Shown here: in pieces, positions 1 to 64,000 of the stretch
Layout: every line of letters starts with the position of its first letter
Position numbering within the stretch: position 1 is the stretch's first letter
Origin: Bacteriovorax sp. MedPE-SWde
GTDB lineage: Bacteria; Bdellovibrionota; Bacteriovoracia; Bacteriovoracales; Bacteriovoracaceae
Direction: 5' to 3'
DNA length: 64,000 nucleotides
NCBI GenBank assembly: GCA_001874305.1
Contig: MPCU01000006.1
Span: 124,001-188,000, forward strand
Program-made: the position numbers and the translations under genes
The notes under the pieces: generated by a model
Seen by the model: the letters and a program-made list of their open reading frames with translations, nothing else
What the model was told of the DNA's origin: nothing
The model's database searches: none

Positions 1-594
1 TCAAGCTGTACGGCGCTAATTGGCAAAATGAATAGAGAACTAGATAAAGCTTTAAAGACGGGTAATCAATCTAGACTTAACTCATTTCAACGTCGATACG
101 GTATCCCTCTCTCTTTTTGGACATTGAAAGAAGATGATTTAAATACTGTAACCTTTGATTCACGATGCGCGAGACACAGAAAGAAAGACTCTAAAATCTA
201 TGAAGGAATTCGCTATATAAAGAAGACTTCAACATTATTAAAAGATCCCTCTATCCTAATGAATATCGCTATATCAGAAGATGATATTGATTCATTCTAT
301 ATAATGCCAAGAAAGGCACTGCCCAATGGTATCTCAAAGGGAGCTCTTCACTTTACACAAGAAAGAGAAGGCTTATTCTACTATCTCAACCTTTCTAGAC
401 AAAAGATTCATGCAAGCTTTAAAAAGCTACCTGAAAAAGAAATCCTCGAAACATCTTGTCCTTTAAAACTACGTGAGAGTTTCGCAAAGAGACAGAAGAG
501 CGCTAATCTCTATAAGTCTAGCTTCTGTAAGAAGATTTGGAATTTCGATAAGCAAAAGTATTCAACTCTAATTTTTGGCTGGAGCTGCCTGTGA
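1..594 (+). CDS. Partial hypothetical protein (5' end outside window)
   Basis: The reading frame is open from the first base of the window, so the gene probably starts upstream. The first internal ATG at 28 has no convincing ribosome binding site. The first visible residues (SSCTALIG) could be the end of a lipoprotein signal peptide, but that is a guess. The protein is basic and has scattered cysteines, with no domain I recognise. Its stop overlaps the GTG start of the next gene by four bases (GTGA), which indicates translational coupling with the downstream EEP-family enzyme. Confidence 0.6.
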   Translation, partial: SSCTALIGKMNRELDKALKTGNQSRLNSFQRRYGIPLSFWTLKEDDLNTVTFDSRCARHRKKDSKIYEGIRYIKKTSTLLKDPSILMNIAISEDDIDSFYIMPRKALPNGISKGALHFTQEREGLFYYLNLSRQKIHASFKKLPEKEILETSCPLKLRESFAKRQKSANLYKSSFCKKIWNFDKQKYSTLIFGWSCL

Positions 595-1535
595 AGATAA
601 CGATCTCTGTTTACAATATTGAGAACCTCTTCATCCAAAAGGCCAACCCTGATCTTCCTCCCTTTACGCCTTACAAGTCAGATAAGAAACTTGAGCAGCT
701 AAAGAAAGTTTTTGAAGATATCGATGCTGACATTTATGCCCTAAGTGAAGTTGGTGGACTTGATAGTCTCACCTACTTTAACAATGAGTATCTCAACAGT
801 GAATATGTACCAGCACTAATAAAAGGAAACTCTGATAGAGGAATAGAAATTGGATTTCTTGTAAAAAAAGGTCTTGAACTTCGATACGCTCAGTATACTT
901 ATAAGAACCATCCCATTGACTTTAATTATCCACATGAGCTTAACTGGCTTAAAGAGGACCCAAAGAGTTCGCTACCAACATACTATATGAGTCGTGATCT
1001 TAGTGAGCTTCAGATATTTCACAAGGCCGATACAAATAAAGAAAATCCTCTCGCGATACTATTTAATGTCCACCTCAAGTCCCAAAGAGATCCAGAGGGA
1101 ATTGATCCCAGAAGTAAAAAGAGAAGACAAGCGGAGCTAGAGTTTACACTTAAGAGTTACTATAAAACTCAAGAAGCACACCCTCATATTCCAATTCTCA
1201 TCTGTGGGGACTTTAATGGAAATGCCTCAGATCTAAAAACAGATGAAGAGTTTAAAAAAATATATTCTCACTACCACCTAAGAGATGTTCTAAGTATTGC
1301 AGACCTTCCCCACGACAGAAGACCAACCTACTTTCTCTTTAATGGTCAGAGTAAACTACCAATTCAGCTCGACTATGCTTTTATTGATGAAAAGAAAGTT
1401 CACCTTATTGAGGATATTGCGATATATCGCTACAAGAACGATCTAGGAAACCCAAAGCATCTTCCAAGAACTAAATATGATGTATGGAATAATCCTTCTG
1501 ATCACTATCCCATTGTTTTCACATTAGAAATATAA
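591..1535 (+). CDS. Endonuclease/exonuclease/phosphatase (EEP) family protein
   Basis: A metal-dependent phosphodiesterase/nuclease fold protein of 314 residues with no obvious signal peptide. Visible family motifs are N9-I-E11 near the start, the metal-binding glutamate E53 (LSEVGG), NVHLKS at 159-164, GDFN at 206-209 and SDHYP at 303-307. Together these form the usual EEP active site. The substrate cannot be told from sequence; members act on nucleic acids, sphingomyelin or phosphoinositides. The start is GTG, overlapping the stop of the preceding gene, so the two are probably co-translated. Family assignment is firm and specific function is unknown. Confidence 0.85.
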   Translation: MKITISVYNIENLFIQKANPDLPPFTPYKSDKKLEQLKKVFEDIDADIYALSEVGGLDSLTYFNNEYLNSEYVPALIKGNSDRGIEIGFLVKKGLELRYAQYTYKNHPIDFNYPHELNWLKEDPKSSLPTYYMSRDLSELQIFHKADTNKENPLAILFNVHLKSQRDPEGIDPRSKKRRQAELEFTLKSYYKTQEAHPHIPILICGDFNGNASDLKTDEEFKKIYSHYHLRDVLSIADLPHDRRPTYFLFNGQSKLPIQLDYAFIDEKKVHLIEDIAIYRYKNDLGNPKHLPRTKYDVWNNPSDHYPIVFTLEI

Positions 1536-1536
1536 T

Positions 1537-1560
1537 GCGCACGGGGTCAAGTTTGACGAC
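1537..1560 (+). other. Short imperfect palindrome (GGGTC...GACCC)
   Basis: Just after the EEP gene stop, GGGTC and GACCC flank a nine-base spacer that itself contains TCAA and TTGA. It may be a weak terminator, although no T-run follows, or a remnant of a REP-like sequence. It is seen only once in the window. Confidence 0.25.
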
Positions 1561-1605
1561 CCATGTCTATCTTTGATAAAAATGACCTCTACTCGAGGGG
1601 AAAAC

Positions 1606-2922
1606 ATGTTCAAAACGCTATTTGCATTGATTCAATTAACTCTAGCTCAAGCAGTCCTAGCATCTTCAACTGTTGCCATACTAGATAATCAAATAGACTA
1701 CACACACTTTAAGCTCGCTGATCATCTCTGGGCCAATAAAAATGAAGTTCTCAACGAAATAGACGACGACAATAATGGATTTGTTGATGATATTAATGGT
1801 TGGAGTTTCATCGATAATTCAAATAAGTTATTTAACTTTTCCGACTATGGAAAATTTCCATCAGAAGTCTACCGCTACTATGAAATTAGAGCGAAGAAGT
1901 ATCTTGGAACAATCACTGACGAAGAAAAAGATTGGTATAATACAATTAGAAAAGATGAAGAGTTCAAGGTTCTAAGAAAGAAGTTTTCAAAATTTGCCCA
2001 TGGAACACATGTGGCATGCCTAGCGGTTAACTCTGATATACTTCCAGCAAGTGTCGAGAGTAAGGACTTAAAGTTTATTCCAATTCGTTATCTTGGAGAA
2101 ACTAAGACTGGAGCATTCTCTAAGCCAGAGTTCAAACCACTCACTAAAGGTGATGATGCCCAAAAAGTTGAGCACATTCGAAAGTATATAAACTCATACA
2201 CTGTCTGGATGCTTGGTAAATTCGAAGTAGCAATAAGTTACTCTAAAGATAAAGCTCAAGTCATCCATGCTTCATGGGGACAAGGTTACGGAACGACACA
2301 GAAAGTAGTTAATCGAATCTTCGAAGAGCAATTTAAAGAATCTGATCAACATACTGACCTAAAGAAAGTAATAACTGACGCTTTTATTGAAGACTTAATA
2401 AAGAGAGGGACAGCACTACTTAGAAAACACAGAGATATTCTCTTCGTTTTTTCAGCAGGAAATAAGAAAGAAGATACTGATACTGAACTTCACTACCCAT
2501 CGAGTATCCTCCTTTCAAATGTAATTAGTGTTGGAGCATCTGATAAGAATAACGAAAAGGCGTCATTTTCAAACTTTGGCCAAAACACTGTTTCTGTATT
2601 TGCTCAAGGAATAGCTATTGAAAGTTGTACTCCAGAAAATAGAAAACTACCTATTAATGGTACAAGTCAGGCAGCACCGCAAGTTTCAGGACTTGCGCTA
2701 AAACTCAACTCACTACTTAGTAACCTCGAAATCAATTCAACTCCATCTCTACTAAAAGCACTAGTAACTGAAACTGTTGATAAAGTTGAGTCGCTTAGTA
2801 AACTATCTGCAGCTGGTGGAGTTATTAATCAATTACGTGCCTTTTCTGCTGCCAAGAAGCTTAAGACAATGAATCTCAAAGAAGCAATTGCACAATCTTA
2901 TATAGAGATACCAAACCCATAG
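1606..2922 (+). CDS. Secreted S8 family serine protease (subtilase)
   Basis: The start chosen is the ATG at 1606, preceded by AGGGG at 1596-1600. It gives 438 residues and a clean signal peptide (about residues 1-20, cleavage near LAS-ST). The subtilase triad is visible: Asp27 in AILDNQID, His132 in AHGTH and Ser354 in NGTSQAAP, with the oxyanion Asn286 in SAGN. An insertion between the Asp and His regions carries an acidic Ca-binding-like segment (IDDDNNGFVDD) common in bacterial subtilases. There is no obvious prodomain, because the catalytic Asp follows the signal peptide directly. It probably degrades protein outside the cytoplasm, in keeping with a predatory or proteolytic lifestyle. Confidence 0.9.
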   Translation: MFKTLFALIQLTLAQAVLASSTVAILDNQIDYTHFKLADHLWANKNEVLNEIDDDNNGFVDDINGWSFIDNSNKLFNFSDYGKFPSEVYRYYEIRAKKYLGTITDEEKDWYNTIRKDEEFKVLRKKFSKFAHGTHVACLAVNSDILPASVESKDLKFIPIRYLGETKTGAFSKPEFKPLTKGDDAQKVEHIRKYINSYTVWMLGKFEVAISYSKDKAQVIHASWGQGYGTTQKVVNRIFEEQFKESDQHTDLKKVITDAFIEDLIKRGTALLRKHRDILFVFSAGNKKEDTDTELHYPSSILLSNVISVGASDKNNEKASFSNFGQNTVSVFAQGIAIESCTPENRKLPINGTSQAAPQVSGLALKLNSLLSNLEINSTPSLLKALVTETVDKVESLSKLSAAGGVINQLRAFSAAKKLKTMNLKEAIAQSYIEIPNP

Positions 2923-2958
2923 ACTCAACTACTTAAAATATCTAAAAAAATAATCGAT

Positions 2959-3011
2959 TACTCCGATAAATAAGGAAAGAAGCATTAGTGCTTCCTTTGT
3001 TTAGCGGAGTA
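2959..3011 (+). promoter_or_regulatory. Leader hairpin enclosing the ribosome binding site of the 3017 lipoprotein
   Basis: TACTCCG at 2959-2965 is a perfect complement of CGGAGTA at 3005-3011, and the latter contains the GGAG used by the ATG at 3017. An inner hairpin lies between them (GAAGCA at 2979-2984, loop TTAG, TGCTTC at 2989-2994). The inner hairpin followed by CTTTGTTT could also act as a weak terminator for the upstream protease. The pairing is seen in sequence; translational control is inferred. Confidence 0.5.
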
Positions 3012-3016
3012 GCATA

Positions 3017-3772
3017 ATGAAAAGAATTTTTCTCACACTAACTATTATTACACTTGCCAGCTGTGCAAGTACTTATAGAAGACCAGAATCAATCAAAGAG
3101 AAAATGTCGCGCTATAAGTCAAAGGCAACTTCCACTAATAAAATACCTGAATACAAGGTTTCAGGTTTTAAATATTCAAGAGGAAGAGTTCCAGCAAGTG
3201 CTAACAAGCAGCAAGATCTTAACTACAGCAATAAGAATATATACTTTCTTTCACTCTACGAGCAATATGAGTCATTCTCACAAGCTTATCCAGAAAATAA
3301 GAAGAAGATTCAATATTGCCCAGTCTATCACCAGCCCCTTATTACTTATAAGGAAACACCAAAGAAGTGGTATTGGGAGAAGAAAACGGCACTTAGCAAG
3401 AGTAAGGACAGTATTGTTTCTCACCTACCTAAGGCCAAAGAGTCTCTTACAACAGCAATAAGAGAACATATGGACAGAACACATGATGAGCTGTCTAAGC
3501 TTTGCTTCACAGGTGCTAGTGATAACTATTATATTTATGAAAATATTGTAGAAATCACAAAGTCCAATGCACTAAAGAGGAATTCAGATGGAATTAACTC
3601 TCTTCTAAAAACGACTATTTTCTTTAATGAAACACTACTTCACAAAGTGGCAGATAAGAAAAGATTGAGAAAGAAGGGAAGAGGGCTAGCTTCTGCTAAA
3701 GAGAAGGTTCACTATACACAAGAGGCCCTCAATAGAATGAAGGCCGCTTGGGCTAATAGTTTATTTAAATAG
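3017..3772 (+). CDS. Putative lipoprotein of unknown function
   Basis: A 251-residue protein with a lipoprotein signal peptide: hydrophobic residues 4-12, then a lipobox LASC with Cys16. The mature part is basic and rich in Lys, Ser and Tyr, with a helical, coiled-coil-like C-terminal half (KEKVHYTQEALNRMKAAW). I recognise no domain. It ends 12 bases inside the convergent BamB-like gene. It has a leader hairpin masking its ribosome binding site. Confidence 0.75.
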   Translation: MKRIFLTLTIITLASCASTYRRPESIKEKMSRYKSKATSTNKIPEYKVSGFKYSRGRVPASANKQQDLNYSNKNIYFLSLYEQYESFSQAYPENKKKIQYCPVYHQPLITYKETPKKWYWEKKTALSKSKDSIVSHLPKAKESLTTAIREHMDRTHDELSKLCFTGASDNYYIYENIVEITKSNALKRNSDGINSLLKTTIFFNETLLHKVADKKRLRKKGRGLASAKEKVHYTQEALNRMKAAWANSLFK

Positions 3773-4873
3773 ATATAATCTGTTACGAGAAGAGAAGATG
3801 GCCAGAGCGTCATCTTCAACACTTGTATGACCAAAGACCGCTGAATACACAGAACCTAGATCAAACTTCTCTACAAGCTGAAGCTTGTTATCAAGATAAA
3901 GAATTTCTTTACCAATTGTTGTCACGACAAGACCACCCTTCCACTTTCTAATAGAACTGATTGGCGTCTTTGCAACTTGAATTTCTTTGCTAATATTAAA
4001 ATTGTCATCAAGAGAAACAAGTTTCCCATCGATTGTTCCAAAGAATGCCTGATCATCAAATAGAGTTGCATCTCTATTTGTCGTAAAACTTAACCTCTTA
4101 TAGAGAATACCTGTTTTAGGATCAATGACTTCTGCCTTACCATTAATCGAGCTAACGATAAGCTTTCCTCTGAAGTAACTTGGTGACATATCTACATCAA
4201 CAAATTTATCGGCCGAAGATAGCTTCTTTTCCCAAACAACCTGACCCTCTTCAAGAGAGAATGCCAAAAGGTAGCCATCAGCAAAGCCTACATAGACCTT
4301 ATTTTCAACAATATGTGGTCTTGAAGTTCTTTGAAGCGTAGAGAAGAATGGTACTGATCTCTTATACGACCAAAGGATTTTTCCTGTAGAAGCGTCTATA
4401 CAAAAGATCTTATGATTTCTTGTATGAACAAAGATTCTATCTTTTGCAATAACAGGAGTTGAATCTACAGGGGAACCAAGGTCGAAAACATAAGCTAGTT
4501 TTCCAGACTCAAGATTCTTTCCATACATTCTACCGTGAATATCACCATAGATTAGAGTATTCTTGTAAGCGACAGGAGCTGAGTGCATTGCCCCCATTGT
4601 TTTTTCACGCCAAATAAGACGTCCATTCTTTAAAGAGTAAGCATCTAGGAAACCGTTATTATTTCCAACATACACAACACCTTCATGTATCAAAGGACTT
4701 CCAAGTGCTATTGGAAGATTCCCTGTCTGATACGATGGATCTAAATTCTTGATCCACTTTGCTTGAAATGTTGTCTCTGCTCTATCTGCGGCCTTTGGAC
4801 TTATGTTAGTCATCTTCTTAACAGAAGAGCATGACGTAAGAACAAAGAGAGATAGTACTAGTAAGTATTTCAA
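3761..4873 (-). CDS. BamB-like PQQ-repeat beta-propeller lipoprotein
   Basis: A 370-residue lipoprotein (lipobox LTSC, Cys15) with repeated beta-propeller blades of the PQQ type, for example GNNNGFLDAYSLKNGRLIW, DASTGKILW and SLEEGQVVWEKK. Length and architecture match BamB, the scaffold lipoprotein of the outer-membrane beta-barrel assembly complex. The start is TTG at 4873 with AGAGG five bases upstream; there is no in-frame ATG nearby. It directly follows a YfgM-like gene, the same order as yfgM-bamB in gammaproteobacteria, which strengthens the BamB assignment. Direct orthology is likely but unproven. Confidence 0.75.
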   Translation of the reverse strand: MKYLLVLSLFVLTSCSSVKKMTNISPKAADRAETTFQAKWIKNLDPSYQTGNLPIALGSPLIHEGVVYVGNNNGFLDAYSLKNGRLIWREKTMGAMHSAPVAYKNTLIYGDIHGRMYGKNLESGKLAYVFDLGSPVDSTPVIAKDRIFVHTRNHKIFCIDASTGKILWSYKRSVPFFSTLQRTSRPHIVENKVYVGFADGYLLAFSLEEGQVVWEKKLSSADKFVDVDMSPSYFRGKLIVSSINGKAEVIDPKTGILYKRLSFTTNRDATLFDDQAFFGTIDGKLVSLDDNFNISKEIQVAKTPISSIRKWKGGLVVTTIGKEILYLDNKLQLVEKFDLGSVYSAVFGHTSVEDDALAIFSSRNRLYLFK

Positions 4874-4886
4874 ATAAACCTCTTAT

Positions 4887-5546
4887 TTACATTTGTTGTA
4901 GGTAATACTGAGCAAGTGACTTAAAAATTGCCTGTGCCTTTACTTTACCAACCATTTCAAAACTCTTCTTAGCGAGATCTTTTTGACCTTTCTTTAACTG
5001 AAGTCTTCCTAGGTCAAGATAAACTTTCCCTTCCATAACTTTAAGACCAGTGGCTTTAATCAATTCAAGCTCTGCAATAGCGCCATCAACTTCACCAGTC
5101 TCTTCAAGTACTGCCGCCTTTCTAAGGCTTAGAAGAAATGTTTGATAGTTATTCTTTGCAGATAAAGTTGAAAGAATAGTTTGAGCTTCTTTATAGTTCT
5201 TTTTTTCAAATAGAGCATCAAAAGTCATAAGAGAGCTTGTGAAGATTGCATTCTTAGATGCGAACTCTTTACCAACGGCTTCAAATTTTCCAACAAGTTC
5301 CGTTGCCGAAAGAGTCCCCTTCTTAAAATTATCAAGAGTTGATTTCTCATAGAGGTAATATGCATTTGCAGCATTCTTTTCAGACTTCTCTCCCATTGAC
5401 ACATATGCACCATAAGAAAGAACACCAATTAACACACCAATAACTAGTGTAATAATTAATCCCTTATTATCAGAGAGAAAACTTCCTAGTTCTGTCTCTT
5501 TTAGTGCTGATTCAAATCCTTGATCATCGGCGGTATTTGTTGCCAT
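4887..5546 (-). CDS. YfgM-like membrane-anchored tetratricopeptide protein
   Basis: 219 residues with a short cytoplasmic N-terminus, one transmembrane helix at about 28-50, then a periplasmic helical region with TPR-like units (residues about 60-215, ending KGQKDLAKKSFEMVGKVKAQ). This is the layout of YfgM, an ancillary SecYEG/periplasmic chaperone-network protein. The ribosome binding site is AAGGAAGGAAA before the ATG at 5546. It lies 13 bases upstream of the BamB-like gene and is surely co-transcribed with it. In gammaproteobacteria the same pair precedes der; here der lies about 5 kb away on the same strand. Confidence 0.7.
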   Translation of the reverse strand: MATNTADDQGFESALKETELGSFLSDNKGLIITLVIGVLIGVLSYGAYVSMGEKSEKNAANAYYLYEKSTLDNFKKGTLSATELVGKFEAVGKEFASKNAIFTSSLMTFDALFEKKNYKEAQTILSTLSAKNNYQTFLLSLRKAAVLEETGEVDGAIAELELIKATGLKVMEGKVYLDLGRLQLKKGQKDLAKKSFEMVGKVKAQAIFKSLAQYYLQQM

Positions 5547-5674
5547 AATATTTCCTTCCTTAGTTCATTAACTTAATTTATCATTCAATACTAAATATCC
5601 AGTGTAAAGTTGTCAAAAATACTTGGACTAGTTTACAATTATTTTATTACTTATTTTAGAGGATGCGACGAGTT

Positions 5675-6154
5675 ATGAACTTAATTAAAATTACGCTACT
5701 TGCCATTTTGTTTTCACAAGCAAGTTTCGCAGCAGAAAAGATTGGAAGACTAGGTGTTGGATTTACAAATCAGGTAAAAAATGATGTCCCATCACTTTCA
5801 TTTAAACTACAGAAGTCTAAGTCTTTTTCGTTTGGTGGACTACTAGGATTAGACACAAGTGATAATGGTGGATGGAATGCTGGTCTTAAGGCCTATAGAA
5901 ATATATTTGATGAGCCATATTTAACATTCTATGCTCACTTCCTAGGTGCACTAATTAATCAAAAGACAGATGCAGTAACAGATAAAACAGGTTTTCAATT
6001 TGATATGGGACTGGGAAGTGAATTCAGTTTTCAAGGACTGCAGAGCCTAGGCTTCTCTGTTGAGTTTGGTGTTTCTTTTTCCAAAATAGATGACTTCTCA
6101 ATTCAAACAAGTGGAAGTAACTTTCTTGTTGGTGCAGTTCACTTCTATTTATAA
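5675..6154 (+). CDS. Small outer-membrane beta-barrel-like protein
   Basis: A secreted protein of about 159 residues with a signal peptide (MNLIKITLLAILFSQASFA) and alternating Gly/aromatic strands ending in an aromatic C-terminus (AVHFYL), typical of small outer-membrane barrels. An alternative ATG at 5663 would add four residues. TAGAGG at 5657-5662 is too close to that ATG and 12 bases from the one at 5675, so I prefer the latter. It is followed eight bases later by another barrel gene, suggesting an operon. Function unknown. Confidence 0.7.
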   Translation: MNLIKITLLAILFSQASFAAEKIGRLGVGFTNQVKNDVPSLSFKLQKSKSFSFGGLLGLDTSDNGGWNAGLKAYRNIFDEPYLTFYAHFLGALINQKTDAVTDKTGFQFDMGLGSEFSFQGLQSLGFSVEFGVSFSKIDDFSIQTSGSNFLVGAVHFYL

Positions 6155-6162
6155 GGCAGTAA

Positions 6163-6930
6163 ATGTTTAACTTTTTTAAAATACTAATTCTTACATTACT
6201 TTGCGTAACGGCTTCGGCCCAAGGCAGTGGCTTCTCAGGACTTAATGAAGATGACCTCAATATTGGTGGTGATATCTTCTCTGACTATAATGAAGATTTA
6301 GAAGATACTCAAATAATGGAAGATGAAAGATTCTTTAAATATGGAAGGTTCTTTTCGTTCTCTATCTATCTTGGTGTCACACAATTTGATGGAAACAGAG
6401 GAAGTCTCTATAGTGATGACCCTCCAACTTTTGGGATGTCTATAAACTACTTCAGTGATTTTCAGTCTTCTTGGGGATTTGGTTTTGCATTTTCAAAGCA
6501 TAGCTACTTTCTTAATGAGCAAACAGAGGGATTCACTGATGGTCCAGGCTTTGTGGAAGTCAGTATGCTTAGAACATTCTTTGGATACAGATACTATATT
6601 GATACATCAAACTTAGGTACAGCAATCACCTACTCTAACCCCTACTTCGCTGGAAGACTTGAGTACTGGTATACCTCAAGCAAGTTTAGAGACCTTGAGA
6701 GTGAACCAGATGATAAAGGTGGCGGAATTGGTGTAGGTCTTGGCTTTGGACTAGAGTTCCCTATTAAGCTCAAAGAGTCTTATGTAAATATTGAAGTCCT
6801 TCTTCACGATGTGGCCTTTCATGACAAAGACACGAGATCACTTACACCAAAGAATACATCAGGAACAGGCGTTGATGACCTATCTGGTTACGCTTATACT
6901 ACGACTATTGGCTACGTCTGGAGCTGGTAA
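6163..6930 (+). CDS. Outer-membrane beta-barrel-like protein
   Basis: 255 residues with a signal peptide (residues 1-19, cleavage after ASA) and then an acidic linker (about 25-55, rich in Asp and Glu). Multiple amphipathic beta strands follow (YGRFFSFSIYLGVTQF, FGYRYYID, GGGIGVGLGFGLEF), ending in the aromatic residue expected of a barrel (TTIGYVWSW). It probably sits in the outer membrane. It is co-directional with the barrel gene just upstream. No specific family recognised. Confidence 0.7.
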   Translation: MFNFFKILILTLLCVTASAQGSGFSGLNEDDLNIGGDIFSDYNEDLEDTQIMEDERFFKYGRFFSFSIYLGVTQFDGNRGSLYSDDPPTFGMSINYFSDFQSSWGFGFAFSKHSYFLNEQTEGFTDGPGFVEVSMLRTFFGYRYYIDTSNLGTAITYSNPYFAGRLEYWYTSSKFRDLESEPDDKGGGIGVGLGFGLEFPIKLKESYVNIEVLLHDVAFHDKDTRSLTPKNTSGTGVDDLSGYAYTTTIGYVWSW

Positions 6931-6942
6931 CAAAGAACTTAA

Positions 6943-6986
6943 ACCCCTTCAATAAAATACCGATAAAATAGGTATAACGAAGGGGT
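6943..6986 (+). promoter_or_regulatory. Leader hairpin masking the lemA-like ribosome binding site
   Basis: ACCCCTTC at 6943-6950 pairs perfectly with GAAGGGGT at 6979-6986. The 3' arm contains the AGGGG ribosome binding site for the ATG at 6991. A second stem lies inside (ATACC near 6957-6961 with GGTAT at 6971-6975). No T-run follows, so it is not a simple terminator. It may be a translational switch or RNA thermometer; the function is inferred. Confidence 0.55.
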
Positions 6987-6990
6987 AAAC

Positions 6991-7548
6991 ATGACAATTT
7001 CAATCGGAATTATACTAGGTATAATTCTCATTTCAGCTATTACAATTATTTCAATCTACAATGGATTCATAAGAAAGCGCTCTATGGTGCACGAAGCATG
7101 GAGTGGAATAGATATTCAGCTTAAGAGAAGATATAATCTTATTCCGGCGCTAATAGAGACAGTCAAAAGCTATGCTGAACACGAGGAAAAGATTTTTGCC
7201 AATGTCACAAAATCTAGAGAGAAGTGCCTGACAGGGACAACTGATATGGAAAAGAGATCAGTTGAAGAAAATCAACTTACAAGAGGTCTTAGATCTGTAT
7301 TTGCACTTGCAGAGAACTATCCTGATCTAAAAGCAAATTCAAACTTTCAAAAATTTCAAGAAGACCTCAATGAAATAGAGGAACAGATACAATTAGCGAG
7401 ACGCTACTATAATGGCTCCACTCGAGAGCTTAATATATCAGTAGATTCTTTTCCAAGTAATATCATTGCAAATATCTTCAATTTTAAGAAAGAAGAATTC
7501 TTTGAAATTGAAGAGACTCAAAAACTAATGCCTGAAGTTAAATTCTAA
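6991..7548 (+). CDS. LemA family protein
   Basis: 185 residues with an N-terminal membrane helix (about 3-24) followed by the conserved LemA segment (VHEAWSGIDIQLKRRYNLIPALIETVKSYAEHE) and a four-helix cytoplasmic or periplasmic domain. LemA proteins are membrane-anchored and their biochemical role is poorly known. They commonly sit beside DUF2207 or TPM-domain genes, and here a DUF2207 gene follows after eight bases. The assignment is secure. Confidence 0.9.
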   Translation: MTISIGIILGIILISAITIISIYNGFIRKRSMVHEAWSGIDIQLKRRYNLIPALIETVKSYAEHEEKIFANVTKSREKCLTGTTDMEKRSVEENQLTRGLRSVFALAENYPDLKANSNFQKFQEDLNEIEEQIQLARRYYNGSTRELNISVDSFPSNIIANIFNFKKEEFFEIEETQKLMPEVKF

Positions 7549-7556
7549 GGAAAAAC

Positions 7557-9383
7557 ATGAAATTTATAATTGCACTAATATTTAGTTGGGGACTTCTTGC
7601 AAAAGAAGTCATTCACAATTTTGACACAGAAGTCGTTATTAATTACGACAACACAATCACTGTCACAGAAAAAATTGAAGTTACGTCACTTGGCCATAAA
7701 ATTAAAAGAGGTATATTTCGAGACCTTCCTCTCATTAGAAAATCACAAAGTTTCGGAGTGAATACTAATGCCTTTAAAGTACTTAGTGTTCTAAGAAATG
7801 AAAGAGCAGAGCCATATCATGTAAAAGCACTTACAAATGGAATAAGAATATATATTGGAAACAAGAAACGATACATAAAAAAAGGTAAACACACATTTGA
7901 AATAACATACAAGATGTCACGACATATATACTCAGTTGGCAGTGGTGAGTCTGAGCTTTTTTGGAATATTACAGGTGATGGTTGGAAATTTCCTATATCG
8001 AAAAGTTCAGTAAAGTTTTTCTTAGAAACGCAAAATCCAGAGACTTTAAATTTCTTTGAAGGTTATACCGGAAAGTATGGCTCAAAGAATAAAGATTATA
8101 CAGTTATTAGTGAAAGTGAGGAAGTTGAAGTTAGAACAAATAACGAACTTCCTAAGCTAACAGGATGGTCAATAGCTGTTCGCTTTCCCTCTGATCAAAT
8201 AGCAAAGCTAAGCTTCCTACAAGCTCTTAAACAAGATATGAAACTACAGGGACTACAGTATAAAGTTCTGTCTCTGTTTCTCACATTATTTGTATTATTC
8301 GCTCTTTGGTATGTGAAGGGACTTGATCCGAAAAGAGGTACTATCATTCCTCTATTCTCTCCCCCATCAGACCTATCTCCAGCACAAATCAACATGGCCT
8401 ATCTTCATAAGAATCATAAAGATGCTATTCCCGCCGCAATTATTAATATGGCCGTAAAGGGAGCAATTACAATTGAAGAAGGCACAAATATATGTATAAG
8501 AAAAACAGACTGTGAAAACGTAAAAGAGATACTCTCAAAAGAAGAGTATATTCTTTATACAAAACTTCTTTCAGATGACTTTATTACACTGGCCAGAACG
8601 AATAGACTTATCCTACAAGAGGCAAAGAAGGCCTTTGAAAAAGAGCTCAATACGTTTGGCAACGAGTACTTTACTAAGAACTGGTCTTACGCAATCATTG
8701 GTACTCTAGTTGCTGTATTTTCAATATGGCATTTCGCAAAGGATACTGGAGACTTCGCAGTCGGTGCAATTATTGGCTTTTTTGAATATGGGTGTATTGG
8801 GTACTTAATAACAAGACTTTTCTCTTCAAGAAGTACGGATAGCAAATGGTCTAGCTTCATTCTTATTTTCCCAATTACATTTATGCTCTTTCATGGAGGA
8901 ATCTTTGCCTATGGAAGTATTGGATACTCAAAACTCTATATTGTATTCTTTTTATTACATGCACTACCCTATGGTGTTTTCTTAGCTCTGATTCCTTCGG
9001 CCACAAAGAAAGGTCAAAGACTCGTTGATAAGATCGAAGGCTTTAAGCATTACCTATCAATTGCAGAAAAAGATAGACTTGATAAGCTTAACCCACCTGA
9101 GTTAACACCAGAGATATTTGAGAAGTTCCTTCCCTATGCACATGCCCTAGGAGAAGAAGGAAGTTGGTCAAATAGATTTGAAAATGAAGTCAGTAAATCA
9201 CTTTTGAAAGAGACCTATTCAAGAGGTCCAACATGGTACTCGAATTCAAACTCAAGTTTCAACTCGAGTACTTTCGCTAGTGCCCTGGGCTCTTCCATCA
9301 CAAGTGCAGTCGCAAGTTCATCCAGTTCCTCATCAAGTGGAAGTGGTGGCGGAGGCGGCGGAGGTGGCGGTGGAGGTTGGTGA
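7557..9383 (+). CDS. DUF2207 domain membrane protein with glycine-rich tail
   Basis: 608 residues. A signal peptide (about 1-15) is followed by an extracytoplasmic beta-rich DUF2207 domain (about 20-215; HNFDTEVVINYDNTITVTEKIEV, RGIFRDLPL). A membrane helix lies at about 236-252, then a cytoplasmic domain and further helices (about 375-480). The C-terminus is a Ser-rich stretch ending in eleven glycines and Trp. Such poly-Gly tails are a recurring feature of this family and not an artefact. It is paired with the LemA gene, ATG preceded by AAGGAA. Function unknown; proposed roles are in envelope or membrane-protein homeostasis. Confidence 0.85.
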   Translation: MKFIIALIFSWGLLAKEVIHNFDTEVVINYDNTITVTEKIEVTSLGHKIKRGIFRDLPLIRKSQSFGVNTNAFKVLSVLRNERAEPYHVKALTNGIRIYIGNKKRYIKKGKHTFEITYKMSRHIYSVGSGESELFWNITGDGWKFPISKSSVKFFLETQNPETLNFFEGYTGKYGSKNKDYTVISESEEVEVRTNNELPKLTGWSIAVRFPSDQIAKLSFLQALKQDMKLQGLQYKVLSLFLTLFVLFALWYVKGLDPKRGTIIPLFSPPSDLSPAQINMAYLHKNHKDAIPAAIINMAVKGAITIEEGTNICIRKTDCENVKEILSKEEYILYTKLLSDDFITLARTNRLILQEAKKAFEKELNTFGNEYFTKNWSYAIIGTLVAVFSIWHFAKDTGDFAVGAIIGFFEYGCIGYLITRLFSSRSTDSKWSSFILIFPITFMLFHGGIFAYGSIGYSKLYIVFFLLHALPYGVFLALIPSATKKGQRLVDKIEGFKHYLSIAEKDRLDKLNPPELTPEIFEKFLPYAHALGEEGSWSNRFENEVSKSLLKETYSRGPTWYSNSNSSFNSSTFASALGSSITSAVASSSSSSSSGSGGGGGGGGGGGW

Positions 9384-9406
9384 GAAAACCTCCCCTATAC
9401 AAATAA

Positions 9407-9658
9407 CTAAGGGGCCCACGGCCCCTTAAAATTTGAATCACTAATGAACGTATCTTCCATTATATGTCCCTCTGATTTAGGGTCCATAATATCTGGACGC
9501 TCTTCTTTTTTTGAACCAAAGATTAGGGTCTTTGAAATAATTGCCATAATCTTCAATGTTAAAAAGAATAAGTGAATTAATGAGAGTGTGCCATCAAAGA
9601 AGTGACGTCTACATTTTAGAAACTCGCGTCTCCAAAAAACTGAAACTTGTGAATTCAT
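9407..9658 (-). CDS. Small hypothetical protein
   Basis: An 83-residue ORF with a strong GGGGGA ribosome binding site just before its ATG. The binding site lies in the loop of a short inverted repeat (AATTC/GAATT, 9659-9672). The protein has a basic N-terminal half with a hydrophobic stretch (LSLIHLFFLTLKIMAII, about 26-42) and an acidic C-terminal half (EERPDIMDPKSEGHIMED). The last residues are encoded by the terminator hairpin. It may be a small membrane-associated protein; I recognise no family. It is real on the strength of the ribosome binding site, but not certain. Confidence 0.5.
   Translation of the reverse strand: MNSQVSVFWRREFLKCRRHFFDGTLSLIHLFFLTLKIMAIISKTLIFGSKKEERPDIMDPKSEGHIMEDTFISDSNFKGPWAP
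9409..9427. terminator. Bidirectional terminator-like hairpin
   Basis: AAGGGGCC and GGCCCCTT form an eight-base stem around a three-base loop (CAC), between the DUF2207 gene and a convergent small gene. T-runs are weak on both sides. The hairpin overlaps the last codons of the minus-strand small ORF. Confidence 0.6.
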
Positions 9659-9769
9659 AATTCCCCCGAATTAATTATACGCTTAGTTTATGGGGTAAGA
9701 ATAACGGCATTATATTTGATGTCAATACAGGAAACTGTTATGTTTTTCTTTTTTTTTAGATACTTAAGT

Positions 9770-9805
9770 CGTTACTAATAGAACTTTTCTCTTCTATTAG
9801 TAACG
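9770..9805. repeat. 14-bp perfect inverted repeat
   Basis: CGTTACTAATAGAA (9770-9783) and TTCTATTAGTAACG (9792-9805) are perfect complements around an eight-base loop. It lies 19 bases downstream of the stop of the minus-strand 9824 gene. It could be a transcription terminator or mRNA-stabilising hairpin for that gene, but the bases beyond it on the minus strand are A-rich rather than T-rich. Confidence 0.6.
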
Positions 9806-9823
9806 ATTAATTTTGAACGTAAA

Positions 9824-10234
9824 TTAAATAGAATTCTTTGCTAAATTGAATGCCTCAAGTCTTTTAGAAACATACTTTTTATAATCTTCCTTATGACGTG
9901 CTTCAGGATGAAAGATCATCGATGCAAATATCAACAGAACAACACCCGCTTCCATAAAGAGAATATTCGTTAAAGTAATTTGACCTACATTAGTATAATC
10001 AATATAGCCTAAGAAGATTGCAACAATACCATAGAATGAAAAAAATAATTGAAAGTGATTATGGTGAAGTTCATTCATTGCCCAAAAATCTTCAAGGTCT
10101 GATTCGTAATCTTCACCATCAACCGCCAGAGACTTATCATGTAGCATATCGTCTAATACATGCTCGTAGAACTGAAGTTTTTGGTCATCATTCATTGATG
10201 CAATATTTTGTGAGAGCTCGTTTTTTGACATCAT
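9824..10234 (-). CDS. Two-helix membrane protein of unknown function
   Basis: 136 residues. The acidic cytoplasmic-type N-terminal region (about 1-55) is followed by two transmembrane helices (about 60-78, FQLFFSFYGIVAIFLGYIDY; about 88-106, ILFMEAGVVLLIFASMIF) and a basic C-terminal tail. No family recognised. Two adjacent ATG codons are possible starts (10234 and 10231). AAGGAG precedes them but lies in a strong hairpin. Confidence 0.7.
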   Translation of the reverse strand: MMSKNELSQNIASMNDDQKLQFYEHVLDDMLHDKSLAVDGEDYESDLEDFWAMNELHHNHFQLFFSFYGIVAIFLGYIDYTNVGQITLTNILFMEAGVVLLIFASMIFHPEARHKEDYKKYVSKRLEAFNLAKNSI

Positions 10235-10259
10235 AAAATACTCCTTCTAAGGGTATTTT
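10235..10259 (-). promoter_or_regulatory. Hairpin masking the ribosome binding site of the 9824-10234 gene
   Basis: Reading the minus strand, AAAATAC plus CC pair with GG plus GTATTTT around a TTAGAA loop, with one bulged base. This nine-pair stem includes the AAGGAG binding site and ends immediately before the ATG. No T-run follows. Translational control is inferred. Confidence 0.5.
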
Positions 10260-10303
10260 ACTAAGAGAATATGAATATTTTATGAATTAAGTCTAAATAA
10301 AGA

Positions 10304-10321
10304 AAGGGGCCGAAGCCCCTT
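10304..10321 (-). terminator. Intrinsic terminator of the rnc-era-der operon
   Basis: On the minus strand AAGGGGC and GCCCCTT close a stable TTCG tetraloop, followed by a T-rich stretch (TCTTTATTT). It lies just downstream of the der stop codon. Confidence 0.8.
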
Positions 10322-10329
10322 ATAATCTG

Positions 10330-12144
10330 CTATGAATTTAATTTTACCATACGTTCTTTTAGATCTGCACCCGTTCTAAAAATTAGGTGGATTGGCGTAT
10401 TCTCAAGAGGGAATGCCGTTCTTAGACCATTCTTTATATATCTTCTATATGTGTCTGGAATACCCTTTGACTTATTTGTATAGAATAAGAATGTTGGAGG
10501 TCCACACTTAATTTGAGAAGCATACTTAACTCTAAAACGCTTACCTTTTGCACCTTTTAAAATGATTGGCTGTCTCTCGATCATTTCAAAGATAAATCTG
10601 TTAAGGTTACCTGTTGGAATACTCTTACGTCTAATAAGAATAGTTTTAACAAGAGCTTTCTTAAGCGCCTTAATTCCTTTTTGATTCTTTGCCGAGATTG
10701 GAAGCATGTCACAGTAGTTAAGCCATGGCATTGTATCTCTAATATTCTCAAGCCACTTCTTTCTATCCGCAGTATCTTTAATTTCATCACTTATAAGGTC
10801 GGTCTTATTAAGACAGACAATTACCGATGAACCTTTATCAATAGCGATATCTAATAGTCTCTTATCTTGGTGAGATACACCTTTAACAGAGTCAATCATG
10901 AAGATACAAACATCTGATTCAGCAATTGATCTTAGAGAACGATATACTGATTGTGATTCAACAAAATCATTGATACTTTTTTGCTTTCTAATACCTGCAG
11001 TATCTACAATATGAATACTTCTCCAGAAGTTTCCAGTATCAATCTCTTCCTCTACTTCTTCAGAAGCAGCAGCTTCAACTTCAGAGTTCTCTTCAGAGTC
11101 AGTTTCGGCCTCAAAGACCTGCTTATAGATTCTTTCTCCGGCCTCTTCGATGAATTCTCCATCTTGAGATTCAAGAGCTAAATCATCAACTTCAGCTTCG
11201 TACTCATCTTCAAACTGCTCAACATCTTCTTCAAGATTATAAGAAGAAACTAGTGAACTGTAGAGATCAGGGTTATTCTTTTGAAAATTCTCATATTGCT
11301 TATAGAGACCTTTATCACTCTTTACGAACTCTTGAACATCATCAAGCTTCTTTGAGTCATTTCCAAAGTAGAGATCAAAATATCCGTCAATAGGATCAAC
11401 TGTCGTTCCAGCGATATTAGAAACAAGAGCTCTTTGACTTCCAACTAAGAGATTTAAGAGTGTAGATTTACCAGCGTTTGGCGCACCAATGATCGCTAGT
11501 CTAGAAACAACATCTTCTCTTGGAGTTACACCCTTTTGAAGTTCTGAAGACTCAAGAGCTTCATCAGTTTTAGAGAATGCAATCATTTCTTTGTGAATGC
11601 TTTCTTTTAGAGTTTCCATCCCTAGCCCGTGGGCAGCAGAAACAAGAAACATCTCATCACTATTGATTCCTAATTGGTAGAAGTCTATTTCATTTCCACG
11701 TTGCGTTTCAGAGTCAAACTTATTAACAACAACCCACATCTTCTTTTTCTGCTTTCTAATATAGTCAGCAATACTTGAATCAAATGGAAGTGCACCTTCT
11801 CTAACGTCCACTACAAATAGAACGAGATCTGACTCATCAATCGCTTGATGGGCATGATCTGTCATAATGTTAAAGAACTTATTAGCATTTTGCTCTTGTT
11901 GGTTCTTTCCTCTCTCATCAATTTTTTGAGGATAGAATCCACCAGTATCGACAAGAATAGCATCAAGAGGTTGTGACAAATCAGAATCATCAAAAGTTGT
12001 AATTCCGTAATGACGATCTCTCGTAACACCGGCCATATCATGTGTAATGGCCTTATGTTGCTTCTTCATCAGTCTATTAAAGACTGAACTTTTTCCAACA
12101 TTTGGTCTCCCGATTAGAGAGACTACCATTGCTCTAGTTTTCAT
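10330..12144 (-). CDS. der: Ribosome assembly GTPase Der (EngA) with an acidic insertion
   Basis: A 604-residue tandem-GTPase protein needed for 50S subunit assembly. The first G domain shows GRPNVGKS (12-19), DTGG (66-69) and NKFD (141-144). The second shows GAPNAGKS (220-227), DTAG (381-384) and a later NKTD, followed by a C-terminal KH-like domain. The usual length is about 440-490. The excess is an acidic insertion of roughly 110 residues (about 262-373) between the switch I and DTAG motifs of the second G domain. The switch I motif reads GTTVD, where Arg is usual. The start overlaps the era stop by one base (TAATG). Identity is certain; the role of the insertion is unknown. Confidence 0.97.
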
Positions 12145-13112
12145 TATTTATTTCTCCATACACGAGCTGAATCCTGAGCTCTTGGAAGTCCTAGCTCTTC
12201 TAGGATGAAGTTATTCTTAAACCACTTTGGAGACACCTTTACGTGAAGGTTAAGGTGTACTTTATTATCAGTCATAGCAGAAATTTTCTTTCTTGCTCTT
12301 GTTCCAATTTCCTTGATGATTGAACCTTTTGATCCAACAACAATTGCTCTTTGTGATGGTCTGTTAACAAGGATAGAAGCTGAGATATGAGAAGCTCCAT
12401 CTTCACCTGGCTTAGGCTTGATGTCTTTATACTCATCAATTACAACTGCTAATTCATATGGAAGTTCATCTTTTAAAAGAGCAAAGGCCTGCTCTCTGAT
12501 ATATTCAGTAGCGAAAAATCTCTCTGGCTTATTTGAGATAGCTCCTCTGTCATAGAAATGTGGACCAGGAATTGCTTCATCACAAATATCACCTGTTAGA
12601 AGGTGAACATTATATCCAGACTTTGAAGAAGTTAAGAAATGCTTCTCAAGATTTGGCATTATAAGTTTTGCTTTTTCCATTACCATAGATAGTGGTAGCT
12701 CAGATGCCGCTTCAACACGGTCAGACTTAGTAAAAACAACCCAAGTTCTTCCAAGTTCTTTATCAATATTTTCTTTAAAGTCTACAAACTGTTGTAGAAC
12801 ATCTTTTGTAAGGTCAATAAGTAGAAGGTTAAGGTCTGCACCATCAACACCTTCTCTTGCTTGTTGATTGATCCTCTTATTTAATTCCTGACTTGATTTA
12901 TGTAGACCAGGAGTATCAACTAGAACGATTTCTGTACGGTCAATAGTAAGAACTGCATGAAAACGGTTTCTTGTTGTTTGTGGCTTGTTAGTCACAATAC
13001 TAAGGTCCATTCCAAGAAGGTAGTTAACAAGGGAGCTCTTCCCAACATTTGGTGCACCAAGAACTGCAACCATTATCGATTTATTATCCGGGTGTTGATC
13101 TTCTAAAAGCAT
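12144..13112 (-). CDS. era: GTPase Era
   Basis: 322 residues. An essential GTPase that binds 16S rRNA and helps 30S subunit maturation. Motifs seen are GAPNVGKS (19-26), the switch region [13 protein letters not shown] (66-69) and TKSD in place of NKxD (about 127). A C-terminal KH domain follows, with its GxxG-type loop in [14 protein letters not shown]. The AAGGAG binding site is ideal. It lies between rnc and der with 11 bases to rnc and a one-base overlap with der, so it is co-transcribed and coupled. Confidence 0.96.
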
Positions 13113-13123
13113 AATTAATCTCC

Positions 13124-13927
13124 TTACTTTGTTATTTTATTTAAATATTTAAGTGCTAATTCTTTCATTGCTATTTTCTTGCTGTGACAAGTGACTTCTT
13201 CAACTTTTTCATCATTCACAAAGAGCTCAACTCTAAATCCACCTTCAACATTATGAGACTCATAAACAGGAAGAGATTTATACTCTTTCATTGTTAGCTC
13301 TTGTAAAGTCGTCTTTGGATCAAAGAGGTATAACTTCTTCTCACTGAAGAAATCTTCTTTCATTTCAAGCTCGTATTGAGAAATGATATTTGCGAGTGCT
13401 TCAAAAGCACGATTTATTGAATCATCAAGTGTTATTGCACCAAGGATTGCCTCAACAACATCACATATTAGCGAGTCATTAAGTTCAGACTGCAACTCTC
13501 CTCTACCAAGAAGTAAGCACTTGTCCGCGCCTAAGAAGCGACCAAGTTTTGCTAGAGAGTGTTCATTAACAAGTGCACTTCTAAGCTTTGAGAGCTTTCC
13601 CTCTGAGCAGTCAGAGTATTTCTCAAAAAGAGCATAAGAAACATAGCTTCCAAGAACAGAATCTCCAAGAAATTCTAGTCTTTCATAACTAGTTCGTGCT
13701 TCATGAGTATATTCATGAACAAATGAACGGTGTGTTAGTGCATTTATAAGGTAATTAATTTGATTGAATTGGTATCCAAGACGATCTTGGAGTTGAGTTA
13801 TTAGGCCATGGTTTTGAAAAATTTCAACGAGAGATCCGCTAGATTTAGTGATCGTTTGTTCGTAAACGAATACACCAAAATCATTACTAAAAGCATTATC
13901 GCTTTGAAAGGTCGTCTTCTCAGTCAT
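13124..13927 (-). CDS. rnc: Ribonuclease III
   Basis: 267 residues. A double-strand-specific endoribonuclease that processes rRNA precursors and mRNAs. The signature ERLEFLGDSVL is at about 82-92, and the second metal-binding segment is CDVVEAILGAI. The C-terminal third is the double-stranded RNA-binding domain (DPKTTLQELTMKEYKSLPVYE). It has an N-terminal extension of about 40 residues before the catalytic domain. It is the first gene of the rnc-era-der operon, a classic linkage of RNA processing with ribosome-assembly GTPases. Confidence 0.96.
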   Translation of the reverse strand: MTEKTTFQSDNAFSNDFGVFVYEQTITKSSGSLVEIFQNHGLITQLQDRLGYQFNQINYLINALTHRSFVHEYTHEARTSYERLEFLGDSVLGSYVSYALFEKYSDCSEGKLSKLRSALVNEHSLAKLGRFLGADKCLLLGRGELQSELNDSLICDVVEAILGAITLDDSINRAFEALANIISQYELEMKEDFFSEKKLYLFDPKTTLQELTMKEYKSLPVYESHNVEGGFRVELFVNDEKVEEVTCHSKKIAMKELALKYLNKITK

Positions 13928-14077
13928 GGTTTTCCTAATATTTAATTGTCAGATTTCTTGTATCACCACAGTACGTCACAAGCAAGAAGAGATTTTAAGT
14001 TGTGTAAATTTAACCTGATAGGTACAATATTTAAGACTTAGATCAATAAATATAATTAACCCATATAAGGTTCTCAA

Positions 14078-15076
14078 ATGGATATGAAGACAGAAGCAAG
14101 TGACCACCCAGAAATGAACAAACTCTTTGGTTGGCAATCAGATTTCTTCCAGCACCTTCAACATAAAGGACGAAGTGTTAATACACTTAAAAACTATAAA
14201 ACAGACCTTGATTGCTTCAATCACTATCTTATTGCCACTCAAAAACACGTAAATATTGAAGGATTCAGCATTCCTGAGATAGTTGAATATGGAAAATTCC
14301 TAGAGACAAAGTATCAATCAGATAATTCGAGAAGAAGAAGAATTCAAGCACTGAGGCTATTTTTTGACTACCTTGTTGAGCGAGCTATCTTTAATAGTAA
14401 TCCAGTGAGAAAGGTTCCTACTTCTCCAAAGTTTCTTGATATTCCAAGGCCTACACACTTTTCTCATGTCAAAACTCTTTGGATGCATCTTTTAGAATCT
14501 GAGAAGAAAGCTGATTCTCCTTTAGAAAAAGTTAAGATAAAAAGAAATCAGTTAATATTTCTTCTGATCTATACAGGAGGTCTAAAAGTTTCAGATATAT
14601 CAGATCTTCAAAAGGATCACTTTAGCTTTGGAAAGAGCCCAAGGGTAATGATAATCCATCCAAAGCGCGATCCATATACTATTGCCCTACCGGAATTCTT
14701 CCAGGGCGTTTATGAAAGTTATATACACCTTTTAGAAAAGGTAAAAAACGCACACGGTACTGAGTTTAATAATATTTTCTTCAATGCTAATGCACATAAA
14801 ATCTTATCTGGTGGTATCTCGGCGAGAGGAATTGAGCTTATCTTCCATAGTTGGAGAAAGAAACTTGTTATGGAGATCACTCCAAAGTCTTTAAGACAGT
14901 CTTGTATTTTCACATGGCTTCAAAAAGGACTTAATGCAACAGTGATTAAAGAGTCCCTTGGAGTTTCACCATCCTACTCTTTAAAGCTCTATAAAGATCA
15001 CTTAGATAACTATGCTTTTAGTGACGACTTTTTAGAACAGACTTTTAAAGACGTTATGGTTCATTCTAAGAAATAG
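14078..15076 (+). CDS. Tyrosine recombinase-fold protein with degraded catalytic site
   Basis: 332 residues with the Xer/integrase layout: an N-terminal SAM-like core-binding domain (about 17-110) and a C-terminal catalytic-fold domain (about 150-315). The segment equivalent to TGLRVSEL reads TGGLKVSDI, so the first catalytic Arg is Lys170. The HxLRH box reads PKSLRQ, with Lys270 for His and Arg273 kept. The LGH box reads LGV (Val296). The nucleophile Tyr305 is present. Three of the usual catalytic positions are therefore changed, and normal recombination activity is doubtful. It is a single gene with no attachment site or mobile element around it, so it is more likely a domesticated Xer relative than a phage integrase. 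Confidence 0.75.
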   Translation: MDMKTEASDHPEMNKLFGWQSDFFQHLQHKGRSVNTLKNYKTDLDCFNHYLIATQKHVNIEGFSIPEIVEYGKFLETKYQSDNSRRRRIQALRLFFDYLVERAIFNSNPVRKVPTSPKFLDIPRPTHFSHVKTLWMHLLESEKKADSPLEKVKIKRNQLIFLLIYTGGLKVSDISDLQKDHFSFGKSPRVMIIHPKRDPYTIALPEFFQGVYESYIHLLEKVKNAHGTEFNNIFFNANAHKILSGGISARGIELIFHSWRKKLVMEITPKSLRQSCIFTWLQKGLNATVIKESLGVSPSYSLKLYKDHLDNYAFSDDFLEQTFKDVMVHSKK

Positions 15077-15089
15077 AAAATCTCAGAGA

Positions 15090-15905
15090 CTAATTAGTTT
15101 TTAGAGCTGTTGGTCTCTTATAAACAGGAATACCAAGGTCTTGGTCGAGATGCCAACGATCTGTATAAAGCTCATCTTTTTCAACCCTGTAGAATCCAAG
15201 ATCTTGATCGAGCTCATCTAGTCTATACACAAGTTCTTTTTGGACTCTTATTTGATCTTTCTTCTTACCAAGAAGAAGTGCAAGTGCCTGCTCTTTATTC
15301 TTTTGAATTTCAAGAATTTGCTTATCATACTTTGCTGCTACTTCTACTTGCTCTTGGCGAAAGCCCCAAACAAATTTATTCACTCTATTTAGCTGATAGA
15401 TAAAGTCTCTCTTCTTTGCCAGTAGAGCGACTCTATATCTTGATGCGGCCTGAATTCTCTTTGCCAAGCGATCTGATTGAAAGATGAGAATTGTTCCCCT
15501 TCTAAACGAGTAAGATGGTCCCCAGCATGGGTAAAGATTCTTAACATAAAGAGTGATAAAACCCTTTTCTACTGCTCTAATATTACCTGAGCATGGGTCT
15601 TCATTTCTCTTTTTGGCAACCCAGAACTTTAAAGGATCAGATGCCTTAAAGAACTTCGAGTTTAGGGATTCAACTTGAATTTTTATGATTGTGCTATTGT
15701 CGGCCTTATCACTGACACGTCCAGAAAACTTCGAATAGTCTATTTTTGGATCATAGAAAGAGTCTAATCCCTTAGTCTTGTGGTAATTTGCATAATCATC
15801 ATATTTTGGAAATGCACTTGTATTAAGTGTTTCCTGCTTTGAGATTATCTGTGCTTGATTAGCAAGAATGACCGAACAAAATAATAAGGTTACAAGATAC
15901 TTCAT
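15090..15905 (-). CDS. Secreted coiled-coil protein of unknown function
   Basis: About 271 residues from the ATG at 15905, which gives a clean signal peptide (MKYLVTLLFCSVILANQAQ). An ATG at 15923 would add six residues. The middle contains a beta-rich region with two cysteines (EDPCSG, LYPCWG). After it comes a long charged helix (about 155-245; RLAKRIQAASRYRVALLAKK, YDKQILEIQKNKEQALALLL). The motif LDQDLG occurs twice near the C-terminus. It probably acts in the periplasm; no family recognised. It converges on the recombinase-like gene with 13 bases between stops. Confidence 0.65.
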   Translation of the reverse strand: MKYLVTLLFCSVILANQAQIISKQETLNTSAFPKYDDYANYHKTKGLDSFYDPKIDYSKFSGRVSDKADNSTIIKIQVESLNSKFFKASDPLKFWVAKKRNEDPCSGNIRAVEKGFITLYVKNLYPCWGPSYSFRRGTILIFQSDRLAKRIQAASRYRVALLAKKRDFIYQLNRVNKFVWGFRQEQVEVAAKYDKQILEIQKNKEQALALLLGKKKDQIRVQKELVYRLDELDQDLGFYRVEKDELYTDRWHLDQDLGIPVYKRPTALKTN

Positions 15906-16016
15906 ATATCTATTATGCCCCATATCATTCCCATGTCCAGACCTGAAAAACTTGTCACCTATGACGTCGCCATGGTATTTTTGCAGGCACTAAAATTTTA
16001 ATTTAAAGGAGATAAT

Positions 16017-16661
16017 ATGGATTTTTTCATCGACACAGGTGATATTGAGGAAATTAAAGCGGCAAATGAATGGGGTGTAATCGACGGTGTTACAACTAAC
16101 CCATCAATCATTGCTAAGACAGGTAGAACTCAAGAAGAAGTTATCAAAGATATTTGTGATATCGTTGATGGTCCTATCTCTGCAGAAGTTATCTCAACTG
16201 ATAAAGAAGGGATGATCAAAGAAGGTGCTGAACTAGCTAAGATTCACGACAATGTTGTAATAAAGCTTCCACTAACTGAAGACGGAATCGCTGCTTGTAA
16301 GTGGTTTTCTGAAAATGGAATCAAGACTAATGTAACTCTTTGTTTCAGCGCTAACCAAGCTCTTCTTGCAGCAAAGAATGGTGCAACTTACATCTCTCCA
16401 TTTGTTGGAAGATTAGATGATATTGGTGTTGATGGAATGGGTCTTATCCAGGAAATTAGACACATGTACGATATGTACGGGTTCACAACTCAAATCCTTG
16501 CAGCTTCAATTAGACATAGTGATCATGTAAAGCAGGCCTCTCTTATCGGAGCAGATGTCTCAACTATGCCATTTAAGGTTATCAAGCAACTATTCAAGCA
16601 CCCACTGACTGATATTGGTCTGGCACAATTTCTTGCTGACCATAAAAAGTCTCAAAAATAA
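16017..16661 (+). CDS. Fructose-6-phosphate aldolase / transaldolase (TalC type)
   Basis: 214 residues, the size of the short TalC/FSA class. The first strand MDFFIDTGD, the TTNPSI motif (26-31) and the Schiff-base Lys83 in VVIKLPLT are all present. Family members either transfer dihydroxyacetone units in the non-oxidative pentose phosphate pathway or cleave fructose-6-phosphate; sequence alone does not decide which. AAAGGAG lies a few bases before the ATG. It is followed by a strong terminator, so it is a single-gene unit. Confidence 0.92.
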
Positions 16662-16706
16662 GAGTTGTTTAGAACTCATATTTCGAAGAAAATTCTTCAC
16701 TATTTT

Positions 16707-16735
16707 CAGGGGCTTACAAGGCCCCTGTTTTTTTT
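16707..16735 (+). terminator. Intrinsic terminator after the transaldolase gene
   Basis: CAGGGGC and GCCCCTG form a seven-pair stem around a seven-base loop, followed directly by eight T residues. Confidence 0.9.
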
Positions 16736-16800
16736 GTAATTTTCCATCCTGAAATGCCGAAGTGCCCTTAGAATATGCCTATGAGGCAACTGGGGATTTA

Positions 16801-17634
16801 ATGAAGAAAGGATTATTACTAGCAACTATTTTTACACTTCTTGTATCTTGTAATGCTCAGCAGGGAGAAACAGCTAAGATCTCTACGGTTCCGGCCTCAG
16901 AGCTCGCTAAGCTTCCTATGAGATGGCCAAGCTCAAGACTGCCTCTTAAGGCCTACATTGGTGATACAATGTTGGCAGAAGTGACAGCAGAAGGTGAAGA
17001 CGGAAATGGTCACAATATTATTGAGCAAATGGAGAATCAGTGGAATCTTGCTGATCCGGCCCGTACTTACTTTGATGTAAATACCCTCTACACAAATACA
17101 AATCTCAACTATACAGATCTCAATGATTACCTTGATGGTGAAATCGGTATTTATAAGAGTACAAATTGGTTTTCATTTATTGGCGCAGGGGTTCTTGCAG
17201 TAACTTCATATATTGGAGAAAACCGAGGTAGCTATATCCTGCTAAATCATGCTGATATTATCATGAACTATAGAGACTACTCTTTCACCAATGATTCCTC
17301 TAATGCATTTAACTATGATCTCCCCTCTGTCATGCTTCACGAGCTTGGACACATGATTGGTCTAAAGCATGCCGGCTCTTCTGTGATACCAAGTGTAATG
17401 CAGCCGACTTTGGGTGCTGCTGATTCAAAGAGAGCGGTAACTCCTTATGATATTAGCTATATTACAAGTAACTATAACAATATCTCGGCCCTCACGGCCG
17501 CCCCTCTAGCTCTAACTGCAAATGGAAACTCTGCACCAACATATATTCATGGATATATTGAATTAAGAGCTGATGGAGAATGTCGTCACTACCAAGCGGG
17601 GAAGCTTGTTGAGACACATCTACATGGACTGTAA
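16801..17634 (+). CDS. Lipoprotein zinc metalloprotease, matrixin-like (M10)
   Basis: The start is set at the ATG at 16801, which has GGGG upstream and gives a lipobox (LVSC, Cys17). 277 residues. The metzincin zinc site is complete: His180, Glu181, His184 and His190 in HELGHMIGLKH, followed by a Met-turn-like SVMQP near 199-202. The fold resembles matrixins and related secreted M10 proteases. As a lipoprotein it should be anchored in the envelope or at the cell surface. The natural substrate is unknown. It converges on the sigma factor gene. Confidence 0.85.
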   Translation: MKKGLLLATIFTLLVSCNAQQGETAKISTVPASELAKLPMRWPSSRLPLKAYIGDTMLAEVTAEGEDGNGHNIIEQMENQWNLADPARTYFDVNTLYTNTNLNYTDLNDYLDGEIGIYKSTNWFSFIGAGVLAVTSYIGENRGSYILLNHADIIMNYRDYSFTNDSSNAFNYDLPSVMLHELGHMIGLKHAGSSVIPSVMQPTLGAADSKRAVTPYDISYITSNYNNISALTAAPLALTANGNSAPTYIHGYIELRADGECRHYQAGKLVETHLHGL

Positions 17635-17648
17635 TTTAAATAATATTC

Positions 17649-18230
17649 TTAGCTAGCGAGTGCTTTTTCAACACAGTTGCGAATTCTATTCTTTGCTCTA
17701 AAAACGATTTGGCGAAAGTTAACATTTGTTAGGCCAAGAATCTCACAGATACTATCTGTGTCTTCTTGTTCTATATGTTTTAAATAAAAGGCACTCTTTT
17801 GTATTTCAGGAAGATGTTCCATACAATTTGAAATGATGGCCATTACCTCTTCGCTCTCAAGAGTGTCTTCAGGGTTCTTCCAATTATTGGCCCAATGTCC
17901 ATCTTCTTTAAAAGAAGACTCAACCGCCTCTTCTATAGGATCAGTCTTTTCAAACTTAAAGTTTGCACGTCTGATTTCTGAGACTTTATTATAGAAGATA
18001 CCAAAGAGGAATGTTCTGATATGACTTCGCCCTTCAAAGCGAGGAACAACTTCAATGAAGGTAGTCCAAGTATTTGCCGTTACATCTTGGGACATTTCAG
18101 AGCTTAGACCTTGCCCTAATCCTGCTTTAAAAAGATGATCTGTATAGGCATCAACAAGCTGTCCAAGGGCAGCGTTATCTAAGCTCTTAACTCTCTTTAA
18201 AAATTCTGGATCACTAAAGTTATTCTTCAT
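17649..18230 (-). CDS. ECF-type RNA polymerase sigma factor
   Basis: 193 residues from the ATG at 18230; upstream in-frame codons run into the divergent gene and look non-coding. Sigma region 2 is visible at about 25-88 (QDVTANTWTTFIEVVPRFEG, IRTFLFGIFYNKVSEIRR) and region 4 at about 135-190 (LPEIQKSAFYLKHIEQEDTDSICEILGL, NFRQIVFRAKNRIRNCVE). This is the size and arrangement of an extracytoplasmic-function sigma factor. No anti-sigma gene is adjacent. The ribosome binding site is weak. The divergent DUF547 gene may be a target, but this is not shown. Confidence 0.8.
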   Translation of the reverse strand: MKNNFSDPEFLKRVKSLDNAALGQLVDAYTDHLFKAGLGQGLSSEMSQDVTANTWTTFIEVVPRFEGRSHIRTFLFGIFYNKVSEIRRANFKFEKTDPIEEAVESSFKEDGHWANNWKNPEDTLESEEVMAIISNCMEHLPEIQKSAFYLKHIEQEDTDSICEILGLTNVNFRQIVFRAKNRIRNCVEKALAS

Positions 18231-18348
18231 TAATAAGAAGTCTACCCAAGCTTGTGAAATAGGTAAACAAAAAGAACGCAAACAATCACAAAGAACAAAA
18301 GATGTCACAAATTGCCCCGATAAGTCACCTATACATAGGAGAATACCA

Positions 18349-19107
18349 ATGGGACTTAAATTACTTTTAGCAATTTCACTATTTCTTATGTCATACATGA
18401 GCTTTGCCTTTGACCATACTCATGTGACATGGAATAGAATTCTAGATAATCACTTAAGCTTTAAGGGCCCACAAAGCCTATTCAACTACAAGAAACTCAA
18501 AGCTAATCAAAGAGATTTTTATAACTACCTAAGTGAGATCTCAGCAGTTTCTAAAGAAGAGTTTGACAAGTTTTCACAAGATCAACAATTGGCCTTTTTA
18601 ATAAATGCCTACAATGCTTTTACGGTAAAGCTTATCGTCGATAATTACCCTTTAAAGTCTATCAAAGACCTTGGTGGACTCTTCAAATCTCCATGGAAGA
18701 AGAAGTTCTTTAAGTTATTTGGGAAAAAGGCTCATCTTGATCGTCTTGAACATAAGATGATTAGAGAGTGGTATAGCGAGCCAAGAATACACTTTGCAGT
18801 GGTCTGTGCATCTCTAGGTTGTCCTCCCCTGGCCAAGAAAGCATTCACTGCTAAGAACTTAGAGACTTTGCTTGAAGAACAGTCCCTGAGCTTTATCAAT
18901 GATAAGACCAAGAACTCAATATCTAATGGTAAATTAAGAATATCTAAGATCTTTAAGTGGTATGGTGATGATTTTGAGGGTGTTTATGGGAGCTATCTTG
19001 ACTTTATAGCTGAGAGGATCACAAAGGATAGATCTATTCAGAAGAAAATTAGTAATGGAGAGATTTCAACTAGCTGGAATGACTACGATTGGAATCTTAA
19101 TGAATAA
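18349..19107 (+). CDS. Secreted DUF547 domain protein
   Basis: 252 residues with a signal peptide (about 1-20) and the DUF547 core: FLINAYNAFTVKLIVDNYP (about 84-102), HFAVVCASLGCPPL (about 145-158) and the C-terminal KIFKWYGDDF. DUF547 proteins are widespread extracytoplasmic proteins of unknown activity. Conserved Asn, Cys and His residues suggest a catalytic site. AGGAG precedes the ATG. It is divergent from the ECF sigma factor. Confidence 0.85.
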   Translation: MGLKLLLAISLFLMSYMSFAFDHTHVTWNRILDNHLSFKGPQSLFNYKKLKANQRDFYNYLSEISAVSKEEFDKFSQDQQLAFLINAYNAFTVKLIVDNYPLKSIKDLGGLFKSPWKKKFFKLFGKKAHLDRLEHKMIREWYSEPRIHFAVVCASLGCPPLAKKAFTAKNLETLLEEQSLSFINDKTKNSISNGKLRISKIFKWYGDDFEGVYGSYLDFIAERITKDRSIQKKISNGEISTSWNDYDWNLNE

Positions 19108-19170
19108 TTGTGCAAAATTAACTTGCGCACAACCTATCAACATAGTATATTTCCTTTCAAGGAGATTTAT

Positions 19171-19650
19171 ATGGGAATTTTTCATTACAAAGTAACAGAT
19201 ATAAGAGGAAATGAGAGAGAGCTTTCAGAGTTCAAAGATAAGCCTCTACTGATTGTTAATACAGCTAGTAAATGTGGATTTACTCCACAATACGAAGACA
19301 TGCAAAAGCTCTACGAAAAGTACGAAGGAAAAGTTGAAGTTCTCGCCTTTCCTTGTAATCAATTTGGAAAGCAGGAGCCAGGAAACTCTTCAGAGATTCA
19401 GGAGTTCTGTGACTTAACATTCAATGTATCTTTTCCAATTTTTGAGAAAGTAGACGTTAATGGAGAAAATGCACATCCATTATTTAAGTACCTTCAAAAA
19501 GAAAAGCCAGGTCTACTTGGTTCTGAGAAGATCAAGTGGAACTTCACAAAGTTTCTAATAGATAAGAATGGTGAGCCTGTTAAAAGGTACGCTCCACAAG
19601 TTAAGCCTCTTGATATTTCAGAAGATATTGAGGATCTACTTAATGGATAA
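19171..19650 (+). CDS. Glutathione/thioredoxin peroxidase (GPx family)
   Basis: 159 residues from the ATG at 19171 with AAGGAG at 19159-19164. The peroxidatic cysteine is Cys35 (NTASKCGFT), and the FPCNQFGKQEPG and KWNFTKFLID blocks complete the active site. A second cysteine, Cys80 in EFCDLTF, fits the resolving cysteine of thioredoxin-dependent members. It reduces hydrogen and organic peroxides. The start of an OhrR-type regulator overlaps its 3' end, so peroxide sensing and removal are in one operon. Confidence 0.92.
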   Translation: MGIFHYKVTDIRGNERELSEFKDKPLLIVNTASKCGFTPQYEDMQKLYEKYEGKVEVLAFPCNQFGKQEPGNSSEIQEFCDLTFNVSFPIFEKVDVNGENAHPLFKYLQKEKPGLLGSEKIKWNFTKFLIDKNGEPVKRYAPQVKPLDISEDIEDLLNG

Positions 19651-20071
19651 GGGACAACTACTCTTAGAAAACCAACTTTGCTTTAGCCTTTATAGGCTGA
19701 GCAAATTGGTAGTCTCAAAGTATCGCCCAATCCTAACAAGTTTAGATATCACCTACCCTCAATACCTCGTAATGATAGTCCTATGGGAGTTTAAAGAGGT
19801 TTCAGTAAAAGAACTTGGAGAGAGGTTAAGCCTAGATTCAGGAACACTTACTCCATTAATTAAGCGATTATGTTTAAAAGGTTTTATTGATAAGAAGAGA
19901 TCTTCTAAAGACGAAAGAATTGTAAATATAAGTTTAACAGATAAAGGCCAGGCCTTAAAAGAAAAGGCCTTGAGTGTTCCACAAGAAGCGGCCTGTAGCT
20001 CAAATCTTGAAATCGAAAAAGTTATTCAATTAAAAGAAACACTCGATCAACTATACAAGCAGCTCAGTTAG
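19643..20071 (+). CDS. OhrR-type MarR regulator, peroxide sensing
   Basis: 142 residues starting at the ATG that overlaps the peroxidase stop by eight bases. The N-terminus LENQLCFSLYRLSK and the following YRPILTSLDITYPQY closely follow Bacillus OhrR, including the single redox-sensing cysteine (Cys13) and its partner tyrosines. The winged helix reads VKELGERLSLDSGTLTPLIKRL, with the wing DERIVNISLT. It is expected to repress peroxide-defence genes until its cysteine is oxidised by organic hydroperoxides. The likely target is its own operon, but I could not identify a clear operator. Confidence 0.85.
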   Translation: MDKGQLLLENQLCFSLYRLSKLVVSKYRPILTSLDITYPQYLVMIVLWEFKEVSVKELGERLSLDSGTLTPLIKRLCLKGFIDKKRSSKDERIVNISLTDKGQALKEKALSVPQEAACSSNLEIEKVIQLKETLDQLYKQLS

Positions 20072-20430
20072 TACTTCATTGAACAATTATCAACGAATCC
20101 TGCTGGACAGCTTAAGTACATTTCGACTTCACAGCTAGGCCCCGTTACAGGAACACAAGTGTGTTCATACGATTCACCAAAAAGGCATCCATTAATAAAT
20201 CCATCTGGACATAACTTTACAAGCTCTGTTGCACAGCTTGGACCTTGCTCTGGCATACATGTGTGATACGCTGTTTCACCACTCTCACATCCATCATAGA
20301 ATCCACTTGGACAGTTCAGCTTATATTCATAAGCGCAACTAAGACCTCGAAGTGGAATACAACGGTGCTCTTCAGCGTTAATAGACAGTGATGACATAGT
20401 TAAGACAAATACAGCAATAAGAGCGTACAT
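20068..20430 (-). CDS. Secreted cysteine-rich protein with three 34-residue repeats
   Basis: 120 residues with a signal peptide (about 1-19, cleaved near INA-EE). The mature protein is three tandem repeats starting at His22, His56 and His90, exactly 34 residues apart. Each carries four cysteines spaced eight residues apart: 24/32/40/48, 58/66/74/82 and 92/100/108/116. The repeat signature is HxC, then GxSC, then a Cys-Pro, a GF and a GC (for example CPDGFINGC). All twelve cysteines are even in number and probably disulfide-bonded outside the cytoplasm. AGGGG precedes the ATG. No family recognised. Its stop overlaps the OhrR gene end by four bases in convergent orientation. Confidence 0.75.
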   Translation of the reverse strand: MYALIAVFVLTMSSLSINAEEHRCIPLRGLSCAYEYKLNCPSGFYDGCESGETAYHTCMPEQGPSCATELVKLCPDGFINGCLFGESYEHTCVPVTGPSCEVEMYLSCPAGFVDNCSMKY

Positions 20431-20538
20431 CTTTTTCCCCTGAGATTAATTTTTTTGTGCGTGTTGTGTTGTGTACGCAACTTGTAACCTAAGAGCTATT
20501 TATTTGTCTATGGAAAAGACTGTGATTTGTTCACATTT

Positions 20539-21585
20539 TTACCAGCGAAGAGCAATCTTTCCTACGGAGAGACCTGATTCTATGTGCTTATGAGCAAGAG
20601 CAACATCACTTGCCGCGAATTCACTCACAGGATGACCAGAAATAACCCCTTTATCAACAAGATCAATAAGGACTTGCATCGCCTCTGATAAGATCTCCTT
20701 TCTTTCAAAAAGAAATGAAAGATTAAAGGCCATAACACTTTTATTCGCTGCAGTAAGATCAATTGGATTAAAGCTTGGAGTCTTTAGGTAATTTAATACA
20801 AGAGATATAAAGTTTAATGTGCCTCTAGCTCTTCCCTTAGGAAGCATAGTATGAAAACCATAAACTACCAGTTTCCCAGTTGGACATAAGTGATCGAAAC
20901 TTCCCTTAAGGGTTTTAACACCATTAGCATCAAGAACAACATCATAACCACTAGGACAAATTTCCTCTGCGCGCTTCCATAGTTCTTCATTACTCTTATC
21001 TATTATGTGATCTGTATTTAGTTTTTCTAAATGCTCTCGCTTATGACTTGAGCCTATTACACCAGTCACTTCACAGTCATGCCATTTTGCGAGCTGTACA
21101 AGTGCAGTACCAACTCCCCCTGCAGCAGAATGAATAAGAACATTACTCTTCTTTCTAAAAATAAAATTTTGAAAAAGCCCATGATAAGCCGTTAAGAAGA
21201 CAGCAGGAAAACAAGCCGCCTGTGCAAACGAAAGATTCTTAGGCTTGTGAAAGACTTGATGCTTCGGAGCGCAAACTTCATTTGCATATGAATCAAAGAG
21301 ATTCACACCAAAGACCTCATCTCCAACTTTTAAGTGCTCTACATTATCGCCAACAGATTTTATAATTCCAGAGAATTCGAAACCAGGCGTAATAGGCCAC
21401 CCTACAAATTTCTTTGCTGACTCATAAATTCCCCAACGGACACAAATATCAGCATAATTAACGCCACTATATTTTACATCTACCAAGACATCATCTGAAC
21501 CAAGAGAACTCTTATCTTTACAAGGATGCTCTTCTAATTTTAGCTTATCAAAACCACCAGCACTGTGAATAACTACTTTTTTCAA
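20539..21585 (-). CDS. Zinc-less quinone oxidoreductase-like MDR dehydrogenase (VAT1-like)
   Basis: 348 residues of the medium-chain dehydrogenase superfamily. The N-terminal GroES-like domain (GVNYADICVRWGIY, PGFEFSGIIKSVG) is followed by an NAD(P)-binding Rossmann domain (SAAGGVGTALVQLAK, about 152-166). Zinc ligands of alcohol dehydrogenases are absent, and the sequence most resembles quinone oxidoreductase/VAT1 members. The start is TTG at 21585 with AGGAG five bases upstream; a nearby ATG is out of frame. The substrate is unknown. Confidence 0.85.
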   Translation of the reverse strand: MKKVVIHSAGGFDKLKLEEHPCKDKSSLGSDDVLVDVKYSGVNYADICVRWGIYESAKKFVGWPITPGFEFSGIIKSVGDNVEHLKVGDEVFGVNLFDSYANEVCAPKHQVFHKPKNLSFAQAACFPAVFLTAYHGLFQNFIFRKKSNVLIHSAAGGVGTALVQLAKWHDCEVTGVIGSSHKREHLEKLNTDHIIDKSNEELWKRAEEICPSGYDVVLDANGVKTLKGSFDHLCPTGKLVVYGFHTMLPKGRARGTLNFISLVLNYLKTPSFNPIDLTAANKSVMAFNLSFLFERKEILSEAMQVLIDLVDKGVISGHPVSEFAASDVALAHKHIESGLSVGKIALRW

Positions 21586-21593
21586 ACATACTC

Positions 21594-21953
21594 CTATCTA
21601 AACGAGAGATACTCTCCAACATTTTTAGGACACTTCATTTCTAAATATCCTGTTTGATCAAAGATATAATTAAGAGTTCCCTCTCCAATATCTTTCTTCT
21701 TCTTTATTAAAAACTTTTCATCAAACTTAATCTCAGAATACTTAACAACATAGCGAAAGAATTCTTTCTCACCTACTTGAAGATAGAACAAGCTCTTCGA
21801 CTCTTTAAACTTTCTTTGCATCACAACACTTGGCAAGTAATAACACTTACCTTTTAAATCATCCATTTCAGGAAGTACCAAATAGACACCAGTAAGCAGC
21901 AAAGAGAGGCCGAGAATACTTATCAGGATTTGTGAGAGAATTGATTTTAACAT
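21594..21953 (-). CDS. Single-pass membrane protein of unknown function
   Basis: 119 residues with one N-terminal hydrophobic helix (about 7-28) that may be an uncleaved anchor. A basic extracytoplasmic domain with two cysteines (KCYYLP, MKCPK) follows. A strong purine-rich binding site (GGGAGGAGGAAG) lies upstream, part of which can pair with TTCCT closer to the ATG. It ends eight bases before the VAT1-like gene, so the two probably form an operon. No family recognised. Confidence 0.6.
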   Translation of the reverse strand: MLKSILSQILISILGLSLLLTGVYLVLPEMDDLKGKCYYLPSVVMQRKFKESKSLFYLQVGEKEFFRYVVKYSEIKFDEKFLIKKKKDIGEGTLNYIFDQTGYLEMKCPKNVGEYLSFR

Positions 21954-22012
21954 AGTAGGAATATCTTCCTCCTCCCTAGTACTAAAGTCAAGGCCAGTGT
22001 AAAATCATGTGT

Positions 22013-22492
22013 ATGAAATTAGCTCTACTTCTATCTCTATTTCTTCTTACAACACCAACAATCGCCAGTAAGTTTCAGTTCAACTTTAACGTCGGACAAG
22101 ACACTGCAGATGATGGAGAGGATAGATCTGGAACAGCTAGTTTAGTAAGGTTTGGATTATCTACAAGTCCGGCCTCAATGTTTAGATGGAATACAGCTTT
22201 TACTTACCAAACTGGCTCAAATGCATTTAGCCAGGGAGACTTTACACTTGGCCCTTATATCTATCCTCTGGCCTACATGGGACGAAAGACACCTGGACAA
22301 CCATTCATATACGCAGAAGGAAAAATTGGTTTTGGTACACTTGCAAAGAAGTCTCGTACTGATACAGGCTTTGGAATGGGTGCGGGAATAGATCTTCAAA
22401 TGTTCAAACATTCAGGCGTGACTTTTTCAGTAGAACAGCATTCAGCTTCAGAAGCTTCTACTCGCCTATGGCTTGGTTTTTATTGGAGATAG
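22013..22492 (+). CDS. Small outer-membrane beta-barrel-like protein
   Basis: About 159 residues with a signal peptide (MKLALLLSLFLLTTPTIAS) and eight or so amphipathic beta strands (FQFNFNVGQ, FRWNTAFTYQTG, AEGKIGFGTLA, FGMGAGIDLQMF). It ends in LWLGFYWR. An ATG at 22007 is possible but only adds two residues. No clear binding site. A small-barrel envelope protein of unknown role. Confidence 0.65.
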   Translation: MKLALLLSLFLLTTPTIASKFQFNFNVGQDTADDGEDRSGTASLVRFGLSTSPASMFRWNTAFTYQTGSNAFSQGDFTLGPYIYPLAYMGRKTPGQPFIYAEGKIGFGTLAKKSRTDTGFGMGAGIDLQMFKHSGVTFSVEQHSASEASTRLWLGFYWR

Positions 22493-22609
22493 AACGAACG
22501 CGTTCCCTAGCTCTACAATCATTAAGTTTTCCACACAATAAGATAAAAATTTATTAAGGTTTCTCCCGCAGAATGTGATTAATTGATCATAACTTGTGAG
22601 GATCTATTT

Positions 22610-23650
22610 ATGTCAAATTCTTCAAAGACTATCTTCCTCAAGGCGAATGAAGTCCTTTTTAGAGAGAACGAAATAGCTGAAAACCTCTATATAATAAAGT
22701 CCGGGATGATTCGAATCTTTAGGCCAAAAGATAAAGGTTATATAGAACTAGCAGTACTACACCAAGGAGAACTTGTTGGAGAGATGGCCCTATTTGAAGA
22801 GCAAAAGCATAAGAGGAGTGCATCCGCAGAAGCGATAGTATCGACGGAACTTCACGAGGTAAGCTTTAATGCATTTACGACGGCATATGATAAACTAAAC
22901 CCTTGGTTTCAAACAATTCTCAATACATTAACAACAAGAATCAACCTGCAAAATTCAAAATTAAAATCCTTTGAAAGTAATTCTGTAACTCTTGATTATG
23001 GAAAATTAAGAACAGGAGGAACTTACAACTTCTTTAAAGATATTGAGATTATAAGGCTCTTTAGCGTCTTCTATATGGCATTTAAGTGTCAAATAGGACA
23101 GACTGGTAATGATGCAACAATTCATGAATCAACCTTAGATCTCTTCTCTCAAGATATATTTAGCTTTAGCGAGGTCAAGATAAAGGAGTTCTCAAAACTA
23201 TTAGAGACCCTTAACCTTATTGAGCGCAAACCTGACAAAGAAGGAAATATGAAGCTCATCTTTACTAACGATGTAGAGCTCTTTAAAAAATCAATTATAT
23301 TCTTAAATAAGGAAAGACATCTTCAGGAGGAAAAGAAGATTCATGTAACAGATAATTGCGTACACTTATTAGATGGAATAAAGAAAAAACACGAATCAGT
23401 CCCTTATCCGACACAACATCCAACAGTAAATATTCAAGCAATTATCGAGGAACTAAGAGAGCATAAAGTAAATATCTCCCCAGCAGACTACGCTGGAGCA
23501 ATCAAAGGTCATCTCATTGATGAGCCATACTTTGACAGAGAAAATAAAGCAGTATGTGGGGTTGATATAGACAGACTCGTTGCTCTTCTACCAATGATTA
23601 AAATACTCAATGCATTTGAGCACTTTAATCAAGACAAGCGACTAAAATAA
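22610..23650 (+). CDS. Cyclic nucleotide-binding domain protein with a novel C-terminal region
   Basis: 346 residues from the ATG at 22610, which has GTGAGGA upstream. Residues about 5-120 are a cNMP-binding (Crp/PKA regulatory) domain: VLFRENEIAENLYIIKSGMIRIF, then the phosphate-binding-cassette-like GELVGEMALFEEQKHKRSASA. The remaining 220 residues are helical and charged. They lack the helix-turn-helix of Crp, though a winged-helix-like segment cannot be excluded (about 185-225). It may be a signalling receiver for cAMP or cGMP. Ligand and output are unknown. Confidence 0.8.
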   Translation: MSNSSKTIFLKANEVLFRENEIAENLYIIKSGMIRIFRPKDKGYIELAVLHQGELVGEMALFEEQKHKRSASAEAIVSTELHEVSFNAFTTAYDKLNPWFQTILNTLTTRINLQNSKLKSFESNSVTLDYGKLRTGGTYNFFKDIEIIRLFSVFYMAFKCQIGQTGNDATIHESTLDLFSQDIFSFSEVKIKEFSKLLETLNLIERKPDKEGNMKLIFTNDVELFKKSIIFLNKERHLQEEKKIHVTDNCVHLLDGIKKKHESVPYPTQHPTVNIQAIIEELREHKVNISPADYAGAIKGHLIDEPYFDRENKAVCGVDIDRLVALLPMIKILNAFEHFNQDKRLK

Positions 23651-23661
23651 ATAAGGGTCTA

Positions 23662-24573
23662 TTAAACTGTAAGAGAAGGCTTCTCAGTTCTAATCGGTCT
23701 TACATTATCAAGAGCAAGGGAATCGACACTTAAGTGTCCTTCAACGAAGCTCTTTAATGAATCCATAAATGGTTTCTTATATTCTTCAGTTTCTACAAAT
23801 AACTCATGGTATCCACCAGGAACAACAGTCACCTGGCTAATAAGCTCCTTAGTAGTAAAATACTCATAAGAACTGATTGGACAAACAACCTTATCCGAAC
23901 TTCCAATGACTGCAGCAACTGGGCAATCAAAATCGAGTGTAGTTTCAAAAACTTCATTAGCACGATGAACAATCTCCATCATTAGTTTTGATCCTGTATG
24001 TTGATTGACTAAAGGATCCTTCATAAGATCATAGAGAACTCTACCATCATGAGAATATCTCTCTTGATCATTATCACTATCAATATCAAAAGACATTGGA
24101 AGATCTTTTATTAAACCTGTTAGAGATGCTGGCGATAATCCTAAAACTTTTCCAAGACCAGGAAAGCCAACAGCAGGAGAAGATAGAAAAACCATATCTG
24201 GTCTTAGCATATCCTTCATATAATTCTTATAGAAGTCACAGGCCACTAAAGTTCCCATTGAATGAGCATATATTCCGTAACTTTCAATTTTGTATTTCTT
24301 AATCATGCCTTTTAAAACTTCACTAAAATCACTAGCAAAAGTTTCAAAATTATCGATACTTGCTCTTCTTCCACCACTCATTCCATGACCACGATGATCT
24401 ATAAAAAAGTAGTTATACTTATCACCAAAGACGTCCATTATATAAGTATGTCTTTCATAGTGTTCACCAAGTCCATGAAGGCCAACCAGCCAGGACTTAG
24501 CCCCATTATTTACTACTTTAATTCTAAGTTGTGTTCCGTCTGAGATTGTATAGAAGTCGTGAGAGTTTATCAT
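23662..24573 (-). CDS. Alpha/beta hydrolase, monoacylglycerol lipase/lysophospholipase-like
   Basis: 303 residues. The Ser105 nucleophile elbow is AHSMG. The oxyanion region is GLHGLGEH. The lipase signature DHRGHGMSGGRR is typical of monoglyceride lipases and PldB-type lysophospholipases. The acid and base are probably the Asp in GSSDKVV and the His in GGYHELF near the C-terminus. There is no signal peptide, so the enzyme is likely cytoplasmic. It probably hydrolyses a lipid ester, perhaps from prey or scavenged membrane lipids. The ribosome binding site is poor. Confidence 0.88.
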   Translation of the reverse strand: MINSHDFYTISDGTQLRIKVVNNGAKSWLVGLHGLGEHYERHTYIMDVFGDKYNYFFIDHRGHGMSGGRRASIDNFETFASDFSEVLKGMIKKYKIESYGIYAHSMGTLVACDFYKNYMKDMLRPDMVFLSSPAVGFPGLGKVLGLSPASLTGLIKDLPMSFDIDSDNDQERYSHDGRVLYDLMKDPLVNQHTGSKLMMEIVHRANEVFETTLDFDCPVAAVIGSSDKVVCPISSYEYFTTKELISQVTVVPGGYHELFVETEEYKKPFMDSLKSFVEGHLSVDSLALDNVRPIRTEKPSLTV

Positions 24574-24679
24574 GAAATAAATACTACCCTAAATTGTAAG
24601 CTCCCTCAATGTGGTGTAATTTTCTATTAGAAATTTTACATACGAGATAACCAACACTTACCCAGATATAGGATAAATA

Positions 24680-25396
24680 ATGACTAAAATTAACAAAGAA
24701 AAAATAAAAGTAGTGGCCTTTGACGCTGATGACACTCTTTGGGTGAATGAACCTTTCTTTAGAAGTGCTGAGGCAAGATTCTACCAAATCCTTGAAAAGT
24801 ACGTTGATAAGAAAGAAAATGGGAAAGATTTTACAGAAGAATTATATGCCAATGAAATAAAGAACCTTCATATCTTTGGTTACGGAGCAAAGGGTTTTAT
24901 GCTCTCCATGATTGAAACTGCTCTGGAGACAACAGAGTATAAAATTGAAGGTGCGGACATTCAAAAGATTATTAATATGGGAAAAGAAATCCTCGCATAC
25001 AAGATTGATATCTACCCTACGATAGAAAAAACTCTAAAGGCCCTCGAAGATAAATACACAGTTATATGTATCACTAAAGGAGATCTTCTTGACCAAGAAA
25101 GTAAAGTTGCAAGAAGTGGACTCGGGAAATACTTTAAAGATGTTCATGTCGTTAATGAGAAAGATCCAAAAACATATCAGAGAATTTTAAATGGTCTTGA
25201 GATTCAACCTGAAGAGTTTGTTATGATTGGAAACTCTCTAAAGTCAGATGTTCTTCCTGTCACCGACTTGGGTGCCAATGCTTTCTTTATACCAGTTGAA
25301 GATCAATGGGCACTTGAAGCTGTTGACGAAGATACTATTGAGGACAAAAAATATATAAAACTAGAAAGAGCAGAAGAGGTTCTCAATTACTTATAA
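24680..25396 (+). CDS. HAD-superfamily hydrolase
   Basis: 238 residues. Motif I is AFDADDTLW, with nucleophile Asp15 and acid/base Asp17. Motif II is the Thr in ITKGD, and motif IV is in GNSLKSDV. A helical cap of type I lies between motifs I and II (about 25-110). It resembles phosphoglycolate phosphatase-like or nucleotidase HAD enzymes; the substrate cannot be predicted. It is a single gene. Confidence 0.88.
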   Translation: MTKINKEKIKVVAFDADDTLWVNEPFFRSAEARFYQILEKYVDKKENGKDFTEELYANEIKNLHIFGYGAKGFMLSMIETALETTEYKIEGADIQKIINMGKEILAYKIDIYPTIEKTLKALEDKYTVICITKGDLLDQESKVARSGLGKYFKDVHVVNEKDPKTYQRILNGLEIQPEEFVMIGNSLKSDVLPVTDLGANAFFIPVEDQWALEAVDEDTIEDKKYIKLERAEEVLNYL

Positions 25397-25473
25397 ATAT
25401 AAAGAACATAATTTTTCCACTCTCACAGAGTAAAGTGTTATCATTGATATTCAATATAACTTAAGGAAGAATT

Positions 25474-25791
25474 ATGGCACAAGAACTATACTGTATTGCT
25501 CAATTTACACCGAAAGAAGGAAGATTAGAGGAACTATACTCAAAGCTTAAAGCACTTGAAGAAGAGTCTCGAAAAGAAGATGGTTGTATCCAATATATCA
25601 TTACAAGACACACTCCAAATGAGTTTGCTGATGGAGAATCTGCTCCCCTAGTATTTAATGAAATCTGGAAGGATAAAAAAAGTTTTGAGGATCACTGCCA
25701 ACGCGAAGAGATTCAAAACTTCTTTCAATCTGAATGTTTAGATGAAAATGGCTCAGCACTTAAGTGGAATGTTTGCACTTACACTAGCTAG
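25474..25791 (+). CDS. Antibiotic biosynthesis monooxygenase (ABM) domain protein
   Basis: 105 residues forming one ABM/dimeric alpha-beta-barrel unit: LYCIAQFTPKEGRLEELYSKL, then EDGCIQYIITRH, FNEIWKDKKSFEDHC. Members include quinol monooxygenases such as YgiN and heme-degrading IsdG-type enzymes; the exact role is not clear here. AAGGAA precedes the ATG. It overlaps the convergent GMC oxidoreductase gene by eight bases. Confidence 0.85.
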   Translation: MAQELYCIAQFTPKEGRLEELYSKLKALEEESRKEDGCIQYIITRHTPNEFADGESAPLVFNEIWKDKKSFEDHCQREEIQNFFQSECLDENGSALKWNVCTYTS

Positions 25792-27346
25792 TCTTATTCT
25801 TAAATTTACTTAGGCCATACTCAGTTATGGCCGTTATTGAAAGAGACGGGTTCACACCAGGGTTTGCAGAAATCATTGAACCATCAAAGACATACATATT
25901 GTCGTAATTAAAAACTTTATTATTCTTATCTATAACGCCATCTAGCACAGACTCTCCCATACAACAGCCTCCAAGTATATGAGCAGTTGAAGGTATACCT
26001 GTTATAGATTCTGTAAATAAAGTCATTGGTTTACCATCAATTATATCAGAGTAGTCTTTGGCCAATTTATGGGCCTCAGGGATAAATGCTGACGGGTTTT
26101 CACCTCGTGAAACAACTGATTTCATTCCAAAGAAACTTCTTTTAAACTTTATTGAGCTATCGAGATGCTGCATAAAGAGATGTACAGCTGACTGTTTAGC
26201 GAAGTCACGCACTGTTAAAATTTTAAACCACTTTATTGGATTTCTAAAAGGCTCAATAATTAGCTTTGCCATTCTTCTAAAAAAATTAGGATCACTTATC
26301 ATAGGAACAAGAAGTAATCTCCAAAAACCTGATCCACTTCCATATCTTACTGGTTCAAGGTGACTATCATCATCAACCTCTAATATAGATCCAATTGCGA
26401 CACCTTTAGAAAAATCTGTATTTAACTTATCTGTAACGTTAATAATTAAGGCTTCATTATTTGTCCTTACACTTTCACCAAGTCTAGGACTTAACTTTGG
26501 AAGGGTTGTCTCCTTTAGCTTAAGTAATAATGGAAGTGTACCAAGAACACCTCCTGAAAATATCACTCCGCGAGACTTAAGACTCTCTTGTTTGGCAAAA
26601 TACTTTGTTGATGATTTAAAAACAATTTCGTATCCCCCTTCACCTTCTTCAAGGGGTACTACATTAACGACTTCTTTTTCAGGTAGTATTTCTGCACCAA
26701 GCCCCTGGGCCAAGTGGAGATAATTCTTATCAAGAGTATTCTTAGCTCCATAACGACATCCAGTCATACAGGCGCCACAAAAAATACAGCCTGTTCGAGT
26801 CGGTCCCTTTCCTTCATGATAAGGGTCCTCAACTGTCTCACCTTCCTTACCAAAGTATACGCCAACCTTAGTTGGAGAGAAGCTGTCTGATTTACCTAGG
26901 TTTTCTGATAACTCTTTTAAGGCCAGATCTGCGCCCGTAAACTTCTTATTCTCACTAGCTCCTAACATTTGCCAGGCCTTGTCATAAAAAGGCGCTAAAG
27001 AATCTTCCCAATCATCAAGCTTTCTCCAGCTTCCATGTCTGAAGAATTCACTCTTAGGTTTAGGTAGAGTATTTGCATAAACAAGTGAGCCGCCGCCAAC
27101 GCCCACTCCACTAAGGATAGAAATATGGCGAAAGAATGTAAGTTTTTGAATTCCAAAGAATTTAAAAGAAGGTAGCCACATCCATTTTCTAAGATTCCAA
27201 TTCGACTTAGGGAAATCACCAGGATTAGAAAAGTCTTTCCCCTTTTCAATAACAAGGACGCGATAACCTTTTTCAGACAATCTTAATGCTGAAACAGATC
27301 CACCAAATCCTGAACCGATAATTATATAATCAAAGTCAAAGCTCAT
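25784..27346 (-). CDS. GMC-family FAD oxidoreductase (cholesterol oxidase-like)
   Basis: 520 residues from the ATG at 27346; in-frame sequence upstream lacks coding character. The N-terminal FAD site is IIIGSGFGGSVSALRL (about 8-23) followed by VIEKG. A four-cysteine cluster, TGCIFCGACMTGC (near residue 165), is typical of the cholesterol-oxidase/long-chain alcohol oxidase branch. The C-terminal NPGVNPSLSITAITEYG is the GMC signature end. It is expected to oxidise an alcohol with flavin in the cytoplasm or at the membrane. It is divergent from the JmjC-like gene, with 97 bases between starts. Confidence 0.88.
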   Translation of the reverse strand: MSFDFDYIIIGSGFGGSVSALRLSEKGYRVLVIEKGKDFSNPGDFPKSNWNLRKWMWLPSFKFFGIQKLTFFRHISILSGVGVGGGSLVYANTLPKPKSEFFRHGSWRKLDDWEDSLAPFYDKAWQMLGASENKKFTGADLALKELSENLGKSDSFSPTKVGVYFGKEGETVEDPYHEGKGPTRTGCIFCGACMTGCRYGAKNTLDKNYLHLAQGLGAEILPEKEVVNVVPLEEGEGGYEIVFKSSTKYFAKQESLKSRGVIFSGGVLGTLPLLLKLKETTLPKLSPRLGESVRTNNEALIINVTDKLNTDFSKGVAIGSILEVDDDSHLEPVRYGSGSGFWRLLLVPMISDPNFFRRMAKLIIEPFRNPIKWFKILTVRDFAKQSAVHLFMQHLDSSIKFKRSFFGMKSVVSRGENPSAFIPEAHKLAKDYSDIIDGKPMTLFTESITGIPSTAHILGGCCMGESVLDGVIDKNNKVFNYDNMYVFDGSMISANPGVNPSLSITAITEYGLSKFKNKTS

Positions 27347-27443
27347 ATTTATTCCATCTTCTTTTAGAGATACCTTATTATCACAAATTGTTATAGAGTC
27401 GTATACGAACAATAATAGTATTGATTCATAAAATGGACACCCT

Positions 27444-28355
27444 ATGAATGACTCAAAAAGAAAAGGTCTCAACTCATTTATTCACTCTGATAGCTCGGAT
27501 AGTATTCTTTCGGCCTATCAAGAAGATCGCCCCTTTTATTGCGAAGATCTTTCGAGTTCTATAAGTGATCTGACTCAGATTCCATTTCTTAAGTCATTGG
27601 ATACAATGCTAGACAATTGGTCAGATGAAGTCCATGTCCATCTACCAGATGCAGCAGATGAAGCAAGTGCTATAAAAACGAACTCCAAAGAAGCAAGGAA
27701 GCTATTTCGAAATGGAATGGGAGTAAGATTTAGTGAAGTGAATAAGAAATCCCCAAAGCTAGATTCTTGGCTGCAAAGTATCAAAGAAGACTTTGGTTTC
27801 TCTAAGATGACTTATGCTAGATCTATTGTTTATGCTACTCCCGCCAATAAAGGGAATGCCCCTCACTTTGATCAGAACTATAATATAGTCATACAATTAA
27901 CAGGAAATAAGAAATGGTGGATTGCACCTAATACTACTGTCGCCAATCCCCTAACCAGACACGTCATTGGACTTGAGACAGATCCAGAACTTGCAAGTTA
28001 TACCAGACAAGAGTTTCCAAAAGAAATGCCAGAGGGAGCTCAAGAGTTCACACTTAAGGCCGGTTCAGTTTTATTTGTACCAAGAGGTCATTGGCATATG
28101 ACTCACGCAAATGAAGATTCACTAGCACTTAACCTTACCTTTAGTGCACCAACTTACCTTGATACTTTAACTGCTGCCCTTAGAGGTCGACTAGCACAGT
28201 CCCCACATTGGAGAGAAAGTATTGATGGATTAAATAGTGAAGAAGGTTTTCATATTGCAGCTCATAAATTTAATCTTCTTTTGGCAGAACTTAAAGAAGA
28301 TGTAAAAACTTGGGAAGCTGAAGGGATTCTAGCAGCAACAGAGTTTGCCGAGTAG
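27444..28355 (+). CDS. JmjC/cupin-like 2-oxoglutarate oxygenase family protein
   Basis: 303 residues. The iron-binding HxD is His-Phe-Asp in NAPHFDQNYNIVIQLTG, and the distal His lies in VPRGHWHMTHA. The core GNKKWWIAP is typical of ribosomal-protein hydroxylase-like JmjC (Cupin_4) proteins. A C-terminal extension follows the cupin (about 235-303). It may hydroxylate a ribosomal protein or another substrate using Fe(II) and 2-oxoglutarate; the substrate is not known. The gene ends at a bidirectional terminator shared with rplT. Confidence 0.85.
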   Translation: MNDSKRKGLNSFIHSDSSDSILSAYQEDRPFYCEDLSSSISDLTQIPFLKSLDTMLDNWSDEVHVHLPDAADEASAIKTNSKEARKLFRNGMGVRFSEVNKKSPKLDSWLQSIKEDFGFSKMTYARSIVYATPANKGNAPHFDQNYNIVIQLTGNKKWWIAPNTTVANPLTRHVIGLETDPELASYTRQEFPKEMPEGAQEFTLKAGSVLFVPRGHWHMTHANEDSLALNLTFSAPTYLDTLTAALRGRLAQSPHWRESIDGLNSEEGFHIAAHKFNLLLAELKEDVKTWEAEGILAATEFAE

Positions 28356-28364
28356 AAATAGAAA

Positions 28365-28384
28365 GGCCACCTATTCAGGTGGCC
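28365..28384. terminator. Bidirectional terminator between the JmjC-like gene and rplT
   Basis: GGCCACCT and AGGTGGCC form an eight-pair stem with an ATTC loop. Beyond it lie T-rich stretches on both strands (TTGTTTTT on plus, TTTCTATTTCT on minus). It lies between the two convergent stops. Confidence 0.85.
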
Positions 28385-28414
28385 AGACTATTGTTTTTGA
28401 ATTTTAATTTGAAA

Positions 28415-28759
28415 TTACTTTGTAGCTTCGTAAATAGCTTTGAAACCTTCGAAGTCTCTTGCAGCGATCTCAGAAAGCATTTTTCTGTTGATCTCAATGT
28501 TGTTCTTCTTAAGTTGACCCATAAACCTTGAGTATGATGTTCCAACTGATTTAGAAGCTGCAGAAATTCTTGTGATCCAAAGTCTTCTCATATCTCTTTT
28601 AAGAAGTCTTCTACCAATGTATCTGTAGTGTAGAGCACGTTTTACCGTCTCAGCTGCGTGGTAAAACTTAGTTCTTCTAGAAAAGTGAAAACCTTTTGCT
28701 AGTTTAAGAATCTTGTTTCTTCTTTGTCTTGCCTTAAAACCTCTTCTAACTCTTGACAT
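28415..28759 (-). CDS. rplT: 50S ribosomal protein L20
   Basis: 114 residues and very basic, with the family signatures RVRRGFKARQRRNKILKLAKGF and ALHYRYIGRRLLKRDMRRLWI. L20 binds 23S rRNA early in 50S assembly, and in other bacteria it represses its own operon by binding the leader RNA. It is the last gene of infC-rpmI-rplT, with a good binding site (CGGAG). Confidence 0.98.
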   Translation of the reverse strand: MSRVRRGFKARQRRNKILKLAKGFHFSRRTKFYHAAETVKRALHYRYIGRRLLKRDMRRLWITRISAASKSVGTSYSRFMGQLKKNNIEINRKMLSEIAARDFEGFKAIYEATK

Positions 28760-28900
28760 AACTTTCTCCGTTTTTTGACGCTTGGGGGCCTTTTAAGCTC
28801 TTCCGTTTTTCCCAAGAATCAGGTTAAAAAATTCTAAGATCATTTTTAAAGAGATGATCCAAACTCTTTTTACGCTTTGTTCGCTAGGGACTTTTCAGTC

Positions 28901-29110
28901 TTACTTCGATTTCGCTGCGTAAGGCATCATTCTGTTAACTCTACCGATGTCTGACTTATCAACGTAAGCAGTTTTACCCGCTTTCTTCTTCGCGTCAGTT
29001 GGCTTCTTCTCAAGAATGTGTCTTAGGTTAGCTCTTTTTCTTTTGAACTTTCCATTTGCAATTGCTGTAAATCTCTTTGCAGCAGCTCTTCTAGTCTTCA
29101 TTTTTGGCAT
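28901..29110 (-). CDS. rpmI: 50S ribosomal protein L35
   Basis: 69 residues starting MPKMKTRRAAAKRF, typical of L35. AGGAG precedes the ATG. It sits between infC and rplT as in nearly all bacteria. The 141-base gap to rplT is longer than usual and holds no gene that I can see. Confidence 0.98.
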   Translation of the reverse strand: MPKMKTRRAAAKRFTAIANGKFKRKRANLRHILEKKPTDAKKKAGKTAYVDKSDIGRVNRMMPYAAKSK

Positions 29111-29254
29111 GAATAACTCCTAAAAATTGTGATTTTTTACATTAATTCAAAAACAAAATAATTTCACAAGTGAATATAAGTATCAATTAGTACGTATTTT
29201 GGAAAGGAAAAATGATATAAATAGGGAAAAAACTATAGGCTTTTTAGATATTTA

Positions 29255-29270
29255 GCCCCTTTTCAGGGGC
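29255..29270 (-). promoter_or_regulatory. infC-rpmI intercistronic hairpin (possible attenuator)
   Basis: On the minus strand GCCCCT and AGGGGC pair around a GAAA tetraloop just after the infC stop. The GGC of its 3' arm can alternatively pair with GCC about 14 bases further on, which is followed by TATAGTTTTTT. The two structures are mutually exclusive, as in an attenuator. Regulatory use is inferred. Confidence 0.4.
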
Positions 29271-29290
29271 CAAAACCACTATATAAAATT

Positions 29291-29836
29291 CTAGCTCTTC
29301 TTTAATGGTGCGATAATAGAAATAATTCTGTTACCCATGATCTTTGATGGACTCTCGATTTGAGCTCCAGCATCCTCACAAACACCTTTGATAATCTCAT
29401 CAAACTTGATCTTACCTGCTTCTCTATAGGCCATTTCACGACCTCTAAATTGCATAACAAACTTAACCTTATCATTTTGACCGATGAACTTATGAGCTCT
29501 CTTAAGCTTAGTATCAAGGTCATGTGCTTCAATATTTGGTCTTAATTGAATCTCTTTTAAAGCAACTTTAGCTTGCTTCTTCTTAGCTTCATTTGCCTTC
29601 TTTTGTTGTTCATACTTAAACTTACCGTAATCGATGACTTTAACAACAGGTGGCTTTGCCGTTGGAGATACTTCAACTAGGTCTAATCCTAGATCACGAG
29701 CAATCTCTCTGGCCTTATCAATGCTTACAACTCCGTACTGCTCAGTATCACTGGCCAGTCTACATTCTGAAATTCGAATTTGCTCATTGATACGAGGACC
29801 TCTATCTCTTGGTCCCTTTCCTCTTCTGTCTCTAAT
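29291..29836 (-). CDS. infC: Translation initiation factor IF-3 with ATT start codon
   Basis: 181 residues when begun at ATT 29836. The in-frame stop TAA lies six codons upstream, and none of the codons between is ATG, GTG or TTG. The only plausible initiator is therefore the ATT, placed six bases after GGAGG. The protein begins RDRRGKGPRDRGPRINEQIR and carries the IF-3 signatures YGVVSIDKAREIARDLGLDLVEV, KFKYEQQKK and LRPNIEAHDLDTKLKRA. IF-3 discriminates against non-standard starts, so an AUU start gives negative autoregulation, as known in Escherichia coli. It heads infC-rpmI-rplT. A reading based only on ATG starts would miss this gene. Confidence 0.96.
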   Translation of the reverse strand: MRDRRGKGPRDRGPRINEQIRISECRLASDTEQYGVVSIDKAREIARDLGLDLVEVSPTAKPPVVKVIDYGKFKYEQQKKANEAKKKQAKVALKEIQLRPNIEAHDLDTKLKRAHKFIGQNDKVKFVMQFRGREMAYREAGKIKFDEIIKGVCEDAGAQIESPSKIMGNRIISIIAPLKKS

Positions 29837-29858
29837 ACTCCACCTCCGGAATTGTTAT

Positions 29859-29877
29859 ATAATACTGTCTGTATTAT
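29859..29877 (-). promoter_or_regulatory. Hairpin just upstream of the infC ribosome binding site
   Basis: ATAATAC and GTATTAT pair around a five-base loop, directly before the TATATAAC and CCGGAGG of the infC leader. It may be part of leader control or overlap a promoter; the role is unproven. Confidence 0.35.
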
Positions 29878-29941
29878 CAAAAACTTATAGTTATTAAAAG
29901 TAATTAATTAAATTTTAACCGCTTAGACCTATCTTGCAAGC

Positions 29942-30379
29942 TTATATCATAGGAAAAAAGTTCTCCATTTCCGCTACAATTTGTCCATTCAGTGTCTGAA
30001 CCCTAATCCAGACTGACATTTTATTAACGCCACTAGTCGCACACAAGGAAGAAAATTCATTTTTAAACTTATCTAGTTTAGCAGTATCATAGAGAATTTC
30101 AATATTAATTGGCAAACGAAATCCTTGACCCTGTTCAAAATCAGTAATTTCATACTGCTCACTAGGAACACTTAGGCTTCCTGTGTATGAGCGTGAAATT
30201 GAATAGTCACTCTCACCATTGAGATGAATATATAAGGCCCTATTAACAAGCTGACATTTAGGAGAGCTTTCCATAAGTTTTAAAAGCTCAAAACCAATGT
30301 CCTGCCAAGGAGCAATATCCTCTATTTTTTTAAAAACTATATGTCTTGAATTACCAATTTTAAATTCTTCAATCTTCAT
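29942..30379 (-). CDS. Hypothetical protein
   Basis: 145 residues, no signal peptide or membrane helix. It is a soluble alpha/beta-looking protein with no motif I know. The start codon overlaps the stop of the CDF transporter gene by two bases (ATGA arrangement), so the two are translationally coupled and it belongs to the plsB-like/CDF/unknown operon. Confidence 0.7.
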   Translation of the reverse strand: MKIEEFKIGNSRHIVFKKIEDIAPWQDIGFELLKLMESSPKCQLVNRALYIHLNGESDYSISRSYTGSLSVPSEQYEITDFEQGQGFRLPINIEILYDTAKLDKFKNEFSSLCATSGVNKMSVWIRVQTLNGQIVAEMENFFPMI

Positions 30380-31284
30380 GGATCTACATGTTCCTTTTCA
30401 TAGGGCTCGATATGGATTGTAACATCAACATGATTACAATAGTCTCTTAAATGATCTTTTAGTATATCTTCCGCTTTATGGGAAAGCTCATGGGCCTCTA
30501 CAAGAGAGAGATCAGGAGTTAATAGCATATGAAAGTCAACCTGCATCCAGTTCGCATTTCCACGAGCTCGAAAGTGATGGACATTATAAACATCTGGTAA
30601 ACTTTCTATTTCTTTTAGTACCTGTTCTTGCATCTCGGGAGATGAATCAAGGAGGTCGTCCAAATTTTGTCTCAAAATAGAAACTGCCATATAAATAAGA
30701 AATAGAATGATGCAAATACCAATTATAATATCTGGCCAATACCATCCAAAGTAAGAACAGATAATCGAGAAGAGCACACCAACACTTAGAATAAGATCAC
30801 CATAGGTATGAGCACTATCTGCCAAAAGAAGTGAACTCTTTAATCTTTCACCTTCTCGTTTTTCATATGTGGAAACAAAGAAACTTACTGCCATCGAAAT
30901 AAGTATCGTAGCAACAGGAATAACTCCAAACTCACCTGTTATAATCTTATTTTCTAAAATGACCTCTTTATATTCAAAGGCCAGCTGAAGAGCTGATGTA
31001 AAAAGTAGCCCTGAAATAAAAATACTACCCAGAGTTTCATGTTTATGATGTCCGTAGTTGTGCTTCTTATCGCCAGGTTTCGCAGCTAAAGTAATAGCAA
31101 TTAAAGAAACGATATTAGAGGAGCCATCAAATAGAGACTCTAAACCAGAAGACGAGAGAGAAAGAAAATGAAACTCATGTCCGGCAATGATTTTAATTAA
31201 AGCAACAAAGAGATTAAGCCCTAGAGTATATACTAGGACTTTACGAATCTCTGCTTCTCTTTTCTTTAAAAATGATTTCACCAC
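30376..31284 (-). CDS. Cation diffusion facilitator (CDF) family metal transporter
   Basis: 302 residues with about six transmembrane helices (about 15-225) and a C-terminal cytoplasmic metallochaperone-like domain (about 225-300; NWMQVDFHMLLTPDLSLVEAHELSHKAE). The CDF signatures are YGHHKHETLGSI and LLADSAHTYGDLILSVGV, with metal-binding His and Asp pairs. It probably exports Zn, Fe, Mn or a similar divalent cation in exchange for protons. The start is GTG, directly abutting the plsB-like stop; a second GTG follows. Confidence 0.92.
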   Translation of the reverse strand: MVKSFLKKREAEIRKVLVYTLGLNLFVALIKIIAGHEFHFLSLSSSGLESLFDGSSNIVSLIAITLAAKPGDKKHNYGHHKHETLGSIFISGLLFTSALQLAFEYKEVILENKIITGEFGVIPVATILISMAVSFFVSTYEKREGERLKSSLLLADSAHTYGDLILSVGVLFSIICSYFGWYWPDIIIGICIILFLIYMAVSILRQNLDDLLDSSPEMQEQVLKEIESLPDVYNVHHFRARGNANWMQVDFHMLLTPDLSLVEAHELSHKAEDILKDHLRDYCNHVDVTIHIEPYEKEHVDP

Positions 31285-33069
31285 TTAAACAACTCTTAGG
31301 TTAAATTTCAGCTGTTCCATGAGCTCAGCTTCTATTTTTTGTATATATTTATTTAATGCTTCAGCATCATTTATCTTAAAAGACCCTTGTTCATTAACAA
31401 TGAAGCCCTTTTGAGTAAAGTATTTAATTGCATTCTTTGTGAGAACAACATTATGACTTTCCGGAAATCTTATAACTCGTGCGACTTGAATTTCTCTGTC
31501 AAAAACTTCCTCAAGCTTCTTCATAAAGTCATCTCTCTTAAAGAGCTCGACACCTTCTTTTTCAAATGCCTTTATAGCTAAAGCAGAAGTAAAGTAAGAT
31601 TCATTAATATAGCTTAGTGTTCTAGAGAACATTCCTAAGTTAGAAGCTATCTTATAAAGATCTTGATGTGACAGAGTCAGACATTCTTCTAATGAATGGA
31701 TTTCTTTTTCTGCAGCATCTGATAGAATCTTAAGAGTTTTTGAAAAGTATTCCTTCATTGTTGGAAGATAGAACTCATGTTTAAGTTGGTCTCTTTGATC
31801 AATGAAGAACTCCTTAAAGTCCTCAACTGTATTTAGTTTTCCCGAGAAGAGATTTATCCACGCCAAGTTAATAGTCCATGGGATCATAAAGTGGTGAAGA
31901 ATTGTATTCTTAAAGAAAAGTAACTCCGCTCTATTCTCTTTTTTAATAGAGTAGAAGACTGTCGAGTTGTCATGACGTCCAATCACTTCAACCTTCCCAT
32001 TTCCAATGAGAATATCAAGCGCTCTTCCAAGAGTTCCTTCGATTTTTGAAACCTGTAGTCCTTCTACGAAAGGAATATTGAACTTCATACAAAATTGAAT
32101 AATTGCATTCGCCTTAGCGAGAATATCGGCCCACCTGACTGCGCCTTGAGCTTCATCAAGCAGAATCAAAACGAGTAGTGACGTTGGTGTCACAACCATT
32201 TCACTACCTACTCTTCTAAAACATTTAAATGCTAAGTCTTGAATATTTTTCTTATTTTCGTATTCATCTTCAAGTTTTGCGGCCTCAACAGGCTCACCAA
32301 CATTAATATGAACATTACCAAATTGATAAGAAACAAGTTTTACAAGGTTAAACAGCTGTCCTGTACTCTCCTTAACTTTCTTTCCCCCCATCATTTCTTT
32401 GGCCAAAGACTTTTGTTCAGGAACGTATTCATGAGCAATACTAACTGGTACAAAGAGAAGCGGAGATTTCTTATCTTCAGGCAGATGACTATGGGCCTCA
32501 ATAAGCATTTGGTAGAGTCCAAATTTAGGCGCCATCAATTTCCCCGAACGAGTTCTTCCACCTTCAAAGAAGAACTCAATAGGCTCCTTATTCATTAATA
32601 AGGCATAGAGGTAAGCCTCCATCGTGAACTTATATAGGATGTCATTTGCAAAGCTTCTTCTAATAAAGAAACAGCCTGATTTCCTAAAGAGCTTACCTAT
32701 TGGAAAAATATTTAAATTATCCCCTCCTGCAACGAAGAGAGGACGTTTATACGTCTTATAGAACATGTAGTTAATGGCAACATAGTCAGCATGAGACTGA
32801 TGATTTGGAACCAGAACAATCGAGTTATTCTTCATCAGTTCAGGTAAGTCTCTACCATTATCATTAAAATTAATCCCATCATAAAGTCGAGGAAGAGTTG
32901 CATCAAACATCTTTTCCATCATTCCAATATATCGCTTAGAAAAATCGGCCTTCATCTCATTGAGATTCTTTAGCGCCTTTTCTTTCGAGGCCTTTGGGTC
33001 ACTACTATTTTCAATTCTCTCTTTTAGTTTTGGATAAGAAAGAACCGTCTTTTGTAATTTATCTAACAT
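31285..33069 (-). CDS. PlsB-like glycerol-3-phosphate acyltransferase
   Basis: 594 residues. The acyltransferase motif I is NHQSHADYV (HX4D), motif II FIRRSF after the glycine-rich loop, and motif III EFFFEGGRTRSGKLMAPKFGL. Motif IV-like VPVSIAHEYVPE follows. These blocks match PlsB and eukaryotic GPAT/DHAPAT, which acylate the sn-1 position of glycerol-3-phosphate in phospholipid synthesis. It is shorter than E. coli PlsB (about 807) but retains a long C-terminal domain. It is probably membrane-associated. AAGGAA lies upstream of the ATG. Confidence 0.85.
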   Translation of the reverse strand: MLDKLQKTVLSYPKLKERIENSSDPKASKEKALKNLNEMKADFSKRYIGMMEKMFDATLPRLYDGINFNDNGRDLPELMKNNSIVLVPNHQSHADYVAINYMFYKTYKRPLFVAGGDNLNIFPIGKLFRKSGCFFIRRSFANDILYKFTMEAYLYALLMNKEPIEFFFEGGRTRSGKLMAPKFGLYQMLIEAHSHLPEDKKSPLLFVPVSIAHEYVPEQKSLAKEMMGGKKVKESTGQLFNLVKLVSYQFGNVHINVGEPVEAAKLEDEYENKKNIQDLAFKCFRRVGSEMVVTPTSLLVLILLDEAQGAVRWADILAKANAIIQFCMKFNIPFVEGLQVSKIEGTLGRALDILIGNGKVEVIGRHDNSTVFYSIKKENRAELLFFKNTILHHFMIPWTINLAWINLFSGKLNTVEDFKEFFIDQRDQLKHEFYLPTMKEYFSKTLKILSDAAEKEIHSLEECLTLSHQDLYKIASNLGMFSRTLSYINESYFTSALAIKAFEKEGVELFKRDDFMKKLEEVFDREIQVARVIRFPESHNVVLTKNAIKYFTQKGFIVNEQGSFKINDAEALNKYIQKIEAELMEQLKFNLRVV

Positions 33070-33091
33070 CTACAAGTTTCCTTGAATAATC

Positions 33092-34153
33092 TTATCGTTT
33101 TCCGTGTGGTTTACTTTCACTCATTCCAGAGCTAGACATTTCCATGAAAAGTCCCGCTTCAGACATTGCTGGAATATTTTCTACACCAAGGTAAGTCATA
33201 CCACTTCTAATACCACCAGTAAGTTCACCAACGATATTCTCAACCGGTCCCTTACATGGAATTAATGTATCAACACCTTCTGCTGCCATTCCTTTTGGAA
33301 GATCCCCTCTCCAAGAGACCTGAGCGGCCTTTGATGCCATACCTCTATACTGCTTCATTCCCTCTTTTAAATCTCCTGGAGTTTCAAGAGTTCCAGAAAC
33401 AAGAGAACCTACCATACAGGTACTTGCTCCCGTACAAAGGGCCTTAACCATATCACCAGAATTCTTAAGACCACCGTCTGCGATCACTGGAATACCGTGT
33501 TTATTTGCTTCATTCACACACATTGCAACAGCTGTAAGCTGAGGAACACCATGTCCTGTAATAATTCGTGTTGTACACATACTTCCTGGACCAATACCTA
33601 CTTTTACAGCATCAGCACCTTTATCAATCATTCTCTTTACTCCGTCAGGAGTTGCAACATTTCCGGCAATTACATCAATCTTAGGATAATTCTTTTTTAC
33701 GTAATCAAGAACTTCCATCATCATGATTGAGTCACCATGGGCAATATCTATAGTGAGGATATCAACACCTTCGGCCGCCAAGAGATCGGCCCTTTTCTTT
33801 CCATCTTCTTTTACACCAACAGATGCTGCGACAGGAAGATTAAGATTGCGCTCTTTAATAAAAGCTTGAATAGCTCTTACGTCTGCGACTTGTTCTTCAT
33901 GGGACATAAAGCGGTGTAAAATTCCAAGACCACCAAGCCTTGCCATTTCACATGCCATCTCTCTTCCAGTTACCGTATCCATATTCGCAGAAACAATTGG
34001 AATGTTGATTGCGTGATTCTTTGTAATTTGTGTCTTAAGTGTTGGATGACTACGAGAAGAAATCTCACTGTAGCGTGGAATTAGTAGTACGTCGTCAAAA
34101 GTTAAACCTTTCCCTCTTTCGAGAATACCTGAAGCTTTAAACATCAAATCCAT
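33092..34153 (-). CDS. IMP dehydrogenase / GMP reductase family enzyme lacking CBS domains
   Basis: 353 residues from the ATG at 34153 with AGGGGGAG upstream. It is a TIM barrel with the catalytic-cysteine loop [24 protein letters not shown], and the C-terminal [24 protein letters not shown]. Most IMPDH enzymes (about 490 residues) carry two CBS domains; they are absent here, as in GMP reductases and a few IMPDHs. The mobile flap reads [16 protein letters not shown] and lacks the Arg-Tyr dyad usual for IMPDH. It also lacks the SSEMA segment usual for GMP reductase. So guaB versus guaC is unresolved. Confidence 0.85.
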
Positions 34154-34348
34154 GATCTGTCTCCCCCTAAAGAATGTGTATGTGCTTGAAAATTTTAACA
34201 TGAGCATTTCAGGGTGGCCACGAGACTTTACCAACTTATCTCACTAAAAACTAACGAGTTTTTACACAAAGCGTTGATGTGATTTTACATAAGTGTTATC
34301 AAGAAGAACTTTTTAGACATAGCTAAGTTATTGATATCGGAGAATATC

Positions 34349-37300
34349 GTGAAGAAGATAGCAAAATACTTCATAGACAATACATTTATTGTAAACCTCA
34401 TTAGTGTGATGATGATCATCGTAGGTATAGTTTCACTAGTAAATATGAAGAGAGACCTGATATCGAACTGGTCCTCAAATAGTATCCAAGTTCAAACTTC
34501 ACTGGCCGGTGCTGGACCAGCGCAAATGGAGAAGTTTGTAACTTATCCTATTGAGCAGGCCATTAAAAACTTAGTTGGTGTTGAAAAGATCTACTCTGAG
34601 TCTTCTCAGGGATGGATGTGGATCAGTGTACGCCTCATTGACGGCTTTGATGACACTCCCGCACTAGTACAAAAGATAAAAGACAAAATTGATAACTTAA
34701 AAAGTACCCTTCCACGAGAAACGGAAGATATCGAAGTCAGACACGTGAAACAGACTGATGCGTGGTTTAGTAGTTATGCCATTTTCGGATTTAGTGAGAA
34801 TAATGAAGCTCACCAAAGCTGGCTATTAAAACTTAAAGAAAGGTTCTCTCACCTAGATGGTGTATCAAGAGTCTCTTCAAATAATAGAACAAAACAACTC
34901 TATATAAAGCTTAGGCCTGAGGATCTCGCAAGATACAGAGTAGACACGTCCGACGTTTATAGAAAAGTTGTCGATGCATTCACACTCTACCCTATTGGAA
35001 GTATCAAAAAAGGTGATCAAGATATACTCGTAGAAATTGAGAGCAAAGAACTTGTTTACGATACAGTTAAGAATATTGTTATTAAGGCGAATACTTCAGG
35101 ACATCAACTAAAGCTAAAAGATATGGCGACAGTTGAAAAGAGGCTTCCAGAAAGAACTGTTAAGAGCTATACAAATGGTGAGCAAACTATAAACTTGACT
35201 ATTAGAAAGGATATTAGTGCTGACTCCATTTCACTTAAATCAGAAGTTGAAAAGTTTATTAAAGAAGAGTCGATAAAAACACCAAAAGGGATTTCTTTCA
35301 AACTCACAGGTGATGGTCCAGCATTTATAGAAAGGCAAATAAATGCACTTAAGTCCAATTCAATCTTTGGAGTTATCTTAGTTGTATTTACACTGATGCT
35401 ATTTCTAGGGTTTAAGAACTCATTAATGACAAGTTTTGGACTACCTCTCTCTTACTTTTTTACATTCTTTGTTCTGGATTCTGTTGGAATAAGTATTGAC
35501 CTGATCTCAATCATCGGTCTCTTACTAGTACTGGGAATTGTCGTAGATGATGCCATTATTATTGCTGAACAGTACTCACAAAATCTCGAGGCGGGACAAA
35601 GACCCAAGCAAGCTGCACTTAATGCAGTTCTTAAGAGTTGGGTACCAATTGTAGGGACTGTATTAACAACAATAGTGGCCTTTGGTCCTATTCTTTTTGG
35701 AAATGATCAACTCTCAAAGATGATGAGAGCAATTCCAATCGTCGTTGTTTCGGCACTATGTATTAGTCTCTTTGAGTCATTCTTTATTCTACCAAATCAC
35801 CTTGCACACTTTGTAAAAAAGCCTCAGCTACATAAGAAGAATAAAGCGATGGAGAAGTTTCAGAGTCACTATAAAACAATACTGAGATTTTCATTAAAGT
35901 TAAGATACCTCATCGTCGTGGCATTTGTGGCCTTCATGGGTTACTCAATTTACTTTGCTCAAAAAAATATACCAATGAACTTTAATCTCAATATAAATAG
36001 TGAAAAAGTAAGCTTCTTGGCCATATTAAAAGAATCAAAATCTATAGAAGAATCTGAAAATAAAGTCCAAGTTGTAAATAAAGAGCTAAAGAAGCTTGAT
36101 GAAAAGAGATACAACTATCTTAAAATGAAAATCGGTCAGGCCTGGGTAAATGGAAAAGAAAAGACTGGGGCGAATATTGTTTCCTTCACTGTCTACTTCT
36201 CACAGCTTGATGATAATGTTGAAGCAAATAAGAAGTACGTTGAAGAATTTTTAAACAAGGCGCTTCCAAAGCTTAAAGAAACTAAGCTCTTCGATAAATT
36301 AGAAGTTAAAAGAAAATTTGATGGACATGATGAGCAGAAGAAAAATATCGTTGAGATAAAGATAAGTTCAAACTCTCCTATCAATGTTACTTCTCTTACA
36401 GAGAATTTAAAGAAAGATTTGACTCCAATTAAAGGTGTTAATTCAATAGACCTTGATGACTCTAAGTATATTGATTCTTGGACATTTATTCCAAATAAAG
36501 TTCAAATTCTTTCACATGGTCTAAGTCTATCCGAAGTCTCAAGACAGCTGCGTGGGTACGTAAGAAAGAGTAAGATCTACGAATATAAGGCAGGACCAGA
36601 GATTCTAAAAATCTATAGTTACTTTGAAGATGGAAAGCTTCAAACACGTAAAGGGCTTGGAAATAAGCCAATTATTCTATCTAATGGAAAGAGCGTAAGA
36701 ACAAGTGATCTTGGAAGCTGGGTTGTTAGAAGGAAACAGAGTAAGATTTCCCATACCAACCTAAAAAGAGGACTAACTGTTGAAATTCCATTTAATGAGA
36801 AGCTTATTAAGAAGGAAGCACTAATAAAATCTGTTAAAAAAGTAATTGAAAGCTACCAAGTGAAGTTTCCTAATATAGAATTTAAAACTCAAGACGCTGA
36901 CGAGCAATCAAGAAAGAATAAATCGACACTTGGTAAGAAGTTTCTCCTTTCACTAGTTGGAATCTTCTTCGTTCTATCAGTTATTCTAAGAAGTGTTTAC
37001 CAACCATTACTGATCTGTTCAGCAATTCCATTTGGAGTGATCGGTGTTATCTGGTCATTTTACTTTCAAGGACTAAAACTTGATGTCATGGCATTTATTG
37101 GTGTAATTGGAATGGCCGGTGTTGTTGTAAACGACTCACTTATATTGGTTGATACAATTAATAAAATGAAGACAACGTGGAAAGACTTCAACGCTTCACT
37201 TATTATAAAAGGTACAACTGCGAGACTTAGACCAATCCTCATTACAAGTATAACAACGCTTGGGGGTGTTTTTCCAATGGCCTATGGTCTTGGAGGTGAC

Positions 37301-37543
37301 TCAGGTTTCACAAAGCCTTTAGCAATGAGTATGGGCTGGGGACTACTATTTGCAACTTCACTAACTCTTATTGCAATCCCATGTATGCTTATGATTCAAG
37401 CAGACTTTATGGGGTTCTTATCAAGATTCATCAACCTTGATAAACCTAAAGAAAACATAGACTTAGAAGATGGTGAAGAACTTTCTATCCCCAATACTGT
37501 TTATCAAAGAACAAATAAGAGCGATCAAGACTTTGTTCAATAA
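34349..37543 (+). CDS. RND-superfamily efflux transporter (HAE/AcrB-like)
   Basis: About 1064 residues from the GTG at 34349, which has GGAG six bases upstream; an upstream TTG at 34331 is less likely. Twelve transmembrane helices are expected: one at about 12-30, a block around 335-490, one near 525, and a block around 865-1020. Two large periplasmic loops lie between. The first repeat has the Asp pair of the proton relay (VVDDAIIIAEQY). The second has VVNDSLILVDTIN, where AcrB-type pumps carry Lys. No membrane fusion protein or TolC-like gene is adjacent, so partners must be elsewhere. Substrate unknown. Confidence 0.92.
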   Translation: MKKIAKYFIDNTFIVNLISVMMIIVGIVSLVNMKRDLISNWSSNSIQVQTSLAGAGPAQMEKFVTYPIEQAIKNLVGVEKIYSESSQGWMWISVRLIDGFDDTPALVQKIKDKIDNLKSTLPRETEDIEVRHVKQTDAWFSSYAIFGFSENNEAHQSWLLKLKERFSHLDGVSRVSSNNRTKQLYIKLRPEDLARYRVDTSDVYRKVVDAFTLYPIGSIKKGDQDILVEIESKELVYDTVKNIVIKANTSGHQLKLKDMATVEKRLPERTVKSYTNGEQTINLTIRKDISADSISLKSEVEKFIKEESIKTPKGISFKLTGDGPAFIERQINALKSNSIFGVILVVFTLMLFLGFKNSLMTSFGLPLSYFFTFFVLDSVGISIDLISIIGLLLVLGIVVDDAIIIAEQYSQNLEAGQRPKQAALNAVLKSWVPIVGTVLTTIVAFGPILFGNDQLSKMMRAIPIVVVSALCISLFESFFILPNHLAHFVKKPQLHKKNKAMEKFQSHYKTILRFSLKLRYLIVVAFVAFMGYSIYFAQKNIPMNFNLNINSEKVSFLAILKESKSIEESENKVQVVNKELKKLDEKRYNYLKMKIGQAWVNGKEKTGANIVSFTVYFSQLDDNVEANKKYVEEFLNKALPKLKETKLFDKLEVKRKFDGHDEQKKNIVEIKISSNSPINVTSLTENLKKDLTPIKGVNSIDLDDSKYIDSWTFIPNKVQILSHGLSLSEVSRQLRGYVRKSKIYEYKAGPEILKIYSYFEDGKLQTRKGLGNKPIILSNGKSVRTSDLGSWVVRRKQSKISHTNLKRGLTVEIPFNEKLIKKEALIKSVKKVIESYQVKFPNIEFKTQDADEQSRKNKSTLGKKFLLSLVGIFFVLSVILRSVYQPLLICSAIPFGVIGVIWSFYFQGLKLDVMAFIGVIGMAGVVVNDSLILVDTINKMKTTWKDFNASLIIKGTTARLRPILITSITTLGGVFPMAYGLGGDSGFTKPLAMSMGWGLLFATSLTLIAIPCMLMIQADFMGFLSRFINLDKPKENIDLEDGEELSIPNTVYQRTNKSDQDFVQ

Positions 37544-37554
37544 CAGTTGCTTAT

Positions 37555-37608
37555 CGCGCCGAGAGGGTTGTAAAATCTTCCTAAATGACACTAAAACGTC
37601 GCGGCGCG
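37555..37608. repeat. GC-rich inverted repeat in an AT-rich gap
   Basis: CGCGCCG (37555-37561) and CGGCGCG (37602-37608) are perfect complements 40 bases apart, between the RND gene and the next secreted-protein gene. It stands out in composition. It may be a protein-binding site or a long-loop terminator. Confidence 0.4.
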
Positions 37609-37628
37609 CATTAGTTTGAGCTATATTA

Positions 37629-37650
37629 CCTCGGTAAACATAACACGAGG
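37629..37650 (+). promoter_or_regulatory. Short hairpin overlapping the ribosome binding site of the 37657 gene
   Basis: CCTCG (37629-37633) pairs with CGAGG (37646-37650); the latter includes the GAGG used by the ATG at 37657. Five pairs with a 12-base loop, so it is weaker than the other examples in this window. Confidence 0.35.
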
Positions 37651-37656
37651 AAAACT

Positions 37657-38313
37657 ATGAAAATGAGAACTTCACTCTTAGCACTACTAGCTCTATTTAC
37701 TGCATCAACACAGGCAAGTACAAATATATCGACAACTAAGGTAAGTGACGGAACAGTTGCTGTCTGTAAAAAAGGTTACGACGTTCATAAGAGATCAAAC
37801 CTAAATGGCGTATATAGAGCAAAAGCACATAAAATAAATATTACAGAAGATGGTATGGCAGAGATTGACCTTATTCTTATCTTTCAAAGATGTGCTTCTA
37901 ATGACGGAAAAGTTGGCTTTATTTCTCACTCCCCTCTTAAGAAGGTAGAGACTCAAGTTTACGGACTTGATAAGAAATTTAATGACATTGAAGTTAATAC
38001 TGAGTCTGCCGTAATAAAAGCTTATAAAGATGGTGTCTACAAACTTCTTCAAGAGAACAATCTGAAAGATAAGTCAGTTCAAGCACAAAGACTAACTGTT
38101 CCTGTAGAATCACTAATATCAGATATGGATAAGAAAGAACTTGAATTAGGAAATAAAGCTCAAGGAAGTTTTGATATTATGATTCAAAAGCAAGTAAGAC
38201 TTGAAAACCTTAGCAAGAACTACTCGATGAGAACAACATCAAATCTTGGTGCATTTAGAATTCGTTTTGACATTGAAAGAAATGGCGAAACATTAGAAGC
38301 AACTCTTAAATAA
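37657..38313 (+). CDS. Secreted protein of unknown function
   Basis: 218 residues with a signal peptide (about 1-20, cleaved near TQA-ST). The mature protein has two cysteines (VAVCKKG, FQRCAS) and a mixed alpha/beta composition. No family recognised. It is a single gene with a clear GAGG binding site. Confidence 0.7.
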   Translation: MKMRTSLLALLALFTASTQASTNISTTKVSDGTVAVCKKGYDVHKRSNLNGVYRAKAHKINITEDGMAEIDLILIFQRCASNDGKVGFISHSPLKKVETQVYGLDKKFNDIEVNTESAVIKAYKDGVYKLLQENNLKDKSVQAQRLTVPVESLISDMDKKELELGNKAQGSFDIMIQKQVRLENLSKNYSMRTTSNLGAFRIRFDIERNGETLEATLK

Positions 38314-38337
38314 CTAATAAATATAACTTAGGGCGTG

Positions 38338-39081
38338 CTAGTTTTTTGCGGCCCTAAGTTCATAGCTGGCAAATATCTTTTTGATTTGCCCACTGGCCTT
38401 CATTTTCCTTAGTACCATATCAAACCTATTAAACTCATTAAGCTTAACTGATTTCTTTGATAGTCCAAAACGGTAAGTGATTGGTTTATCTTTAAAAGTA
38501 TATTTCACATTATCAAGACCGATCTCTTTATACATCGCCTGTATTATATCTCTATTTCCGTATAAGAGAGTAGAGTCTCCAAAGCGCCCCTTAGCGAACA
38601 TCTTAATTGCTGTATTAATGTCATTATGAACACTAATTTTTAAACTAGGAATCTTTTGCTGAAGCTTCAATAGCTGCTTATGAGTATTAGATTTATCATG
38701 AACAATTACAGTCTTTCCAGATAAGGCACTCTTAGATTCGACAGGTCTTTTGCTATTCGTATGATAGAAAAAACCATATTCAGTTTCAGCTATCTCAGTT
38801 GTAAAGTACATCCAATCACTTCGAGACTTATTTTTTCCTACGACAAAGCATGCTTCGTAATGACCATCTTTTATTCCACTCATTATTCTCTTCCAAGGCG
38901 CCGACTTAAACTCGCACTTTAATCCTGCAATTCTGCAGGCCTCAGAAGCAACATCCTTAAATGGTCCAGAGATTTGTTGATCGCTAACTAGAGAAAAAGG
39001 AGGAAGATTTACTGTATAAAAAGACATTGCATTTGCGTAAATCGAAGTAAAAAGAAGACATAATGTAATAAATATTTTCAT
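38338..39081 (-). CDS. Periplasmic solute-binding protein (SBP_bac_3 type)
   Basis: 247 residues with a signal peptide (about 1-18). The fold is the bacterial extracellular solute-binding family 3, with FYTVNLPPFSLVSDQQISGPFKDVASEACRIAG, CEFKSAPWKRIMSGIKDGHYEACF and the C-terminal KLNEFNRFDMVLRKMKASGQIKKIFASY. Typical ligands are amino acids or small polar molecules. No ABC permease is nearby, so it may instead be a stand-alone receptor or sensor. No strong ribosome binding site. Confidence 0.82.
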   Translation of the reverse strand: MKIFITLCLLFTSIYANAMSFYTVNLPPFSLVSDQQISGPFKDVASEACRIAGLKCEFKSAPWKRIMSGIKDGHYEACFVVGKNKSRSDWMYFTTEIAETEYGFFYHTNSKRPVESKSALSGKTVIVHDKSNTHKQLLKLQQKIPSLKISVHNDINTAIKMFAKGRFGDSTLLYGNRDIIQAMYKEIGLDNVKYTFKDKPITYRFGLSKKSVKLNEFNRFDMVLRKMKASGQIKKIFASYELRAAKN

Positions 39082-39122
39082 TTAGTTATCATATCACAAC
39101 AAGATATATTTCTAAACTCTAT

Positions 39123-40745
39123 TTACTTATGTATAGTGAGATAAATATCTCTGGCATGACCTCTCGTTTTCGCTAAAGCGATCATCATATCAGAGAAGTA
39201 TATATGCTTACGGGGATCTTGACCTTGGTGTACCTTAGCAAACGATTCCCTTTCGGCCAAAAGGGTTTTCTTTAAATCAAGCGCCTTTTCTATCTGAGTT
39301 CTTAGGTCACTATCTTCAGGTTTAATATCAGAGAATATGAGGTTTGCCGTATGGAAAATTTCGTAGACTCCATGGAAGTTCTCAACTAGACGATCTTTTT
39401 CATCATTTGTTAATTCCCACTCTTCATAAAACTTTGTGAGCATCGTTGCTAACTTATCAAGACTATCTGCAAGTTGCTCAAGAGATGAAGCAAGTTTAAG
39501 GTACTTTAGAGAGTTCTTAGCATCATCTTCTCCAGACCCGGATGAAATAACCTTTTCTATAAAGATATCAATCTCGTTTTGAATATTATCAATTATCCTT
39601 TCATAGTCTTTGATCTTGGCCAGTGCTCTAGCACCCTTTTGATTAGAGTCTAGGTATTGTTCACACTTTTTAAACATACGATCTACGATGTCCATCAGTT
39701 TAGATATCTCCATCTCTACTAGAACATAGGCCATAGTAGATGATAGGAATCTTCCCTCACCAAGAAACTGAAGCTTAGATTGCTGCTTAACCTCCCCATC
39801 AGGGAAGAACTTAAATGCGAGGTCCCTTAGTAACCCTCGTATTAGAAAGGCATGAAATAATGAAATAAGAACGACGAGAAAACTTCCGTAAACGACTTTT
39901 TCTATTATAGGTAGGGGTATGAAAACATAATCTGAAACAAACGGTAGTATAATAATAGTCATTACAACTGTAGTGACAATAACCAGCAGAGGAACGAAGC
40001 TCTCTCTAATTGCATAAGGCCTGGCCTGTGATTTACTCGTTACAAATGTCATAACAAAACTTGCAACAGTTGCTCCAAGCGCTAGAGCAAAACAAAAAGA
40101 CGCCCCAACCATTTCTAGTCTTCCAAGAACTGCAACAATTCCAAAGACCATAGTAGAGCTCGTTAAGCTAAGCGAAACCAATAGACCTAACACTGTAGCA
40201 AGCGCCATAGACGACATTAGAGGCAAAGCTTTAACATATTGAATTGATATTTCTAATGTCTGCCAACTAGAAAGAAGCTTAATGGACTCTTCCATTATAG
40301 AGACTCCAACAAAAACGAGTCCAAGACCGAGGAGAAACTTCCCCAAAGATCTAAACTTATGACCCCTAAGGATTAACCCTAGAAGCAAACCTATCGCAAC
40401 TAGGTTTAGGCCTCTATCATGTGTCCCCAATGAAAGAACAAAGAGGATGGCACTTCCACCCAATGCTGTTCCCATCATCATTGGCAAGATTCTATAATGT
40501 TTTAATAAGTTTGCATTCGCTAGTCCGATAACAACCATCGAACTCATTGTCGGAGAAAATCCAAGTAGTGAGAGTCTCGCTCCATTCCAAAAATTTACCA
40601 GTTGATTCTTATCTTCTTTTCTATGGACAATTCTTTTGACAATTTTCCCACCTAAGGTCTGAAGACCTTGAGATAAAGTCCTCTGTCCGAAAAAAAATAT
40701 GGCAAGACCTGATATGAAGTAGAAGAATTGTTGCACTAAATCCAT
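39123..40745 (-). CDS. Na/Pi cotransporter family protein with PhoU-like tail
   Basis: 540 residues. The N-terminal half (about 1-310) holds about eight to nine transmembrane helices with the repeated Na/Pi signature (GLAIFFFGQRTLSQGL, FSPTMSSMVVIGLANANLL, LTSSTMVFGIVAVLG). The C-terminal part is a helical PhoU-like domain (about 345-540; LKLASSLEQLADSLDKLATML). It is thought to import phosphate with sodium. It lies four bases downstream of the small membrane gene at 40749, so the two are co-transcribed. Confidence 0.88.
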   Translation of the reverse strand: MDLVQQFFYFISGLAIFFFGQRTLSQGLQTLGGKIVKRIVHRKEDKNQLVNFWNGARLSLLGFSPTMSSMVVIGLANANLLKHYRILPMMMGTALGGSAILFVLSLGTHDRGLNLVAIGLLLGLILRGHKFRSLGKFLLGLGLVFVGVSIMEESIKLLSSWQTLEISIQYVKALPLMSSMALATVLGLLVSLSLTSSTMVFGIVAVLGRLEMVGASFCFALALGATVASFVMTFVTSKSQARPYAIRESFVPLLVIVTTVVMTIIILPFVSDYVFIPLPIIEKVVYGSFLVVLISLFHAFLIRGLLRDLAFKFFPDGEVKQQSKLQFLGEGRFLSSTMAYVLVEMEISKLMDIVDRMFKKCEQYLDSNQKGARALAKIKDYERIIDNIQNEIDIFIEKVISSGSGEDDAKNSLKYLKLASSLEQLADSLDKLATMLTKFYEEWELTNDEKDRLVENFHGVYEIFHTANLIFSDIKPEDSDLRTQIEKALDLKKTLLAERESFAKVHQGQDPRKHIYFSDMMIALAKTRGHARDIYLTIHK

Positions 40746-40748
40746 TGA

Positions 40749-41036
40749 TTAACTCGTCGTGGCCTTTGCAAAAAGGATTGGAATTACAATATAAAGAATT
40801 GTATCCCGAACGAGGTAGAAAAGGAAAAAGTAAATGAAAGCTTTTGGGCCCTTGTCCCATAGCTTTTCGATGCCAAGATATTGAACCTTCTTAGACATAG
40901 CGATCATAAATCTCGTCTTTCCGTAGTTCTTTACAAAGAACGTAGCTGCGCCATCAACCTTTTTATCGAAGGCCAAGAATGGAACTTTAATAAGCTCCCA
41001 AATTTTGGTACGTGTACTTAGAGATTCAGTTTTCAT
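40749..41036 (-). CDS. Small membrane protein upstream of the Na/Pi transporter
   Basis: 95 residues from the ATG at 41036; a further ATG at 41063 has no binding site. It has one hydrophobic helix near the C-terminus (about 70-92, FIYFFLFYLVRDTILYIVIPILF) and a basic N-terminal domain. No family known. It is immediately upstream of the Na/Pi cotransporter gene and may be its accessory subunit, but this is only a context guess. Confidence 0.6.
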   Translation of the reverse strand: MKTESLSTRTKIWELIKVPFLAFDKKVDGAATFFVKNYGKTRFMIAMSKKVQYLGIEKLWDKGPKAFIYFFLFYLVRDTILYIVIPILFAKATTS

Positions 41037-41159
41037 ACTCGAGCAAACTAGCAGATTGGCCATACAAAATAAAGTAATACCGGACGAAAAACGTATAAAC
41101 GACAGCTATTTACCTACTCCGGCCAACAATTGCAGATAAAGTACCAAAACAGCTCATTT

Positions 41160-41211
41160 TTACATAACTATCTACATTTCTGTGACACTAATACCTTAAA
41201 AATTGTATATT
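41160..41211 (+). promoter_or_regulatory. Candidate hem-box and -10 upstream of hemA
   Basis: ACA-ending pentamers TTACA (41160-41164), CTACA (41172-41176) and TGACA (41183-41187) lie in direct orientation, the last two with the 11-base repeat distance typical of OmpR-type regulator sites. The 19-base string ATCTACATTTC-TG-TGACAC (41170-41188) recurs upstream of hemCD with only two changes. A TATATT -10-like hexamer (41206-41211) follows 18 bases downstream, which fits activator binding at or near -35. Confidence 0.55.
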
Positions 41212-41255
41212 CTTGTTCATATTCAAACTTTTAACGCGTCACAACGGAATAATTA

Positions 41256-42176
41256 ATGCTTCATGCGATTAAATTATTACATATCCAAGGCAGTACAGCA
41301 GAACTAGATAAAGCACTTCTTGAAGAGAAGGGTATTTTCTTACTGAAGACTTGTCAGCGTGCGCTAATTGTTAAAACTTCCCCTATTATCGAGACTCATC
41401 AGGCACTTGGTGAATATCATGAGGGTAAAGAGGCCTACAAGTTTCTACTTGAAACAATATGTGGGCTTAAGAGTAAGCTTCAAGGTGAAAATGAAATCGT
41501 TTCTCAATTTAAAGAGGCCTATCACAACTACCTTCAAACAGAAGTTAGAAGTAGTGTCATCCTTAGAGTTCTTGAGAAACTATTTAAAGACGCCAAAGAA
41601 ATAAGAAGAGATTATCTCGTTAAGATCGGACAGCAATCATATGCAGGAATTGCGAGAAGAATCGTTCAAACAAAGTATGACTCAGGTAGAGTCCTCATCC
41701 TAGGATCAGGTCAACTTGCAAAAGATGTCTTAAAGCTTCTTCAAAAAAGGTATGAGATATCGATTAGTGCGAGAAGCCCAGAGAAAGTTCAGCAAATTAT
41801 GCTAGAGCATCCTCACCTCGACATCACTTATGTTCCATGGGAAGACCAGGCCCAGTATCAAGACTTTTCGACAATCGTAAATACAATTGGTGCTCAGGTA
41901 ACCCTATTCAATCACGATTTCTTTTCTCCAAGATGCACTAAGAGAAATATCTTCATTGATCTTGGATCTCCATCGGTGATTCAAACTCCATATACAAAAG
42001 ATCATGGTGTTTTTAGACTTACTGATATCTTCTCCCATGGAGAAGCACTTGATAAAGAAAAGAAAGTAAAAATTGATAGTGCGTTCTCTGCAATCGATGG
42101 ACTCGTTGATAGACGTGCAACAACTCTTGGACACAATCACCCATTTAGCTGGGAAGAGCTTCAGTTCGCTTATTAG
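41256..42176 (+). CDS. hemA: Glutamyl-tRNA reductase, short form
   Basis: 306 residues. It makes glutamate-1-semialdehyde from glutamyl-tRNA, the first committed step of C5 heme synthesis. The catalytic Cys33 lies in LKTCQRALIV (usual form STCNRxE). The LQGENEIVSQFKEAY block (75-89) and NADPH-binding GSGQLAKDV (150-158) match the family. Usual length is about 420; the C-terminal spinal helix and dimerisation domain are missing or reduced to about 35 residues. HemL, the next enzyme, is in the hemCD operon 7 kb away. Upstream sequence carries the candidate hem-box. Confidence 0.85.
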   Translation: MLHAIKLLHIQGSTAELDKALLEEKGIFLLKTCQRALIVKTSPIIETHQALGEYHEGKEAYKFLLETICGLKSKLQGENEIVSQFKEAYHNYLQTEVRSSVILRVLEKLFKDAKEIRRDYLVKIGQQSYAGIARRIVQTKYDSGRVLILGSGQLAKDVLKLLQKRYEISISARSPEKVQQIMLEHPHLDITYVPWEDQAQYQDFSTIVNTIGAQVTLFNHDFFSPRCTKRNIFIDLGSPSVIQTPYTKDHGVFRLTDIFSHGEALDKEKKVKIDSAFSAIDGLVDRRATTLGHNHPFSWEELQFAY

Positions 42177-42345
42177 TTCATCATAATTATCACCATCGAG
42201 ACTGACGTCTTGAGCCTTCTTTATTTTTCTCCATCTCACTCTCACATACTTACCCCTAGTAAGAAGTAATCAAGAAATCTTGGTTAAGGCCCTAATGAAA
42301 TATTGTCGATAGCCGGAGGGTACAAACAAAGAACAAAGGGAAAGA

Positions 42346-42795
42346 ATGAAAGACTTAAAAGAAGTTATTTTAATGGATGGAGAACAAATTCTACATAAAA
42401 TAGAGGGTGATGCTTATAACGAGTACCCTAATCCGCTAATGAAGCTTGCAGGGAAGATTGATAAAGTAGTAAGCAAGATTTTTGGAAAGTCTAAAAGGGT
42501 CTACTTTGTACAGACTACACATCGAGTACTACTCGTAGAGAAGGGTATGATTTTTTGGAAGTTCCCAAGAGACATCGTTTCAACAGCACTCTCAAAAGAT
42601 GCGATAGACACTGTAGGTTATACGCAAGCACGGCGTTGGCTTCTATTTAAGTCTCTATATTTTAATTTAAGCCTAAGATCAGGACAGAATTACGAGATCC
42701 ACTATGAAGGTAAATTACCCGATTTGGCATTAGTTGCTAACGATATCAATAACAGTATTTTTGGAAATGAAAGTGAATTAAAGGCTGTTGCTTAA
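42346..42795 (+). CDS. Hypothetical protein, possible PH-like fold
   Basis: 149 residues, soluble, no signal peptide. The arrangement of short beta strands with a final helix (RVYFVQTTHRVLLVEKG, ARRWLLFKSLYFNLSLRSG) is reminiscent of bacterial PH-like domains, but I cannot confirm it. GGGAAAG precedes the ATG. A hairpin with an eight-T loop lies downstream. Confidence 0.65.
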   Translation: MKDLKEVILMDGEQILHKIEGDAYNEYPNPLMKLAGKIDKVVSKIFGKSKRVYFVQTTHRVLLVEKGMIFWKFPRDIVSTALSKDAIDTVGYTQARRWLLFKSLYFNLSLRSGQNYEIHYEGKLPDLALVANDINNSIFGNESELKAVA

Positions 42796-42808
42796 TCAAT
42801 ACTAATCC

Positions 42809-42836
42809 CCCTTCCTTTTTTTAACAAAGGGAAGGG
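42809..42836 (+). terminator. Hairpin after the 42346 gene (possible terminator)
   Basis: CCCTTCC (42809-42815) pairs with GGAAGGG (42830-42836). The T-run lies in the loop rather than after the stem, so termination is uncertain. Confidence 0.4.
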
Positions 42837-42850
42837 TACTAGGAATTACA

Positions 42851-43186
42851 ATGCATAATTTTACTCACTCTTATTGTCCGACTTGTAATAAGACAAATCA
42901 TATTACAAATGAGGGCTCAGTGAGTTCCTGCCAACAGTGCAAAGAAGTCATAAAGTATCCAGAATGTTTGAATAAATCTTCGTATGACCTGATCGTTGAT
43001 ATAAACACAAAGAAAACGATACCATGGTGGGGCTGGGTAATGATGATCTTTATGTTTTTCGGCTTTATAGTTGAGCTATGTGCCCCGTATGCCTACCCTG
43101 CTTTAAGAATATATTTATATACTGATAATGGTCGAGAAAAGATAAAAGGTGTTAAAGAAAAGCTTATTAAATCATACAAAGAGTGA
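42851..43186 (+). CDS. Small zinc-ribbon membrane protein
   Basis: 111 residues. Two CxxC pairs at Cys9/Cys12 (CPTC) and Cys27/Cys30 (CQQC) form a likely zinc ribbon. A transmembrane helix (about 60-80, WWGWVMMIFMFFGFIVELC) and a basic C-terminal tail follow. Function unknown. AGGAA lies before the ATG. Confidence 0.7.
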   Translation: MHNFTHSYCPTCNKTNHITNEGSVSSCQQCKEVIKYPECLNKSSYDLIVDINTKKTIPWWGWVMMIFMFFGFIVELCAPYAYPALRIYLYTDNGREKIKGVKEKLIKSYKE

Positions 43187-43290
43187 GTGCTATAGGCCCT
43201 TTCCATCTAAATTTTAACTAACTACGGATAACAGGCGGCGAAAAGCTCCCTTTCTTAATTTTTTCAAAGGTTTCCTTATTAAGTGAATAT

Positions 43291-43311
43291 ATATTGTCGA
43301 TAAAACAATAT
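43291..43311 (+). promoter_or_regulatory. Hairpin overlapping the 43310 start codon
   Basis: ATATTGT (43291-43297) pairs with ACAATAT (43305-43311), which covers the first bases of the ATG at 43310. No clear Shine-Dalgarno sequence precedes this gene. The arms are AT-rich, so chance is possible. Confidence 0.3.
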
Positions 43312-44842
43312 GATGAAACTAATCACTATTGCTAAACTTACAATTTCTACAATCTACACAACCCTAACTTTTGCAAACTTTGGCATGGGCTTTGGTGTTC
43401 CAACTTTCGAGATGTCTACTGAAGAAAAACGAGAGTTCTATAATAACCCAGAAAACTATCAATTCATCGCAATTCAGATTGCATCAGTATTTAAAGAGAA
43501 TCAACAGGGACTTGGTGGCTTCAACATGGGAGGGTCCTTTGGAGCTCAAGATTCAGAACACCCAAAAACTAAGAGTGAACAAGTTGACAAGATACTCTCT
43601 TCTTATGGATTAAATGATCCAGATCTTGCAGATATACAAGATAGTGTCTTATCAGAGTCTGCTCTAAAACTTGCGCAAAACGAAGTAGATATAGTAAGTG
43701 ATAAAGAAAACCCATATATGCTTAAGTATGAAAACTCTCGTTCGACAAAGGCGCTAGAAAACTTTGTAACAACAATAAATAGTAGTGGTAAGTACTCGAC
43801 TCCCTCTCAACTTGATAAGGCCTATAAACTTAAAGAAATATCAGAGAAGACAACTGGTAACTATAAGGCATATCTAAAAGAGCTAGAAAAGAACTTTGAA
43901 GGAAAAGATCTTTCTCGTATTGCCAAAGACTCCATGATGAGCTTTGAGTTTACTCCAAATACTCAGGTCGACTTTCTTAAGACAATGCTTAAAGGAGATA
44001 TAGACCAAAGCTACCTCAATGGTGTGATACATTTTCAATTGATGAATATGTATTCCGCTGCAGAATCAATGTACCCACCAACTCCAGGACTTTTGGAGCT
44101 TGCTACTGAATATTATGACTTTAACTCGAAGTCTAGTATGTTTGGGACCGACTACTTACTATGTGATTTATCAAAGCAAGTTTACAACAAGACAGAATAT
44201 CGAAAAATACAGGAAGGGGAACCTAAACCAGGCTTTCCAGGAGAAATGCCAGGTAACTTTGAAGATAGTTGTATAGAATGTGTCATGCAAAATGATATAA
44301 AGATCGACAAAGAAAAAAGAGATAAGATGACTAAAATGATGGATCAAAATCAAGTTAACAAGGTCGCAAAGCTTATCTCACTTGGCGCTGATGCCGGAGT
44401 TATATGTGAAGGCGGGCTCACTCCAGTAGACCATTTAGAAATAGCTGAAGCGGAGGGTTTCGTTTCTCTTGAAGACTTTAATTCAATGCTCTCAGTTACA
44501 TCTGCAGATAAACCTTGTCATGTTGATATTATCGATCAGAATATTCCAGAATTATGTGATACGGCCAATGTTCTTTCTTGGGTTAACAACGAAGTAAGGA
44601 GGCAAGGCAGTATGATAAAGAGGTCGAAACGTGAAAACTCTACAGTAAACTTTGTTAGTGCCTATTCTGATGACAACTGTAATTTTTCAATTCTTAATAA
44701 ACAAGTCAAACAAGGCTCAAGAATAAGCACAGAGAGTATCGAATTAAGAATCACTCCCATAAATGGTGATGGAGAAATATCAATCTCTGATAAAGACAAA
44801 GAAGAGTTCTTAGCGAAGCTCGAAAAATTAATTGTAAACTAA
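43310..44842 (+). CDS. Large secreted protein of unknown function
   Basis: 510 residues with a signal peptide (about 1-22) followed by a Gly/Phe-rich stretch (FGMGFGVPTF, GLGGFNMGGSFG). The long helical middle contains DLADIQDSVL and similar segments, and cysteines cluster in the C-terminal third (CIECVMQ, VICEGG, PCHVD, LCDTAN, NCNF). Two ATG codons (43310, 43313) are possible starts and neither has a clear binding site. No domain recognised. It overlaps the convergent glycosyltransferase gene by four bases. Confidence 0.7.
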   Translation: MMKLITIAKLTISTIYTTLTFANFGMGFGVPTFEMSTEEKREFYNNPENYQFIAIQIASVFKENQQGLGGFNMGGSFGAQDSEHPKTKSEQVDKILSSYGLNDPDLADIQDSVLSESALKLAQNEVDIVSDKENPYMLKYENSRSTKALENFVTTINSSGKYSTPSQLDKAYKLKEISEKTTGNYKAYLKELEKNFEGKDLSRIAKDSMMSFEFTPNTQVDFLKTMLKGDIDQSYLNGVIHFQLMNMYSAAESMYPPTPGLLELATEYYDFNSKSSMFGTDYLLCDLSKQVYNKTEYRKIQEGEPKPGFPGEMPGNFEDSCIECVMQNDIKIDKEKRDKMTKMMDQNQVNKVAKLISLGADAGVICEGGLTPVDHLEIAEAEGFVSLEDFNSMLSVTSADKPCHVDIIDQNIPELCDTANVLSWVNNEVRRQGSMIKRSKRENSTVNFVSAYSDDNCNFSILNKQVKQGSRISTESIELRITPINGDGEISISDKDKEEFLAKLEKLIVN

Positions 44843-45654
44843 CCCAGATAAGTATCTTTAGATCCAGAATCGTTCTTAAAACCTATCTGTGATTTTTCAT
44901 AGATAATTAGTTTTATAAGAGCTCGAAAAAGTGCAGTTTGGGCAGAGATAACGAAGCCAAGTTTTCCAAGACGCCATGACTTCTTAAAGATATGAAAGAA
45001 TGTCCAATAAAGAGTCGCAAGAACCTCTAGAGCACCTACTCTCTTACCTTTTTCAAATTTCTCATTCGCCACGAGAAGAGTGAAACGAGGAATCTTCTTT
45101 ACCCAGTCTTCCATAGAGTAAGTGTCATCATGAAGAACTCTAAAGTCCCTATTAATAAACCCTACTTTATCACTTTGCTCATGAACTGGCCTTCCATCAA
45201 TAAGATGTTCATGGTGGTTTCCGCCAGTATAGCGAACTCTGTCTTTAAGAAAGAGTCTCTCTTGCCACCAACTCTTTCCGTGACCACTAGATACTTCTTT
45301 TCCGAGATAGTATTCAGTGCGACAGATATTATAAAGAACCTTATCTGGATTATTATTAATGACACTATAGATTTCATCAGCTAGCTCTTTAGTCAGCTTC
45401 TCATCACTATCCATCATAAAACACCATTCGTGTGTTGCTTTATCAATTGAAATATTTCTTTGAGCAATAAATCCAGGCCATGGGCTATTGTGAACAACGA
45501 CATTTGAATAGGTTTTGGCAATTTCAATAGTACGATCAGTACTACCTCCATCAACTATAACCACCTCATCAAATGAACTTAAAGAATCCAAGCAGCGCTT
45601 CAGACTTGATTCAGAGTTTTGGGTAAGAATAAGAACTGATACCTTCTTCGACAT
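44839..45654 (-). CDS. Family 2 glycosyltransferase (WaaE/KdtX-like)
   Basis: 271 residues with a GT-A fold: VSVLILTQNSESSLKRCLDSL, VDGGSTDRTIEIA and the metal-binding DSDE motif (MMDSDEKLTKELADEI). The WWQERLFLKD and NHHEHLI segments resemble lipopolysaccharide core glucosyl/heptosyltransferases of the WaaE group. It probably adds a sugar to LPS or another surface polysaccharide. It is the last gene of a three-gene glycosyltransferase cluster. Confidence 0.88.
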   Translation of the reverse strand: MSKKVSVLILTQNSESSLKRCLDSLSSFDEVVIVDGGSTDRTIEIAKTYSNVVVHNSPWPGFIAQRNISIDKATHEWCFMMDSDEKLTKELADEIYSVINNNPDKVLYNICRTEYYLGKEVSSGHGKSWWQERLFLKDRVRYTGGNHHEHLIDGRPVHEQSDKVGFINRDFRVLHDDTYSMEDWVKKIPRFTLLVANEKFEKGKRVGALEVLATLYWTFFHIFKKSWRLGKLGFVISAQTALFRALIKLIIYEKSQIGFKNDSGSKDTYLG

Positions 45655-45662
45655 TTACTCTC

Positions 45663-46742
45663 TCACTTTGAGTTTAAAAACTCATACCACGTTGCAAAGT
45701 TCTTCTCTTTGTTAAAGAGATTTTCAACTCTAGCACGACCCTCTTTACCAAACTGTTGGCGAAGATTCTTATCTTTAATTAATACTTCAGTTTTAGCTGC
45801 AAAGTCCTCTATGGAAAATGGTTTAACTAAAAGACCAGTCTCATCATCAGAAACAACTTCTCTCATACTACTCGTATTAAATGCCACTACAGGTTTACCA
45901 CAGGCCATGGCCTCAATCATTGAGCGGGCTGTGCCTTCATAGCGAGAAGTGAAAACATAGATGTCAATTTCTTTTACAAAGTCCGAGACATTATCAATAT
46001 GTCCTATAAACTCCACATTATCCTGAAGTCCTAATTCATGAGCTAGCTTAATAAGAAAATCTCTCTCCTCACCTTCTCCAGCAATCTTCATGATAAACGG
46101 TATACCTTTATCTTTTAGGATCTTTAGTGATGGCATGAGAAGATCAAGACCTTTTTGATGTGACAGCCTTGAAGCATTTCCAAGAACTATCGTCTGTCCA
46201 TCTTTTGTAGTCTCTCCGACATATGTAAAGTCTTTGAGATCTATTCCGTTAGCAATATAGGGAACACACTGATTTTCTCTGAGAAGTTTTGGCGACTTCT
46301 CAAGAAACTCATCTCGTATTGATTCAGAGATGGGAACAAAGTAATCTAGTCCCACACGAAAATTAAAAAGATAAGATAGTGACTGCTTTGGCGCAATTGG
46401 CATTCCACATCTTAAGACGACTTTCTTTACACCGGCCTTCTTAATTGCATAAGCGGCCGCCCTTACATCTCTAAAAGAATTAAAGACTAGTACGTCAAGA
46501 TTATCTTTTTTAACCAACCTAGTTAATTTAATCAGAAACATAGGATTAAAGTAACTATGCTTTGAAATTGCGATATCTCTAATAACAAGACCAACTTCAA
46601 GAGATCGTTTTGCAAGCTCACCATCAACTGGTGAATACATTACAACTTCATCTCCAAGAGACTTGCAATAGTTGGCCATTTCAAAGTGCCACTTCTCACC
46701 GCCACCCCAAATCGAATAACCGTTAAAAAATCCTATTCTCAT
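45663..46742 (-). CDS. Family 4 glycosyltransferase (GT-B)
   Basis: 359 residues. The N-terminal GT-B domain opens GFFNGYSIWGGGEKWHFEMANY. The C-terminal domain has the GT4 signature GNASRLSHQKGLDLLMPSLKIL and the donor-binding motif FTSRYEGTARSMIEAMACGKPVVAF (EX7E). It uses a nucleotide-activated sugar to build surface glycan, probably LPS. It overlaps the upstream gene by one base (46742), so translation is coupled. Confidence 0.9.
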   Translation of the reverse strand: MRIGFFNGYSIWGGGEKWHFEMANYCKSLGDEVVMYSPVDGELAKRSLEVGLVIRDIAISKHSYFNPMFLIKLTRLVKKDNLDVLVFNSFRDVRAAAYAIKKAGVKKVVLRCGMPIAPKQSLSYLFNFRVGLDYFVPISESIRDEFLEKSPKLLRENQCVPYIANGIDLKDFTYVGETTKDGQTIVLGNASRLSHQKGLDLLMPSLKILKDKGIPFIMKIAGEGEERDFLIKLAHELGLQDNVEFIGHIDNVSDFVKEIDIYVFTSRYEGTARSMIEAMACGKPVVAFNTSSMREVVSDDETGLLVKPFSIEDFAAKTEVLIKDKNLRQQFGKEGRARVENLFNKEKNFATWYEFLNSK

Positions 46743-47626
46743 TATTTTACCAACTTATAATTTTTAAATTCACCTATACGATAACCCGTTAAACTTTCAA
46801 TATAATCACTTATGGCCATTCGTATATGCTTTATCTTAAAGTCTGGATCCAATGTATCAAGACTTAAGTCATTTCTATTTTCATTAATCCACTTCTCCAT
46901 AAGAAGCGGATGGGTGTCCATAAATTGTTTGAGTCCAAAAACTTTCTTATATGACCACTCATCACTCGATTCAAAATCTTTACCATGGTAGAGCTTATCA
47001 AATGACTTAATTTTCTTTGCCATGACCTGCTCACTTCTCGCCCAACCGTAGTGAAAAATTCTGGCATCAATTAACTTCGCGTTTGGCTTTCGACCATCTG
47101 CAAATCGAAACCCTTGTGCATCGAGATGACTTTTAAGGTTTACGCCATTCTTTATTGTCCTAACTTCACGTCTATAGATTGTTCTTGTGTATTTATAGAT
47201 ATCTACATTTCCAAAGAAGTGAAGATAGTTATAAACAAGGCCTTCAAGCTCATCTCTATCAATAAGTTCTTTTATACCATTTTCAATTGCAGGGAGATCG
47301 TCTTCATGGAGAACTTCATCACCTTGAATATACTGGCAGGCCTTCCCCTGGCATTTATCTAGAGCAATATTAGTTTGCTGAGATAGAATTAACCCGCTCT
47401 TTTGAATATTTGGATCCCACCAAGATTTAACAAATTTATACTTACTACCTGTTAAGTTATCTCTGAGATACTCATGAGTACCATCGTCTTCAGTGCATTC
47501 CGGATTGTTAAAACCGACATTGATCACGACCTCGTCACATAGTGGTTCTATAGAGAGCACACTCTCAAGAATTGGATAGCCTAAAGTCAGGCCATTTTTG
47601 ATAAATGTAAAACCAGATGTTTGCAA
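46742..47626 (-). CDS. Glycosyltransferase-like protein (GT-A)
   Basis: 294 residues. GT-A-like features are the early GFTFIKNGLTLGYPILESVLSI, CDEVVINVGFN, and the acidic QGDEVLHEDDLP site in place of DXD. It is related to family 2 glycosyltransferases. The start is TTG at 47626 with AGGAG six bases upstream. It is first in the three-gene cluster, which lies on the minus strand between hemA and hemCD. Confidence 0.75.
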   Translation of the reverse strand: MQTSGFTFIKNGLTLGYPILESVLSIEPLCDEVVINVGFNNPECTEDDGTHEYLRDNLTGSKYKFVKSWWDPNIQKSGLILSQQTNIALDKCQGKACQYIQGDEVLHEDDLPAIENGIKELIDRDELEGLVYNYLHFFGNVDIYKYTRTIYRREVRTIKNGVNLKSHLDAQGFRFADGRKPNAKLIDARIFHYGWARSEQVMAKKIKSFDKLYHGKDFESSDEWSYKKVFGLKQFMDTHPLLMEKWINENRNDLSLDTLDPDFKIKHIRMAISDYIESLTGYRIGEFKNYKLVK

Positions 47627-47744
47627 AAAGTACTCCTTTAATTAAGCTATTAAAATAACATAACTCAACTGTATTTGACAGAATCTAGAATCAGCATTTT
47701 TCGACAAGACGCGCAAGAAGTAACTTCTCTCAATTTCTTTACGA

Positions 47745-47809
47745 ATCTACATTTCCATGACACAAATTCAGGGACATTTCTGTATGTTTACTAGGATTTT
47801 CAATATAAA
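47745..47809 (+). promoter_or_regulatory. Candidate hem-boxes and -10 upstream of hemCD
   Basis: ATCTACATTTC-CA-TGACAC (47745-47763) matches the hemA element at 17 of 19 positions and contains CTACA-N6-TGACA. A second pair, GGACA-N6-TATGT (47772-47787), follows with the same 11-base repeat distance. A TATAAA -10-like hexamer is at 47804-47809, 16 bases after the second pair. Confidence 0.6.
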
Positions 47810-47844
47810 TTACAAATACTTGTGCAACTAGTTAGGAGTTGGCC

Positions 47845-49392
47845 TTGACAAATATCGTACCTGTCAAAAATAAATATATCATTGGAACACGTGGATCACT
47901 TCTTGCCCTCACTCAATGTGGACAAATAAAGGCCGAGCTAGAAAGAGTAACTGGTGACGAATTTGAACTAAAAGTAATTACAACTCAAGGTGATCAAATT
48001 GTTGATAAACCTCTTTGGCAACTTGAAGGAAAGGACTTTTTTACAAAAGAACTTGATGCTGAACTCTTAGAAGAAAAAATCGACCTTGTAGTCCACTCAT
48101 ATAAAGACCTTGGCAGTGACAGACCAGAAGGAATAAAGCTCGCAGCTATTACAAAGAGAAATTACGCTCAAGACATCCTTCTTATAAAGAAGGAGACTGT
48201 AGCGAAGCTTGGTGAAATGACTGAGCTAATCGTTGGTACAAGCTCTCCAAGGCGTATAGTAAACACTGAAGCACAGCTATCAAAATTCATCCCTAACGGA
48301 AGTAATATTGAAGTTAAAACAAAGATGCTCAGAGGGAATGTTAATACAAGAATTGGAAAGCTTAAAGATGACCAATACGACGCAATTATTCTTGCTATGC
48401 CAGGAATTGAAAGACTTGCAATCACTCAAAAGTCACGAATTGAGCTAGAGGCACTTCTTGAAGGTATGACATTTATGATTATGCCTCAAAGTGAGTTCCC
48501 ATCGGCGGCAAGCCAGGGAGCTCTAGCAATAGAATGTCTAGAATCAAGAAAGGATAATGGAGAGCTCTTAGAAAAACTTCAAAGAGTTCAAGATAAGAAT
48601 ACTGTTAGTGAGATCTCTAGAGAGAGGCACTCATTTGCAAGCTATGGTGGAGGCTGTCACCTTGCGGTTGGAATCAATGTAATGAAGACTGGTGATTACT
48701 ATCTTCATGTTCACAGAGGTTCTGTTGACGGTAAAGTTATAGATGAAAAACAACTAGAGGGAAGCTTCCCTAACCCATCAGCAAAAACAAAAGCATTCAT
48801 TGGATTACCTGCAGAAAAACTTGAAGGACAACCATATACTCCGTGCTGGCTACTTACTAAAGAAGAATTAGAGATACAGTCACTTCCAGCAGGCGACCTT
48901 CTTGTGGCCTCTCGTTATGGAATGCTCAATGCTAAAAAAGCAAATGGAGCGGTTTTTACTTCAGGGATAAAGACTTGGCAGGCACTTTCATCTGAAGGTG
49001 TTTGGGTTCATGCTTCATGTGATTCACTTGGTGAGCAGTATCTAGAAAATATTAGAAAGTCAGTAACTTTAGATATTATGCTGGGAGATAATAGACCCCT
49101 ATCTATTCTCACTCATGAAGATAGCCACTCGGCATATGGAGTTGTAATTCCATCATATTCTAAAGATACTCTTGGTCTTACAAATGACCAAAAAGAAGCG
49201 CTACTAGCATGTGATGTCTTCTACTGGACAAGCTTTACTCAATACCAATCGTATGTAGAGCAGTACCCAGAAATAAAAGACGCATTTCACTGTTGTGGAC
49301 TAGGGAAAACATTAGAGAGTTTCAAAGCGGCCAATTTATCAGCGCGACCATTCTCTTCTATAACAGAATTTAAAACTTGGTTTAATAAATAA
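47845..49392 (+). CDS. hemC: Fused porphobilinogen deaminase / uroporphyrinogen-III synthase-like protein
   Basis: 515 residues beginning at TTG 47845 (AGGAG six bases upstream); a TTG at 47839 abuts the binding site and is less likely. Residues about 1-320 are porphobilinogen deaminase, which joins four porphobilinogens into hydroxymethylbilane. Evidence is IGTRGSLLALTQ, the catalytic Asp88 (HSYKD), GTSSPRR (131-137), LRGNVNTR, and the dipyrromethane-cofactor Cys271 (GGGCHLAVG). Residues about 335-515 resemble a divergent HemD that closes the tetrapyrrole ring; the end FHCCGLGKTLESFKAANLSARP mimics the HemD C-terminal strand-helix. The HemD half is weak by eye and needs a profile check. First gene of the hemCD-hemL-kinase-regulator-hemE-hemN operon. 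Confidence 0.85.
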   Translation: MTNIVPVKNKYIIGTRGSLLALTQCGQIKAELERVTGDEFELKVITTQGDQIVDKPLWQLEGKDFFTKELDAELLEEKIDLVVHSYKDLGSDRPEGIKLAAITKRNYAQDILLIKKETVAKLGEMTELIVGTSSPRRIVNTEAQLSKFIPNGSNIEVKTKMLRGNVNTRIGKLKDDQYDAIILAMPGIERLAITQKSRIELEALLEGMTFMIMPQSEFPSAASQGALAIECLESRKDNGELLEKLQRVQDKNTVSEISRERHSFASYGGGCHLAVGINVMKTGDYYLHVHRGSVDGKVIDEKQLEGSFPNPSAKTKAFIGLPAEKLEGQPYTPCWLLTKEELEIQSLPAGDLLVASRYGMLNAKKANGAVFTSGIKTWQALSSEGVWVHASCDSLGEQYLENIRKSVTLDIMLGDNRPLSILTHEDSHSAYGVVIPSYSKDTLGLTNDQKEALLACDVFYWTSFTQYQSYVEQYPEIKDAFHCCGLGKTLESFKAANLSARPFSSITEFKTWFNK

Positions 49393-49411
49393 GAAATAAA
49401 AGGATATTAAT

Positions 49412-50680
49412 ATGGGTAAGCAAGAACAATTATTTGAAAGAAGTAAAGAACTCGTTCCTGGTGGAGTTCACTCTCCAGTAAGAAGTTTTAAAGGACTTAG
49501 CTCAACGCCACGTTTTGTAAAATCTGCAAAAGGTGCTTACATTACAGATGTTGATGGAAAAGACTATATTGATTTCTGTATGAGTTTTGGTCCATTGATT
49601 CTTGGACATAGAAATGAAGTTGTTGAAAACAAACTTAAAGAAGCTCTTGAGAGAGGTTGGAGTTATGGAGCTTGTGAGCCCTATTCACTAGATCTTGCAG
49701 AACTTCTTCTTCAAAGACTTCCATTTGTGGATCAAATCCGCTTTGTAAACTCTGGAACTGAAGCTGTTATGACGGCCTTAAGACTTGCCAGAGGAGCAAC
49801 GGGAAAAAATAAAATTATAAAGTTTAATGGTTGCTACCATGGACATGTAGATTCAATGCTTATTAAGGCAGGATCTGGTCTAGCAGGTACAGCTGAAGCA
49901 TCTTCTGGTGGAGTTCCATCTGGAGTTGCTGACGATACTCTTATTTTAGAGCTTGGTGATCTTGAAGGCGTGAAAGCTTGCTTCAATGATCACAAAGACC
50001 AAATTGCAGCTATTATTGTAGAACCTCTACCGGCCAACAATGGTCTTCTTGTTCAAGATCAGGAATTTTTAAACGGTCTAAGAGAAATTACAAAAGCTAA
50101 TGACTCTCTCCTTATTTTTGATGAAGTAATTTCAGGGTTCAGAGTTGCTTTTGGTGGTATGGCTGAAAAAACAGGTATTACTCCTGACATCGTGACATAT
50201 GGAAAAATCATTGGTGGTGGACTTCCAGTTGGAGCAATTGCTGCGAAGAAGAACATCATGAATAACTTAGCGCCAGTTGGATCTGTTTATCAAGCAGGAA
50301 CACTAAGTGCTAACCCTCTGGCAATGGTTGGAGGACTTGAAACACTAAGTCTAATGACAGAAGAGAAATATGCACAACTTGATTCAAATACAGAGAAAGT
50401 TGCCGCAGTATTTAAAAAATGGCTTGCTGAATACGCAGATGGGAAGTTCTCAAACTATAATGTTATTCAAGAATCATCACTTTTTTGGATTGTTCCAGGT
50501 GATAAGATAAAATGTGTAGGAAATATTCCAGGTAATATCGGAGAAGACTTTGTTCCACTATTTGAGCTTCTTCTTGAAAAAGGAATATACTTATCTCCAA
50601 ATGCATATGAAGTTGGGTTTGGATCTCTTGCTCATAATGATGAAGTTATCAAAGATCTAGAGAACAGACTTTGGAAATAA
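49412..50680 (+). CDS. hemL: Glutamate-1-semialdehyde 2,1-aminomutase
   Basis: 422 residues, full family length. It converts glutamate-1-semialdehyde to 5-aminolevulinate with pyridoxamine/pyridoxal phosphate. The PLP lysine is Lys265 in TYGKIIGGGLPVGA, and NSGTEAVMTALRLARG and CYHGHVDSML are typical. A good AAAGGA binding site precedes the ATG. It supplies the substrate for downstream steps; no hemB is visible in the window. Confidence 0.97.
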   Translation: MGKQEQLFERSKELVPGGVHSPVRSFKGLSSTPRFVKSAKGAYITDVDGKDYIDFCMSFGPLILGHRNEVVENKLKEALERGWSYGACEPYSLDLAELLLQRLPFVDQIRFVNSGTEAVMTALRLARGATGKNKIIKFNGCYHGHVDSMLIKAGSGLAGTAEASSGGVPSGVADDTLILELGDLEGVKACFNDHKDQIAAIIVEPLPANNGLLVQDQEFLNGLREITKANDSLLIFDEVISGFRVAFGGMAEKTGITPDIVTYGKIIGGGLPVGAIAAKKNIMNNLAPVGSVYQAGTLSANPLAMVGGLETLSLMTEEKYAQLDSNTEKVAAVFKKWLAEYADGKFSNYNVIQESSLFWIVPGDKIKCVGNIPGNIGEDFVPLFELLLEKGIYLSPNAYEVGFGSLAHNDEVIKDLENRLWK

Positions 50681-51576
50681 AGAAATCTAGCTCTATTCTC
50701 TTCTTTCTTTCAGGACTAGTCAGTGTGCTAATCACACTGCTTGGTTCTTGGTGGCTTTATTTAATCTTTGGGTTAAGTAGTAGACTAGCTGAGCTTGAAG
50801 TTCAATCAGAAGGGCCAAATATTGTCAGACTTATTAAGTGGGAAGGAAGTGCATTTATTATACTTCTGTTCATCATAATTATCTCTCACACAATATTATT
50901 CATGAAGGACCAAAAAAAGAATAAAGCAATACATGCTTTCTTTGCTGGTCTCACTCATGAACTAAAGACTCCCCTAGCAAGCATTAGACTTCAAGCAGAA
51001 GTCATAAAAGATGAGTCAGACAGAATAGAAAATAAACGTTTAGACAAGTTAACAAATAGACTAATTGAAGATACCGCAAGACTTGAAACTCAGATGGACA
51101 AAATCCTACAGCTTTCAAGAATGGAAAAAGGTGGAAACCTAAATCTTGTCTCAGTTAATCTACATTCATTTATTCAAAGAGAAATTAAAGACCTTGCCAT
51201 TGGTATGGACACTACTATTTCGGGGATTGATCCTGAAACAGAAGTATTAATAGATGAGTTTGCGTTTGCTATCATTATTAAGAACTTTATTCAAAATACA
51301 CGCAACCACACTTCTTCTAAAACTATAAGTATAGAAGGAAAGCAAGGTCCTGACACAATTACAATTGCCTATAAAGATAATGGAGTATTTGACGGTAATA
51401 TTAAAAAATTAGGAAATCTCTTCTACAAGCATAACTCTTCTAAAGGATCAGGTATTGGACTATACCTTTCTAAGAGGCTTATAAAACGTATGAATGGACA
51501 ACTTAGAATTACTAAAAATACTGGGCTTGTCTTTGAAATAGAAATCCCTCTTTACCAAGGAGAGCGCCATGACTAA
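50671..51576 (+). CDS. Sensor histidine kinase of the heme operon
   Basis: 301 residues. Two transmembrane helices (about 9-31 and 59-78) enclose a short periplasmic segment (about 32-58) too small for a classical ligand domain. The dimerisation box is THELKTPLASIRLQ with phospho-acceptor His96. The ATPase half has the N-box (FIQNTRNHTS) and the G-box (GSGIGLYLSKRL). The start is TTG at 50671, overlapping the hemL stop by ten bases. It overlaps the response regulator by eight bases. Its place among heme genes suggests it senses heme, a precursor or membrane redox state, as proposed for Leptospira HemK. Confidence 0.9.
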   Translation: MEIKKSSSILFFLSGLVSVLITLLGSWWLYLIFGLSSRLAELEVQSEGPNIVRLIKWEGSAFIILLFIIIISHTILFMKDQKKNKAIHAFFAGLTHELKTPLASIRLQAEVIKDESDRIENKRLDKLTNRLIEDTARLETQMDKILQLSRMEKGGNLNLVSVNLHSFIQREIKDLAIGMDTTISGIDPETEVLIDEFAFAIIIKNFIQNTRNHTSSKTISIEGKQGPDTITIAYKDNGVFDGNIKKLGNLFYKHNSSKGSGIGLYLSKRLIKRMNGQLRITKNTGLVFEIEIPLYQGERHD

Positions 51577-52255
51577 GATTCTTATCGTTGAAGATGACAA
51601 CAACCTTGGTGATACACTCTTTGAGTACCTAGAAGGTTTCGGTCATCAGTGCCTCCTTGCTAAAACAGCAAAAGAAGCAAAGGAGCATTTTGCAAAACTT
51701 GCTCCAGATATTGTGCTCATGGATATTGGTCTACCTGATGGAAGTGGACTTGATCTTGCGAGACAGTTTAGAGACTTCAGAAAAGATTTCGCACTCCTCT
51801 TTCTTTCGGCACTAAATGACCCAGAAACTAAAGTTGAAGGGCTTGAAATTGGTGCTGAAGATTACATAACTAAGCCATTTGCTTTAAAAGAGCTTATGTT
51901 CAGGCTCGATAGGATCAGAACCTTTAAAGAAGATGTAAGTAAAGTTGAAGACGAACTTATATTTGGACAACTAAAAGTCTGGTTTAAGAGGTTTGAGGTT
52001 CAAGATGGTAGTGGCGTAGTGATCTCACTTTCACAAAAAGAATGTGCGATTTTAAAGTACATGTGGATGAATAAGAATGAAGCACTAACTCGAGATCAAA
52101 TAATTGATAAGGTTTGGGGAGAAGATAAATTCCCTTCGCATAGAACAGTAGATAATTACATAGTAAAACTTAGAAAGTGGGCCGAGACAGATATAGATGG
52201 GCCTCTTCAAATACAGAGTATTCGCGGAATTGGATATAAACTAACAATTAAATAA
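51569..52255 (+). CDS. OmpR-family response regulator of the heme operon
   Basis: 228 residues. Receiver domain with phospho-acceptor Asp52 (LMDIGLP) and Lys102 (YITKPFA). C-terminal winged-helix DNA-binding domain with SHRTVDNYIVKLRKW and IQSIRGIGYKL. GAGAGCGCC precedes its ATG inside the kinase gene. By analogy with Leptospira HemR it is the likely reader of the hem-box-like direct repeats upstream of hemA and hemCD. OmpR-type proteins bind direct repeats of about 10-11 bases, which fits those elements. Confidence 0.93.
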   Translation: MTKILIVEDDNNLGDTLFEYLEGFGHQCLLAKTAKEAKEHFAKLAPDIVLMDIGLPDGSGLDLARQFRDFRKDFALLFLSALNDPETKVEGLEIGAEDYITKPFALKELMFRLDRIRTFKEDVSKVEDELIFGQLKVWFKRFEVQDGSGVVISLSQKECAILKYMWMNKNEALTRDQIIDKVWGEDKFPSHRTVDNYIVKLRKWAETDIDGPLQIQSIRGIGYKLTIK

Positions 52256-52276
52256 TATTATTATAAAGGAAAAAAC

Positions 52277-53314
52277 ATGGGCTTATTTAACGACAGAACT
52301 CAAAAAGACGGAAAAACATTTGTTCCAGTATGGTTTATGAGACAAGCAGGTCGCTATCACGACCACTATCAAAACCTAAAGAAGAGTCATGATTTTATGA
52401 CTCTTTGTAAAGATCCAAAGCTTGCTTGTGAAGTAACAATGGGTCCAATTGACGACTTTAAATTTGATGCTGCAATTCTTTTTTCTGACCTACTCTTTCC
52501 ATTAGAGCATATCGGAATGGGTCTTGAGTATGCACCAGGTCCAAAACTTAGCAAAAAGCTAGGTTCAATTGATGATATCAAAAACCTTAAGCCTCTTGAT
52601 ACTGCAAAGAACTTCTACGACTTTCAAGGAAAGGCCTGTGGACTTTTAAAAACAGAGCTACCACAAGATAAAACACTTCTTGGTTTTGTTGGAGCTCCAT
52701 TTACTCTATATACATATGCTGTTGAAGGCTCACACGCAGGAGCTCTATATAGCTCAAAACTAGGTCTCTATGATGGAAGATGGGAAGCTTTCACTGAAAT
52801 GCTTATCCCTCACCTACTTGGGGAAATGAGAGTTCAAGCTCTTGGTGGTGCCGATGCAATGTGTATGTTTGACACTGCGGCCGGTGAACTATGTTTTGAC
52901 GATTACAAAAACATTGTTCTTCCAGTACTAAAAAGAGTTACTGCTGAGTTTAAAAAAGAATTTCCAGATAAGAAAGTTATCTACTATTCGAAAATGACTC
53001 ATATGAATTACCTAGAAGAAATTCAAGATGATAATATTGACGTACTTGGTGTTGATTGGCGCCATGACCTTGGCGATGTAATTAATAAGCTTGGTAAAGA
53101 TTATTATATCCAAGGAAATATCGAGCCAGCATACCTTGGTCTTCCATGGGAAACTCTTGAGAAAAAATGGATGAACCTTTATAAAGACCTTCAAGATAAG
53201 AATGTTGATATGTCGAGATGGATCTGTGGACTAGGTCACGGTTGCCTACAGTGGATACCACAGGACAATGTAAAAAAGTCTGTTGAACTAATCCAAAAGA
53301 ACTTTTCTTACTAA
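52277..53314 (+). CDS. hemE: Uroporphyrinogen decarboxylase
   Basis: 345 residues. Removes the four acetate carboxyl groups of uroporphyrinogen III to give coproporphyrinogen III. Signatures are PVWFMRQAGRY (near residue 17-27) and LGFVGAPFTLYTYAVEGS. The usual AILFSDLLFPLE and the C-terminal GLGHGCLQWIPQDN are also present. AAAGGAAAA precedes the ATG. Cytoplasmic. Follows the response regulator with 21 bases. Confidence 0.97.
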   Translation: MGLFNDRTQKDGKTFVPVWFMRQAGRYHDHYQNLKKSHDFMTLCKDPKLACEVTMGPIDDFKFDAAILFSDLLFPLEHIGMGLEYAPGPKLSKKLGSIDDIKNLKPLDTAKNFYDFQGKACGLLKTELPQDKTLLGFVGAPFTLYTYAVEGSHAGALYSSKLGLYDGRWEAFTEMLIPHLLGEMRVQALGGADAMCMFDTAAGELCFDDYKNIVLPVLKRVTAEFKKEFPDKKVIYYSKMTHMNYLEEIQDDNIDVLGVDWRHDLGDVINKLGKDYYIQGNIEPAYLGLPWETLEKKWMNLYKDLQDKNVDMSRWICGLGHGCLQWIPQDNVKKSVELIQKNFSY

Positions 53315-53322
53315 TATTCTTA

Positions 53323-54570
53323 ATGAATAAAGAGAAGTTCTTTCAACTTATAGAGAAGTACCACTCTCCCGCGGGTAGATATAACTATTACCCGCGCATT
53401 TCTCAGTGGAAGAACAATTCCACTGTTGAGCAATGGTACTCTGAAGTTTCCGATTATTCCGGAGACCTAGACCTCTATATTCATATTCCTTTTTGTGAAA
53501 AATTCTGCCACTTTTGTGGTTGTAATGTGAAGATTGCTCAAAAAGATGATGCGAAGAATCTATATATAGAAAAATTAATTCATGAGTGGACTACGTATAA
53601 GAAAGATCCAAGAGATATTAAAAATATTTTCATTGGTGGAGGAACTCCAAACTCTCTTACGTTATCTCAATTTAAGAAGCTATTTGACGGCCTAGGATTA
53701 AAGAATGAGTCAAAAATTACGCTCTCAATCGAGGCCGACCCAAGAGAAATAAATAGAGAAAAGTTTCTCTTTCTTAAGTCTTATGGACTAAGCTCTGTAT
53801 CTCTTGGACTTCAAGACGTTGATAAGGACGTGCTTAATATAATTGGAAGACCTACTGACCTAGAGACTGTTAAAGACTCTATTAACTTTCTTTCAACTCT
53901 AGATCTGGAAAACCTTTCTCTTGATATGCTCTACGGCTTACCAAAGCAAGGAGAGCTTTCACTTACAAAATTTAAAGGCCTCTTAGAAGAAATAGAAATA
54001 ACAGCAATCTCACTTTATCCATTTGCCAATGTCCCTTGGTTTCAAGACTTCTACCCCTTATGGGAAGAATCAAAACCTAGTGTCCAAAGAAAGTATGAGC
54101 ATTACTTCGAGCTAAGTTCACTTTTAGAGAACAATGGATTTAAAACTATTAGTTTTGGTCACTTTTTTAAAAGTGATTCTAAGTTTTACAAGGCCTTTGT
54201 TGAGAATAAACTAACACGAAGTATTATGGGTCACTCAATTAACAAGTCACCCGTACTTCTAGGACTTGGTGTCTCTGCGATTAGTTCAGGCCCAAAATCC
54301 CTCAAGCAAAATGAAAAAATTTATGAGAACTACCTCTTTCAAGATATCGGTGCTCAGAGTATTCATACTAAGGGCCAAAGCGAAGAAAACCTTGAGGATT
54401 TCTTCATATCTCTAAGCTCCAAGACGATGTTTACTACTAATTTACAAATTGACGATGAGCTAATCTCAGACGGTATCATCACAAAAGAAAACGATAATTA
54501 TAGGGTCACAGATCTTGGAAGACACTTCGTTCAACACATCGCTAAATCTATAGAAAAAAACATTTTGTAA
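53323..54570 (+). CDS. hemN: Oxygen-independent coproporphyrinogen III oxidase
   Basis: 415 residues, a radical-SAM enzyme. The iron-sulfur motif HIPFCEKFCHFCGCN carries Cys58, Cys62, Cys65 and Cys67 (CX3CX2CXC), the pattern of true HemN rather than HemW. Other blocks are FIGGGTPNSLT, EADPREIN and the YGLPKQ motif. It decarboxylates coproporphyrinogen III to protoporphyrinogen IX without oxygen. It is about 40 residues shorter than E. coli HemN. It starts eight bases after hemE and ends the heme operon, so no protoporphyrinogen oxidase or ferrochelatase is present here. Confidence 0.93.
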   Translation: MNKEKFFQLIEKYHSPAGRYNYYPRISQWKNNSTVEQWYSEVSDYSGDLDLYIHIPFCEKFCHFCGCNVKIAQKDDAKNLYIEKLIHEWTTYKKDPRDIKNIFIGGGTPNSLTLSQFKKLFDGLGLKNESKITLSIEADPREINREKFLFLKSYGLSSVSLGLQDVDKDVLNIIGRPTDLETVKDSINFLSTLDLENLSLDMLYGLPKQGELSLTKFKGLLEEIEITAISLYPFANVPWFQDFYPLWEESKPSVQRKYEHYFELSSLLENNGFKTISFGHFFKSDSKFYKAFVENKLTRSIMGHSINKSPVLLGLGVSAISSGPKSLKQNEKIYENYLFQDIGAQSIHTKGQSEENLEDFFISLSSKTMFTTNLQIDDELISDGIITKENDNYRVTDLGRHFVQHIAKSIEKNIL

Positions 54571-54600
54571 TTTGATAATTACTTTGTCATTATTTTGTTT

Positions 54601-54897
54601 ATGAATAAAACAAAACTAATCAGAATCGCCATGATAGGGATTATAATTCCTTTTAGTGCGCTAGGAGCTGACTACAACTTCTTTTCGAAGTCCATTAGTG
54701 GCCAGTGTAAACTTGCAAACAAACTCATTCTCAAGAAGACCTACTTGGGCTTCATTAGAAATAAGCAATCCTGTGATGGAAGCTTTGCTAAGAAACTTCT
54801 TAGCTCATGCAATGCCATCAACTGTGAAAGCTTAATATCAATTTACGAGGAAGCTCAAAATAGAGACTCCGGTAACGTAATCGGAGGATCTCTCTAA
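54601..54897 (+). CDS. Small secreted cysteine-containing protein
   Basis: 98 residues from the ATG at 54601 (a TTG at 54595 would add two). Signal peptide about 1-23. The mature part has four cysteines (GQCKLA, QSCDG, SSCNAINCES). The stop overlaps the next gene's ATG (ATGA), indicating coupling with the porin-like protein. No ribosome binding site; TTTTGTTT just before the ATG can pair with AAACAAAA after it. Function unknown. Confidence 0.6.
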   Translation: MNKTKLIRIAMIGIIIPFSALGADYNFFSKSISGQCKLANKLILKKTYLGFIRNKQSCDGSFAKKLLSSCNAINCESLISIYEEAQNRDSGNVIGGSL

Positions 54898-56303
54898 TGA
54901 AGAAAATATTACTAGTTACAATACTCCCATTAATTGCAATGGGTTCAATTAAAGAAGATGTTGCAAGCATCGATGAAAGACTCACAGATATTGAAATTTC
55001 CAATACACAACAAAGAATCAATGTTGGTATGGAAATGCATATGTTCGCCGGTCATATCTCTAATACCAATGTTGAAAATACAGGTGTTAACTACAATCAA
55101 AGACACTTTAAAAATAACTTTAGATTAAAGTTTAGTGGTGTTTTAAACCAAAACTTTCAGGCCTACGCTTCACTACAGGCAAGTTACCTATTTAATAGTC
55201 AGGTTCAAACAAGAATTGATTCAGATGACGATATGGCAAACCCTACTCAAGGATCACGTCCTTATGTAAGAACAGCATACTTTGACTGGAGACTTAATAA
55301 GTACACTGTACTATCTGCCGGAAGACTTCCTACAACATTTGGTCCTCCAGAACATCTTAAACACGGTAGAGGAAGACTTGGGACTTACCCTCTAGTGTCC
55401 TTTAACCTTCCACTTGATGGACTATCGTTAACATTTACAACTCCAAAGTTTATTCCAAGTACTGATCTTTCTTTTAGAACTATTTATGTTCCTGGTGGAA
55501 TGTCGGATCAGCAACAACCACACAAGGGCGAGCCACTCAGTGCAAGCAACCCTGCCAAGCTAGCAGAAAGCCACGAGGGGATTACTCAAATGGTTGAAGC
55601 GGTAGTCAGACCAAAAAATAAGAAGATTTTTGACTCTCTAACTTTTATTGGTCAATACTCGTTTCTAAGATTTGGTTCATTTAAAGAATTTACGGCTCCA
55701 GCACAGATTGTTAAAGGACAGTATGGTATTACAGACGACAAGAATATTTATCGCTTTTCGGCAGATGGTCCTAAACTAGCAGATATCCAAATCGCTACAT
55801 TGTATCTAGAAGCACAGAAGATACTTGGAACGAAAATTGATGCTTACTTCAGCCACATGCGTTCCTGGAATAGACCAGTTGCAAAAATTAACGCTCTTGT
55901 TATCAATGACGGAAATGATGCTGCAGGAACAGGGGGAACAGACAGCCTAGAAGGTCAATCTTTCGAGGTTGGACAATTTGTTTCCGAAGGAGATTCTCAA
56001 GGGACAAGAACACTCTACGGAACAAGGTACAACTTTAAGAATTCATTCATAGGTGCTGAGTTCTGGAAGACAGGATCTACTCCAATTCCAAACGACCTCT
56101 ACTCAGATGACTTTATACCTCTAGGATTACTAGCTGGTGAAGTTACTCATGTCTACTATACTCATATGTTCTACAATAATGACCTTTCTGTTAGAGTTGG
56201 TGTTCAGAAAATTCATGAAGACAAATACTTTCAGCAATTCAACTACGCAGAGAGTAAACAAGACATAAGAACTATTTACACTGCACTATTTGTTACATAT
56301 TAA
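54897..56303 (+). CDS. DUF3373-like outer-membrane porin
   Basis: 468 residues with a signal peptide (about 1-16). A short coiled-coil segment (SIKEDVASIDERLTDIEISNTQQRI) follows, then many amphipathic beta strands (HFKNNFRLKFSGVL, AYFDWRLNKYTVLSAGRLP, FIGAEFWKTG) and an aromatic C-terminus (YTALFVTY). This resembles porin-like proteins of the DUF3373 type. It probably forms a trimeric or monomeric pore in the outer membrane. GGAGG lies nine bases before the ATG. Confidence 0.78.
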   Translation: MKKILLVTILPLIAMGSIKEDVASIDERLTDIEISNTQQRINVGMEMHMFAGHISNTNVENTGVNYNQRHFKNNFRLKFSGVLNQNFQAYASLQASYLFNSQVQTRIDSDDDMANPTQGSRPYVRTAYFDWRLNKYTVLSAGRLPTTFGPPEHLKHGRGRLGTYPLVSFNLPLDGLSLTFTTPKFIPSTDLSFRTIYVPGGMSDQQQPHKGEPLSASNPAKLAESHEGITQMVEAVVRPKNKKIFDSLTFIGQYSFLRFGSFKEFTAPAQIVKGQYGITDDKNIYRFSADGPKLADIQIATLYLEAQKILGTKIDAYFSHMRSWNRPVAKINALVINDGNDAAGTGGTDSLEGQSFEVGQFVSEGDSQGTRTLYGTRYNFKNSFIGAEFWKTGSTPIPNDLYSDDFIPLGLLAGEVTHVYYTHMFYNNDLSVRVGVQKIHEDKYFQQFNYAESKQDIRTIYTALFVTY

Positions 56304-56313
56304 ATACCCTAAG

Positions 56314-56330
56314 GCCCCTCCTGCAGGGGC
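56314..56330 (+). terminator. Terminator-like hairpin after the porin gene
   Basis: GCCCCT and AGGGGC pair around a five-base loop, followed by TTT only. Short T-run, so efficiency is uncertain. Confidence 0.6.
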
Positions 56331-56429
56331 TTTAACAATGACAGAAAATATCAGAATCTAACAGTACCCTCTTCATAAACTTTGCCTTAAGATTTATATA
56401 TAGAAATCAATAGAAACCAGGATGGTTAT

Positions 56430-57608
56430 ATGAAAAGACAAGGATTTGTCCAGGCAATCGCGGCCTTCGCACTCACAACTTCAATTCAAGCAACAACACA
56501 CCCATATATAGTAACTGGAGCAGATATTGTTCAAGGAAGTCAAAAATCTCTTCCAACTTTCCAGGTATTAAAAGTTGTAGATGACGTAGCTCTAGCTAAG
56601 ATCAACGATTCAGACAAAGCACAAATGTCTCATATGATGCATGAAGATCACCATAGGTGTGGTGGCTACTTTGCCTTTGAAACAAGAGAAGAAGCGGTAA
56701 ACTTCATGGCAGAATCTAAGGCCAATAAGAATAATGTTGTATTTGCTGATTATACTATTAATCAAGCAGACCTTGTTAACAAGCATATTCAAAATGCAGA
56801 TGAGTTGAGCATCAGATCAACAATGCTAAAGCTTTCATCATTTAAAAATAGATATTATAAGAGTGCGACAGGTAAAGAATCTCAAGCATGGTTAAAAGGT
56901 CACTGGACTGATCTCACGAAGCATAGAAGTGACATCACTGTAGAATACTTTAACCACTCTTCTTATCCTCAGCCGTCAGTAATCGCAACGATTCAGGGTG
57001 AAACAGATGACGTAATTGTTGTAGGTGGACACGCTGACTCGATTGCTGGTTGGTGGGGAAGAGAAAATGCCCGAGCTCCAGGGGCCGATGATAATGCGTC
57101 AGGAACTGCAACTGTGACTGAAACTTTAAGAGTACTTGCAAACTCTGGTTACACTCCTAAGAAAACTATTAAGTTCATGGCCTATGCAGCTGAAGAAGTT
57201 GGTCTTCTAGGTTCTAAAGCAATTGCAAAAGATTTCAAAAGAAAAGGAATCAATGTCCAAGGTGTTTTACAACTTGATATGACAAACCACTTTGGATCTA
57301 ATGACGATATTACAATTATTACAGACTATACTAGTGAAGCACAAAATAACTTTCTAGGGTCTTTAATTGATAGCTACCTTCCAGAACTTTCTTGGGGAAG
57401 AGACAAGTGTGGATATGCTTGTTCAGATCATGCCTCTTGGACTTCACAAGGTTATCCAGCATCAACACCATTTGAAACTAAGAAAAGAGATATGAATGGT
57501 CATATTCATACTTCAAGAGATACGTTAGATAATATGGGCGGTACAGCGGACCATGCTTTGAAATTTGCAAAGCTTGCTCTGGCCTATGTCATCGAGCTAG
57601 ATCAATAA
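56430..57608 (+). CDS. Secreted M28 leucyl aminopeptidase
   Basis: 392 residues with a signal peptide (about 1-22) and an N-terminal prodomain (about 23-125). The catalytic domain closely follows the Vibrio proteolyticus/Aeromonas aminopeptidase. Zinc-binding blocks are VVGGHADSIAG, PGADDNASGTATVTE, AYAAEEVGLLGS, QLDMTNHFGSNDDI and the late GHIHTSRDTL. The disulfide pair is CGYAC. It would release N-terminal amino acids from peptides outside the cell or in the periplasm, complementing the subtilases. It is a single gene with a strong terminator. Confidence 0.95.
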   Translation: MKRQGFVQAIAAFALTTSIQATTHPYIVTGADIVQGSQKSLPTFQVLKVVDDVALAKINDSDKAQMSHMMHEDHHRCGGYFAFETREEAVNFMAESKANKNNVVFADYTINQADLVNKHIQNADELSIRSTMLKLSSFKNRYYKSATGKESQAWLKGHWTDLTKHRSDITVEYFNHSSYPQPSVIATIQGETDDVIVVGGHADSIAGWWGRENARAPGADDNASGTATVTETLRVLANSGYTPKKTIKFMAYAAEEVGLLGSKAIAKDFKRKGINVQGVLQLDMTNHFGSNDDITIITDYTSEAQNNFLGSLIDSYLPELSWGRDKCGYACSDHASWTSQGYPASTPFETKKRDMNGHIHTSRDTLDNMGGTADHALKFAKLALAYVIELDQ

Positions 57609-57613
57609 AAAAA

Positions 57614-57640
57614 GGGCTTCTTCGGAGGCCCTTTTTTTTT
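57614..57640 (+). terminator. Intrinsic terminator after the aminopeptidase
   Basis: GGGC plus TTC pair with GAG plus GCCC around a TTCG tetraloop, preceded by A residues and followed by nine T residues. Confidence 0.95.
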
Positions 57641-57746
57641 GCCAAAAACCAAACTAACAATATTCATTAACACTCAAAACTTATTTCCGACCTTTTATGA
57701 CAATCAATATAGCTATATAATGAAAAGAAAAAAGGATTGAAATTAA

Positions 57747-58718
57747 GTGAGCGACCAAACTACTCCTGACTTTGTACCTATTCCCCTATCGAAACTTTAT
57801 CCAGACGAAGCATTATGTACGGACATATATTTATTAATAAATAGTAAATATATCAAGTATAAGAACGCAGAAGATTTTATCTCTGTAGAAAAGTATGATC
57901 TCTTCTTAAGTAAGAATGTCGTCAGTGTCTACATAGCTTTTGAAGACTCCTTAACCTTTATGAATTGGCTTAAAGAGACTAAAGAAAAATCAATTCAAGA
58001 AGTTGTCGATAATGTCGGAGAAGAATTTAGAGAAGAAGCTGTCGCTAGAGAAGAAATAGTAGAAAGAGTTTTTGAAACTTTTGCAGCTGAAGAATTGAAT
58101 AAAGAGAACGTATCAATTCTTAAATCTCAAGCGGACGAACTCATAGAGAGTATCTCTAAGAAGAAAATTCCTCTCACCATTCTTGCAAGACTAACTAAGA
58201 AAAGCCCGAGTATTGCTGAACACTCAGTAAACGTTGCAAATATTAGTGTCTACCTAGCTCTTGCCATGGGACACGCACATCAATATGTTCTTGAGAATAT
58301 ATATATGGGCGCGCTATTTCATGACTATGGAAAAGCAAAAATACCATCAAAGGTTCTCGAAGATCCAAGTAATATCACTTATACCAAGGCCATAGAGCAA
58401 CACCCAATTAAAGGCGCATTGCTTATTTCTAAAATAGATGGGCTACAAGATCAGGTTACGACTATAATTGCTGAGCATCATGAGCAACACAATGGAAAGG
58501 GGTTTCCTAATGCTAAAAAAGGTGAAGATATTTACGAGCTCTCTAAGATAGTTGCCCTAGCTAATGTCTTTGATAATATCTGTGCTAATAATATGCAAAA
58601 AGGTGATAAAGAAATGTACAAGCAGGCCATCAAGTTTTTAGAACATGACAAAGGAAAGAAGTTTGATCCTGACTTCTTGGCCCCAGCAATTGAAGCCCTT
58701 TACCTGGCATACAAATAA
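57747..58718 (+). CDS. HD-GYP-type c-di-GMP phosphodiesterase family protein
   Basis: 323 residues. A divergent N-terminal domain (about 1-140) precedes an HD-GYP domain (about 145-320). Motifs are HDYGKAKIP and HHEQHNGKGFP. The usual sequence of the second is HHExxDGxGYP, so the GYP reads GFP and the Asp reads Asn. The HD metal site is intact (AEHS, HDYGK, HHE). The start is GTG at 57747 with AAGGAT about ten bases upstream. It may degrade cyclic di-GMP or be a degenerate sensor. Confidence 0.85.
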   Translation: MSDQTTPDFVPIPLSKLYPDEALCTDIYLLINSKYIKYKNAEDFISVEKYDLFLSKNVVSVYIAFEDSLTFMNWLKETKEKSIQEVVDNVGEEFREEAVAREEIVERVFETFAAEELNKENVSILKSQADELIESISKKKIPLTILARLTKKSPSIAEHSVNVANISVYLALAMGHAHQYVLENIYMGALFHDYGKAKIPSKVLEDPSNITYTKAIEQHPIKGALLISKIDGLQDQVTTIIAEHHEQHNGKGFPNAKKGEDIYELSKIVALANVFDNICANNMQKGDKEMYKQAIKFLEHDKGKKFDPDFLAPAIEALYLAYK

Positions 58719-58720
58719 AA

Positions 58721-58741
58721 AAGGGCCCAAAGTAGGCCCTT
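58721..58741. terminator. Bidirectional terminator
   Basis: AAGGGCC and GGCCCTT form a seven-pair stem with a seven-base loop between the convergent HD-GYP and 58747 genes. A and T runs flank it on both sides. Confidence 0.85.
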
Positions 58742-58746
58742 ATATT

Positions 58747-59106
58747 TTACTTACAAAGATATTCTTTAGTAGCTTCTAGTCTATAAAACCAAAATCCACC
58801 ACCGTGATATACATCTTCATCGAACTGTAGAGTGATTGTTTCACTACCAGAGTGACCGTAGTCAGCAACAACTTTAACAGTTGCTGTGTACTCTCTCTCC
58901 ATTCCCTGGTCTATAATTTCTTCTTGAATTGAAGTAACAGTAACCGATGCTTCTCCATCATCAAAAGCAGCTGAACATTTCTCATTCAACGTTTTTACGA
59001 TGTAGCTCTTAACATGAGAATGTGTAGAAGTAGTTGCATCGCTGAACATTACATTACCAGCAAAAGCAAAAGAAGACAGTAGAGATAGTAATACTAACTT
59101 TTTCAT
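58747..59106 (-). CDS. Small secreted protein
   Basis: 119 residues with a signal peptide (about 1-16, cleaved after AFA). The mature protein has two cysteines (NEKCSA, YLCK) and a beta-rich C-terminal half (GSETITLQFDEDVYHGGGFWFYRLEA). A GGGGGGG stretch lies upstream of its ATG, partly looped out between AATTCC and GGAAATT. Function unknown. Confidence 0.7.
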   Translation of the reverse strand: MKKLVLLSLLSSFAFAGNVMFSDATTSTHSHVKSYIVKTLNEKCSAAFDDGEASVTVTSIQEEIIDQGMEREYTATVKVVADYGHSGSETITLQFDEDVYHGGGFWFYRLEATKEYLCK

Positions 59107-59204
59107 AATTTCCCCCCCAGGAATTATTAATTAATTTTTCTGCAATATAGCGAAAATAACTTTTGATATCAAGATCAATTATATGATTATTTACCGTGAA
59201 AAAA

Positions 59205-59972
59205 TCACATCTCTAAAACAATCGGACAGTGGTCACTTCCAAGAACTTTTGTAAGATGTGTACAGGCCTTTGCTCTCTTTAAAAGCTCCGCTGTGCACCA
59301 AAAGTAATCTATCCTCCAACCAATATTTCTCTCGCGACAGTCCCCTCTATATGTCCACCATGTATAGTGCCCATTCTCATTAGGTGTGAAGTGTCTAAAA
59401 ACATCAGTGAAGCCCTGTTCTTTAAAGTCATCCATCCACTCTCTTTCAATAGGAAGAAATCCTGTAGATTTTTTATTTGTTTTTGGATTGGCAAGATCAA
59501 TTTCGTGGTGGGCAGTATTATAGTCACCAGTAATGACAACTTCTTTCTTAGTTTTTTTCTTTAACTCAAGCGCTTGTCTCGCAACTTCTTTGCTAAACTC
59601 TAACTTATAAGGAACTCGGCTATGATCTCTTTTCCCGTTAGGAAAATAACAATTGATTAAGATATAATCGTCAAATTCTGAAATTAACGTTCTTCCTTCA
59701 ATATCAAACTCTTCGATTCCAAGCCCAACAGTATGTTTTACATTAACACCTTTCCTAACCCATGTAGCGACTCCAGAGTATCCCTTTCTCACGGCCGGTG
59801 CATAAATTGCTTCATGATTATCTGGAGTCACGAGGCGCTCAGATAATTGCTCAGGAAGTGCCTTTGTTTCTTGCATGCAAATGACATCTGGATCAAGTTC
59901 TAAATACCACTCATAGAAACCTTTCTTCTCACATGCTCTTAAACCTGCAACATTCCACGACACTATTTTCAT
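59205..59972 (-). CDS. xth: Exodeoxyribonuclease III / AP endonuclease
   Basis: 255 residues of the EEP fold. Motifs are SWNVAGLRAC, CMQETKA, NCYFPNG, TGDYNTAH and LGSDHCPI, all typical of ExoIII/APE1. It cleaves at abasic sites and trims 3' ends in base-excision repair. Its start lies 14 bases downstream of the subtilase stop on the same strand. Confidence 0.95.
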   Translation of the reverse strand: MKIVSWNVAGLRACEKKGFYEWYLELDPDVICMQETKALPEQLSERLVTPDNHEAIYAPAVRKGYSGVATWVRKGVNVKHTVGLGIEEFDIEGRTLISEFDDYILINCYFPNGKRDHSRVPYKLEFSKEVARQALELKKKTKKEVVITGDYNTAHHEIDLANPKTNKKSTGFLPIEREWMDDFKEQGFTDVFRHFTPNENGHYTWWTYRGDCRERNIGWRIDYFWCTAELLKRAKACTHLTKVLGSDHCPIVLEM

Positions 59973-59986
59973 ATAAACTCCATATT

Positions 59987-61477
59987 CTATCTGTAAATGA
60001 CACTTAGTATGTCCTGTTTTACATCTTCTGAAGCAAATTTTAAACTAGCTTTTAAATAATCTTCAACACGCTGGTCTAAGTTATCTTTAAACCTCATCAG
60101 GTATTCAGATAACCAATAGCCACTTAGGCTTGTGTCATTAACAAGTAATGACGCAACTGCAAATTGATACTTATAACCAAATGATTCTTGATAACGCATA
60201 TATGAATCAAAGTAACGATCTTGTTTTAAAAGAGCAATCGCATTGTCTTCCATTCTCTTTTTAAGCTCTTTGGAAGGCGTAAAGTCTTGGGCCATGTTCT
60301 CATAGAACTCCGCATTCTTAGAGTAGCCTAAAGCTTCATATATGGTCTTTAACTTAGTCCAAGAACTTTTAGAATTTAATAGTAATGAATTTCTTCTAAT
60401 ATTCTTTAATGCTTTCTTTCTCTTTGAACAGTCGGACTCATCCGAAAGTATCTCACTTACAGATAAATCAGTTTCAATCGCTTCAAATATACGATTATCC
60501 TCATTATCTAATTCGACTCTAATACACTCGAGCGTTTCACAAATTAATGATATTTTTCTAGCAATGTGTACTGCCTTGTAGGCATTAAAAAGACCTGGAT
60601 TATTCTCAATATTATGTGCTTGCTCATAACTCTTTAATGATGAAATCTTTAATAATTTAATAACCTCAGTTCTATCGATCATAGGAAGAAGTGAAACGAT
60701 ATTGGCAGCTGTTCCAGAAACAAGAGGTGTTGCTCCACTGGTACCGCCAAATTCACTGTGCAAACCTTTTCCATCTATCGTTGCTTGCATATCATCGGCC
60801 GGAGCCAGAACTGCTACGTTTTTTGATACTTGTGAAAATGATGATTGCAGGCCACTTGGTGCATAGCTACCAATAAGAATCGTTCCTGATGTATCTTCAA
60901 CATCAGTGATCGCCATTGGATAATCATTTCCAGCAGCAAGAAACCAAAGTATTCCAAGTTCATCTGCTCTTAATGAAATATCTTTTATATCCTGACTTTT
61001 ACTCCAGCCATAAGAATTAGAAATTATTTTTGGGTAAGAGTTAGCTTCTTCATATTTTTTGAATTCTTGCCTATATGTACTAGTTAACTTTACATTCTTT
61101 AAAGCGATGTAATTAACTCTATCACTTACTCCATACGGTGCTTTGCCGTTAATAATATTGGCAACACTAGTACCGTGATGACCAGTAAGCTTTCCTCTTC
61201 CTGAGTACTTTATATCTACATCAATTTCAGACTTAAGGTTTATATATTCTTTTTCAAAACCACTATCATAAATAGCAAAGTCAACGTCGTTGCCACTATC
61301 AATTAACTTCATTTCTTCTCTTACAAGATCAGTTCCTGCGTATTCTTGACTCCAAAATACAGATAACTTTTTACCACCCATTTCATAGGGATCAAGTCCT
61401 TGATTATCAACAAGTTCACAGGATGCTGCATATGAAAACTGAGAAACAATGAGACCAATAACAATTTTTTTAATCAC
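59987..61477 (-). CDS. Secreted S8 family serine protease (subtilase)
   Basis: 496 residues from the GTG at 61477, which has GAGGAG seven bases upstream. A signal peptide is expected (MIKKIVIGLIVSQFSYA). Triad: Asp71 in AIYDSG, His101 in GHHGTS and Ser247 in GGTSGATP, with Asn184 in AAGN. The region after about residue 270 is helical and unrelated to subtilases. The start overlaps the trypsin-like gene's end by eight bases, so the two proteases are co-translated. Substrates unknown. Confidence 0.88.
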   Translation of the reverse strand: MIKKIVIGLIVSQFSYAASCELVDNQGLDPYEMGGKKLSVFWSQEYAGTDLVREEMKLIDSGNDVDFAIYDSGFEKEYINLKSEIDVDIKYSGRGKLTGHHGTSVANIINGKAPYGVSDRVNYIALKNVKLTSTYRQEFKKYEEANSYPKIISNSYGWSKSQDIKDISLRADELGILWFLAAGNDYPMAITDVEDTSGTILIGSYAPSGLQSSFSQVSKNVAVLAPADDMQATIDGKGLHSEFGGTSGATPLVSGTAANIVSLLPMIDRTEVIKLLKISSLKSYEQAHNIENNPGLFNAYKAVHIARKISLICETLECIRVELDNEDNRIFEAIETDLSVSEILSDESDCSKRKKALKNIRRNSLLLNSKSSWTKLKTIYEALGYSKNAEFYENMAQDFTPSKELKKRMEDNAIALLKQDRYFDSYMRYQESFGYKYQFAVASLLVNDTSLSGYWLSEYLMRFKDNLDQRVEDYLKASLKFASEDVKQDILSVIYR

Positions 61478-62471
61478 AACCAATCTCCTCTCTTTCGAGT
61501 CCACTTGTTTGAGTCACAAGATCTTTTAAATATGGAATTTTTGCTATATTAAATCCGGCAGAAGTATTACAGTCTCTAGGGTCAAGACATCTTTTTGAAT
61601 ACTCAAAACAACCTTTAGATTTATTTAGCTCCAATGCCCCCTCTTCTCCATGGGTATGAATTCCAACAACCATATTTGTTAAAATATCAATAATTGGACC
61701 ACCTGAGTTACCTGAAAACGTATCTAACTGAGTGTTTAGCCAGTTCTTATTTGTAGAAAGTTCGTAATACTTCCCTTCAGTTGAAGCACGCATAACAATT
61801 CCTTGCGGAAAACCAATAGTTGAAATTTCACTTCCATAGCTTAGGTCAACAGGATCTAACATCTTAAGAGCTTGTCTACCTTCTACAACTCTATCAAGTT
61901 TTATCAGAGCATAGTCATGATCATCGTCGAGTTTATAATCAATTATTTTTTCGCACTTAAATATATCGCTTTCACTAATTCTTCCATTGTTACTGTGATC
62001 ATTTAAAAATCGTGATTCATCAAAATCAAATATTATTCGATTCTTATTACAGACTTCAATTGGAGAGAGTCCTTCATTTTTTGAATCATCCAGACAATGG
62101 GCAGCAGTTGCAATAACATCCGGTCCCACAAGAAATGAACTGCACCTTGCACCTGTTCTTTGAGAATTTAAACTCGAATCACACATAAGATCTCCATGCG
62201 CTAATCTCGTTCCAAAAAATGTTAATTCATCATCACTTCTATTTGAGTCTTTAAATAATCTCTTCTTTGAAACAATCGCTGCAACAGATTTAGAAATATC
62301 TTGGAGATCACGATCTTCAACATCGCTAAGTTTATTAATATTATTTGCCCCATAAATAATTGCACTCGGTCCCTGAAAACAGGCCTTCTTTGTCTTTACA
62401 ACATTTACTCTGGGATCTTTGACACAACTAAATAGAGTCGCAGCTATTAATAAAGTATAAATTTTATTCAT
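61470..62471 (-). CDS. Trypsin-like serine protease lipoprotein
   Basis: 333 residues with a lipobox (LFSC, Cys16). Chymotrypsin-fold triad: His125 in ATAAHC, Asp186 in HDYALIKLD and Ser256 in FSGNSGGP. The basic and cysteine-rich C-terminal extension (about 285-333; KGCFEYSKRCLDPRDCN) may add disulfides. Its ribosome binding site is weak. It leads the two-gene protease operon and should be tethered to the envelope. Confidence 0.88.
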   Translation of the reverse strand: MNKIYTLLIAATLFSCVKDPRVNVVKTKKACFQGPSAIIYGANNINKLSDVEDRDLQDISKSVAAIVSKKRLFKDSNRSDDELTFFGTRLAHGDLMCDSSLNSQRTGARCSSFLVGPDVIATAAHCLDDSKNEGLSPIEVCNKNRIIFDFDESRFLNDHSNNGRISESDIFKCEKIIDYKLDDDHDYALIKLDRVVEGRQALKMLDPVDLSYGSEISTIGFPQGIVMRASTEGKYYELSTNKNWLNTQLDTFSGNSGGPIIDILTNMVVGIHTHGEEGALELNKSKGCFEYSKRCLDPRDCNTSAGFNIAKIPYLKDLVTQTSGLEREEIGCD

Positions 62472-62629
62472 ACAGAAAATATAGCATTTCAGATTGATCG
62501 GGCCGCTTCTCTTGTAATTTATCTCTAGGATGTCTAAAACTTATACACCATAGAAAACATTACACTTTCAAGCACTTGGCCCGGTGGTCGTGATAAATTG
62601 GCCAAAATACAATAAAAAAAGGAGACACA

Positions 62630-63022
62630 ATGAAGAAAATTGCACTACTACTTATACTTGCCTCTTCCCTATCTGCGAAGGTAATTTCAACACCATCTGA
62701 CGGATGTACAAAGATACAAGTTGATAATGATTCTAAAGTAGAACATCGTGCAATAAAGGTTCTAAGTAAGAAAGTAAGTTACGGAATGTATCTCAACAAT
62801 ATGGATATTAACTTTGACCAAAGGACTGCTGACTTTGATTTAAGGCAAGCAGTAACGCTAGGTTTTGATAGAAATATTACTAACCAAAAAATTTCCATAA
62901 GTGAAGATCACCCAAGATTTAATGAATTTACAAACCTACTACAAAAAGACCTATTCTTTATCTCGGAGATATGTCTAACAAAAGACAATATGGTTAAAAC
63001 ATTTAAACTAAAAGCTGACTAA
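62630..63022 (+). CDS. Small secreted protein
   Basis: 130 residues with a signal peptide (about 1-16). Two cysteines (DGCTK, SEICLT). A strong AAAGGAG binding site precedes the ATG. No family recognised. Confidence 0.65.
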   Translation: MKKIALLLILASSLSAKVISTPSDGCTKIQVDNDSKVEHRAIKVLSKKVSYGMYLNNMDINFDQRTADFDLRQAVTLGFDRNITNQKISISEDHPRFNEFTNLLQKDLFFISEICLTKDNMVKTFKLKAD

Positions 63023-63032
63023 ATATAACGCG

Positions 63033-63064
63033 GCCAGTGGTTAATCCTACCACTGGCAGCTTTT
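63033..63064 (+). terminator. Terminator after the 62630 gene
   Basis: GCCAGTGG and CCACTGGC form an eight-pair stem with a nine-base loop, followed by AGCTTTT. Confidence 0.7.
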
Positions 63065-63077
63065 GACCCTTACAAGC

Positions 63078-63118
63078 AATGTCCTATCTTTGGTAAAATT
63101 ACTTATACAAAGGACATT
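63078..63118 (+). promoter_or_regulatory. Leader hairpin masking the ribosome binding site of the 63121 gene
   Basis: AATGTCCT (63078-63085) is a perfect complement of AGGACATT (63111-63118). The latter contains AGGA and ends two bases before the ATG at 63121. A three-pair inner extension (TTG/CAA) is possible. No T-run follows. The function is inferred. Confidence 0.5.
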
Positions 63119-63120
63119 AA

Positions 63121-63633
63121 ATGAAAAAAATCATTCTCATTCTCTTTCTTACTTATTCTGCTAAATCATTTGCATTAAACTTAAGTGATCTTCATGGTTG
63201 TTTCAAAACAATAGATATAAACGGAAAATCTGTTTCAAGTGGACCTGATCAATGGAGAAACCAATCTCTATTAGAAGATCTAGGAAGTCGTACTTATAAA
63301 GATACTGAAACTAATCAATCAATCGACATTTCAGTTCTTACATTATTTGAAGGTTATAAATCTCCTTATTATAAATATAATCCTTTTGTCATTTTACATG
63401 ATCATGGTGTTTTAATAGAAACAGAAGATACTCTCCAATACTTTGTAGATAAAGATGTCATGATGAGCTCTTATGGTATTTACAAGAAAGTAGATCACTA
63501 CCTTAATCTTCAAATTGTTAAATCTTCAAATGGAGATTTAACGGGTAAGGCCAGTTTTAAATCCAAAATAAGAAATCGTGATAGAACAGTTAACTTTACA
63601 ATTAAAAAAGAGAATTGCGTATCAAACGACTAG
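63121..63633 (+). CDS. Secreted protein of unknown function
   Basis: 170 residues with a signal peptide (about 1-18). One cysteine is near the start of the mature part (LHGCFK) and one near the end (KENCVS). Otherwise Lys, Ser and Tyr rich. Its 3' end overlaps the TTG start of the last gene by 19 bases, suggesting co-expression. Confidence 0.7.
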   Translation: MKKIILILFLTYSAKSFALNLSDLHGCFKTIDINGKSVSSGPDQWRNQSLLEDLGSRTYKDTETNQSIDISVLTLFEGYKSPYYKYNPFVILHDHGVLIETEDTLQYFVDKDVMMSSYGIYKKVDHYLNLQIVKSSNGDLTGKASFKSKIRNRDRTVNFTIKKENCVSND

Positions 63634-64000
63634 TTAAAATATCTCTACTCCTATCTCTACCTACACTATCAATGGCCTGTAAAGACTTTGAAGATAAGGT
63701 GAATATTACTAAGAACAAGTTAAGTAAGAAGTATAATGGAAGGATGTTCAAAGAGGTTGATTTCACTAGATTAAAAAGTGAGTTCTCCACTCTCTCTCAA
63801 CAAACTCAAAGCTTAAGAAACTGTCAAAAACAAAACCAACAATTTCTCACTTCATGTAGATTTAAAGTAAAGCTTCTTCAAGAGCAGCACAGAAATATTG
63901 AAGTTGCTTATTCAGAAGCTGCAACTCTAGATGATTCAATGGGAACAAGCTGTAGTTTCTATTCAACAAAGAGATTTAAATTCTATAAAAATAGAGCTAC
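63615..64000 (+). CDS. Partial lipoprotein-like protein with TTG start (3' end outside window)
   Basis: The frame is open from TTG 63615 to the window edge. A TAA lies four codons upstream and no ATG occurs before codon 20. The TTG start yields a basic N-terminus, a hydrophobic core and a lipobox-like LSMAC, so it is a likely lipoprotein. The mature part is charged and helical (KLSKKYNGRMFKEVDFTRLK) with several cysteines. The binding site is poor (AGAG only). It overlaps the preceding gene. An ATG-only search would miss it. Confidence 0.55.
   Translation, partial: MRIKRLVKISLLLSLPTLSMACKDFEDKVNITKNKLSKKYNGRMFKEVDFTRLKSEFSTLSQQTQSLRNCQKQNQQFLTSCRFKVKLLQEQHRNIEVAYSEAATLDDSMGTSCSFYSTKRFKFYKNRA

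Follow-up and report, generated by a model that had tools for sequence, protein, structure and literature searches.

A HemKR-type two-component system and its predicted operator accompany heme biosynthesis genes in Bdellovibrionota, as in Leptospira

Bdellovibrionota are largely predatory bacteria that form a phylum distant from the spirochete Leptospira, in which alone, to our knowledge, the two-component system HemKR has been studied. In a 64,000-nt stretch of Bacteriovorax sp. MedPE-SWde (contig MPCU01000006.1; referred to as the window), the sensor kinase and response regulator encoded among the heme genes are orthologs of Leptospira HemK and HemR, and sequence comparison supports one heme-control circuit common to both phyla, with the same DNA element 5' of heme genes. 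We consider it very probable that the two circuits are orthologous and that phosphorylated HemR (P~HemR) acts on this element, the hem-box, most likely activating hemA and the hemCD operon in an autogenous manner. The circuit as proposed combines what the present data hold (orthology, gene order, operator conservation in a hold-out set, fixed promoter geometry, and joint absence of box and HemKR) with what we infer (HemR binding, activation as opposed to repression, autoregulation and the signal).

Table 1. Heme genes and promoter elements in the window (positions in the 64,000-nt stretch).
Feature	Position	Strand	Basis
hem-box 5' of hemA, CTACA-N6-TGACA, 11-bp direct repeat	41172..41187	+	sequence, family conservation
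-10-like hexamer TATTCT, exactly 20 bp 3' of hemA box	41208..41213	+	sequence; family-wide +20 position
hemA, short glutamyl-tRNA reductase, 306 aa, GlutR_N + Shikimate_DH domains	41256..42176	+	ORF + domain search
Block separating hemA from hemCD in the genus; ORFs on +, glycosyltransferase-like genes on -	42346..47626	.	ORFs, locus comparison
hem-box 5' of hemCD, CTACA-N6-TGACA	47747..47762	+	sequence, family conservation
Second pair GGACA-N6-TATGT at hemCD (GGACA 47772-47776, TATGT 47783-47787)	47772..47787	+	TATGT overlaps -10 hexamer TATGTT
hemCD -10 hexamer TATGTT, 20 bp after box	47783..47788	+	sequence; family-wide +20 position
hemCD fusion; HemC domain, C-terminal half aligns to annotated bifunctional Leptospira protein	47839..49392	+	domain search, alignment
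hemL	49412..50680	+	ORF + domain search
hemK-type sensor kinase, HisKA; 2 hydrophobic (transmembrane) stretches; W27-W28, E58, H96, T100	50671..51576	+	domains, alignment
hemR-type OmpR/PhoB response regulator, D52	51569..52255	+	domains, alignment, tree
hemE	52277..53314	+	ORF + domain search
hemN-like	53323..54570	+	ORF + domain search

The original prediction had placed a histidine kinase and an OmpR-type regulator between hemL and hemE, where both were indeed found (Table 1). Consecutive reading frames from hemL through kinase to regulator share a few bases, and gaps of ~21 bp and ~8 bp precede hemE and hemN, so that hemCD to hemN most likely form one operon. This operon is cut off from hemA by ~5 kb including genes on the opposite strand. 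The intervening block holds three glycosyltransferase-like genes and varies in length from ~3 to 11 kb between species of the genus. No dimerisation domain was detected in the window's HemA by domain search; L. interrogans likewise has a short HemA (289 aa, annotated as hypothetical; L213 7346-8212) without a detected dimerisation domain.

The two 19-mers from which the prediction started, 41170-41188 in front of hemA and 47745-47763 in front of hemCD, are identical at 17 of 19 positions, and the 11-base direct repeat CTACA-N6-TGACA claimed for them is real in both. Pattern searches of the whole 3.76-Mb genome returned exactly two sites for ATCTACATTTC-NN-TGACAC, one 5' of hemA and one 5' of hemCD. 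With up to three mismatches, this pattern gave 18 matches versus 10 in the reversed control, while a looser family consensus, YKACANNNNNRTGACAM, gave five matches (including the hemA and hemCD boxes) versus two in the control. The extra matches to the looser consensus were set aside as chance: two (L131, L132) fall within ORFs, and the third (L128), in a stretch where no complete ORF exceeds 81 aa, is probably part of a long gene. A one-mismatch box match at 12548 falls inside an Era-like GTPase gene. For the element itself, origin as a chance match was rejected in view of its uniqueness in the genome and the hold-out test described below.

Orthology of the pair with Leptospira HemK/HemR follows from reciprocal search, tree, gene order and shared kinase signatures. 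Queried with Leptospira HemR, this genome, which contains ~50 receiver-domain matches, returned the window regulator as its best match (1.6e-45; next paralog 1e-34). A tree was built from the hem-linked regulators, eight of this genome's regulator paralogs and further OmpR regulators. All 28 hem-linked sequences, that of Leptospira among them, fell into a single clade (98/91) apart from the genome's paralogs, bearing out the suspected kinship with Leptospira HemR. Within this clade, the Leptospira regulator clusters with five sequences, two from Oligoflexia and three others from the Bdellovibrionota side (100/99). One member of the window's own family (G012, locus L124) has a HemR of this Leptospira/Oligoflexia subtype, hinting at transfer of the locus between phyla or within one. 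The window regulator is not a member of the PhoB equivalog TIGR02154 (141 bits versus a cutoff of 296). The best PDB match of its receiver domain is 4q7e, which we take to be the receiver of L. biflexa HemR; the 59% identity of 4q7e to the L. interrogans HemR protein fits this identity. Four residues around the recognition helix (R192, D195, N196, R202) are invariant in 44/44 HemR orthologs; the phospho-acceptor D52 of the receiver domain is invariant too.

The similarity to a Leptospira heme locus, to which the prediction had pointed, proved accurate for gene order, the hemCD fusion and the operator. L. interrogans replicons in a plasmid collection carry hemA-hemCD-hemB-hemL-HK-RR-hemE-hemN (HK, kinase; RR, regulator), and TGACACTTCTTTGACA (TGACA-N6-TGACA) is located 5' of hemA, with TATAGT 19 bp after it. 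In a search of genome contigs with a receiver-domain alignment, matches to other OmpR regulators prevailed and Leptospira did not appear.

Regulator, kinase, hemA and hemCD co-occur in most of the 38 related genomes searched, and the order hemA-hemCD-hemL-HK-RR-hemE-hemN (with hemB in some) is found in five families of the phylum, the window's among them. The element recurs in these relatives: at all mapped loci that encode the HK/RR pair, (C/T/A)(T/G)ACA-N6-TGACA lies 5' of hemA, and many of the mapped Bdellovibrionota hemA promoters carry the exact Leptospira hem-box TGACA-N6-TGACA. Neither wide occurrence of the element across the genome nor its lack 5' of hemA in relatives, both of which would have spoken against the prediction, was thus seen. 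For a hold-out set, the kinase alignment alone served as query against genomes of the phylum (228/291 match at 1e-30; weaker matches may be paralogs), and 40 new loci from nine families were taken without looking at their promoters; one of them (L273) is the same organism as a named locus (L133). A box lies 5' of hemA in 40/40, 37 of them exact (TGACA or CTACA followed by TGACA) and three with one mismatch, counts that are not independent because the genomes are related. Across the 408 kb of these loci there are only 39 exact boxes, of which 37 would be the hemA boxes.

Conversely, nine genomes that have hemA and no detected HemK show no box 5' of hemA. Six belong to the window's family (G021, G023 with two hemA copies, G206, G266, G279 and G289), with HemK not above paralog level, and three with a long hemA to other families (G026, G034, G035); four of the nine are at most 85% complete, so that the kinase could be missing from the assembly. 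Another genome with a canonical long hemA (G025) was counted as positive because an exact box and a regulator share a contig. The comparison of 66 positive loci with nine negative genomes gave a Fisher's p of 8e-12, which overstates independence owing to kinship. Box and HemK/HemR are thus present or absent together. In eight further members of the window's family (G016, G019, G110, G137, G143, G169, G102, G264), the searches run gave no hemA match; these may be heme auxotrophs or possess a very different enzyme.

Alignment of 29 promoters on the box revealed a single fixed -10 position at +20, with a mean score of 2.69 compared to -1.5 or lower elsewhere. In the hold-out set, the best -10 lies at +20 in 32/40 loci (mean score 2.44 there, -1.9 or lower elsewhere), and four loci (L276, L277, L279, L280) have their best-scoring -10 at another position. 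The distance of 16-18 bases originally given between element and -10 must be corrected to 20 bp accordingly; an alternative -10-like hexamer at hemA, TATATT, occupies 41206-41211. The second pair noticed at hemCD, GGACA-N6-TATGT, exists as sequence and recurs in the closest relative (L101), yet its reading as a second operator was rejected: since TATGT belongs to the -10 hexamer and the pair is absent in L102 and L105, it is probably not an operator.

Based on these data, the membrane-bound kinase HemK, nearly devoid of an extracytoplasmic domain, would phosphorylate HemR, and a head-to-tail P~HemR dimer would bind the hem-box YKACA/TGACA-N6-TGACA. Ending 20 bp 5' of the -10 hexamer, the box would overlap the -35 region, from where P~HemR would most likely activate hemA and the operon hemCD-hemL-hemK-hemR-hemE-hemN; because this operon holds hemK-hemR, the predicted circuit is autogenous. 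An ample supply of heme precursors would make HemK act as a phosphatase, an activity for which T100 is conserved, and so shut the promoters down. The autogenous heme control originally proposed is thus supported, as a predicted HemKR regulon, by orthology, conserved box and joint absence; the signal may be something other than heme, as the trigger demonstrated in L. biflexa is not heme as such but 5-aminolevulinic acid or one of its products, acting on HemK phosphatase via T102 (PMC11426443).

Given that TGACA resembles TTGACA and is followed by a -10, the conserved element could instead be the strong sigma-70 -35 hexamer (nTGACA) of a housekeeping promoter without a dedicated regulator. Such a promoter would not account for an upstream half-site conserved at an exact 11-bp period, its spacer would be 17 bp and not the 20 bp seen between TGACA and -10, and the element is missing 5' of hemA where HemK/HemR were not found, which renders this explanation highly improbable. 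We regard it as equally far-fetched that the box is bound by one of the genome's other OmpR-type regulators, despite the many receiver domains encoded and the direct-repeat sites common to OmpR-family regulators: box and HemK/HemR come and go together, the recognition-helix residues are invariant across the HemR orthologs, and in Leptospira HemR has been shown to bind this very box (PMC11426443).

The direction of control leaves more room for doubt. HemR could repress these promoters by overlapping the -35 region that the box covers; in Leptospira, hmuO is repressed by P~HemR (PMC11426443). Against this, P~HemR is the proposed activator at Leptospira hemA (PMC11426443), hemAEL expression is down in hklep/rrlep mutants, whose growth needs hemin or ALA (PMC2266917), and a rigid distance between box and -10 is what one would expect of an activator touching RNA polymerase. 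Repression is therefore unlikely, and activation by P~HemR is the reading we retain. Its strength is uncertain even in L. biflexa, since hemA did not change significantly there upon hemKR deletion under standard conditions (PMC11426443).

Rearranged operons show where the box is placed when the cluster breaks. hemA and hemCD are adjacent in most mapped genomes, but in four of the window's genus (its own and L101, L102, L105) 3 to 11 kb lie between them. A separate hemCD box occurs in exactly these four genomes and in none of those with contiguous hemA-hemCD or a gap of 0.5-1 kb; splitting of the hem operon by other genes in this genus would thus have left a box on both pieces. In a Bdellovibrionales MAG, SI034_bin15 (L145, G296), hemA is divergent from hemK-hemR and has a box with the +20 hexamer TAAATT. 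hemH heads the remaining cluster, followed by hemCD-hemL-hemE-hemN, with hemB on the other strand. Among 20 loose boxes of this MAG, two have TANNNT at +20, those at hemA and hemH, and there is no box directly 5' of hemCD. The divergent hemA/hemKR genes adjoin multiheme cytochrome-like genes (L145 5100-15800). Boxes hence stand at the head of both operon pieces in two independent rearrangements, meaning that operators were kept or gained on both parts upon the break.

Outside the heme genes, genome-wide pattern scans left one START-domain gene as the only promoter-like box site besides hemA and hemCD. It encodes a secreted protein of lipid-binding type and has a box with TAACTT at +20 (C9:578379; L299, G000 C9:578379-578420). 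Orthologs in two genomes (G007, G005; L323, L324) have a one-mismatch box and a TA-hexamer at +20, and those in two others (G003, G015) have no box. The gene is a possible extra member of the regulon. Across 18 genomes, the composite promoter matched 28 times, 16 at hemA/hemCD and 12 elsewhere versus six in the control; the other 12 were dismissed, being mostly coding sequence or unrelated genes.

W27, W28, E58 and H96 are invariant in 42/42 aligned HemKs including Leptospira, and T100 is Thr in 41/42 and Asn in one. The first hydrophobic stretch contains W27-W28, and E58 sits where the second begins; the Trp pair is absent from three other HisKA-type kinases of this genome. As the loop between the two stretches ranges from nearly nothing to ~35 residues, the sensing part of HemK is probably the transmembrane helices themselves. 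Tentatively, and with somewhat less than even confidence, we propose that the Trp-Trp of TM1 and the Glu at the start of TM2 let HemK perceive heme or a porphyrin precursor within the membrane, with no need of an extracytoplasmic sensor domain, and that circuit and operator were kept across two phyla, possibly once the entire hem operon had passed between the Leptospira lineage and Bdellovibrionota. With the invariant WW/E pair, the question of what HemK senses becomes testable by mutation, and the Bdellovibrionota HemKR systems with the same operator offer dozens of natural variants in which to map DNA-binding code and sensor residues.

Our literature search, with the 2014 HemR paper (Morero et al.) outside its scope, returned no description of operator or regulon in Bdellovibrionota. 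What had been known, as far as the literature was searched, is the gene linkage: in 2008, one sentence (data not shown) linked such a pair to heme genes in Bdellovibrio bacteriovorus of the same phylum, likewise a two-component system by heme genes, without operator, promoter geometry, regulon or distribution (PMC2266917). Apparently new are the operator with its fixed geometry, the finding that it is present or absent jointly with HemKR, the boxes on both split parts and the transmembrane WW/E signature of HemK. In L. biflexa, P~HemR binds TGACA-N6-TGACA and is proposed to activate the hem genes and repress hmuO (PMC11426443), and hklep/rrlep mutants require hemin or ALA (PMC2266917). With this system (HemKR, also Hklep/Rrlep; LB014/LB015) the window shares the orthologous pair between hemL and hemE, the hemCD fusion, the short hemA, the hem-box 5' of hemA, and the conserved phospho-His, phospho-Asp and phosphatase Thr (T102 in L. 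biflexa, T100 here). It differs in phylum, in one half-site, the first being mostly CTACA in the window's family, in hemA being split from hemCD with a box on each, and in hemB lying outside the cluster. The Leptospira regulon also includes hmuO and exbB/exbD; here, neither hmuO nor exbB was seen under box control in the genome-wide scans, which used the DNA pattern only. With activation by the PhoB/OmpR family in general, the proposed circuit has in common the 11-bp direct repeat, a box over the -35 region, and a regulator of receiver and Trans_reg_C domains, whereas the recognition sequence, here TGACA, and the regulon are different.
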